Below the pieces are notes generated by a model. The model was not told where the DNA came from, searched no databases, and saw only the letters and a list, made by a program, of their open reading frames with translations. A stretch of DNA of 39,503 nucleotides. Source: Acidobacteriota bacterium (GTDB lineage Bacteria; Acidobacteriota; Terriglobia; UBA7540). This document shows, in pieces, positions 1 through 39,503 of the stretch (within the stretch, counting starts at the first letter, position 1; every line of letters begins with the position of its first letter). Made by a program: the position numbers and the translations under genes. The stretch lies in assembly GCA_003224635.1 (NCBI GenBank), contig QHZK01000045.1, forward strand, positions 3,157 through 42,659, written 5' to 3'.

Positions 1-29
1 AGATCACGATCAAAGGCGCCGGCCTCGCA

Positions 30-614
30 ATGCTGATTGAGATCACCGATCAAAACATAAGAGGATTTGGTGTGTGGGTGGGCCCCGGAATTTGCGTTAA
101 TGGTGTTGAGCAGACCGAAGGCTTCATCATTGACTGGTCGAAGGGCGTCGTCGGGCAACTGCCGGCCGGACTCCAACAGTACGAAGTGTCGTTCTACACA
201 GCCTGCCGAATGAGCGAGTACGGCTGCCGGACGAGCGAAGTGTCCCTCGTCTATGTAGTGCTCTATGCCTATAGTCCTTCGACGGAACAGGGCTACGTTT
301 ATTTGCCCGGGAGGGATGACGAATTGTTTAAGTTCAACCATGCGATGTGGCACGGGCATGGCTTCGAGGGGAACTGGCTCCGCGCGACGAGCGCTTGGGA
401 GAAGTTCGTGAGGCCGCTCATCGCGAGAGCGACGGAAGGTGCCGGCCGAGCAGTTGCGGAGCTTGCTCGGATTAACGAGCGCTCACTACGTGGCAGGCAA
501 GCATACCCTGGCCATCGTCGATTCATCGTTGGCGTAATCGAGCGCGCGAGTCTGAAGTACGCAAGGCCAATATTCAAAAGGAGCGTGCAAGAAAATGAAA
601 AAAAACGCTTGTAA
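30..614 (+). CDS. hypothetical protein (194 aa)
   Basis: Complete ORF with plausible composition; no family recognised. Confidence 0.5.
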   Translation: MLIEITDQNIRGFGVWVGPGICVNGVEQTEGFIIDWSKGVVGQLPAGLQQYEVSFYTACRMSEYGCRTSEVSLVYVVLYAYSPSTEQGYVYLPGRDDELFKFNHAMWHGHGFEGNWLRATSAWEKFVRPLIARATEGAGRAVAELARINERSLRGRQAYPGHRRFIVGVIERASLKYARPIFKRSVQENEKKRL

Positions 615-934
615 GTGCATCAGCCACAGCCTTGCTGGTTTTGTCCTTCGGCTTATCGAAGGCCAGCCACGCCAGGGCGGCCGCGGGTGACCAGAACGGT
701 TCAATATTCGCCAGTTTGAGCTTCAGGAGGAGGCTGCAAACAAGGGCGCCCACGCCGCGCTCGAACGCGTATACAACATTCTCGCACGCCCGCGGTTGAA
801 GCCTTGTGACGACGCCTTGCTGAAAGACCCGGAGGCCCCGGTCCTGTTTCCTTACGGCGGTTTCGGGTCTCATCTGGCGGCTTGGACGCTGCGAAGCTGC
901 GGACGTACTAGCGCCCCTGCATTACAAGAAGCCT

Positions 935-1903
935 TTAGTCGCCCTTGCGCCACCGGGCAACCAGTTCGCGGGCGGCGGCTGGCCATTCCGGAAAGAGAAA
1001 CTGGAAACCGGCAGCCAGTAGGCGGCCCGGCACAACACGACGGCTCTTCAGAATCAGTTCCGACTCCGTCCGTAACACGAGGGCTCCTGTCTCGATCAAC
1101 CATTCGGGAATGGGCAAGCCGACACTGATGCCCCACGCGTCGCGGAGGCCTCGCATGAAATCGGAGTTGGGCAGCGGATGGGGAGAAGCTAGATTAATGC
1201 GGCCTGAGAGATCTTCACGAGCGATCAATAGCTCCATTGCCCGCACGAAGTCGGCTTCATGAATCCATGAAACAAACTGGGTGCCGGGACCTTGCCTGCC
1301 CCCAAGGCCGCGGCGCACCAAGCCGAGCAGCACGTCAAAGACACCGCCACGATCCGGGCTGAACGTCATAGCGCTGCGTATGGCGATCTTGCGGGTGTGC
1401 GGGGTGGGGGTTGAGAAGAACGCTTCTTCCCATCCTTTTGCAACCTCAATGGAAAAGTTCCAGGTGTCCGGAGCTCCAGGCTCGTTCCCGCCCAGTTCGC
1501 CGTTCGCTTCGTCCATGGCTCGATCCAGTGCATGGCGGTAGATGGTCGCCGTACTGGCGTTCACCCACAGGCGCGGAGGTCGATCAAGGGATGCCATCAC
1601 CCGATTTAACAAGAGCGTGCTTCGAATGCGCGATTCGTAGATCGCGCGCCGGTTCTGAGCGTTGTAGCGGCAATCCACACTCCGTCCGGCAAGATTGATG
1701 CAAACGTCGCTCTGCTCCAGTTCCGTGGTCCACGCGCCGGGCGCAGCGCCATCCCAGGCCACCACACGCCATGGTGCGGGTTGCGGACTGCGACTGAGAA
1801 CAGTGACGCTGTGGCCTTCGGCATGAAAGTGGCGCGCGAGGATGCGACCCACCTGCCCGCTCCCGCCGGGCATGATGATCCGCATCGGTTCGGGTCCAGT
1901 CAT
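935..1903 (-). CDS. TIGR01777 family NAD(P)-dependent epimerase/oxidoreductase
   Basis: N-terminal Rossmann motif MRIIMPGGSGQVGRILARHF and SDR-like body (CINLAGRSVDCRY, NASTATIY). ATG at 1903 overlaps the upstream stop (TAATG); the ORF track extends to 1939. Confidence 0.88.
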   Translation of the reverse strand: MTGPEPMRIIMPGGSGQVGRILARHFHAEGHSVTVLSRSPQPAPWRVVAWDGAAPGAWTTELEQSDVCINLAGRSVDCRYNAQNRRAIYESRIRSTLLLNRVMASLDRPPRLWVNASTATIYRHALDRAMDEANGELGGNEPGAPDTWNFSIEVAKGWEEAFFSTPTPHTRKIAIRSAMTFSPDRGGVFDVLLGLVRRGLGGRQGPGTQFVSWIHEADFVRAMELLIAREDLSGRINLASPHPLPNSDFMRGLRDAWGISVGLPIPEWLIETGALVLRTESELILKSRRVVPGRLLAAGFQFLFPEWPAAARELVARWRKGD

Positions 1904-2400
1904 TACTGTTCCTCTCCCGACGGGAGATAATTCCCCCAAGCCGGTGATTCAGCGATTTGCTGAATCGCGGCATTTCGCTCCCGGAGGAGTGCCTGCATAT
2001 AACGGCGGAGCACTACCAATTCGGCCAAGCGTCCCAAGATTCCCAGCGGCGCCGCAAGACAGAACACGTCTCGCATTTCGGTCTCCTCCGGTGACAAGGA
2101 CCGAAAGAAGTGGCCGTGCTTCATCGATTGGAAGGGGCCCCGAACCATTGTGTCCTCAAAGTACGTGGGCCGATTCATAGCCGTCATTTCGCTCGTAAGT
2201 CTCTGCCACACTCCGAAGTGCTTGGCGCGCCAAGTGACACGCTGCCCCATACCTATCAGTCCGGCGGTAACCCCAGCCTCCGCCACGGCCGCTTCGCCCC
2301 AATGGACATTGCCCGCGAGATGCACTTCCACACTTCGGGCGAGATCGAAGCATCGTTCAATCGGGGCACGGATCAGCGTGAGCTCCTCTAGTTTCACCAC
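1903..2400 (-). CDS. SRPBCC family protein
   Basis: MVKLEELTLIRAPIERCFDLARSVEVHL...RVTWRAKHFGVWQRLTSEMT pattern typical of SRPBCC proteins next to TIGR01777 epimerases; start overlaps the upstream gene's stop. Confidence 0.82.
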   Translation of the reverse strand: MVKLEELTLIRAPIERCFDLARSVEVHLAGNVHWGEAAVAEAGVTAGLIGMGQRVTWRAKHFGVWQRLTSEMTAMNRPTYFEDTMVRGPFQSMKHGHFFRSLSPEETEMRDVFCLAAPLGILGRLAELVVLRRYMQALLRERNAAIQQIAESPAWGNYLPSGEEQ

Positions 2401-3322
2401 GTCTGGTTACTCTCTCGCTCTGCCAGCATCCGCACATGACTCAGGACCCGCAAGTGAATACGATGGATGATCGCGTCTGACCACCATTTCCAGTATTCCG
2501 CCGGCCACAAGCCGTGTTGATACCACGTTGCCCCTTCCAGCAGCGTGTGGCCATTCGCCAGCTTCGTCAGCCGGAACTGGCCTCGTTCGGAAACGAGGTA
2601 CCCGTGCAGATGTTTCGGCTGTATGTGGCCGTAGGGACTCCGCTCGTGCATTGGAGCCGGATTCTCCGTGACCCGAAACTGGAGAAGGCGCGGCTCGTCC
2701 CAGACCTCAATCGGCTCCACGAAGGGGCCGGTGGAGAATTCGCAATACCGTATCGCGCCGGGGCCTAACCCCTCAATGCGCGCCCGCATTGGGTAAGCCA
2801 GTCCTGCGCGGAAGTACCACTCCTGCGGCTCAGGCAACTCCGAAAAGGCCAGCACGTGTTTCCAGACCTGCTCGGGCGTGGCCGCAACGGTGATTGCAGT
2901 CCGCACTTCAAAGACGGGCGGCGGAGCCTTGACGTCCCACGCAAGGGTGGCGGGGGACAGCAGGAGCAACATGGTGACGTTGCGCGCGGTTTGCCTTCCA
3001 GGCTCGGCTCGGTAGGCCAACCAACCGCCGAGTGCTCCCAGGGGGCGACCAGTGGCAGGGACATTAGAATACATATCGAGCCTTCCAGTCCCCCGATCAA
3101 CAAAGAGCAGGCGGATGCCATCGCCGTGACGGCCCCGATGGCTGCGGCGCGTCCTGCGGTAGGGGGACGAAATGCCCATGACGCGAGAACCCCAAATACG
3201 AAGGGGAGGAGAGCAAAAAGAGTCCAGCCGTAGGCGCCCATACGCAACAGAGCAACCCCACAGGCAATCAAGAGGGCCGCAACGCCTAGACCGCCACCAT
3301 AACGCCTTGTTGGACTCATCAC
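2394..3322 (-). pseudogene. Multi-TM membrane protein with C-terminal SRPBCC domain, split by a one-base frameshift near 3041-3045
   Basis: ORF 2765-3322 encodes the TM region (...LEGSICILMSLPLVAP) and ORF 2394-3179 the continuation (..PLGALGGWLAYRAE...VFEVRTAITVAATPEQVWKHVLAFSELPEPQEWYF). Reading C6 instead of C5 on the minus strand at 3041-3045 joins them as LPLVAPLGALGGWLAYRA. Confidence 0.75.
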
Positions 3323-3996
3323 CTAACCCCCGCTGCGATTTCGATCAGTTGCAACGCCGTCTTCCGCAAAGGCCGCATGAAAGGCAGCGAAGAGAGGCGG
3401 ATCAAACCCACCACGCTCTTCGACGCCAGTTCCAGCAGCCTGACGGTCCTGTCTTGATGCGCCGACTCATCGATGACCCAGAAGAAAATCACACCCATCT
3501 GAAAGAACCAGAGCACGCCGGGCAGGTGGGGTTCCAGGTCCCGCGGAATGCGCACCCCACAATCGACCAGAATGCGGCGAAACCAGGCAATGTCGATGTC
3601 GCGGATCTCTTTCGTTTGCGGGCCGAAGGGCGAAAGCGGGTGTTTCGGGTCCGCGCCGTTTCTCAGAAGAGTCCGCAAGACGCCCCGGTTGGGCGCGAAA
3701 TGATCAAGCTTCACTCGAATCAACTTCCGCAATCGGGCTTCTAGACCCTTGGAATGTTCCAAGGCCGCCTCGATCTTGGGTTGCATCTCCGCGCAGGAGC
3801 GCTGGTAGAAGTCCATGACAATGGCGTCCTTCGACGGGTAGTAGTAATAGGCTGCGCCCGTCGCGACCCCCGCCTTTTGGGCGATTTCCCGCATGGTGGC
3901 GCTGTCAAACCCTTCCTGCCGGAAGAGCTCCAGGGCGGCGTCCAAAATCCTGAGGCCGGTCTCTTCGGCTTTGGGGGTCACCTTAGTAGTCGGCAT
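3319..3996 (-). CDS. TetR/AcrR family transcriptional regulator
   Basis: GLRILDAALELFRQEGFDSATMREIAQKAGVATGAAYYYYPSKDAIVMDFY is a canonical TetR HTH. ORF track starts at TTG 4014, but the promoter position favours ATG at 3996 (MPTTK). Confidence 0.92.
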   Translation of the reverse strand: MPTTKVTPKAEETGLRILDAALELFRQEGFDSATMREIAQKAGVATGAAYYYYPSKDAIVMDFYQRSCAEMQPKIEAALEHSKGLEARLRKLIRVKLDHFAPNRGVLRTLLRNGADPKHPLSPFGPQTKEIRDIDIAWFRRILVDCGVRIPRDLEPHLPGVLWFFQMGVIFFWVIDESAHQDRTVRLLELASKSVVGLIRLSSLPFMRPLRKTALQLIEIAAGVR

Positions 3997-4000
3997 AGAT

Positions 4001-4014
4001 TTGAACATGTTCAA
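4001..4014. promoter_or_regulatory. Putative TetR operator O1
   Basis: Perfect 14-bp palindrome TTGAACATGTTCAA overlapping the predicted transcription start. Confidence 0.72.
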
Positions 4015-4019
4015 GACCC

Positions 4020-4048
4020 AGTATAGGGGTGCGCGGTAGGCTTGTCAA
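4020..4048 (-). promoter_or_regulatory. Sigma70-type promoter of the TetR operon
   Basis: Minus strand reads TTGACA (4048-4043), 17-nt spacer, TATACT (4025-4020). Confidence 0.8.
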
Positions 4049-4054
4049 GAACTT

Positions 4055-4068
4055 TTTGAACACGTTCA
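4055..4068. promoter_or_regulatory. Putative TetR operator O2
   Basis: TTGAACACGTTCAG, near-identical to O1, just upstream of the -35; 54 bp centre to centre from O1. Confidence 0.65.
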
Positions 4069-4192
4069 GGAACGCGTCCCGCCTCTGGTTTGGCCCCTCG
4101 GTGAGGCCTGTTTCTCGGCGTATAAGGAGATTTTTCACTCGGACGTATAATGCCCTAACCGTTCCTAGACCGGACTGAACGGTCCTAACCTC

Positions 4193-4220
4193 TGGCCAGC
4201 CGTCAGGAGGCGGCTGGCCA
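4193..4220 (+). repeat. Perfect 10-bp inverted repeat with AGGAGG in the loop
   Basis: TGGCCAGCCG (4193-4202) - TCAGGAGG - CGGCTGGCCA (4211-4220); last base is the A of an ATG at 4220. Confidence 0.8.
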
Positions 4221-4294
4221 TGAGGAGAAAAACATATAGCGTTGGGAAGAGAGCCCACCGACCGAAAATGAAGCTTGGGCTGCCCGATCTTTAG
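4220..4294 (+). pseudogene. Truncated N-terminal remnant resembling a tyrosine recombinase/integrase
   Basis: ATG...TAG encodes MRRKTYSVGKRAHRPKMKLGLPDL, resembling from memory the N-termini of Acidobacteriota phage-type integrases; no catalytic domain follows. Confidence 0.4.
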
Positions 4295-4525
4295 ATCAGG
4301 CTAAAGAGCAGTCCTCAGCAGGAACTCCAGGGGGTCGAGCACGCCCTGGCCCGGCTGGAAGTCGGCAAGCCGGGTCACATCCCAGAGGCTTACAGCCGCT
4401 TTCACAACCACAGCCTTGGAGTAGGATTTCGGAATTCAAATTTCATCCCGATGAACGGCGTCAAGCAGAGGGTTGGAATCTTTCGTCGTCCCTCCGCCAT
4501 CAACCCGCTTCGGCGCCTTTGCCGC

Positions 4526-7500
4526 TCAGAACGTCCACTTCAAGGCGAACTGAATCTCGCGCTGGTTGTCGGACAGGGTGCTGGTCACCGCGGCGCCCCC
4601 GGCCACGTCCACCGTCCCGCCAGGCAGTGCGAAATTGGGCGTGTTGGCGATATTGAAGAACTCGGCGCGGAACTGGAGCCGATGACGCTCCGTCACCCGG
4701 AACTCCTTCAGCATGGCGACGTCGAAGTTGACGAGTTCAGGTCCGCGAAGGTTCCCGTTACCGCCGTTGCCGAACACGTGCGCCGAGAGTTGGCCGGGAG
4801 CAAGCGGCGCAGGACGAAAAGCCGACGGGTTGAAGAAGCACGCCAGCGTCTGCTTGCCCGACCCGCACAGCGGATCGATGGACTGCGCGGAGGCGGTGTC
4901 AAACGAGAAGTCGTAGGGATTGTGAATTCGGTCCGGACGATAGCTGTTAGTCCCCGTGTTGCTCAGGTCTGTGGACAGGTTCGCGGTATACGCCTGTCCG
5001 CTCTGCAGGGTTGTAATTCCTGAGACCTGCCACCCGCCGAGCATGACGTTTGGAGCGCCGGCCAGGCTTCCGAGGAAACGTTTTCCGCGCCCGACCGGAA
5101 GCTCGTAGAGGTAACTTAACGAGAGGTGGTGGCGAATATCGGGAGGCGCCGCTCCTTTTTCCGCGACGACGTTGTGGGCGTTCTGGATGTTCCCGGCCAC
5201 GTTACCATCCGCCGTTCCCAGGCTCTTCCCCAGCGTATAAGCCGCGAGGATGTTGAAGCCGTCCGCAAATCGGTGATTCACAGACGCCTGGAAGGAATTG
5301 TACGAGACACTAAGCTGCGGGAAATCCAGAGGCAGGATGGTCACCAGATTGGGCAGGACGTTGAAATACGGGCGTCCCAGATTGCCGGTGGCGTCGGAGA
5401 AATTGGTGTCCAGGGGCAGGAGCGGCTGGTTCAGGTCGCTGGCTTCGTGGTTCCACAAACGATAAGCGTGCGTCCCCACATAGGCCACCTGGATGACCCA
5501 ATTCTCGCGGACCTCCTGCTGCACGTTGAAATTCCACTCGAAGATGCGGGGCATGAGCCGCGTCGGTCCGTTCGTGCGTACGGTCCCGGAGGGGTTGGCG
5601 GGGTCAGGGAAGACGACCGCGGCTGGAAACCCGGCGGAAACGAACTGGCTCGCCGGAGGAATGATGGAGGATGGAAAGCTCTGGGAGTCCACCGAAAGGA
5701 AAGGCGGGTTCAAACCGAGATCGTCGAAAATATTCGCCTCGGCGGAATAAAACACTCCGAAAGCGCTACGCACCACGGTGTGTTTGTTGCCGAAAGGCGA
5801 GTAGGCCAGGCCGAGGCGCGGAGCCCAGTCGCTCTTGTCGAACTCGACGCCGGCGTGCGGCACCGCGTTTGGCCCGACGGAATTCACGACCACGCCGCGA
5901 TGCAAGTCGAAGTTTCCGACGCGCCCATTCGCCGGGGAGGTGACTTCGTATCGCAGACCCAGGTTCAGGGTGAGGTTTGGCGTGGCGTGAAAATCGTCCT
6001 GGATGAACTCCGCCAAGTCCCAATAGCGAGTGGGATACTCGCCGACCAAGGCGTCCTGCTCGAAGAAGTTCGGCGGGCCGAGCAACAAATCGGCCAGGCC
6101 GTTCCCGCCACTTGCGGTCGTCAAATCCTGCGTATACTGGCCGTTAAAGCTGTACCAGCCACGCGGCGCCGTCACCTGGAAGAAATTGCGCTGCTGGCGC
6201 CGGAAATCAACTCCGAGCTTGAGGGAGTGCCGACCGCGCAGCCAGGTCACCGTGTCGGCGAGCTGATAGATGTTCTCGACGGCGAACTCGGGCGTCCAGA
6301 GCGAGTCGCCCATGCCGGTATAGCCGCTGACATCGAAATTCGGCAGCCCGGAGGACGTCGGGTCGCCGCGGTTGGCGTTCGGAATCCCCAGTTGCTGCCC
6401 CAAAGCTTTGCCAAAATTCAGTGGCTGGCCGGTTACCCGGAAGCGGAAGTAGCCACCGTGCAGGTCGTTGAGCAAGGTCGGGTTGAACGAATGCGTCCAG
6501 CCCGTTCCGGCGTGCTGGTTTCCGTCCTTGCTGTTGCTGGGGCAACAGTCGCCGCCACCCAGGATGCCCAAGGGCCCCGGCAAAATGCTCCGCACAGAGC
6601 CGTAACTGTAAGAGACGAAGAACTGATCTCGGTCCGAGAACCGGTTGTCGAAGTGAACGTCAAAGGAGTCCTGATCGTTGCTTTGGCTGGGATTCAGCAG
6701 GAGGTTCTGGGTGATTCCCGGCAGGGTGGCCGTCGGGTAGAGGTTGACGACGTTTTGACCGACGGCGTTAATGAGGTTGGGGGGAATCACGTTCACCTGG
6801 CCGTTGTACGAGAGCGGGTCGCGGAGCAGGACGACGGTTCCGTTCGAGCAAGTGAAGTTGCGCGTCGTGAAGGGATTGAAAATGGTGCCGGTGTCGTAAA
6901 CCGGGATCTGGCTCAAGTCGCCGCAGGGCGAAAAATTCACTCCCGTCAAGCGGTCGCTGAAGTCGCCGCCGCGCTCGCCGTTGGTGGGGACCGTCTCGAG
7001 GTTCGTCAAACCTTCGCGGATGCGGGTGCCTTGATAATCGCCGAAGATGAAGGTCTTGTCCTTCCGGACCGGCCCCCCCGCGAAGAATCCAAACTGGTTG
7101 CGGCGGAACGGAGGGCGCGCCGTGCCGGGGATTTGAGCTCCGGTCGTCAGGTCAGTCTGGTTCTGATCGAAGAAATTGCGCGCGTCGAGGACGTCATTGC
7201 GGATGAATTCGTAGAGACCGCCGTGGATTTCGTTCGTCCCGGACTTGACGGCCACGTTGACGGCGGCGCCACCCCGGCCGAACTCGGCGCTCATGGCATT
7301 TTCCTCCGTCCGAAATTCCTGGATGGCGTCCGGCGGAGGAAGGGCTACGACGCCACCCAGGCCGAACTCGTTGTTGTCCACTCCGTTGAGCAGGAAGTTG
7401 TTGTTGGAAACGCGCAAGCCGTTGATGGAAAGCGCCTCGTTGGCCCGCTCGTTCTCAAACACTCCTCCACTGACGTTCGAGCCCTGCTGGCCTCCGTTCG

Positions 7501-7999
7501 CGCCCGGGCCGAGATACGCCAGTTGGATGAAGTTCCGCCCGTTCAAAGGCAGGTCTACGACCCGGCGGGTCGTTTCAATAGTCCCGAGCGAGGAGGTCTC
7601 CGCCTGCACCAAGGGCGGTGCGCCCGTCACTTCCACGGTCTGAGTCGTCGCCCCGACCTGCAAGGTTAAATCAACGCGCACCACTTGGTTGACGCCCACC
7701 TCGACGCCAGGCCGCACGGTCTTCCGAAACCCTTCTTTCTCCATGGTGACCGTATACGTCCCGATGCGGAGCAGAGGCGCTTCGTAGTATCCGGAGGCGT
7801 TGGTGGAGACTTGAACCCCCTGGTTGGTGGCCGTGTTAGTGATAGTCACCGAGGCTTCTGGAACGACCGCCCCGGACGCGTCAGAGACCGTCCCCACAAT
7901 TGCTCCACGGTCCACTTGGGCGAGGAGGCCCGAACAACCGAGGGTGGCCATCGAGACCAGGAAGAACAGGTTGGCCCTTTGCCGAACACGCGCACTCAT
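4526..7999 (-). CDS. TonB-dependent receptor with N-terminal carboxypeptidase-regulatory-like domain (Oar-like)
   Basis: Signal peptide; QVDRGAIVGTVSDASGAVVPEASVTITNTATNQGVQVSTNASGYYEAPLLRIGTYTVTMEKEGFRK; plug motif ALSINGLRVSNNNFLLNGVDNNEFG; C-terminal QFALKWTF. Confidence 0.93.
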   Translation of the reverse strand: MSARVRQRANLFFLVSMATLGCSGLLAQVDRGAIVGTVSDASGAVVPEASVTITNTATNQGVQVSTNASGYYEAPLLRIGTYTVTMEKEGFRKTVRPGVEVGVNQVVRVDLTLQVGATTQTVEVTGAPPLVQAETSSLGTIETTRRVVDLPLNGRNFIQLAYLGPGANGGQQGSNVSGGVFENERANEALSINGLRVSNNNFLLNGVDNNEFGLGGVVALPPPDAIQEFRTEENAMSAEFGRGGAAVNVAVKSGTNEIHGGLYEFIRNDVLDARNFFDQNQTDLTTGAQIPGTARPPFRRNQFGFFAGGPVRKDKTFIFGDYQGTRIREGLTNLETVPTNGERGGDFSDRLTGVNFSPCGDLSQIPVYDTGTIFNPFTTRNFTCSNGTVVLLRDPLSYNGQVNVIPPNLINAVGQNVVNLYPTATLPGITQNLLLNPSQSNDQDSFDVHFDNRFSDRDQFFVSYSYGSVRSILPGPLGILGGGDCCPSNSKDGNQHAGTGWTHSFNPTLLNDLHGGYFRFRVTGQPLNFGKALGQQLGIPNANRGDPTSSGLPNFDVSGYTGMGDSLWTPEFAVENIYQLADTVTWLRGRHSLKLGVDFRRQQRNFFQVTAPRGWYSFNGQYTQDLTTASGGNGLADLLLGPPNFFEQDALVGEYPTRYWDLAEFIQDDFHATPNLTLNLGLRYEVTSPANGRVGNFDLHRGVVVNSVGPNAVPHAGVEFDKSDWAPRLGLAYSPFGNKHTVVRSAFGVFYSAEANIFDDLGLNPPFLSVDSQSFPSSIIPPASQFVSAGFPAAVVFPDPANPSGTVRTNGPTRLMPRIFEWNFNVQQEVRENWVIQVAYVGTHAYRLWNHEASDLNQPLLPLDTNFSDATGNLGRPYFNVLPNLVTILPLDFPQLSVSYNSFQASVNHRFADGFNILAAYTLGKSLGTADGNVAGNIQNAHNVVAEKGAAPPDIRHHLSLSYLYELPVGRGKRFLGSLAGAPNVMLGGWQVSGITTLQSGQAYTANLSTDLSNTGTNSYRPDRIHNPYDFSFDTASAQSIDPLCGSGKQTLACFFNPSAFRPAPLAPGQLSAHVFGNGGNGNLRGPELVNFDVAMLKEFRVTERHRLQFRAEFFNIANTPNFALPGGTVDVAGGAAVTSTLSDNQREIQFALKWTF

Positions 8000-8191
8000 A
8001 CCGCCTCCTGACAGACTTTAAGAAAGAGATTAGCCCAAGTATTTCTGCCCAACGCTCGACTTCGTATAACACGGAGCGCCGACGGATTCAATATGAACCC
8101 GGTGTCGAACTCCCTGGGCATTGAGGCGAATGGGTGCCGCGATCTTCGCTGAAATATCCCTCCAAGGGATTGAATGGCCGCCGCCTCAGGA

Positions 8192-10126
8192 TTAGAACGA
8201 GGTCTTCGGCTGGGACGGGTTGCCCGGCGACTGGCCGAGAATGAATTGCTTGATGGCGCTGCGGGTGCTCGCCATCTCTTCGCGGCGACGTCGGCTCAAC
8301 TCGGCGTAGAGAGCCAACTCCTTCTGCGCCTCCGTCAGCCTGCCCTGGTCGCGATAGATTTGGCCGAGGCGATAGTGGCCCATCTCAGAGCCTGGCTGAA
8401 GCTTAATGACTTCGCGAAACTCGGCCGTGGCCTTTTCCTTCTCGCCGCGCGCCGCATAGAGGTTGCCGAGCTCGAGACGCGCCTCGGGCAAATTGGGTCT
8501 GAGCGCCACCGTGCGCTCAAGAAGTGATCGGGCCAACTCGTAACCACCGCGCTGCCCCTCCACAGATTCCGACCGGAAGAGGGCAATGCCGTAGCAGAAC
8601 AGGACCTCCGGAGTCTGCGGGTGAAGTTTAGTGAGGCGGCGCAGGCGAGGCAGGAACCTTTCCCATTCCGCCGGAGGCAGAAACGCGGGCAGCGAGTTCC
8701 AAGCTGTCATCGCCAGCCGTGAGGCGGGATCAATCTCGAGCGCGGCCAGGAAGGCCTCGCCGGCCTCAGGGTATTGCCGCTGGGCGTAGCAGGCGTATCC
8801 CAAGCCCAAGAACTGACGGGCCGAGCGAGGAAACTTTCGCGTTCCAACGCGGAAGATCTCGGTCGCCGGGACAAACGTAAAGTGAGCGAGGTACTCCGCA
8901 CCCAGATCGAAGAGATATTGCTCGCTCGCCGGGTCCAGTTCCACGGCGCCCTGAAAATGACGGACAGCCTCGAGATAGCGGCCGGAGCTTTCCTCGAGCG
9001 TCGCCAGGAAGTCGTAAAGCTCAGCGGTGGGCTGGCGAGCCAAGGTTTTCGTCGCGCAATCCACGGCCGCCTGGCGGTTGCCCGCCCTGTCGTAAGAAAC
9101 GGCGAGATTGAAGGCCGCGGAGTAACTCGCCGGCGCGAGGCGCAGCGTCTCTTCGAAATGCGGAATTGCCTCGGGGTACGCGCCGCGTGAGGCGAAAAGC
9201 ACTCCCAGCGCGAAATGATCTTCGGCGGAGAGGTGTGCAGGCGGCGGCAAGGACTTCAAGCTCTCCGAGGGATTGCCCCTCAGCTCGCCCGCCGTCATTT
9301 CGAGGCAAGTGCGAACGAGCGCCAGGTAGATATCGAAAGAGTCGGGAGCAAGCTGATAGGCGCGGGCGTAGAGTTGCGCTGCCCGCTTCCGGTCGCCGAC
9401 GTCCTCGGCGAGCGTGGCGGATAAGGCGTGATACTTCGAGGCGAGCCCTGGGGAATCAGGCGCGCTGATGCCGTGCAAGACTCGGCCGGCCTCGGCGGGC
9501 CGTTTCAGCTCGCGCAGCACGCGAGCGTACTCGTAGGCCGTCTGGAAGTCTGAGGGAGACAGCCGCCGTGCTTGCCGCAGATAATTCGCAGCTTCCGGGT
9601 AATTCCGAAGCGTCGCTAAGGTTTCGCCCAGTCCGAGCAGCGCGGCGGAACTATGCGGGTCGCGTTCGAGCGCGGCCCGGAACAACGGCTCGGCCTCCCT
9701 ATTCCTCCCGAGACGCGCCAGCAGGGCCGCGAGGTTGTTGTAGCCCACCGAAGAGCGAGGCGAGAGTTCAATGACCTTGTGAAAACTCGCTTCGGCTTCC
9801 TGAGTTCGGCCAAGTTGGTCGGCGGCCATCCCTCGCACATTGTAGAGCTCCGAACTCGCAGGATCCTTGTTGAGGGCGGCATCGGCCTCGGCCAGGGCCT
9901 CAACGGCATGGCCGCTCGAGAGGAGTTCGAAAGCGCGCCGATAGACCGAGCGGTCGCCCGGGAGAGCGCCCTGCGCTCCGTCGCAAATTAGGACGCCGCC
10001 AGGAAATGCGATGAGCGCCAGCACGAAGCGAAGCAAGGAGCGCCGGATGCGCGCCCGAGACCGCTCGATCAAGCGTCCGGCGGCAAGGTCCGCCCGGATT
10101 CGAACTGACCGATATCGTTCACCCAT
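8192..10126 (-). CDS. Tetratricopeptide repeat protein with N-terminal membrane/signal segment
   Basis: Repeated TPR motifs (AEADAALNKDPASSELYNVRGMAADQLGRTQEAEASFHKVIELSP...). ORF track begins at 10753, but that part overlaps the 10147-11877 gene; ATG at 10126 (MGERYRSV) is preferred. Confidence 0.88.
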   Translation of the reverse strand: MGERYRSVRIRADLAAGRLIERSRARIRRSLLRFVLALIAFPGGVLICDGAQGALPGDRSVYRRAFELLSSGHAVEALAEADAALNKDPASSELYNVRGMAADQLGRTQEAEASFHKVIELSPRSSVGYNNLAALLARLGRNREAEPLFRAALERDPHSSAALLGLGETLATLRNYPEAANYLRQARRLSPSDFQTAYEYARVLRELKRPAEAGRVLHGISAPDSPGLASKYHALSATLAEDVGDRKRAAQLYARAYQLAPDSFDIYLALVRTCLEMTAGELRGNPSESLKSLPPPAHLSAEDHFALGVLFASRGAYPEAIPHFEETLRLAPASYSAAFNLAVSYDRAGNRQAAVDCATKTLARQPTAELYDFLATLEESSGRYLEAVRHFQGAVELDPASEQYLFDLGAEYLAHFTFVPATEIFRVGTRKFPRSARQFLGLGYACYAQRQYPEAGEAFLAALEIDPASRLAMTAWNSLPAFLPPAEWERFLPRLRRLTKLHPQTPEVLFCYGIALFRSESVEGQRGGYELARSLLERTVALRPNLPEARLELGNLYAARGEKEKATAEFREVIKLQPGSEMGHYRLGQIYRDQGRLTEAQKELALYAELSRRRREEMASTRSAIKQFILGQSPGNPSQPKTSF

Positions 10127-10146
10127 GGCCCGCACACAGCAAGGCT

Positions 10147-11877
10147 CTACCAGGGCTGCTCGGCGACAATTCCTTTGCCTTCCTGAATCGTCACCAGGCG
10201 ATTGGCTCTGATGCGACTGAGGACTTGCTTCTCTCCGCCGAGCCATTGCACCTGGACGCGCTCGGCAATGGAAGCTTTGCCCAGACCGAAATGCAAGCGA
10301 AGGTCGCTCTGCGAGCAGAAGCTGCCGCCGCTGCGGACTTCCTGGACCTGGCGGCGGGCCTCCGCCTCGACGATCACGCGCGACCCGATGGCGGCCCGGT
10401 TCGCGCGCGTCCCGAGCAGCTTGATCAGCAGCCAATTGTTCTTCGCTGGCGACTGATTGTGGAGCAGCGTCGGACAGTCGTTGATATTGTTGATAACCAC
10501 ATCCACTTGCCCGGTGTGGAAAAGGTCGCCGACCGCCAACCCGCGTCCACATGCGGAACTCGAAAAGCCTGGCCCGGCAGAGGCCGTGATCTCTCGAAAC
10601 CGGCCATCGCCGGTATTGCGGAACAGGGCCGCGCCCCCTCCATGGGCCGTCTTGGGATGCCGGGGACTGATTCCGGGGGGATAAATCGGCCCGCTGGCGA
10701 TGATCAAGTCCGGCCAGCCGTCGTTGTCGAAGTCGAGAAACGCGGCGCCCCACTTGACGGATTCGGTGACGCGCCCGAGCCCCGATGGGAACGTGGCGTC
10801 CGCAAAGAAGCCTTTCCCCTCGTTGTGATAGAGGGTGGGCGCTTCGTCGGAGAAATTGGTCTTGACAATATCCAGAAGCCCGTCGCCGTCAATGTCGGCC
10901 GTATCCACGCCCATGCCGGCTTGCGGACGGCCGTTCAAATCGAAGGCTACGCCGGCGAGCAAACCCGTCTCTGTAAACGTCCCGTCGTGGTTGTTGCGGA
11001 AGAGCAGGCTGGGAGTGGAATCGTCGGCCACGTAAATGTCCGGCCAGCCGTCGTCGTCGAAATCGGCGACGAGGGGCGTGAAGCCGTAGGCGGGCTGCGG
11101 ACTCAAGATGCCCGCCGCCTTAGACACGTCCGTAAACGTGCCGTCACCGTTGTTGCGATAGAGCGTGTTGCGCGTTCCCTCCAGGCCCGCCACGCCGTAG
11201 AGCACCGGCGACTGCTCGCCCTCGAGCGAAGCGTTGCTCTCATACAACGTGAGCCCCTCCTTGTATCCCACGTAGTGGCTGACGAAGAGGTCGAGGCGGC
11301 CGTCGCGGTCGAAGTCGAGGAAGGCGGCGCCGGCGTTCCACTTGTCCTCACGCTCAAGAAGGCCGCCCGCGCGCGTCACGTCTGTGAAGGTGCCGTCGCC
11401 GTTGTTGTGGTAAAGCGCGTTTTGGCCATAATAGGTGACGAACAGATCGAGAAAGCCGTCGTTATCGAAGTCGCCCGCGCACACGCCCTGGCCCCATCCG
11501 TGCTTCACGAGACCGGCCTTGACTGTGACGTCCGTAAACGTGCCATCGCGGTTGTTCCTGTAGAGGTGATTCGTCGGCTCCTGGCCTCTCGGGAAGTCGG
11601 CGAGGCCCCAGCCGTTGACGATGAAAACGTCCGGCCACTCGTCGTTGTCGTAGTCGAAGACCGCCACGCCCCCGCCGGTTGTGCTGAGAAGGAAATCCTT
11701 CCTATCGCTTCCCCGGATGATGGTGGGGCTGGTCAGGCCCGCCCGCGCCGCGAGGTCCACGTAATGCGGGAAGTAGGGGCCCACCGCGTCGGCCGACAAC
11801 TTGAGCCGCCCCATCCGGACCGCAGGGCTGAGCGCCGCGCCCCGCGCGAGCCTGTACAGGAATGCGCGTCGATTCAC
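10147..11877 (-). CDS. CRTAC1 family protein (FG-GAP/VCBS repeats, ASPIC/UnbV domain)
   Basis: Repeated VFDYDNDEWPDVFIVNG, DFDNDGFLDLFVTYYG, LYRNNGDGTFTDV motifs and C-terminal NRAAIGSRVIVEAEARRQVQEVRSGGSFCSQSDLRLHFGLG. Confidence 0.93.
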   Translation of the reverse strand: MNRRAFLYRLARGAALSPAVRMGRLKLSADAVGPYFPHYVDLAARAGLTSPTIIRGSDRKDFLLSTTGGGVAVFDYDNDEWPDVFIVNGWGLADFPRGQEPTNHLYRNNRDGTFTDVTVKAGLVKHGWGQGVCAGDFDNDGFLDLFVTYYGQNALYHNNGDGTFTDVTRAGGLLEREDKWNAGAAFLDFDRDGRLDLFVSHYVGYKEGLTLYESNASLEGEQSPVLYGVAGLEGTRNTLYRNNGDGTFTDVSKAAGILSPQPAYGFTPLVADFDDDGWPDIYVADDSTPSLLFRNNHDGTFTETGLLAGVAFDLNGRPQAGMGVDTADIDGDGLLDIVKTNFSDEAPTLYHNEGKGFFADATFPSGLGRVTESVKWGAAFLDFDNDGWPDLIIASGPIYPPGISPRHPKTAHGGGAALFRNTGDGRFREITASAGPGFSSSACGRGLAVGDLFHTGQVDVVINNINDCPTLLHNQSPAKNNWLLIKLLGTRANRAAIGSRVIVEAEARRQVQEVRSGGSFCSQSDLRLHFGLGKASIAERVQVQWLGGEKQVLSRIRANRLVTIQEGKGIVAEQPW

Positions 11878-12024
11878 AGTGACGATTATAGCGACGTACC
11901 ATTCCAGCCGTCACCCGAGTCTGACAAATTAGCGGTGCACTGTCCGCCCGATTTTCGATAAACTCCTGACCGAGGAAGTAAGAAAGCGTCGGCCTGGCTC
12001 GCTGAATCGCACAAGGAGACCAAG

Positions 12025-12852
12025 ATGAGAAGAGGCCTCTACTCCGTTCTCTTAGTCCTCGTGGTTGCCCCCGCAACACCCGCTGCGGAGGAGCCGCGCC
12101 TGGAAGAAATGCGCGACAAGACGGTTCTGCTGTTCACTCCGCACCCTGATGACGACCTGTTCGGAGCCGGCGGAACTATCGCCCTGCTCAATCGGAATCA
12201 CAACAAAGTTTTCGTGTGCCTCTACACGAATGACGACAAGGGTTCTTATGATCTGGAAATGACTTCGCAGCGCTTGGCGCGAATCCGCAAGGCCGAGGAA
12301 GAGGCGGCGGAAGCGGAACTCGGCACGCCCAAAGAGAATCTGATCTGGATGGGTTATGACGACGGCATGCTGGAATACGCGCCGCAGCCGAAGCTGGTGG
12401 AGGAAGCCACGGCGATCATCCGGCGTATCCACCCGGACGCCCTGTTGAGCATTGACCCCGGCGAGTGGTATCAGCGATGGCACAAGACGGACCATCGGAT
12501 GGCGTCTTACAACACCATCGACGCCGTGCGCGCCGCGGAGTTCTGGCTCTACTTTCCGAATCAGCTTCTCGAGCGCGATCTGCGCCCTTACAAAGTGCCG
12601 GTGATGTACTTCTTCTACCCGTCTCCTCAGGAGGCCAACTACTGGGTGACCATTGATAGCGTTATGGACCTCAAGGTCGACGCGGCCACGAAGCACGTCA
12701 GCCAGTTTGAGCCTTCCATTCACAAGTACCGGACTGACTGGGACCCTGCGGACCTCGCGCGAACCAAAGCAGGACTCGAAGGCGAGCAGCCGAAAAAGGA
12801 TGGGCACTATGTCGAGCCGTTCCGGCGCGCGACGGAGTTCAACCAGTTTTAA
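12025..12852 (+). CDS. PIG-L family deacetylase (LmbE-like)
   Basis: Signal peptide; TVLLFTPHPDDDLFGAGGTIALLNRNHNKVFVCLYTNDDKGSYD; KTDHRMASYNTIDAV. Confidence 0.92.
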   Translation: MRRGLYSVLLVLVVAPATPAAEEPRLEEMRDKTVLLFTPHPDDDLFGAGGTIALLNRNHNKVFVCLYTNDDKGSYDLEMTSQRLARIRKAEEEAAEAELGTPKENLIWMGYDDGMLEYAPQPKLVEEATAIIRRIHPDALLSIDPGEWYQRWHKTDHRMASYNTIDAVRAAEFWLYFPNQLLERDLRPYKVPVMYFFYPSPQEANYWVTIDSVMDLKVDAATKHVSQFEPSIHKYRTDWDPADLARTKAGLEGEQPKKDGHYVEPFRRATEFNQF

Positions 12853-12920
12853 CTGTCAACGACGAGGGTGAAGCTGCTTATTCTTAGATCGCAAATCAGA
12901 ATTTCTCAGGAGAACATGGG

Positions 12921-14234
12921 ATGGGAAAACTGGCGATCACCGGAGGCGAGCCCGTTCGTCGCAAACCGTTCCCACGCTGGCCAGTCTACACGCGGGAAGA
13001 GAGCCGCGCGATTCAGAAAGTCCTCGCCAGTCGCAATTGGGGCGGCTATCCGTTTCCGAACCAGTGCGCGAGTTCCTTCGCTCAGAAATTTGCGTCGTTT
13101 CACGGCGCCAAGTATGGCTTGGCCGTCGCCAACGGGACGGTAGCGATTGAGATTGCGCTCCAAGCCGCGGGAATCCGGCCGGGTGATGAAGTGATCGTCC
13201 CGGCTTACACGTGGGAAGGCAGCGTCGGTCCCATCATGTTGCTGAACGCCGTTCCGGTGTTTGTGGACGTCGATCCGGACACTTATTGCCTTGACGCCAA
13301 GCTCGTTGAGAAGGCGATAACAGCGAAGACCCGGGCCATCCTTCCAGTGCACCTGGCGATGCGGTTTGCTGACATGGATGAAATCGTACGTATCGCCCGC
13401 GCGCACGATCTCCGGGTGGTAGAGGACTGCGCGCACGCACACGGAGGGAAGTGGCGCAATAAGGGAGCAGGCGCGATCGGCGATCTGGGCTCGTTCAGCT
13501 TTCAATCCAGCAAGCTGATGACGGCGGGTGAAGGCGGCGCCGTGGTGACCAGCAGACTGGAGTTTTACGAACGAGCCCAGACCTACACCAACTGCGGGCG
13601 CGCCAGCCAGACCGATAAGTTTCGGCACCGATTCATCGGCCACAACTATCGCATGACCGAGTTCCAGGCGGCGATCCTCGAGGTGCAGCTGAAGCGCTAT
13701 CCGCGGCAAAGCAAGGTCCGACTCGCCAACATGGACTACTTCGAGAAACGCCTGCGCGGGACGCCGGGAATCGAATTCCTGAAGCGCGACCCGCGCCAGA
13801 CACGGGTGGCTCCCTATCAGTACGTTTTCAAGTATCGGGCGGAACACTTCGGCGCTTCTCGCTCTTCCTTCCTCGGTGCTTTGGAGGTGGAAGGTATTCC
13901 CTGCGACGGTTTATTCTACGAGCCGGTCTACAAGAGCCCGCTTTTCCCGGCTGACCCCGCCGCATTTCCTGCCCTGAGCTGGGGACGGCCAGAGCCGCTC
14001 GAGCTGAAAAGCATGTACCACTGCCCTGTCTCGGAACGCGCGGCGTATCAGGAAGCGGTTTGGTTGCCACACCACATCTTTCTGGGTACTCGGAAGGACG
14101 TCGACGACATCTCCGACGCCATCCTAAAAGTCTGCGAGAACTCCGCGGAGCTTCGCGGACTGAACCACCCCGCCATCGCGCGTAAGACGATGAGCCGAGC
14201 GGAGCGGCCACGAATTGAGAAGCGCCAATACTAA
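12921..14234 (+). CDS. DegT/DnrJ/EryC1/StrS family PLP-dependent aminotransferase
   Basis: YGLAVANGTVAIEIALQAAGIRPGDEVIVPAYTWEGSV; VVEDCAHAHGGKW; GSFSFQSSKLMTAGEGGAVVT; RHRFIGHNYRMTEFQAAIL. Confidence 0.94.
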   Translation: MGKLAITGGEPVRRKPFPRWPVYTREESRAIQKVLASRNWGGYPFPNQCASSFAQKFASFHGAKYGLAVANGTVAIEIALQAAGIRPGDEVIVPAYTWEGSVGPIMLLNAVPVFVDVDPDTYCLDAKLVEKAITAKTRAILPVHLAMRFADMDEIVRIARAHDLRVVEDCAHAHGGKWRNKGAGAIGDLGSFSFQSSKLMTAGEGGAVVTSRLEFYERAQTYTNCGRASQTDKFRHRFIGHNYRMTEFQAAILEVQLKRYPRQSKVRLANMDYFEKRLRGTPGIEFLKRDPRQTRVAPYQYVFKYRAEHFGASRSSFLGALEVEGIPCDGLFYEPVYKSPLFPADPAAFPALSWGRPEPLELKSMYHCPVSERAAYQEAVWLPHHIFLGTRKDVDDISDAILKVCENSAELRGLNHPAIARKTMSRAERPRIEKRQY

Positions 14235-14265
14235 ATTAACTGTAGCGAGCGGGTTTAGGTATAGT

Positions 14266-14470
14266 CTGCCGTCACGTTCTCCATTTCTTGTCTTTTTCGA
14301 TACTCTCTCGAACGCGGAATGCGGTGATCTCGCGGATCAGAGGTAGAGGTAGCGGAAACTGGACCGACCCTTTAGCCGTGACGAATTTCGAAAGATCATT
14401 GGCGAAGGCCCTCACGGCTGACGGCGTGGGATAGAAGCCGACGTGATGTTTGAACGCGGCGAACGCGACC
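14266..14470 (-). pseudogene. C-terminal remnant of a DUF1801-family protein
   Basis: Manual translation of the minus strand gives KVAFAAFKHHVGFYPTPSAVRAFANDLSKFVTAKGSVQFPLPLPLIREITAFRVRESIEKDKKWRT*, typical of the DUF1801 C-terminus; no N-terminal part. Confidence 0.75.
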
Positions 14471-14760
14471 TTCGTGAAGCGTTATGCGGACAAAGCCAGG
14501 AAGCAAATCAGCAAGATCGACAAGAGTACGCTCAAGCTATGTCAGTCCTATCGTTGGCCGGGAAACATTCGTGAACTCCAAAATATCATCGAGAGATCTG
14601 TAATCCCCTGCACCGGGGATACCTTTTGGATCGATGAGGCCTGGCTTTCAAGTCAGGACGCACCTCGCCTGGAATCATCAGGGCCTCTCACCCAGAACCT
14701 CCAGAACTATGAGAAGGAACTCATCGAAGCCGCTCTTGCGGAAAGCAACGGAAAAGTTGC
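14470..14760 (+). pseudogene. C-terminal remnant of a sigma54-dependent (NtrC-type) activator
   Basis: FVKRYADKARKQISKIDKSTLKLCQSYRWPGNIRELQNIIERSVIPCTGDTFWIDEAWLSS...YEKELIEAALAESNGKVAG; AAA+ core and C-terminal HTH absent. Confidence 0.82.
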
Positions 14761-14903
14761 TGGTTACACCCCTCACGCCGTTCCCTTTCTCCCTCACAGA
14801 AGGGCGAGGCTGGAGTACCCTGAAATTGCGCCGTCGCCCGCCCTGCTGCGGTTACAGATGATGGAAAGGAACGCGGGCGAGACGGCCGCGCTCCCAGGTT
14901 GTT

Positions 14904-16070
14904 CTATTTCCCGACCGAGCCCTGGGCGGAAGCCGTAATCCGATTCCCAGCCGACTCGCGCCCGCCGTGGCCGCCGTCCCCGGGCAGCAGCAGGTAGCCG
15001 ACAACGCCGCGCTTGCTGACGGTTGTCACCACGAGGTCATAAGGACGCTTGGCCTGCTTCGAGTAGAAGTCCACCGCCTCTTGGGCGCCCCCATTGGGCA
15101 GCCACAGGGTCCGCCCCTCCGTGGTCAATGACACGTAGCCCGCAAAGCGCTGGTAGCTCACGTCGGTCCTGATAACGGTCAGGGAGACGCCGGGCGCGAG
15201 TTCGACCGTGGAATTCTTGACCGCCTCAAAATCTACGCGCTGGCGATCGATCTCGTGGGCGAGCGTGTCAAGGCTGCTCTGGCTCCGGTTGACCTGGTCG
15301 CGCAGACTCGCCAAGTTCTGCCCCGTGGTGTTCTGCTGGCCGGCCATTTCCTGTCGAAGGCTGGCGACTTCGGTTTGGAGCTGGGCCTGCTTCTGGAGCT
15401 GGTCCTGCACCTGGGCTAGGCGAGCCGTCTGTTCCGCCTGATCCGACTCCACTCGGGCCAGGCGGGCGTCCGTCACTCGAGCCTGCTTATCCATTTCCGC
15501 CCGCATGCGCCCTTCTGCCTGCGCAATGCGTTCCTGGGTCTGGTGGCGCGCGACGGCCAGCGTCGAGCTGATCTTGTGATCGAGCTTGTCGACGCGCTCC
15601 GCGAGTCCATTCCAGTTGGCCGTCAGGTCACGCAGACTGGCTTCGGCTGAGTTCATTCGTCCGCCCAGCGCCGCGAGCACTGGCTGCGGACCGGGCAATT
15701 GCGATAGTGAGATGTTGTTTTGCCGCAGAACGAGGTAGACGTATCCCATCACACAGATCAAGGCGAGAGACAGCAGACTTACAGCCGACCAGAGCGCCCT
15801 GGTCGTGTGCCGGCCCTCTTGCAGGGGCCGCACGGGCCGATCGGGGAAGCGCTCGCGGCCCGAGGCTGCGGGCCGGTGCTCGCTCGGCCGGCCGGCGGCT
15901 CCGCCTCTTCCAGACTGCGGCGCCGCGCCCGCGCGCTCGCCGACATCGGTCAAAGGAATCTCCCCAACGTTGATTTGCTTTGGGTCCATGCTGCTCTTCG
16001 CTTGATCCGTCCTGGTCTTCTCAAGGTCGGAATTTGGTCTGTGCTCATTCAGGTCACCCAAGATACCCAT
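14904..16070 (-). CDS. Membrane-anchored coiled-coil hypothetical protein
   Basis: One TM segment (ALWSAVSLLSLALICVMGYVYLVL), long heptad-like Q/A/E-rich region, conserved-looking C-terminal domain. Start may be the internal MDPKQINV. Confidence 0.7.
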   Translation of the reverse strand: MGILGDLNEHRPNSDLEKTRTDQAKSSMDPKQINVGEIPLTDVGERAGAAPQSGRGGAAGRPSEHRPAASGRERFPDRPVRPLQEGRHTTRALWSAVSLLSLALICVMGYVYLVLRQNNISLSQLPGPQPVLAALGGRMNSAEASLRDLTANWNGLAERVDKLDHKISSTLAVARHQTQERIAQAEGRMRAEMDKQARVTDARLARVESDQAEQTARLAQVQDQLQKQAQLQTEVASLRQEMAGQQNTTGQNLASLRDQVNRSQSSLDTLAHEIDRQRVDFEAVKNSTVELAPGVSLTVIRTDVSYQRFAGYVSLTTEGRTLWLPNGGAQEAVDFYSKQAKRPYDLVVTTVSKRGVVGYLLLPGDGGHGGRESAGNRITASAQGSVGK

Positions 16071-16683
16071 CCGTTCACCTCCGGGATTTGACTCAACTTC
16101 CCGTTGCCTCGCCCGCCGCTTAGCCGGCCGTTTTCCGAGACGTCATTTCCCGTCCTAGGTAGTGCAAGCTGTTTGCCATACAGTAGCGCGGCTTTACAAC
16201 CCTTGTGGATTCATCGGATTGGCCGACTGTCGCGCCTCAGGCGACGGCAGGCGGAGCGCGGCCGCAGCGCCCCGAAAGGTGAAGAATTTACCAAGGGGGC
16301 CGCCTGGCCAGGGAGGTCCAGCCTCCTTGATGCCGGCAGAAAGTATGGCTTGAAATTTTTTCCTGTGTTGGCATATATTTACGGGCGTTAGATTTGAAGT
16401 AACGAGTGCTCAACCAACTACTCACCGGAGACACCGGCCGGACGCGCACTTTGGATCGAAGATCGCTGATGGTTTACGACAAGCCGGCTACCCTTAACGC
16501 ACGATATCAGACCTCTTTACTCGCACCTTGAACTGCCGCACTTCATTCCGACGGCGTTTGAGGTGGGGGGCCCCCGGCAAGCATGAATCATCCAGTCTGA
16601 CCTTCGTCTCGTGGGCCGGCTCATTGAAGATACTTCCAGGGCCTGCCTGTAGGTCACAGGGCGAAGCCGTAGACGCCCGTAGC

Positions 16684-16700
16684 GCCGCCGTCTCGGCGGC
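16684..16700. repeat. REP-like hairpin GCCGCCG-TCT-CGGCGGC
   Basis: Perfect 7-bp inverted repeat with 3-nt loop. Confidence 0.6.
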
Positions 16701-16712
16701 TGTCGCTGGGCG

Positions 16713-16807
16713 CCCCGCCTCAGCGCGTGCGGGCAGGATGAGACCCCGAGCGGCGGCCTCCAGCTACGACGGCACCCCGCCTCAGCGCATGCGGGCAGGA
16801 TGCCCGC
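16713..16807. repeat. Direct repeat pair CCCCGCCTCAGCGCRTGCGGGCAGGATG; second copy forms hairpin GCGGGCA-GGA-TGCCCGC
   Basis: Copies at 16713-16740 and 16775-16802, one mismatch over 28 bp; hairpin 16791-16807. Confidence 0.75.
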
Positions 16808-16837
16808 TACCACGAGAGGTTCTGACAAAAAGCGATC

Positions 16838-19087
16838 ATGGAAAATGACCCGATAGAAAGCAGAGAACTTGCTCCCGTCGAAGCTGCTCCTCAGGACCGG
16901 CTGAGCTATCCTCGCCCGCCCAAGATTACCGAGCTCGATGCCGGCAGTGATGAAGCCTATTCGTATGTGCGCGCCTACTGGCGCATGCTGGTCAGACACG
17001 GTTGGACGATCCTTACCGTGGCGTTCGTGGTCACAATGCTGGTCGCCCTGATTTCCTTCAGGCTGCAACCGGTGTACCAGGCAACGGCGCGAGTGGAGAT
17101 TGAGGCCGCGACGCCCGAGATCCGAACCCTGAGCGACCTTTTCGAGGCGATGCCTGCCGACGATATGTTTTTGCAGACCCAGGTCAACGTGCTGCAGAGC
17201 GATAACCTGGCCTGGCAAACGATCGAGCAACTGCGTCTGGGAGAGAATCCCGCTTTTGCTCCTCCGCTGAAGGGCGCTTCGCCCCAGCGAGGCGAGTCCG
17301 CCGAGGCGGAGAGCCCGCTCGTCGGGATATTCAAGGGCGGCCTGCGCGTCGAAATCATGAGGAACAGCCGCATTGCGGCCGTGAGCTTCGAGAGCCCCGA
17401 CCCGAAGCTTGCCGCTCAAGTGGTCAACGCGCTGGTCTATAACTACCAGGAATATAACTACCACAAGAACTACGAAGCGACGCGGAAGGCCTCCGGCTGG
17501 ATGGAACAGCAGCTCGACGAGTTAAAGGCCAAGGTGGAAAGGTCCCAGCAGGCGCTGGTGGACTACGAGCGAGACAACAAGATCATCAACATCAGCGACA
17601 AGGAAAACGTTGAAGAGAAGAAGCTCGGGGACCTGAGTAAAGAGCTGACCGACGCTCAAGCCGAGGTCGTGCGAGCCGAGTCCCTCTACAATGTGGCGCG
17701 CAACAACGAAAACCAAATGGCGTCGCTCGTGGGGAATGACCTGCTTTCACGGCTCGAGGAGAAATACGCCGAGCTGAAGTCGCAATACGTCGAAGCCCGC
17801 GAGCAGTACGGGCCCAATTTCCCCAAGGTCGTCAGGCTCAGGGACCAGGCCGAAGAAATCCGGTCCAGCCTCGAAGCCGAACGGAAGCGCATCGTGGAGC
17901 GCTACCATGGGGAGTATGTTGCCGCCCAGCAGAGGGAGGCCATGATCTCGGAGGCGCTGGCCCGGCAGAAGGTTGAACTCGAAAAGCTGAACCAGCTTCT
18001 GATTCAGCAAAATATCCTGAAGCACGAATTTCAAACCAACCAGCAACTCTATGAGGGCCTTCTCCAGCGGCTGAAAGACGCTACCCTCTCCTCGGGCCTG
18101 CGAGCGACCAACATCCACATCGTCGATCAGGCGCGCGTTCCCGGCGCACCCGTGCGGCCGAGGAAGCTCTTTAACGTCACCATTGGCTTGCTGGTCGGCC
18201 TGATCTTGGGGGTCGCCCTTGCTTTCGTCCAGGAGGCGCTGGATGATTCCATCAAGAGCATCGGGCAGGTGGAGCGCTACCTTTCAACCAACGCCCTGGC
18301 GGTGATACCGCTGGCGCGCACCGTGCGATCGCGCTCGCTGGATCGCGGCGGCAACGGGTCAGCGGACCGGCGCGAGGCCGTGGAGTTGACGCTGCTCAAG
18401 AGGCCGGCCTCGGAACTGGCGGAAGCCTATCGCTCGATGCGCACGGCGATCCTGCTCGCAACGTCGCCACGCCCGCCCCAGGTGATTGTGATGACCAGCG
18501 CGCAGCCGAGCGAGGGCAAGACCTGCACCTCACTCAACCTGTCGCTGGCGCTCGCCCAGCGAAGGGTGCGAGTGCTGGTCATCGACGCCGACTTCCGCAA
18601 GCCGGGCATTGCCGCAGCGATGGGGATGTCCAACGAAAGGGGTCTCAGCAACATTCTCAGGGGGGAGCAGAGCGTGGACGAGGTGCTGCTCCAGGCCCAC
18701 ACCCTCCCGAACCTCTGGGTGCTTCCCGCCGGGCCCGTCCCCAGCAACCCGACCGACCTGCTGTCCTCGCCCGACATGGCCAGGCTGGTCGAGGAGCTGA
18801 AGCAGCGGTTCGAGCACATCGTGCTGGACAGCCCGCCCATCCTTCTGATGACCGACGCTACGGTGCTTTCCATTCTCTCGGACGGCGTAGTGCTGGTGGT
18901 GGAGGGGGGTGTGACACCGCTTGGGGCCGTGCTGCGCGCTCACCGGATCATCGAGAACGCGGGCGGAAAGATTCTGGGCGTGGTCTTAAACAAGGTTGAC
19001 GTCCGCCGCGGCACCTATTATGGCTCATACTACGGTTACGGACGCGGCTACTATAATTACTACTACGGCGCGCGGTCGGGGCGATGA
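16838..19087 (+). CDS. Polysaccharide co-polymerase / BY-kinase (Wzz domain plus CpsD/CapB-type tyrosine autokinase)
   Basis: Wzz TM/periplasmic region, GNVT-type second TM, VIVMTSAQPSEGKTCTSLNLSLALAQRRVRVLVIDADFRKPG (Walker A/A'), LDSPPILLMTDATVL, and Tyr-rich tail YYGSYYGYGRGYYNYYYG. Confidence 0.94.
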   Translation: MENDPIESRELAPVEAAPQDRLSYPRPPKITELDAGSDEAYSYVRAYWRMLVRHGWTILTVAFVVTMLVALISFRLQPVYQATARVEIEAATPEIRTLSDLFEAMPADDMFLQTQVNVLQSDNLAWQTIEQLRLGENPAFAPPLKGASPQRGESAEAESPLVGIFKGGLRVEIMRNSRIAAVSFESPDPKLAAQVVNALVYNYQEYNYHKNYEATRKASGWMEQQLDELKAKVERSQQALVDYERDNKIINISDKENVEEKKLGDLSKELTDAQAEVVRAESLYNVARNNENQMASLVGNDLLSRLEEKYAELKSQYVEAREQYGPNFPKVVRLRDQAEEIRSSLEAERKRIVERYHGEYVAAQQREAMISEALARQKVELEKLNQLLIQQNILKHEFQTNQQLYEGLLQRLKDATLSSGLRATNIHIVDQARVPGAPVRPRKLFNVTIGLLVGLILGVALAFVQEALDDSIKSIGQVERYLSTNALAVIPLARTVRSRSLDRGGNGSADRREAVELTLLKRPASELAEAYRSMRTAILLATSPRPPQVIVMTSAQPSEGKTCTSLNLSLALAQRRVRVLVIDADFRKPGIAAAMGMSNERGLSNILRGEQSVDEVLLQAHTLPNLWVLPAGPVPSNPTDLLSSPDMARLVEELKQRFEHIVLDSPPILLMTDATVLSILSDGVVLVVEGGVTPLGAVLRAHRIIENAGGKILGVVLNKVDVRRGTYYGSYYGYGRGYYNYYYGARSGR

Positions 19088-19133
19088 AGGAAGCTGGCTC
19101 CTTTGTGACGCTCGATGCTAGGATGCTTGGTTA

Positions 19134-19334
19134 GTGGATTGGAAGGTTGCCGTGGAAACGAAGCAGCAGATATTGAAGGCAATTGAAGATCTCCCCGACG
19201 ATGCCGGAGTCGAGGATGCCCTGGATCGGCTCTACCTGCTCTACAAGGTCGAGAGAGGCCTTCGCCAAGCGGACCAGGGTGAACTCCTCACTCAAGAAGA
19301 GCTCCGCGAGCGTATGGCGAAGTGGCGCAAGTAA
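19134..19334 (+). CDS. Putative antitoxin of a RelE/ParE-type module
   Basis: Small acidic protein overlapping the toxin start; start may be GTG 19152. Confidence 0.62.
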   Translation: MDWKVAVETKQQILKAIEDLPDDAGVEDALDRLYLLYKVERGLRQADQGELLTQEELRERMAKWRK

Positions 19335-19627
19335 GGTGGACGCCGCAGGCGGCCGATGATCTCGATGCGATCTGTCTGTTCATCGCTCGGGACGCTCCTA
19401 CATTGGCGGCGATATTCGCCGACCGGGTACTGCGCGCCTCAGACCGACTGGCGAGTCATCCACGGTTGGGAAGAGTTGTTCCGGAGTTGGGGAACGAAAA
19501 CATCAGAGAGATCATCGTTGGCAGCTACCGCGTCATCTATCGGATTCAGCGAGAACAAGTCCACCTTTTGACCGTGCACCACGGGGCTCGACCTCTCGAC
19601 ACCACAAAGATTGACGCAGGCAGCTAA
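19322..19627 (+). CDS. RelE/ParE family toxin
   Basis: VRWTPQAADDLDAICLFIARDAPTLAAIFADRVLRASDRLASHPRLGRVVPELGNENIREIIVGSYRVIYRIQREQVHLLTVHHGARPL. Confidence 0.9.
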   Translation: MAQVRWTPQAADDLDAICLFIARDAPTLAAIFADRVLRASDRLASHPRLGRVVPELGNENIREIIVGSYRVIYRIQREQVHLLTVHHGARPLDTTKIDAGS

Positions 19628-19647
19628 CCAACAGAGCAACCAACCCC

Positions 19648-20009
19648 TTGCCCATGGCCACTTCGAAAGTCCTTAGCGAGATCGCCTCGTTCTTGGAAGA
19701 ACGGGCCCACCAGGGCGCGCCGATTTTCTATAACGAACTAGCGAAGGCGTTCGGGCTGTCTCCAGTAACCGAAGCTTGGTTCTCTCATCCCCTTTGCGAC
19801 GTATTTGCCACGCTTGATGATGCGGACCAAGCGAAGGAGTGCCTTTTCGAACCGCCCTCGTGGTTAGCAAAGACAAAGGCATTCCAGGTGAGGGCTTCTT
19901 CAAGACGCTCCATGCGCTTCGGGGTACTCCCTATCCGATACGAAACGAACTCGAGAAATTGCGCATATGGAAGGAAGAGTTTGACCGCTTGGTGTCATTC
20001 TACAAATGA
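19648..20009 (+). pseudogene. Frameshifted small hypothetical protein
   Basis: N-terminal frame EIASFLEERAHQGAPIFYNELAKAFGLSP...CDVFATLDDADQAK continues after a one-base shift (about 19830-19850) as VPFRTALVVSKDKGIPGEGFFKTLHALRGTPYPIRNELEKLRIWKEEFDRLVSFYK*. Confidence 0.68.
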
Positions 20010-20030
20010 GTTTTTGTCCTCGCGGAAGCT

Positions 20031-20060
20031 CACGGTCAATCACGGGTACGATTGACCGTG
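20031..20060. terminator. Stem-loop, possible terminator
   Basis: Perfect 11-bp inverted repeat CACGGTCAATC-ACGGGTAC-GATTGACCGTG just after the frameshifted gene; no clear U-tract. Confidence 0.45.
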
Positions 20061-20379
20061 GCCACCGTTCATGATCACGATGACCATCCGCTTGCCTTCC
20101 GGTCTCAATCCTGCTATACTCGGTCTAGTATTTATGTTTCATTAGGTCGAAGGCCTAGCCTAGCCGCCTCGTAGAACCCCAAGAAACCTCGAAAAAAGGG
20201 GCATTTTTCAGGGGAACAAAGCCAATATGTGACTTATAATCAACAACTTAACTCAAAAATGGCAGAAAAACAAAGCCAAACTGGATTGGCCTTCCCGCTC
20301 CCTTGACAATGTAATCCCGGCGCCGTGCCGCTGACCGACCGGCCGAGCTCGCGCCGTAAACGCCCACGCTACTCTCACA

Positions 20380-21720
20380 ATGTCAACCTCGTTGACCGCA
20401 ACGCGCGCGTGTCCGGTTGCACTGGAAACGACGGCACAGGAAAGCGCTCGCGCAGCATCGGCCTTATGGTTCTCGGCAGGGCGGGTCTTGCTCCTCCTGA
20501 CGCTGCTCGGCGCGCCGCTCGCCTTCGGCGCGGTTGAAACATGGGCGTGGGCGTCGCTGGCGGTTCTGGTCTGTGTGAGCCTCTTCCTCTGGACGCTCGG
20601 CAGCGTCCGGCAGCGAGTAGCGCGGATCTGGTGGTCGCCGCTGTATCTCGTCGGGATGCTATTCCTTCTCCTCGGAGGCGCTCAGTATTCCGGTCACCTC
20701 ACCCTGGACCCGATCCGGACTCGCGAGTCACTGCTGAAGCTCGCGGCCTATCTGCTTCTCTTTTTCGTCGCCACGCAGCTCGTGGTGAGTGGGGGCGAGG
20801 AGTCTCTCGTGCGCTTCGGGTTCGTGGTCGCCGCTTATGCGTGCGCCCTGGGGTTGTTTGCCATGCTGCAGTTCTGCTCCAGCAACGGGCGGATCTACTG
20901 GACGGTCAGACCGGAGAACGCTTGGCCCTTCGGCCCGTATGTGAATCGGAACCACTACGCCGGGCTGATGGAGCTGCTGATCCCGATGGTCATCGGCCTT
21001 CTCCTCTCTCGACCCGAACACGATCCGAGGCGCAAGTTTGTGGCCGTGGCGGTCCTGGTCGCGGTCGCGTCCCTGCTGCTCTCAGGCTCGCGGGGAGGGC
21101 TGATTTCTTTCCTGGTCGAGGCCCTGTTGCTGGGAGGCATCTTCTGGATCCACTCGAAGCGCGAAGGCCGCCGCGCCTCGGCGACGCTTCTGGCCCTGGG
21201 AGGGGCGGCCGCCGCTACGCTCTTCTTCTGGCTGGACCCTGGAGAAATCTCAACCCGTCTGGCGACGGCCTTCGAGTACTCCCACGCGGCAGAAGCAACC
21301 AACGACACCCGGCTGATGCTGGCGCGGGACTCGCTGCGCATGGTGCGGGACCATCCCTGGGCGGGGGCCGGCCTGGGCAGCTTTGAGGATGTTCATCCCC
21401 GCTACCAGAGTTTTGCTTCGGACCTAGTGTTCACTCACGCCCACAACGACTACGCCGAGGCGCTGGCCGAAGCCGGGCTGGCGGGCGGAGCGCTGGTCCT
21501 GCTGGCGCTGGTGATCTTCTTGCGCCGGGCCTTCACGGACCTGCGCGAGCGCCTGCGATACGAAGCCGGCTGGATCCAGGTGGGCGCGGCGGTGGGCTGT
21601 TCGGGCCTGCTCGTCCATAGCCTCGCTGACTTCAATTTCCACATCCCGGCCAACGCGGCGTGGTTTTCTGTTTGCCTGGCTGTAGCCTTGTCGAGTTGCT
21701 GCAAACGATTGAGCTCATGA
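20380..21720 (+). CDS. O-antigen ligase family protein
   Basis: Multi-TM; WPFGPYVNRNHYAGLMELLIPMVIGLLL and DHPWAGAGLGSFEDVHPRYQSF...THAHNDYAEALAEAGLAG match Wzy/WaaL motifs. Confidence 0.9.
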   Translation: MSTSLTATRACPVALETTAQESARAASALWFSAGRVLLLLTLLGAPLAFGAVETWAWASLAVLVCVSLFLWTLGSVRQRVARIWWSPLYLVGMLFLLLGGAQYSGHLTLDPIRTRESLLKLAAYLLLFFVATQLVVSGGEESLVRFGFVVAAYACALGLFAMLQFCSSNGRIYWTVRPENAWPFGPYVNRNHYAGLMELLIPMVIGLLLSRPEHDPRRKFVAVAVLVAVASLLLSGSRGGLISFLVEALLLGGIFWIHSKREGRRASATLLALGGAAAATLFFWLDPGEISTRLATAFEYSHAAEATNDTRLMLARDSLRMVRDHPWAGAGLGSFEDVHPRYQSFASDLVFTHAHNDYAEALAEAGLAGGALVLLALVIFLRRAFTDLRERLRYEAGWIQVGAAVGCSGLLVHSLADFNFHIPANAAWFSVCLAVALSSCCKRLSS

Positions 21721-22451
21721 GCGAATACCCGGAAAGAATATATGCCAGATACTCGGAGATTCGACCCCATGTGACTGTTCCGAGGAGTAAGGATAACCTG
21801 CTCGTGGGCCGGGAACGGGTCTTCCGGAAGGTGCTCCTTCCCTTGCTGCCGGCGGACAAGCAGGCCAGGATTCTCGACCTCGGCTGTGGTTACGGCGAGT
21901 TTCTTTGCTTCCTTCAGAAGGAAGGCTACCAGAACGCCGCCGGAATCGATTTGAACCGGCGCCAGCTCGATGCAGCGGAGCGCCTCGGGGTAAGAAACCT
22001 TCGGTACGGCGACGCGAGGGACGCGCTACTCGAATCATCAAACACACTTGACTGCATCTCTGCCATTGACGTCCTGGAACACATCCCCAAGGGTCAGATT
22101 CTGAGTTTCCTGGATACCGTCTACGGAGCTCTGCGAACGGGCGGGAGATTTATTTGCCAGGTGCCCAATCTCGCCGCCTTCTACACTCCACTTTTCTACA
22201 TGGACTTTAGCCACGAGAGTCCTTTCACGGCAACCAGCCTGACTCAGGTGCTGGAGCTGGCCAATTTCACCAATGTGCGGGTCTACCCGAGGGGCCCCGT
22301 TGCCACGAGCGTGAAAAGCGCAGTGCGGTGCGTGCTGTGGAAGCTCATCAGTTCGGGCCTGCGGTTCATCCAGACCGTGGAAGGAGGACCGCATCACCCG
22401 TCGGACTCGATTTATACCGCCGCCATCCTTGCTGTCGCGGACAAGGGCTGA
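21717..22451 (+). CDS. Class I SAM-dependent methyltransferase
   Basis: ARILDLGCGYGEFLCFLQKEGYQNAAGIDLNRRQLDAA; ATGA overlap with the upstream stop. Confidence 0.9.
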   Translation: MSEYPERIYARYSEIRPHVTVPRSKDNLLVGRERVFRKVLLPLLPADKQARILDLGCGYGEFLCFLQKEGYQNAAGIDLNRRQLDAAERLGVRNLRYGDARDALLESSNTLDCISAIDVLEHIPKGQILSFLDTVYGALRTGGRFICQVPNLAAFYTPLFYMDFSHESPFTATSLTQVLELANFTNVRVYPRGPVATSVKSAVRCVLWKLISSGLRFIQTVEGGPHHPSDSIYTAAILAVADKG

Positions 22452-22588
22452 GGTTAGGGCCCTGCGAGGGCGAAGCTTGCTGCGACCACCTCCCTCAGGC
22501 AATCGTTCTCGCTCATGGAACCGGGCAGGGCCGGCCCCGGTGGAGGACTTCGCGTTCACGCCTTGCGTCCCGACGAGAGCGAGCGCAG

Positions 22589-23455
22589 GTGCAACAGCGT
22601 GAAAAGTTGAGCGCCGAGGAGATGCTCGCCTTCTACGAGCAGGTCCACCGGTCTGCAATTGAGCGCGACGCGGCGGACGATCTGAGCCCCGCTCTTCATT
22701 GGGCAGGGAACCGGTTCTTCAACCGGTTCACGGACTACGCGCACCGGCTCGGAATGCGAAAGGCGCTCGCTTACCTGGATACGGAATGGGGCTCGCTCAA
22801 GGGCCGTTCGGTGCTCGACGTTGGGTGTGGACGCGGCCGCTGGACCAGAGAATTTGCTTCCCGCGGATGCCGCGTTACGGGAGTGGATATTTCGCCTGAG
22901 GCGATCAGCCGCTTGGCCAAAGAAATGCCCCAGCATACCTTTGTGGTGCGAAGGGTCACGGAGGCCGGGTTTCCTCCCGGCGCCTTCGACCTTGTGAACT
23001 CTGCCACCGTGCTGCAACATCTGCCGGACGAAAGCCAATGGAGCGCTTTGCGGCAGATTGGAGTTTCGATCAAGGACGGCGGTTACTTTGTGGCGCTCGA
23101 AAATTGCTCTGCCTTTGCAAACCCGTTCGTGTTCCCCCATTCTCCGGAAGATTGGGTCCGGATGATCGAATCCACAGGGCTGCGGCTGCGCGCGTCTTGG
23201 GGCTGCAACTTTGAGATTCTCTTCCGGGCCTGGGCGCGGTTAAGCGCCGGCCTGCGTCGTCGTTCGGCGGGCGGAACAGAGGTCGCGGCCGGGAGGGGCG
23301 CCCCTCCGTCATTCTCCCGCTCGAGAAACCTCCTGCGCTCCTTTGTGTACAGCTCGCTCGCCGTGGCGTCCTACGCGCCAGAATGGTGCTGCCACCAAGT
23401 GCCTCTGGCCGCGCCGACCCACGTCGCCATGGTATTTCAGAAACCCAAGGCGTAG
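22589..23455 (+). CDS. Class I SAM-dependent methyltransferase
   Basis: GRSVLDVGCGRGRWTREFASRGCRVTGVDISPEAI. GTG 22589 is the likely start; the longer ORF from 22328 overlaps the previous gene. Confidence 0.87.
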   Translation: MQQREKLSAEEMLAFYEQVHRSAIERDAADDLSPALHWAGNRFFNRFTDYAHRLGMRKALAYLDTEWGSLKGRSVLDVGCGRGRWTREFASRGCRVTGVDISPEAISRLAKEMPQHTFVVRRVTEAGFPPGAFDLVNSATVLQHLPDESQWSALRQIGVSIKDGGYFVALENCSAFANPFVFPHSPEDWVRMIESTGLRLRASWGCNFEILFRAWARLSAGLRRRSAGGTEVAAGRGAPPSFSRSRNLLRSFVYSSLAVASYAPEWCCHQVPLAAPTHVAMVFQKPKA

Positions 23456-23461
23456 CTCGGA

Positions 23462-25759
23462 ATGAGATCCCTTGATAATGCAATCTCGGTCGGCGATCGG
23501 CGAGCCGAAGCTGAGTCGTCGGAATCGGCGACTTTGACGGGCCTGAGGCGAGCTTTAGATATTCCTCGGCTTTTCAGGTCACGCTCGAGGACCGACTTGG
23601 GACTGACCGTCCTTGCCCAGCTTAGCCTGCTCGCTCTTGGCGCTTTGACCGGGGTTCTATCAGCCCGTGTGCTGGGTCCGCAAGGTCGAGGCGAACTTGC
23701 CGCCCTGACGCTCTGGCCTCTCGCATTGATTTCCCTGGCAACCCTGGGGATGAACCAATCCATCGTGTTCCACTCCGGAAGGAACTTATACTCCCTTTCA
23801 GAGATTTGGACATCATCGGCCGTTATCGGACTTGGGCAATCCCTGGCCGTCATTCTCGTCGGCCTGTTGGTCCTACCGCTGGCCTTGCGAAATTATTCGC
23901 CCTCTGTGAAACACCTCGGGTTGCTCTTTCTCGTCATAATGCCCTTGCTGCTCTTCCAAGGTAGCTCCTATCCGGCTAACATCGTGCAGGGCAAGCTCGA
24001 CCTTGACTCCTTCAATTTGATTCGGTTGCTGCCTGGTCTGGCCTATGCACTCGGTCTGACAGCTCTCTGGTGGCTCAAGATAAGCAGTATTTCTTACGTG
24101 GTGGCTTCGCAGATTCTGGGCTTGGCTGTCGCTACGGTCTTCGGGTACTGGATCTTCCTGAGAAAGTTCCCGGTCGGTCTTGCGTGGCATTCGGGCGCCG
24201 GCGCGAGTTTGTTGAGATTTGGATGGCAAAACCAAGCCGGACAGGTATCAAGCTATGTCAACCAACGCCTTGACCAGCTCATCCTTTCCCTGTTTATCGC
24301 TCCGAGACAGTTGGGTTTATATGCGGTGGCTGTGACCGTTTCGTCAGCCGTCTGTTTCATACCCCAAGCAATTGGCGTCGTGACGCTGGCCCAAGGCGTG
24401 AACCTTACCCCGGAACTAGCGAAGACGATGATCTCAAAGTCGTTCCGTCGTTCCCTGAAGTACCTCCTCCTGGCGTGCGCTGTCTTATTTACCGTCGCAC
24501 CTTGGCTCATCACCCTCGCCTTTGGAAGCCGATTCTCTGACGCGACCCTCCCGTGCAGGATTTTGTTGTGCGGCATGGTAGGCGTCGGTGCGGCTCAAGT
24601 GCTTTACGACGGCGCGCGCGCTTTGGGACAGCCTCTGCTGGTGTTCTACGCGGAGGGTCTTTCGATGGTTGTAACCGTTGTTGGGCTGTGCCTGCTGCTG
24701 CCACGCTACGGGATTGTGGGCGCGGCCATCACGTCAACCGTCGCCTACTGCTCCGCGCTTGGTGTCACGCTCGCACTCTATCGGTTCCGGCTAGGTGTCG
24801 GGTTACTCAATCTCGCGGGAGGAGCGAGCGGTGTACAAGCGGAACCTATCGGAACGGCGGCGGCCCTAACAAGGAAAGCCAAGCTGCTCGAGGGAGCGTG
24901 CAGGCGTTGGGCGGCGTTCGCAGGGACTCCTCGCGGGCTGTTTAGAGTCGTGAGAGCGTGTGCCGCGCTGAATCCTCGCTTTAGGCGCTACCAGGCTACT
25001 CTTGTGGATGGGTCCGAGATATGTGTGGACCTCAAGGAGTCGATGTGCTTCCCAATTTTGTTGCACGGCTGCATCCCCCACGAGGTCTCCGAGGCCCAGG
25101 TCTTGGAGCGTTCAACTCGGGAAGGGGACGTTTTTGTGGACGTGGGAGCGAACGTCGGATTCTATACAGCGCTTGCGCGCCGGTGGGTGGGCTTGTCAGG
25201 AACGGTCGTCGCCTTTGAACCCAACCCGAATTGTGTCCAGTTATTGCGGCAATCTTTCGGAACAGATCCCAACGTTTTAATCATTCCTAGCGCACTCGGC
25301 AAGGAAAAGGGCACCGGTCAGTTATGTGTCCCTTACCACGGTGATAGAGCGACTCTCGGAAAGCGCCCATCAAAGAGCGCCAGGGTTTACGAGGTCGCTG
25401 TCGACACATTGGACGATTTCCTGCGTCAAAGGCACCTGCCTTCTCCCTCAGTTGTCAAGATTGATTGTGAGGGGATGGAATACCTGGTCCTTCAAGGAAT
25501 GGAGGGCGTCCTAAAAACGCCGCGCCCTCCGGTTATCGCCTTCGAGTACATCGAGCCATTGACTCAAGACTTCACGGTTTCCCTCCCGGAGATCATCGAG
25601 TTCGTCCAGGAGAAATCAGGTGGCGCCTATCAATTCTTCAGGATCGATTATGCCGGAAAACTCAGGGACCACGACCTCCACGTGGCGACAGCACAGAACG
25701 ACCTCGTGGCGGTTCCCAGTTGGAGACAGGATTTACTGGTCGGTGTCGTGGGCGGCTGA
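23462..25759 (+). CDS. Oligosaccharide flippase (Wzx/MATE-like) fused to C-terminal FkbM family methyltransferase
   Basis: N-terminal multi-TM LTVLAQLSLLALGALTGVLSARVLGPQGRGELAALTLWPLALISLATLG; C-terminal EGDVFVDVGANVGFYTALARRWVGLSGTVVAFEPNPNCVQLLRQSF...VVKIDCEGMEYLVLQGME. Single 765-aa ORF. Confidence 0.88.
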   Translation: MRSLDNAISVGDRRAEAESSESATLTGLRRALDIPRLFRSRSRTDLGLTVLAQLSLLALGALTGVLSARVLGPQGRGELAALTLWPLALISLATLGMNQSIVFHSGRNLYSLSEIWTSSAVIGLGQSLAVILVGLLVLPLALRNYSPSVKHLGLLFLVIMPLLLFQGSSYPANIVQGKLDLDSFNLIRLLPGLAYALGLTALWWLKISSISYVVASQILGLAVATVFGYWIFLRKFPVGLAWHSGAGASLLRFGWQNQAGQVSSYVNQRLDQLILSLFIAPRQLGLYAVAVTVSSAVCFIPQAIGVVTLAQGVNLTPELAKTMISKSFRRSLKYLLLACAVLFTVAPWLITLAFGSRFSDATLPCRILLCGMVGVGAAQVLYDGARALGQPLLVFYAEGLSMVVTVVGLCLLLPRYGIVGAAITSTVAYCSALGVTLALYRFRLGVGLLNLAGGASGVQAEPIGTAAALTRKAKLLEGACRRWAAFAGTPRGLFRVVRACAALNPRFRRYQATLVDGSEICVDLKESMCFPILLHGCIPHEVSEAQVLERSTREGDVFVDVGANVGFYTALARRWVGLSGTVVAFEPNPNCVQLLRQSFGTDPNVLIIPSALGKEKGTGQLCVPYHGDRATLGKRPSKSARVYEVAVDTLDDFLRQRHLPSPSVVKIDCEGMEYLVLQGMEGVLKTPRPPVIAFEYIEPLTQDFTVSLPEIIEFVQEKSGGAYQFFRIDYAGKLRDHDLHVATAQNDLVAVPSWRQDLLVGVVGG

Positions 25760-25847
25760 CACAGGCTTGTGGGGTGGGGCGCGCCAGCACGACCACAGTT
25801 ATTTGGGAAATCCTCAAGACCCGCAGACTTAAAAACAAGCCCGCGCA

Positions 25848-25955
25848 CTATCACTCCGAGTGGAGCGAGGAATCTCGCTCTGAAAATGCGGCACTGGCGA
25901 GATTCGATTCCCTCTTTCACCTCGTTCGGGGCCGCCTGCGGCTTCTCGGAATCAC
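25848..25955. repeat. Intergenic repeat of the HSERSEES type with imperfect inverted arms
   Basis: TCACTCCGAGTGGAGCGAGGAATCTCGCTC ... GGCGAGATTCGATTCCC...CTCGGAATCAC; translates as YHSEWSEESRS in one frame. Confidence 0.5.
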
Positions 25956-26057
25956 ATTTGCGATCATTTGCGATAACTTCTTCAGCAGCCCGCTAGCTCA
26001 GCTACACGGGCCAGAGGCCGGGATGCAGGCTTGGGGGAAATGGAACGGGAATTGGGA

Positions 26058-27254
26058 ATGAGTGCTCCTTCGCTGGCAATCCTGATGTCCCACCCCTCCA
26101 ATTTGGACGGCCCCTTGTTTTCCAAGATCGCGGCATCAGCCCCGTTCGACCTGACCGTTTACTACCTCGAAACCGACCAGATAGCTGAAAAGGTCGATCC
26201 TGAACTGGGCTTTTCACCGAACTGGGATATTCCCGTGGTATCGGGCTATCGCTCGATGCTGTGTCCGCGCGGATTCATTCGCAGGGTGCGCTTTCTTTGG
26301 CGAGAATGCTTTGCCGGAGCCAAGTACGGTTTGGTGATTGTGCCTGGTTATAACCGGCTCGATGTAGCCCTGCTGGCTCAGTTTTCTCGCCGCCAGGCGC
26401 TCGGGATGCGCCTGGATGCGGTATCGATCTATCCTGAGCCGCCCTGGAAAAGGCGGCTGAAGAGGATGGCGCTCAAGCAAGTTCTTCGGCGCTATGCGGT
26501 GTTTCATCCCGTGGGTTCGCTCACCGAACGTTTTCTTCAGGAATTGGGCGTCCGATCAACCCAGATGTCCCGCTTTCCCTATGCTGCTGATAACGGGTAT
26601 CTGAGTACAAGAGCCGAGCGATTCCGCAGGGAAAGGGAGGGGCTGCTGGCAGAGTTAGGGATTCAAGCTGGAACGTTTGTGGTGCTCGGGGTGCTCAAGT
26701 TCGTCCCAAGGGAAAACCCGATGGAGCTACTGCGCGGCTTCTGTTCGTTTCGCAAGAGGTTTCCGGATTCGGCGCTGATTCTGGTGGGAACCGGGCCGCT
26801 GGAAGGGGAAATCAGGGAGTGTTTAGGGGCGATGAACCTTTCCGAGGCGGCTCGGCTGGTGGGATACGCACGGTACAGCGACCTCCCCCAATGGTACGGA
26901 ATTTCAAACGTGTTTGTACACCCGGCCGCGCGCGAACCCTGGGGTGTGTCGGTCAACGAGGCCATGGCGTGCGGACTCCCTGTGGTCGCCTCGGACAGAG
27001 TGGGCGCGTCCCACGACCTTGTGATCGAAGGCCTGAACGGATTTTGCTACCCTAGCGGAGACTCCGAGGCTCTTGCGGATTGCCTGGGAAAGATTGCTTC
27101 GCGACCGGAACAGGGCAGGGAAATGGGAAAATGGTCTCAACGCATTGCTCACCGGTGGAGCCACGAAGAAAGTATCGCTTCCCTCAACGCGATGCTGCAC
27201 AAGATAGTAGGAATGAGCTCGGCCTGCCCTGCCAGTGCTGCGTCATCGACGTAG
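26058..27254 (+). CDS. Glycosyltransferase family 4 protein
   Basis: FVVLGVLKFVPRENPMELLRGF; LILVGTGPLEGEIRE; NVFVHPAAREPWGVSVNEAMACGLPVVASDRVGASHDLV. Confidence 0.92.
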   Translation: MSAPSLAILMSHPSNLDGPLFSKIAASAPFDLTVYYLETDQIAEKVDPELGFSPNWDIPVVSGYRSMLCPRGFIRRVRFLWRECFAGAKYGLVIVPGYNRLDVALLAQFSRRQALGMRLDAVSIYPEPPWKRRLKRMALKQVLRRYAVFHPVGSLTERFLQELGVRSTQMSRFPYAADNGYLSTRAERFRREREGLLAELGIQAGTFVVLGVLKFVPRENPMELLRGFCSFRKRFPDSALILVGTGPLEGEIRECLGAMNLSEAARLVGYARYSDLPQWYGISNVFVHPAAREPWGVSVNEAMACGLPVVASDRVGASHDLVIEGLNGFCYPSGDSEALADCLGKIASRPEQGREMGKWSQRIAHRWSHEESIASLNAMLHKIVGMSSACPASAASST

Positions 27255-27427
27255 CTTTCCATAATTCTGTAGTGGCGGCGGCGAATAAATACGCTCATTT
27301 CGATGACACACGTCCGCAGCTCGTGGCGAAAGTCACGTTCGCGCCTCGGAGGCGGGCTGAAGCTCTGCCCTCCAAAGCGTGGCCCAGCGCCCTTTGCCGC
27401 CAGCTCCTAGCCTAAGCCGAGGATCCA

Positions 27428-28480
27428 GTGAAGATCTTACTTTCTGCGAGACTCTTCCCCGATTCCTTCGGTCGTAATATCGCCGCTGCGGCGGAGCATA
27501 TGGGGCATACGGTTCGCACCGTGGAAGAGAACGTTGAACATCGGTATTTCAACAAGTACTGGAGAGCCTTCTGGGTCCTTCTCCCCAAAGTTTTCCCGGC
27601 GGTTGAAACGCGGCGACACCGCAGCCTGCTCCGAGCTGCCAAAGAGTTCGATCCGGATTTGACTCTACTGACGGATGGCACAGTGCCACCGGCAGTCATG
27701 GATCAACTGAAGCTCGTAAACAACGGCAAGATTGCAGCGTGGTACCCGGATCATTTGGCCAATCTTGGCCGTCAGTATCTGCTGGCATCCGACTTCGACG
27801 CTTGCTTCTTCAAGGACCCTTACATGGCCGAACAATTCCGGGATAAACTGGGAATCAACGCTCACTACCTTCCCGAAGCGTGCAACCCGCTCTGGCACCG
27901 CCGGGTCGAACTGACGCCCGACGACCGCAGGAGGTACGAGTGCGACCTCTGCACGGCTTCGAACATGTATTATTACCGCGCCCGGATCCTCGAAATGTTC
28001 AAAGACTACGACCTCAAGATTTGGGGAATCAGTTATCCCTCCTGGCTGGAGTCGCCGCTGCGCCCCTGGTATCCCGACGTCTATGTGGCCGAGCTGGAGA
28101 AAGCCAAGGCTTTCGCTGCCGCCAAAGTCGTGCTCAACACGATGCATTACGCCGAAATCAAAGGAGTTAACTGCCGCCTGTTCGAGGCCGCGGGTTGCGG
28201 CGCCTTCCAGATCGCCGACTGGAAGCCGGGCCTGGCCGAGCTGTTCGAGCCGGAGCGGGAAATTGTGACCTTCCGGACGCGAGAAGAACTCAAGGAGAAA
28301 GTTGACTACTACCTTGCCCATGCCGACGAGCGGGGCGAAATCGCGGACCGGGCGTACCGGCGAGCGCACCGGGAGCACACCTACGAAATCAGGCTCCGAA
28401 AAATGTTCGACGTGCTGGGCCTTGCCTCAGAAGCCGAGGCTCCAAAGGCGCACGCGGCCGCCGGAGGGAACAACTATTGA
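27428..28480 (+). CDS. Glycosyltransferase, CgeB-like
   Basis: KILLSARLFPDSFGRNIAAAAEHMGHTVRTVEEN; VLNTMHYAEIKGVNCRLFEAAGCGAFQIADWKPGLAELFEPEREIVTF. Confidence 0.85.
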   Translation: MKILLSARLFPDSFGRNIAAAAEHMGHTVRTVEENVEHRYFNKYWRAFWVLLPKVFPAVETRRHRSLLRAAKEFDPDLTLLTDGTVPPAVMDQLKLVNNGKIAAWYPDHLANLGRQYLLASDFDACFFKDPYMAEQFRDKLGINAHYLPEACNPLWHRRVELTPDDRRRYECDLCTASNMYYYRARILEMFKDYDLKIWGISYPSWLESPLRPWYPDVYVAELEKAKAFAAAKVVLNTMHYAEIKGVNCRLFEAAGCGAFQIADWKPGLAELFEPEREIVTFRTREELKEKVDYYLAHADERGEIADRAYRRAHREHTYEIRLRKMFDVLGLASEAEAPKAHAAAGGNNY

Positions 28481-30090
28481 CGACGGGAATTCACACCCAG
28501 CGCGAGTGGACAGCCACCGCCGCGGTCGGGCGCAAATGGGCCTTGGCTCGGCGGTTTGGGGAATTCAATCCCTTGCATTTCCTGCTGCTGCTGAGCCTGG
28601 CGTTGGGAGGCACGACGCTGCTCGCGACCGTGCTCGTCCACGGCGTTGACAGGATCGAATTCGAAGTCTACCTTTTGCTGCTGGTGCTTTATGCGGCGGC
28701 GACGGTCTCATTTCTCCTTTCGCAGGGCAGAAGCGGCCGGCTCCGTTTTTTCGACATTCCTGTCTTCACCACGATAGTTTGCTTCCTTCGTTTCGGGCTC
28801 GTGCCCCTGGCAGCCTATCTGGACGCCGATTCGCTGAATCAATCCTTCCATCACGGGGAGTACGCGCAACTCAATCGATCCCTGGCATATTTCATACTCG
28901 GAATGTTCACTTTTTGGACCGGTTGCCATCTCTCGCGCCGGAGGAAGGCCAGAATCACTGACGCGAGGGAAGGCGTCAAAGGGACCCCCGAGCTGCGTCC
29001 GGTGAATTGGGCCGTCATTCTGTTCCTGGCCAGTCTGGCCACGCGAGCCTATATTACATGGAATTACGGCTACGGCTATGCGCTGGACATGGACGCCTAT
29101 TTTCAGAATCTGGCCTTTTTCCAGTTTTGGGCGTTCTTTTCAGATCTTGGGGTGTACGCACTGCTTCTCGCCACCATCGAGATGTGCTGCCATCCCCGCG
29201 ACGCCTTACGCGTGGGGCTCTTTGTAGTCATCTTCCTGAACGAACTCCTCTGGGGTGCGCTCTCCGGCATGAAATATGACCTGTTGAGAGGCTTCATTAT
29301 CCTGGCGTTAGTCGTCTCGATCACGAAGGCCAGGATCGAAAAAAAGTGGATCGCGGCCACGTTGCTGGGTCTGATTGTAGTCTACCCGGTACACGACCGC
29401 TATCGAAATATGCTTCGAGGAGGCCAAGTTGACGTGAGGCGTGTTGGGTCGCTGGGAGAGGCGGGTGCCATGGCCACCGCGCAGACCGCAAAGACGGAAG
29501 CGGGCTGGAGCGGCTGGCTTCGGAGCGGGTGGCAGCATGCGGTGTCGCGCCTGGACCTTTTGCAGGGTATGGCGATCGTTATGTCCTTGGATGCCGCGCA
29601 GGCCGACCGCGTGCGCACCGACGAGCGCTGGTGGATGCTTCCTTTCTACCCGTTCGTCCCGCGCCTCCTGTGGCCGAAAAAACCGGTCCTGAACAGTGGG
29701 GTCAGATTGAGCCTTGTGCTCGGGTCGACCAAGGAGACGTCGACTGCCCTTACCTACCCTGGAGATTTGTATATGGACTACGGACTTCCGGGCATCCTGG
29801 TGGGGATGTTTGTGCTCGCCGTTGTGGGACAGTTGCTTACCAACACCGTGACGGGGTCTTTCCCCAAGCGGAGCCTGTTCTTCTACTCAGCGATTTTTGT
29901 CTCATTTGCTAATATGATGGAAACGCAGGCGTTTCCTGTCTGGACAGGCGTCATCAAGACCATGGTGATCTTCGGGGTTCTGAAGTACCTGATCTACGGC
30001 CGTGGGCCGCGAACCGTAGGCAAGCGCGTGCGTCAGGGCGGCGCGGCTTCAGCCATGCCGAAGGGCGCCCCTTCACCTTCAGCTACTTGA
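28477..30090 (+). CDS. Multi-TM putative O-antigen/oligosaccharide repeat-unit polymerase (Wzy-like)
   Basis: About 10 hydrophobic segments and position among glycosyltransferases; TTG start overlaps the upstream stop. Confidence 0.7.
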   Translation: MTTGIHTQREWTATAAVGRKWALARRFGEFNPLHFLLLLSLALGGTTLLATVLVHGVDRIEFEVYLLLLVLYAAATVSFLLSQGRSGRLRFFDIPVFTTIVCFLRFGLVPLAAYLDADSLNQSFHHGEYAQLNRSLAYFILGMFTFWTGCHLSRRRKARITDAREGVKGTPELRPVNWAVILFLASLATRAYITWNYGYGYALDMDAYFQNLAFFQFWAFFSDLGVYALLLATIEMCCHPRDALRVGLFVVIFLNELLWGALSGMKYDLLRGFIILALVVSITKARIEKKWIAATLLGLIVVYPVHDRYRNMLRGGQVDVRRVGSLGEAGAMATAQTAKTEAGWSGWLRSGWQHAVSRLDLLQGMAIVMSLDAAQADRVRTDERWWMLPFYPFVPRLLWPKKPVLNSGVRLSLVLGSTKETSTALTYPGDLYMDYGLPGILVGMFVLAVVGQLLTNTVTGSFPKRSLFFYSAIFVSFANMMETQAFPVWTGVIKTMVIFGVLKYLIYGRGPRTVGKRVRQGGAASAMPKGAPSPSAT

Positions 30091-30107
30091 TATTCCGCTT
30101 CGTTTTC

Positions 30108-30127
30108 GGCACGGCTGAGGCCGTGCC
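30108..30127. repeat. Stem-loop GGCACGGC-TGAG-GCCGTGCC
   Basis: Perfect 8-bp inverted repeat with 4-nt loop just after the polymerase stop; terminator or interspersed palindrome. Confidence 0.6.
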
Positions 30128-30246
30128 CTGACGATGCCTCAATCGGCGTTTTTCAGCAACCCTGTTTTTAGCTTAGTTTAGTTAGAGCGGGCGGTTACAT
30201 TCGCCACAGCCGCGAAGAACTCTAATTATAAGTACTTGGAGCGCTG

Positions 30247-31425
30247 ATGGTCCTCGGACTCTTTGGCTCCCTGCTGCAATGCGGAGGAATCGAAAGGGCC
30301 AACCGGCTCATCGGGGCCGTGCTGACCGAAATGGCCCGTGACCAAGGCCAGAGGTGCGAGCTTCTCTCCCTCAATGAGCCACCCGGTCCGCTGTCGTTTG
30401 TCATGGGGGGGCGTCAGTACTCGGGTATAGGATTCGGGCGCCAGAAACTGAAATTCGTGGTCCGCGCACTGAGGCTGGCGCCCCGAGTCCGGGTGGCTTA
30501 CTTGGCGCATCCTAATCTGGCGCGGGTGGGGTTGGTCATGCGCCTGGCGAAGCCGGGGCTGCAGTATTGGGTCGCCGCTCACGGGTTTGAAACCTGGGAA
30601 CCCCTCAACCCGCTGGGCCGGTGGGCGCTTCGCGCGGCGCAAGGAGTAACAGCGCCCAGCCGTTTCACGCTCGAACAACTTCTCCAAGCCCAGGGCCTCG
30701 AACCCAGCAAGGTTAGTCTGCTCCCGCATGGTTTGGAGGTGGGCTTCGCGGATTCAGTATTGAACGACCCCGACCCCCCATGGCCGTCTCAGCCCGGACT
30801 CATCCTCACGGTTGCGAGGCTTGCAGCGTCCGAACCAGGCAAGGGCGTGGACTCCGTCATACGCGCCCTTCCGCAGGTCTTGAGGGCGGTCCCCCGCGCT
30901 TCCTACGTCGTGGTTGGCGACGGGGACGACCGCCCCCGTTTGCAACGGCTCGCCAAAGGGACCGGAGTACACCAGAGCGTTCATTTTGTCGGACACCAGT
31001 CCGAGGCGGAGCTGAAAAGCTACTATCGGAAAGCCGAGGTCTTCGTGATGCCGAGCTGCCAGGAAGGCTTTGGTATTGTGTTCTTGGAGGCGATGGCCTT
31101 TGGAAAGCCGGTCATCGGCGCAGCCTCGGGGGGGATACCTGACATCGTGATCGACGGCGCGACAGGTTACCTCGTGAACTACGGCGACGTGGACACCCTG
31201 GCCGCCCGCCTCATCCGTCTCCTGGCCGATCCGGATTTGCGCCAGAAAATGGGCGTCGCTGCCAGGCAGCGAATAAAGGAAAACTATACCTTTGACCATT
31301 TCCGGCGACACCTTCGCCAACTCTTCGAATCTCACGACGCGTCCCATCGCGCCCATCAGCCTTGGGGCAGAAGCGTTCGCGGGGAGGACCGCGAGACCGC
31401 CCCGCCCGGGCGATTGGCGTCGTGA
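30247..31425 (+). CDS. Glycosyltransferase family 4 protein
   Basis: LILTVARLAASEPGKGVDSVIRALPQVLRAVPRASYVVVGDGDDRPRLQRLA; VFVMPSCQEGFGIVFLEAMAFGKPVIGAASGGIPDIV. Confidence 0.94.
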   Translation: MVLGLFGSLLQCGGIERANRLIGAVLTEMARDQGQRCELLSLNEPPGPLSFVMGGRQYSGIGFGRQKLKFVVRALRLAPRVRVAYLAHPNLARVGLVMRLAKPGLQYWVAAHGFETWEPLNPLGRWALRAAQGVTAPSRFTLEQLLQAQGLEPSKVSLLPHGLEVGFADSVLNDPDPPWPSQPGLILTVARLAASEPGKGVDSVIRALPQVLRAVPRASYVVVGDGDDRPRLQRLAKGTGVHQSVHFVGHQSEAELKSYYRKAEVFVMPSCQEGFGIVFLEAMAFGKPVIGAASGGIPDIVIDGATGYLVNYGDVDTLAARLIRLLADPDLRQKMGVAARQRIKENYTFDHFRRHLRQLFESHDASHRAHQPWGRSVRGEDRETAPPGRLAS

Positions 31426-31439
31426 GCGGGCGCAGCACG

Positions 31440-32654
31440 ATGAAAATAGTTATCAATGCGGCTTCCGCCAAGATGGGCGGGGCCGTTACTTATCTCACGA
31501 ATCTTCTCCGGCACGTACCCCCGCCAGAAAGCGGCCACGAATTCCTGGTTCTCTTGCCGCCCGGAACCGCTGAGGCCCAGAAAAACCTTGCTCCCAACAT
31601 CAAACTCTTCCCATCGCCGGTTGGAAGCGCCGGCCTGTGGAAGCGGATCTGGTGGAGCCAGGTAACGCTGCGAAGTTTCCTCAAAAGACAGCGTGCGGAT
31701 GTTTTGTTCTCGTCGGCCAACTTCGGAATGTTCTTCTGCCCCATACGGCAGGTCTTGCTGATCCAAAATCTGCTCTACGTTTCCGATATCTATCAACGGA
31801 TGTTCTTACCCAGGCACCGCCTGAGGAAGAAAATCAATTTCAGATTGCGCCGCCGGCTGCTTCGCTGGAGCGCGCAGGCGGCGGATGTGGTCATGACCCC
31901 GACTGAGGCTGCGATGGAAGCGCTCCGGCACTACGTTGAGCTTCCAGCCTCGAAGGCGCTGGCGAACCCCTACGGTGTTTCTGGAGCGGATGGGGGCCTG
32001 GACGGGCCGCCTGAGAAACGAGAGCGCCCTCGTTCCTGCGAGGAGCCAACCGTGGTCCTTCTCTTCCCCTCGTTGTACGCCGAGCACAAGAACCTGGGAA
32101 CGCTCTTGAAAGCGCTGCCCCTGCTTAACGGAAGCGGAAGGCGCAAGTTCTTTCTGAGAACGACGGCGGCCCCCAATTGGATGAATTGGGCAGTCACTTT
32201 CAAAGACGACCTTGCCCTTGCCCAATCCCCTGACGTGGCGCCCAGGGTGGAGTTCATCGGCCCGCTGGGGCGAGAGCAGACACTGGAAACCTATCGTCAC
32301 GCCGATATATTGGTCTTTCCGTCTTTGGTCGAATCCTTCGGCTATCCAATGGTGGAAGCGATGGCGGCCGGTCTGCCGATCGTGGCTTCTGACACCGCGA
32401 CCAACCGAGAAATCTGCGCCGAGGCAGCCGTGTATTTCCGCCCGATTAGCCCTGAGGATCTAGCTCATCAGATCAGACAATTGGCGGCAGACGACTCTCT
32501 CCAGGCGAAGCTCGGCGCCGCCGGCCGCGAGCGTGCAGCGACCCATTTTCGTTGGGAGGAGCACGTTCGGCGGCTCCTTGCAAGAGTCGGCGCCCCCTCG
32601 CCAAAGGTCGTAGCATCCGATCGCGCCGCACCGAAACCGCTGTCATGTCGGTAA
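31440..32654 (+). CDS. Glycosyltransferase family 4 protein
   Basis: MKIVINAASAKMGGAVTYLTNLLRHV; DILVFPSLVESFGYPMVEAMAAGLPIVASDTATNREIC. Confidence 0.92.
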   Translation: MKIVINAASAKMGGAVTYLTNLLRHVPPPESGHEFLVLLPPGTAEAQKNLAPNIKLFPSPVGSAGLWKRIWWSQVTLRSFLKRQRADVLFSSANFGMFFCPIRQVLLIQNLLYVSDIYQRMFLPRHRLRKKINFRLRRRLLRWSAQAADVVMTPTEAAMEALRHYVELPASKALANPYGVSGADGGLDGPPEKRERPRSCEEPTVVLLFPSLYAEHKNLGTLLKALPLLNGSGRRKFFLRTTAAPNWMNWAVTFKDDLALAQSPDVAPRVEFIGPLGREQTLETYRHADILVFPSLVESFGYPMVEAMAAGLPIVASDTATNREICAEAAVYFRPISPEDLAHQIRQLAADDSLQAKLGAAGRERAATHFRWEEHVRRLLARVGAPSPKVVASDRAAPKPLSCR

Positions 32655-33634
32655 TGGGTTTAGCCGGGACCAACAGATTCCTCCGAACGCTCGGCATTTA
32701 CCTGATTAAGCGCAACCGGGCTTTTCGCAGCCCGTTGGGCCAGGCGATGTACCTGGGATACGTCTCCCGCAGGATGCGCAAGCTCGATAAGCGTCCGCCG
32801 TTTGTTCACATTGAAACCACGAATGTGTGCAATGCCCGCTGCACGATGTGCTCGTATCCGATCATGCAAAGACCCAAAGGTTACATGAGCGACCAGCTTT
32901 ACCTCAAAATCCTCCGGGATTGCGCGGAGATGAGAGTTGCCGACGTCAACTTGCAATACCTGGGCGAGCCTCTTCTGGACCAAAAAATCTGCGACCGCAT
33001 CCGAGAGGCCAAAGAGTACGGCTTTCGAGTGCAGATGGTCTCCAACGCCTCGCTCCTCGACGAAGCCAAGGCGCGCGGACTCCTCGCCAGCGGCGTCGAC
33101 GAGCTGCGTATCAGCATGGACGGCTTCACACCGAAGACGTTCGAGGATATCCGAGTCGGGCTGAAGTTCGAAAAGGTCAAGGGAAACGTCGAGAGATTTC
33201 TCGACCTGCGGGCCCGTCATCGGGGCGCCAGGCCCCGAGTTGTCATGTGCTTCGTGGGGTTGGCCGGCAATCAATCAGAGAGCAAACAATTCTACGATTT
33301 CTGGCGAGGCAAAGTTGACCTCGTCCTGATCTCGCAGGCTAGAGACTGGGCCGGGCAGCTTCCCCTCGTCCAACTGGGTGCCACTTATTCCACGAGTCTT
33401 CCCAGAGTTCCTTGCAACCACCTGTGGGAGGAAGTGATCGTCCTGCACGATGGCCGAGTCACGGTTTGCTGCGAATCGTACGACGGCCAAATTACGGTCG
33501 GCGACGTCCGGGAGCAGCCCTTGGCTGAAATCTGGAGAGGACCTGCGTACGAAAGGCTACGCAGGCTCCACCGAGAGAATCGCGCCGGGGAAATTCCCCT
33601 TTGCGGCGCCTGCAAGTATTATGCGATCTGGTAA
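32645..33634 (+). CDS. Radical SAM protein with C-terminal SPASM domain
   Basis: HIETTNVCNARCTMCSYPIMQRPKGYMS (CxxxCxxC) and C-terminal CNHLWEEVIVLHDGRVTVCCESYDGQITVGDVREQPLAEIWRGPAYERLR...CGAC. Confidence 0.93.
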   Translation: MSVMGLAGTNRFLRTLGIYLIKRNRAFRSPLGQAMYLGYVSRRMRKLDKRPPFVHIETTNVCNARCTMCSYPIMQRPKGYMSDQLYLKILRDCAEMRVADVNLQYLGEPLLDQKICDRIREAKEYGFRVQMVSNASLLDEAKARGLLASGVDELRISMDGFTPKTFEDIRVGLKFEKVKGNVERFLDLRARHRGARPRVVMCFVGLAGNQSESKQFYDFWRGKVDLVLISQARDWAGQLPLVQLGATYSTSLPRVPCNHLWEEVIVLHDGRVTVCCESYDGQITVGDVREQPLAEIWRGPAYERLRRLHRENRAGEIPLCGACKYYAIW

Positions 33635-34307
33635 CAAAGCTCCCGCTTACGTCGATGCGCCGCTCTTCCACAACGGGAACCCGCGCACCCCGATCGAGCG
33701 CAGCTACTATGAAGGCTATTGGCGTGTTCCCGTCGCGCCGCCGGAAGAAGATCCGCTGACCGAGGAGCGCGTAAGGAGATTTGCCGCACTCTGCGGCAGC
33801 CAGGCCGCAGTGCTCGACCTCGGGTGTGGAAGTGGACGCGGGACCAGGTTGTTGGACGCTTCAGGACGCCAGGTCGTGGGGCTGGATATTTCCCGTGAGG
33901 CGCTCGGCCGGGCGAGGCAAGTCGATAGAAAAGGAGTTTACGTCCAGGCGGCTTGCGACGCGCCGTTGCCATTCGACTCGAACACCTTTGACGCCGTGTA
34001 CTCAGCGGAAGTCATCGAGCATCTGCTGGACCCCAGGGCAATGGTATCGGAATGCCGCCGTGTCTTGAAACCCGGAGGAATTCTTTTCCTCACCACGCCC
34101 TATCATGGCCTCATCAAGAACCTGATCGTTGTGGCAGCGGCTTTCGAGCGGCATTTCGACCCCACCGGGCCCCATATCCGCTTCTTCACCGCAAACTCGT
34201 TGTGCCGGCTCCTGGTGAGTTGCGGCTTTGCGATCCGGCAGATTTCCTATCTCGGAAGATTTTGGCCGGTTTGGATGAACATGGCTGTTTGCGCCCGAAA
34301 AGTCTGA
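33621..34307 (+). CDS. Class I SAM-dependent methyltransferase
   Basis: AAVLDLGCGSGRGTRLLDASGRQVVGLDISREAL; LPFDSNTFDAVYSAEVIEHLLDPRAMVSECRRVLKPGGILFLTTPYHG. Confidence 0.93.
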   Translation: MRSGNKAPAYVDAPLFHNGNPRTPIERSYYEGYWRVPVAPPEEDPLTEERVRRFAALCGSQAAVLDLGCGSGRGTRLLDASGRQVVGLDISREALGRARQVDRKGVYVQAACDAPLPFDSNTFDAVYSAEVIEHLLDPRAMVSECRRVLKPGGILFLTTPYHGLIKNLIVVAAAFERHFDPTGPHIRFFTANSLCRLLVSCGFAIRQISYLGRFWPVWMNMAVCARKV

Positions 34308-34406
34308 CGTGATGGCGGACTCAAGGCGGCCCTGGCATGAGCAACCGGTGCAGCGCAGGCGATTGCGTCCAGCAGCTCCTCGCATCGGTCTCGGCAAGGC
34401 ACGGAA

Positions 34407-35354
34407 ATGATTCTTGAAGATGCCGACATCCCGGCGCGCGCGCCGGTCAGCGTTCTGGTGCTGACGCGCAACGAAGAGGCGAATATCGCCGAGTGTTTGG
34501 AGAGCCTTCGGTGGGCCGCCGAGGTCCTGGTGGTGGACTCCCTGAGCACCGACCGGACGGCGGAAATCGCCGAAGCCTTGGGCGCCAAGGTTTGTCCTCA
34601 TGCCTTCGCCGGTTATGCCGATCAACGTAACTGGGCGCTTCAGAACCTGCCCTTCGCTTACGACTGGGTCCTGATGATCGACGCCGATGAGCGCATTCCC
34701 GGGGCGCTGGCCCACGAAATCAGGAAGGCGGTCAGCCGCTCGAACGATACGTACTCGGGGTTTTACATCTCACGCCGGCTCTTCTTCATGGGGCGCTGGT
34801 TAAGGCACGGCGGGCTCTATCCGACCTGGCTTCTGCGGCTCTTCAAGCGACAGTTGGCTCGCGTGGAGGAACGTCCGGTGAATGAGCACGTCATCGTGAA
34901 CGGCCGGGTCGGCTACCTGGGTCAGCCCCTCGACCACGTGGACCGCCGGCCCTTGAGCGATTGGGTGGCCAAACAGAATCGCTATGCCGGTCTCCAGGCT
35001 GCGGAATACCTTCGCGAAAAGTCCCGGAAAGGATTCGAGAGCTCAATCCGCGCCAGCCTGCGGGGCAGCCAGGCCGAACGAAAGCGATGGATCAAGCTCC
35101 ACGTCTGGAATCGCCTGCCTTTGCTCGTGCGCCCTTTCTTGTTCTTTGCTCGGAATTATTTTCTCAAGGCAGGCTTCCTCGACGGGCGCGCGGGATTCAT
35201 TTATCACGTCTTGTGGAGCTTTTGGGTGAAATTCCTCATCGACGTGAAAGTCATCGAGCGGCAGTCAGGCGTTGGCAGGCCAGGCGGCACCGCGTGGAGC
35301 CTCGATCACCTCGGTCGCGGGGATTCGAAGTCCGAGAAGGTAACGGCGTCCTGA
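34407..35354 (+). CDS. Glycosyltransferase family 2 protein
   Basis: VSVLVLTRNEEANIAECLESLRWAAEVLVVDSLSTDRTAEIAEALGAKV; DWVLMIDADERIP. Confidence 0.94.
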   Translation: MILEDADIPARAPVSVLVLTRNEEANIAECLESLRWAAEVLVVDSLSTDRTAEIAEALGAKVCPHAFAGYADQRNWALQNLPFAYDWVLMIDADERIPGALAHEIRKAVSRSNDTYSGFYISRRLFFMGRWLRHGGLYPTWLLRLFKRQLARVEERPVNEHVIVNGRVGYLGQPLDHVDRRPLSDWVAKQNRYAGLQAAEYLREKSRKGFESSIRASLRGSQAERKRWIKLHVWNRLPLLVRPFLFFARNYFLKAGFLDGRAGFIYHVLWSFWVKFLIDVKVIERQSGVGRPGGTAWSLDHLGRGDSKSEKVTAS

Positions 35355-35447
35355 GCCGTCGGCGGTAGCCCCTCGAACGCCGGAAGGACCGCTGCTCGCA
35401 GAGCAAACGGCGGTCACGGTATTCTGTAATTCTCGATCGGTCTGTTT

Positions 35448-37379
35448 ATGTGCGGCATAGCAGGAATAGCTGGAGAACCGAGCGGACCCTTCATCCGCGC
35501 CATGACCCGCGCGCTGGTCCACCGCGGTCCGGACGGCGAAGGCTATTACTCCGCCCGGGGTGTAACGCTGGGGCATCGACGACTTAGCGTCATCGACCTC
35601 GAAACCGGCTCCCAGCCCATGACCACCGCCGACGGGCGATACACCATCGCGTTTAACGGAGAGATTTACAACTTCCGGGAGCTGCGGAAGGAACTCGAGT
35701 CGCACGGCGTGCGTTTCCGGACGGAGTCGGATACGGAGGCGCTCCTCCACGCCTACGCGCGCTGGGGCAAGAGCTCACTCACCAAGCTGGTGGGGATGTT
35801 CGCCTTCGCGCTCTGGGACTCGAAGGACCGTCGCCTGCTTCTCGCCCGCGATCGCCTCGGCCTCAAGCCCCTGTATTACGCCGAGGTCGGCGGAAGCTTC
35901 CTCTTCGCGTCCGAGATCAAGGCTCTGCTCGCGCATCCCGAGGTCGAGCGCGAACTCGACCCCGTCGCCCTGGATGATTATTTGACCTACCTTTACGTTC
36001 CGGCGCCCAGGACCATTTTCCGGGGGATCCATGAACTTCCTCCCGCGCACTGGCTGGAGTGGCAGGACGGGAACGCGAGGCGGGAATGCTATTGGGACGT
36101 TTGTTTCCAAACCCAGCGGCACTCCTTCCAGGAAAGCGTCCTCGAAGCGCGAGAGAAGCTGGACGAGTCCGTCAGGGCCAGGTTGGTGAGCGATGTGCCG
36201 CTGGGAGTCTTTTTGAGCGGGGGCCTCGATTCGAGCACGGTCGCGTATTTGATGGCGCGGCACTCGTCGGAACCCGTGCGCGCTTTCACGCTCGGGTTCA
36301 GCGAAGGCGCCCATCTCTATAACGAATGGCAGTTCGCGCGCGAGGTCAGCGACGCCATCGGGGCCGACGCGCGCGAGCTCGTCATCCCGCCGCCCTCCAC
36401 GGCCTTGCTCGAAACCGTCACGAGGTACTTCGACGAGCCCTTCGGCAATCCCACCAATCTTCTGCTTTATCAGTTGTCGGAGGCGGCCCGGAGATACGTC
36501 ACCGTGGCCCTGGTGGGCGACGCGGGCGACGAAGTCTTCCTGGGCTACCCGCGCTATCAAGGGGCGGTCCTGGCCCAGGGGTATCGCGCCGCGCCGCTCA
36601 TGCTGCGGCAGGCGCTCGGGCGCTGCGCCTCATTACTTACCGAGCCCGGCAACGGGAGCCACTTTACGCGCCGGCTTCGGGAGTTTCTTACGGGCGCCAC
36701 TCAACCCCCTGAAGAGATGTATCTCGACTGGATCTCATACTTCAACCGGCCGCTGCGCCGGCGGCTCTACACCTCGGACGCTCAGCGCGAGCTCGGGGAT
36801 TACGACTCCTCGCAGTTTCTGCTGAGGCTGTTCTCCCGGAGCGCCTCCAAGGACTTGCTGGACCGCATCAGTTATGTGGACTTGCACTCCTACCTTCCTT
36901 ACAACATCCTTCGTTACTCCGATCGCATGAGCATGGCCCACGGCCTGGAGATCCGGTGTCCCTACACGGACCACCGGCTGGTTGAGTTTGTCGCCGGCTT
37001 GCCCTGGCAATACAAACTGCACCGCACTGAGACCAAGGTTCTCTTGCGGAACGCCGCCAAACCCTGGCTGCCGAAGAGCGTCTTCCGCCGCTCCAAGATG
37101 GGGCTGAATCCTCCGATGGGTCTATGGCTGCGCGAACACTTGAAGCCGTCACTCGGAGAGTATCTGTCGACGGAGTGCGTTCGCCGCCGCGGATACTTCC
37201 GGACGGAAACGATCGAAGAGTTGGTCCGAGATCACCTGAACGGGCGCCGGGACTATTCACTTCATCTCTGGGCGCTCATTTCTTTTGAAGCATGGCACCG
37301 CCAGTACCTCGACTCCAGACCGGACCCGTCGCTCTCGCTGACGAGCGCCTCCGCCTGCCCGAGTTCGCGCCTCGCCTGA
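35448..37379 (+). CDS. asnB: Asparagine synthase (glutamine-hydrolysing)-type amidotransferase
   Basis: MCGIAGIAG start with catalytic Cys; HRGPDGEGYY; AFNGEIYNFRELRKEL; VPLGVFLSGGLDSSTVAYLMA; YNILRYSDRMSMAHGLEIRCPYTDHRLVEF. Confidence 0.95.
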   Translation: MCGIAGIAGEPSGPFIRAMTRALVHRGPDGEGYYSARGVTLGHRRLSVIDLETGSQPMTTADGRYTIAFNGEIYNFRELRKELESHGVRFRTESDTEALLHAYARWGKSSLTKLVGMFAFALWDSKDRRLLLARDRLGLKPLYYAEVGGSFLFASEIKALLAHPEVERELDPVALDDYLTYLYVPAPRTIFRGIHELPPAHWLEWQDGNARRECYWDVCFQTQRHSFQESVLEAREKLDESVRARLVSDVPLGVFLSGGLDSSTVAYLMARHSSEPVRAFTLGFSEGAHLYNEWQFAREVSDAIGADARELVIPPPSTALLETVTRYFDEPFGNPTNLLLYQLSEAARRYVTVALVGDAGDEVFLGYPRYQGAVLAQGYRAAPLMLRQALGRCASLLTEPGNGSHFTRRLREFLTGATQPPEEMYLDWISYFNRPLRRRLYTSDAQRELGDYDSSQFLLRLFSRSASKDLLDRISYVDLHSYLPYNILRYSDRMSMAHGLEIRCPYTDHRLVEFVAGLPWQYKLHRTETKVLLRNAAKPWLPKSVFRRSKMGLNPPMGLWLREHLKPSLGEYLSTECVRRRGYFRTETIEELVRDHLNGRRDYSLHLWALISFEAWHRQYLDSRPDPSLSLTSASACPSSRLA

Positions 37380-39277
37380 CGCGACCCTCTTGGGGAGTGT
37401 ACTGGCGGACGGCGCGCCACTTGAGCGGACCGCAACTCGTCTGCCTGGTCCGAAGGCGACTGTTGGGCGGCGGTGGTCTGGCCAAGCCCGCTCGCGCCCA
37501 GGCCCGGCTTCGGATACCGGCGCGCCCTCCAAAGTTTGCCGAGTGGAGGCCAGGATGGTCGCGGGATATGCTGGAGACTCAGGCGTGGGAATTCTTGAAT
37601 GTCCCGAGAGCCGCGCCCGGCCCCATTCCCTGGTCCGGCGAGGACCTTCCAAAGCTTTGGCACTACCACCTGAATTACTGCCATTTCCTGAACGTAGACC
37701 TCACCGACTCCGAAGACGAGCCCTTGCTGCGCTCGGCGCTCGCCATCGCGCTGGACTGGATCGATCGCAACCCGACGGGCGGCGAGATCGGCTGGGAGCC
37801 TTACCCTTTGTCGTTGCGAATCGTCAACTGGCTGAAGTTCCTCGCCCGAAATGCTGAGCGCCTGAAAGAACTCGGCGAAGATGCGGCGCCCGGAGGTTCG
37901 GCCATCGACCGCATCGCCGCCAGCCTGCACGTGCAAGCGCTCACGCTCGAGCGGCGGCTCGAAAAGGACCTTCGAGCCAACCACCTCCTCAAGAACGCGA
38001 AGGCGCTTATCTTTGCCGGAGCGCTCCTCGAAGCTCCCGAAACTCCGCGCTGGCTGGAAAAAGGCGGAAAGCTCCTGAAGGCCGAGCTCGCGGAGCAGGT
38101 CCTGGCGGATGGCGGGCACATCGAAAGATGCCCGATGTACCACGCCCAGGTGTTGGACGACCTCCTCGACCTGCAGGCGCTTACCTCCGCCTCTGCCGAG
38201 ACCGTCGGCTACGGGCCGATGTTATCGGGACTCATCGCGCAGATGGCCGGCTTCCTCCGCGCCATCCTTCACCCCGATGGCGAAATCCCCCTGCTGAACG
38301 ACTCGGCCTTAGGCATAGCGCGGTCCCCCCAGGAGTTGCTCCACCTCGCGGGACGTCCCGCCGCGCCCCCGAGCGTCCGGGGCGTGACCGTGCTGGCCGC
38401 CTCGGGTTACGCGGTTGTCCGCGATCTGGGTTCCGAAAGCTGCCTCGTTTTTGACGGCGGTCCGCTCGGCCCTGATTACCAACTCGGGCACGCCCATTGC
38501 GACGTCCTGAGCTACGAGCTGTCGCTCGAAGGACAGCGAGTGGTCGTCGATACCGGCGTGAGCACTTACGAAAAGGGTCCCGAGCGGCACTACGAGCGCT
38601 CGACCGCGGCCCATAATACGCTCCGAATCGATGGCGAGGAGCAGGCCGAGATCTGGGCCGCCTTCAGGGTCGGGCGCCGTCCGCGCGTCGGGCGGATCGA
38701 GGGCGGCGACGTCCAGGGATGCCAGTTGGTGCGTGGAAAGCACTTCGGCTACCGGCGCCTTGGCGTCACGCACACCAGAGTGGTCATTCGCACCCCGGAA
38801 AGCTCCTGGCTGGTTTTGGACTCCCTGACCGGAAAAGGACGACACCGGGTTGAATCATTCGTTCATTTTCACCCCGCCGTCGCGCTCGTGCCTTGTGCGG
38901 AAGGTGGTAGAGATGTTCCGGAGGAACGTCTCCCGACTGCAGCAGAGGGTTACAAAGACGTTCCGCCGGAACGTCTCTCCGGAGACGAGGAAGCCGGCGA
39001 GGTCCAAGCAATGCTGCCCCGCTGGACCTTGCAGTTCGGAGACTATCGATACTTCTTCATGACCTTGGGCGGCGGCGAACTCACCGTGACGCGAAGCTGG
39101 TATGCATCCGAATTCGGCCTTCGCCAGACCCGCCCTGTGATCCTCTGGACTTGGACGGGGGACTTGCCCACAACGATGCTTTACGCCTTCGTGCCGGCGG
39201 ACGCCACACCGCCGATCGTCCGTCGCGTAGACGCGAACACCGTCGAGGTCGATGGTGCGACGATACGTCTGGCCTAG
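37292..39277 (+). CDS. Heparinase II/III family protein (polysaccharide lyase-like)
   Basis: WEFLNVPRAAPGPIPWSGEDLPKLWHYHLNYCHFLN; HVQALTLERRLEKDLRANHLLKNAKAL; DGGPLGPDYQLGHAHCDVLSYELSLEGQRVVVDTGVSTYEKGPERHYERSTAAHNTLRIDG. Start uncertain; in-frame GTG 37397 would avoid overlap with asnB. Confidence 0.9.
   Translation: MAPPVPRLQTGPVALADERLRLPEFAPRLTRPSWGVYWRTARHLSGPQLVCLVRRRLLGGGGLAKPARAQARLRIPARPPKFAEWRPGWSRDMLETQAWEFLNVPRAAPGPIPWSGEDLPKLWHYHLNYCHFLNVDLTDSEDEPLLRSALAIALDWIDRNPTGGEIGWEPYPLSLRIVNWLKFLARNAERLKELGEDAAPGGSAIDRIAASLHVQALTLERRLEKDLRANHLLKNAKALIFAGALLEAPETPRWLEKGGKLLKAELAEQVLADGGHIERCPMYHAQVLDDLLDLQALTSASAETVGYGPMLSGLIAQMAGFLRAILHPDGEIPLLNDSALGIARSPQELLHLAGRPAAPPSVRGVTVLAASGYAVVRDLGSESCLVFDGGPLGPDYQLGHAHCDVLSYELSLEGQRVVVDTGVSTYEKGPERHYERSTAAHNTLRIDGEEQAEIWAAFRVGRRPRVGRIEGGDVQGCQLVRGKHFGYRRLGVTHTRVVIRTPESSWLVLDSLTGKGRHRVESFVHFHPAVALVPCAEGGRDVPEERLPTAAEGYKDVPPERLSGDEEAGEVQAMLPRWTLQFGDYRYFFMTLGGGELTVTRSWYASEFGLRQTRPVILWTWTGDLPTTMLYAFVPADATPPIVRRVDANTVEVDGATIRLA
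38911..38976. repeat. Two tandem palindromes within the heparinase coding sequence
   Basis: AGATGTTCC-GGA-GGAACGTCT (38911-38931) and AGACGTTCC-GCC-GGAACGTCT (38956-38976), 45 bp apart; encode RDVPEERLPTAAEGY and KDVPPERL. Confidence 0.9.
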
Positions 39278-39357
39278 CCGGATCTTCATAATTCGCGCAG
39301 TAAGATACTAATAAGCCGAAGGCATCGCGCGCAAGTAGGCTGTGTGAACTGATAACG

Positions 39358-39503
39358 ATGGCTGCCAGGAAATCTCTTGCCATCTCCGTCCTGTATAAGG
39401 AGGCAGCGAGATTCAGTCGGCAGGAATCCAAACACGATGAGCCAGCTATTTACGGCGTGGACAACGGCAAGACCATAGGAACTTATTTCGAGCACAAATT
39501 CCA
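39358..39503 (+). CDS. 5' end of an ORF cut by the window edge, possibly a restriction endonuclease
   Basis: Open from ATG 39358 to the end: MAARKSLAISVLYKEAARFSRQESKHDEPAIYGVDNGKTIGTYFEHKF; GKTIGTYFEHKF resembles the N-terminus of a restriction endonuclease-like family. Confidence 0.45.
   Translation, partial: MAARKSLAISVLYKEAARFSRQESKHDEPAIYGVDNGKTIGTYFEHKF

Follow-up and report, generated by a model that had tools for sequence, protein, structure and literature searches.

The window, i.e., the whole stretch of 39,503 nucleotides analysed here, contains an open reading frame encoding a heparinase-family protein, in which two short palindromes lie close together. The features are as follows, with coordinates in the window.

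37292 to 39277, + strand: host gene, heparinase II/III-family protein (Hepar_II_III_N and Hepar_II_III_C), 661 aa; open reading frame with Pfam matches PF07940 (E 9.7e-50) and PF16889 (E 1.7e-14)
38907 to 38980, + strand: putative whole REP doublet (REPIN-like), 74 bp, from the outer GTAG to the outer CTCC (a degenerate CTAC), laid out as in other dimers of its own and related genomes
38907 to 38910, + strand: GTAG tag of hairpin 1, read from the sequence; this flank is conserved in copies from its own genome and from relatives
38911 to 38931, + strand: hairpin 1, AGATGTTCC-GGA-GGAACGTCT, with one T/G position in the stem
38932 to 38955, + strand: spacer of 24 nt between the two hairpins
38956 to 38976, + strand: hairpin 2, AGACGTTCC-GCC-GGAACGTCT, perfect
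38977 to 38980, − strand: CTCC, the degenerate complement of the GTAG tag of hairpin 2, where most dimers have an intact CTAC

The original prediction of two palindromes starting 45 bp apart and read through in frame was borne out by both the sequence and the open reading frame 37292-39277. Such an arrangement is hardly expected by chance, since the pattern at 3 mismatches or fewer gives 0.05 matches per shuffled window and no shuffle reached 4. Hairpin 2 is one of only two perfect hairpins of its size in the window (9-bp arms, loop of 2 to 6 nt). As DNA, the whole doublet folds into a single long hairpin (z -8.4), and the doublet plus its flanks gives a strong fold as RNA (z -5.15). The other perfect hairpin, GAACCGGTT-CTTC-AACCGGTTC at 22708-22729, is located inside an open reading frame reading GNRFFNRFT and may be a chance product of repeated codons. 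Elsewhere in the window, a short open reading frame (14450-14938) contains the stretch WPGNIRELQNIIERSVI, which by eye looks like the C-terminal part of a sigma-54-type activator, apparently truncated.

The heparinase-family open reading frame overlaps the upstream asparagine synthase open reading frame by 88 bases (37292-37379), and the alignment of the ortholog L017 begins only at about residue 27 to 32, hence the true start of the gene may be later. The closest orthologs, L017 (57% identity) and L018 (56%), come from two genomes of the same family. Both align up to about residue 535 and resume at about residue 575, with approximately 25 to 30 residues fewer in between, and five distant homologs are also short at this site in a MAFFT alignment. 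The peptides RDVPEERL and KDVPPERL, around which absence from orthologs had been proposed, thus fall in a stretch with no counterpart in any of these seven proteins, and a peptide conserved in all orthologs was not what the alignment revealed. The limits of the insert are approximate, because homologs vary in the length of the same loop. No ortholog above 57% identity was found in the same-family genomes searched, and the empty site is therefore known at the protein level and not base by base. In addition, as 74 is not divisible by three, the insertion must have been accompanied by some change in the flanks.

The segments aligned around the insert, ESFVHFHPAV before and RWTLQFGDYRYFF after, probably correspond to two strands of the C-terminal beta domain. 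By sequence, the host protein can be matched to solved heparinase III structures only as far as residue 450, upstream of the insert, which does not allow the loop to be placed on them. A single-sequence structure prediction of the host protein had a mean pLDDT of 37.8, too poor to serve as evidence.

The palindrome is not confined to the window. In its own genome (4.39 Mb searched, 601 contigs, 84% complete), 25 sites were found at 2 mismatches or fewer, against none for a reversed-pattern control, so that the palindrome does have other copies in the genome. Among relatives of the same family, 9 out of 36 genomes carry 2 to 14 sites each at 1 mismatch or fewer and the remainder carry none; outside the family, a single copy was found in one of 24 genomes. 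Presence within the family is thus patchy, including between genera. A scan of GTDB for exact copies returned, among the matches listed, mainly cyanobacteria (Tolypothrix, Iningainema, Hassallia, Plectonema and others), together with Chloroflexi, Dehalococcoidia, Nitrospirae and Rubrobacter metagenome-assembled genomes; these matches indicate the breadth of hosts and not their proportions. An Rfam search gave only microRNA-family matches far below gathering scores, as with any long hairpin, and a literature text search for GTAGAGACG returned unrelated papers only, among the titles listed.

Most copies lie between genes. According to a crude codon-usage gene caller, by which 80% of the same DNA is coding, 21 of the 25 sites in the genome are outside genes, while the other four comprise the two hairpins of the window, a copy in argH and another in a short open reading frame of doubtful status. 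The latter (L097, position 1525) is within 113 codons of weak coding score and may be either a third intragenic copy or a false open reading frame. Four copies (L001 1501, L008 600, L012 1501 and L094 1567) lie immediately at the end of a predicted gene, whose stop codon would then be the TAG contained in the tag, as the text of a survey of GTAG REPs describes (PMC3733652).

The copy in argH is informative. This gene, on contig C99 (TIGR00838, E 1.2e-160), contains the element in frame, with the palindrome at L009 (G000:C99) 1501-1521. A stretch of 8 residues at this site is absent from all 19 aligned relatives, and adjacent residues differ too. The argH copy is read as MTFRRNVST, i.e., in another frame than the RDVPEERL and KDVPPERL of the window copies. 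Hence the unit is one of DNA or RNA and not a peptide module, in keeping with what had been suggested from the window alone. Just upstream of the argH palindrome are the bases GCCGTCAACGGGCCGTCGAA, which may represent what is left of a GCCC-type partner hairpin.

Comparison of the copies defines the unit as GTAG-AGACG-N4-N3-N4'-CGTCT; in dimers, CTAC lies on the outer side of the partner hairpin. Its stem of 9 bp and loop of 3 nt are within the definition of GTAG REPs (palindrome of 20 to 40 bp, stem of 5 to 13 bp, loop of 2 to 20 nt). The terminal GTAG is found right before hairpin 1 of the window and in most dimers, and degenerate tags occur in some single copies. The inner part of the stem is variable in sequence (TTCC, CCCC, GCCC, CTCC, CCTC and GCTC types), and its four pairs are Watson-Crick in 87.7% of cases, compared to 58.5% in shuffles (maximum 68.1%), among 51 distinct units, which had been selected on their outer bases alone. 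What is kept is therefore the structure and not the sequence, by compensatory changes in the stem.

Within loci of the own and related genomes, 24 neighbouring pairs of hairpins were found, most of which have GTAG (or one base off) at the outer left and CTAC at the outer right. Their spacers are mostly 1 to 9 nt long, and five are longer (24, 25, 25, 32 and 84 nt). The order of the window pair, GTAG, hairpin, 24 nt, hairpin and CTCC, fits that of the dimers. Most dimers join a TTCC stem to a stem of another type; both window hairpins are TTCC.

The best explanation, to which we give a probability of about 0.85, is that a doublet of GTAG-tagged REPs in head-to-head orientation (REPIN-like) entered the heparinase-family gene, probably in a single event, and persisted because it does not disrupt the frame. 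Insertion of the doublet would add approximately 25 to 30 residues to a loop in the C-terminal beta domain, presumably at the surface, where the added peptide would be tolerated without a selected function. The length of the 21-bp core is divisible by three and, by inspection, no frame meets a stop codon within its fixed bases, whereas a stop (TAG) from the GTAG tag is encountered in one frame out of three on each strand. An element with such a core will therefore often leave the reading frame open where it lands without shifting it. Insertions that disrupt genes would be lost, which could account for the excess of intergenic copies.

An unlikely alternative to one doublet, closer to the double in-frame insertion that had first been proposed, is that two single REP hairpins were inserted independently of each other at nearby sites. 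The 24-nt spacer of the window exceeds the 1 to 9 nt of most dimers, both hairpins have the TTCC stem whereas most dimers mix TTCC with another, and double insertions in one gene are reported in the text of PMC3733652. However, a few other pairs have spacers of 25 to 32 nt, and the outer GTAG and CTCC tags occupy the positions typical of a head-to-head dimer. Since dimers in relatives have the same outer tags, the in-frame presence of the two palindromes stands, but a single doublet is likelier to have brought them in.

The near-perfect dyad symmetry, the strong RNA fold (z -5.15) and the position of several copies just after or before genes would also suit a regulatory role, with the palindrome either bound by a dimeric regulator or acting as an RNA control element, and located in a gene only by chance. 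This is very improbable and was rejected, given that the inner stem bases covary (TTCC, CCCC, GCCC, CTCC, CCTC), so that structure and not sequence is kept, that the distribution is patchy between genera and that placement at promoters is not consistent. A functional protein module, with the palindrome as a by-product of its codons, would explain the similar peptides read from both hairpins in the same frame, but is hardly credible and was discarded, being largely refuted by the many intergenic copies and the change of frame in argH, in addition to the homologs that have no such peptide.

As to the preferred reading of a REP doublet, the mobility of such elements is attributed to RAYT transposases (PMC3116915 and the text of PMC3733652), and a RAYT-type (Y1) transposase would here act in trans on single-stranded hairpins. 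Transposases matching PF01797 were searched in the own and related genomes and their flanks were scanned for the element. The own genome has a single Y1-transposase match, a fragment (NCBIfam REP_Tyr_transpos, 26 bits for a cut-off of 80), with no palindrome in the scanned flanks. In element-bearing genomes, 5 out of 66 Y1-transposase loci have a clear copy close by, which is not far above the expectation from element density. The proposed association with a RAYT-like transposase was thus not established in the own or related genomes searched.

At the most suggestive of these five loci, in a related genome (L105 1380-2400, G025:C24), a RAYT-like open reading frame lies between two TTCC copies of the palindrome, within a long direct duplication. 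A different GTAG palindrome, GTAGGGGCGATTCACGAATCGCCC, is nearer to this open reading frame and inverted around it. Because of this nearer palindrome, and because the copies are in a duplicated stretch, the locus was not counted as evidence for a RAYT link.

Two clear in-frame REP insertions are thus present in one genome, with relatives lacking the insert, and one of them is in argH, a conserved enzyme of central metabolism. That one DNA unit is read in two frames clearly shows such inserts to be units of nucleic acid, which the host proteins would tolerate as loops. Furthermore, distant phyla have a single REP stem type in common, a finding relevant to the question of whether such families are of ancient origin or have spread sideways. 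A bolder and rather improbable extension is that this is a very widespread REP family (own family, cyanobacteria, Chloroflexi and Nitrospirae) whose stop-free 21-bp core has been repeatedly recruited to form protein loops, and that in-frame copies might locally slow translation through an mRNA hairpin, affecting folding or expression.

Among known systems, the likeness to Rickettsia palindromic elements, which had been suggested at first, holds for function, as in both cases palindromic repeats are in frame in protein genes and add residues absent from orthologs, here in the heparinase-family gene and in argH. It does not extend to the type of repeat, as the element described here has a GTAG tag and a 3-nt loop and is mostly intergenic, whereas RPE-4 and RPE-6 are filed in the text of PMC3733652 as CGTC-tagged with loops of 4 to 5 nt.

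REPINs consist of two inverted REPs and a spacer, which together form one long hairpin, and single REPs are read as their remnants (Bertels and Rainey 2011, PMC3116915). The window doublet is alike in that its two inverted REPs and spacer fold into one long hairpin. In contrast to REPINs, dimers in the relatives studied here often combine two different stem types, and the only candidate for a cognate RAYT in the own genome is the Y1-transposase fragment.

The closest likeness is to GTAG REPs, for which head-to-head dimers, subfamilies with compensatory stem changes and a mostly intergenic location are described (Di Nocera, De Gregorio and Rocco 2013, PMC3733652). The 9-bp stem, short loop and terminal GTAG are shared, as are the dimers, the compensatory subfamilies and the location, the AGACG-stem family being compared with the text of that survey. 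In the same text, GTAG repeats are named in Proteobacteria, Cyanobacteria, Chloroflexi and the PVC group, and Acidobacteria appear with transposases that have other terminal repeats. Intragenic dimers encoding 20 to 30 aa are also reported there, a length similar to that of the window insert. The proposal of an undescribed, coding-compatible repeat family therefore mostly falls away: the window element is of the GTAG REP/REPIN kind and is a new example of a described phenomenon.
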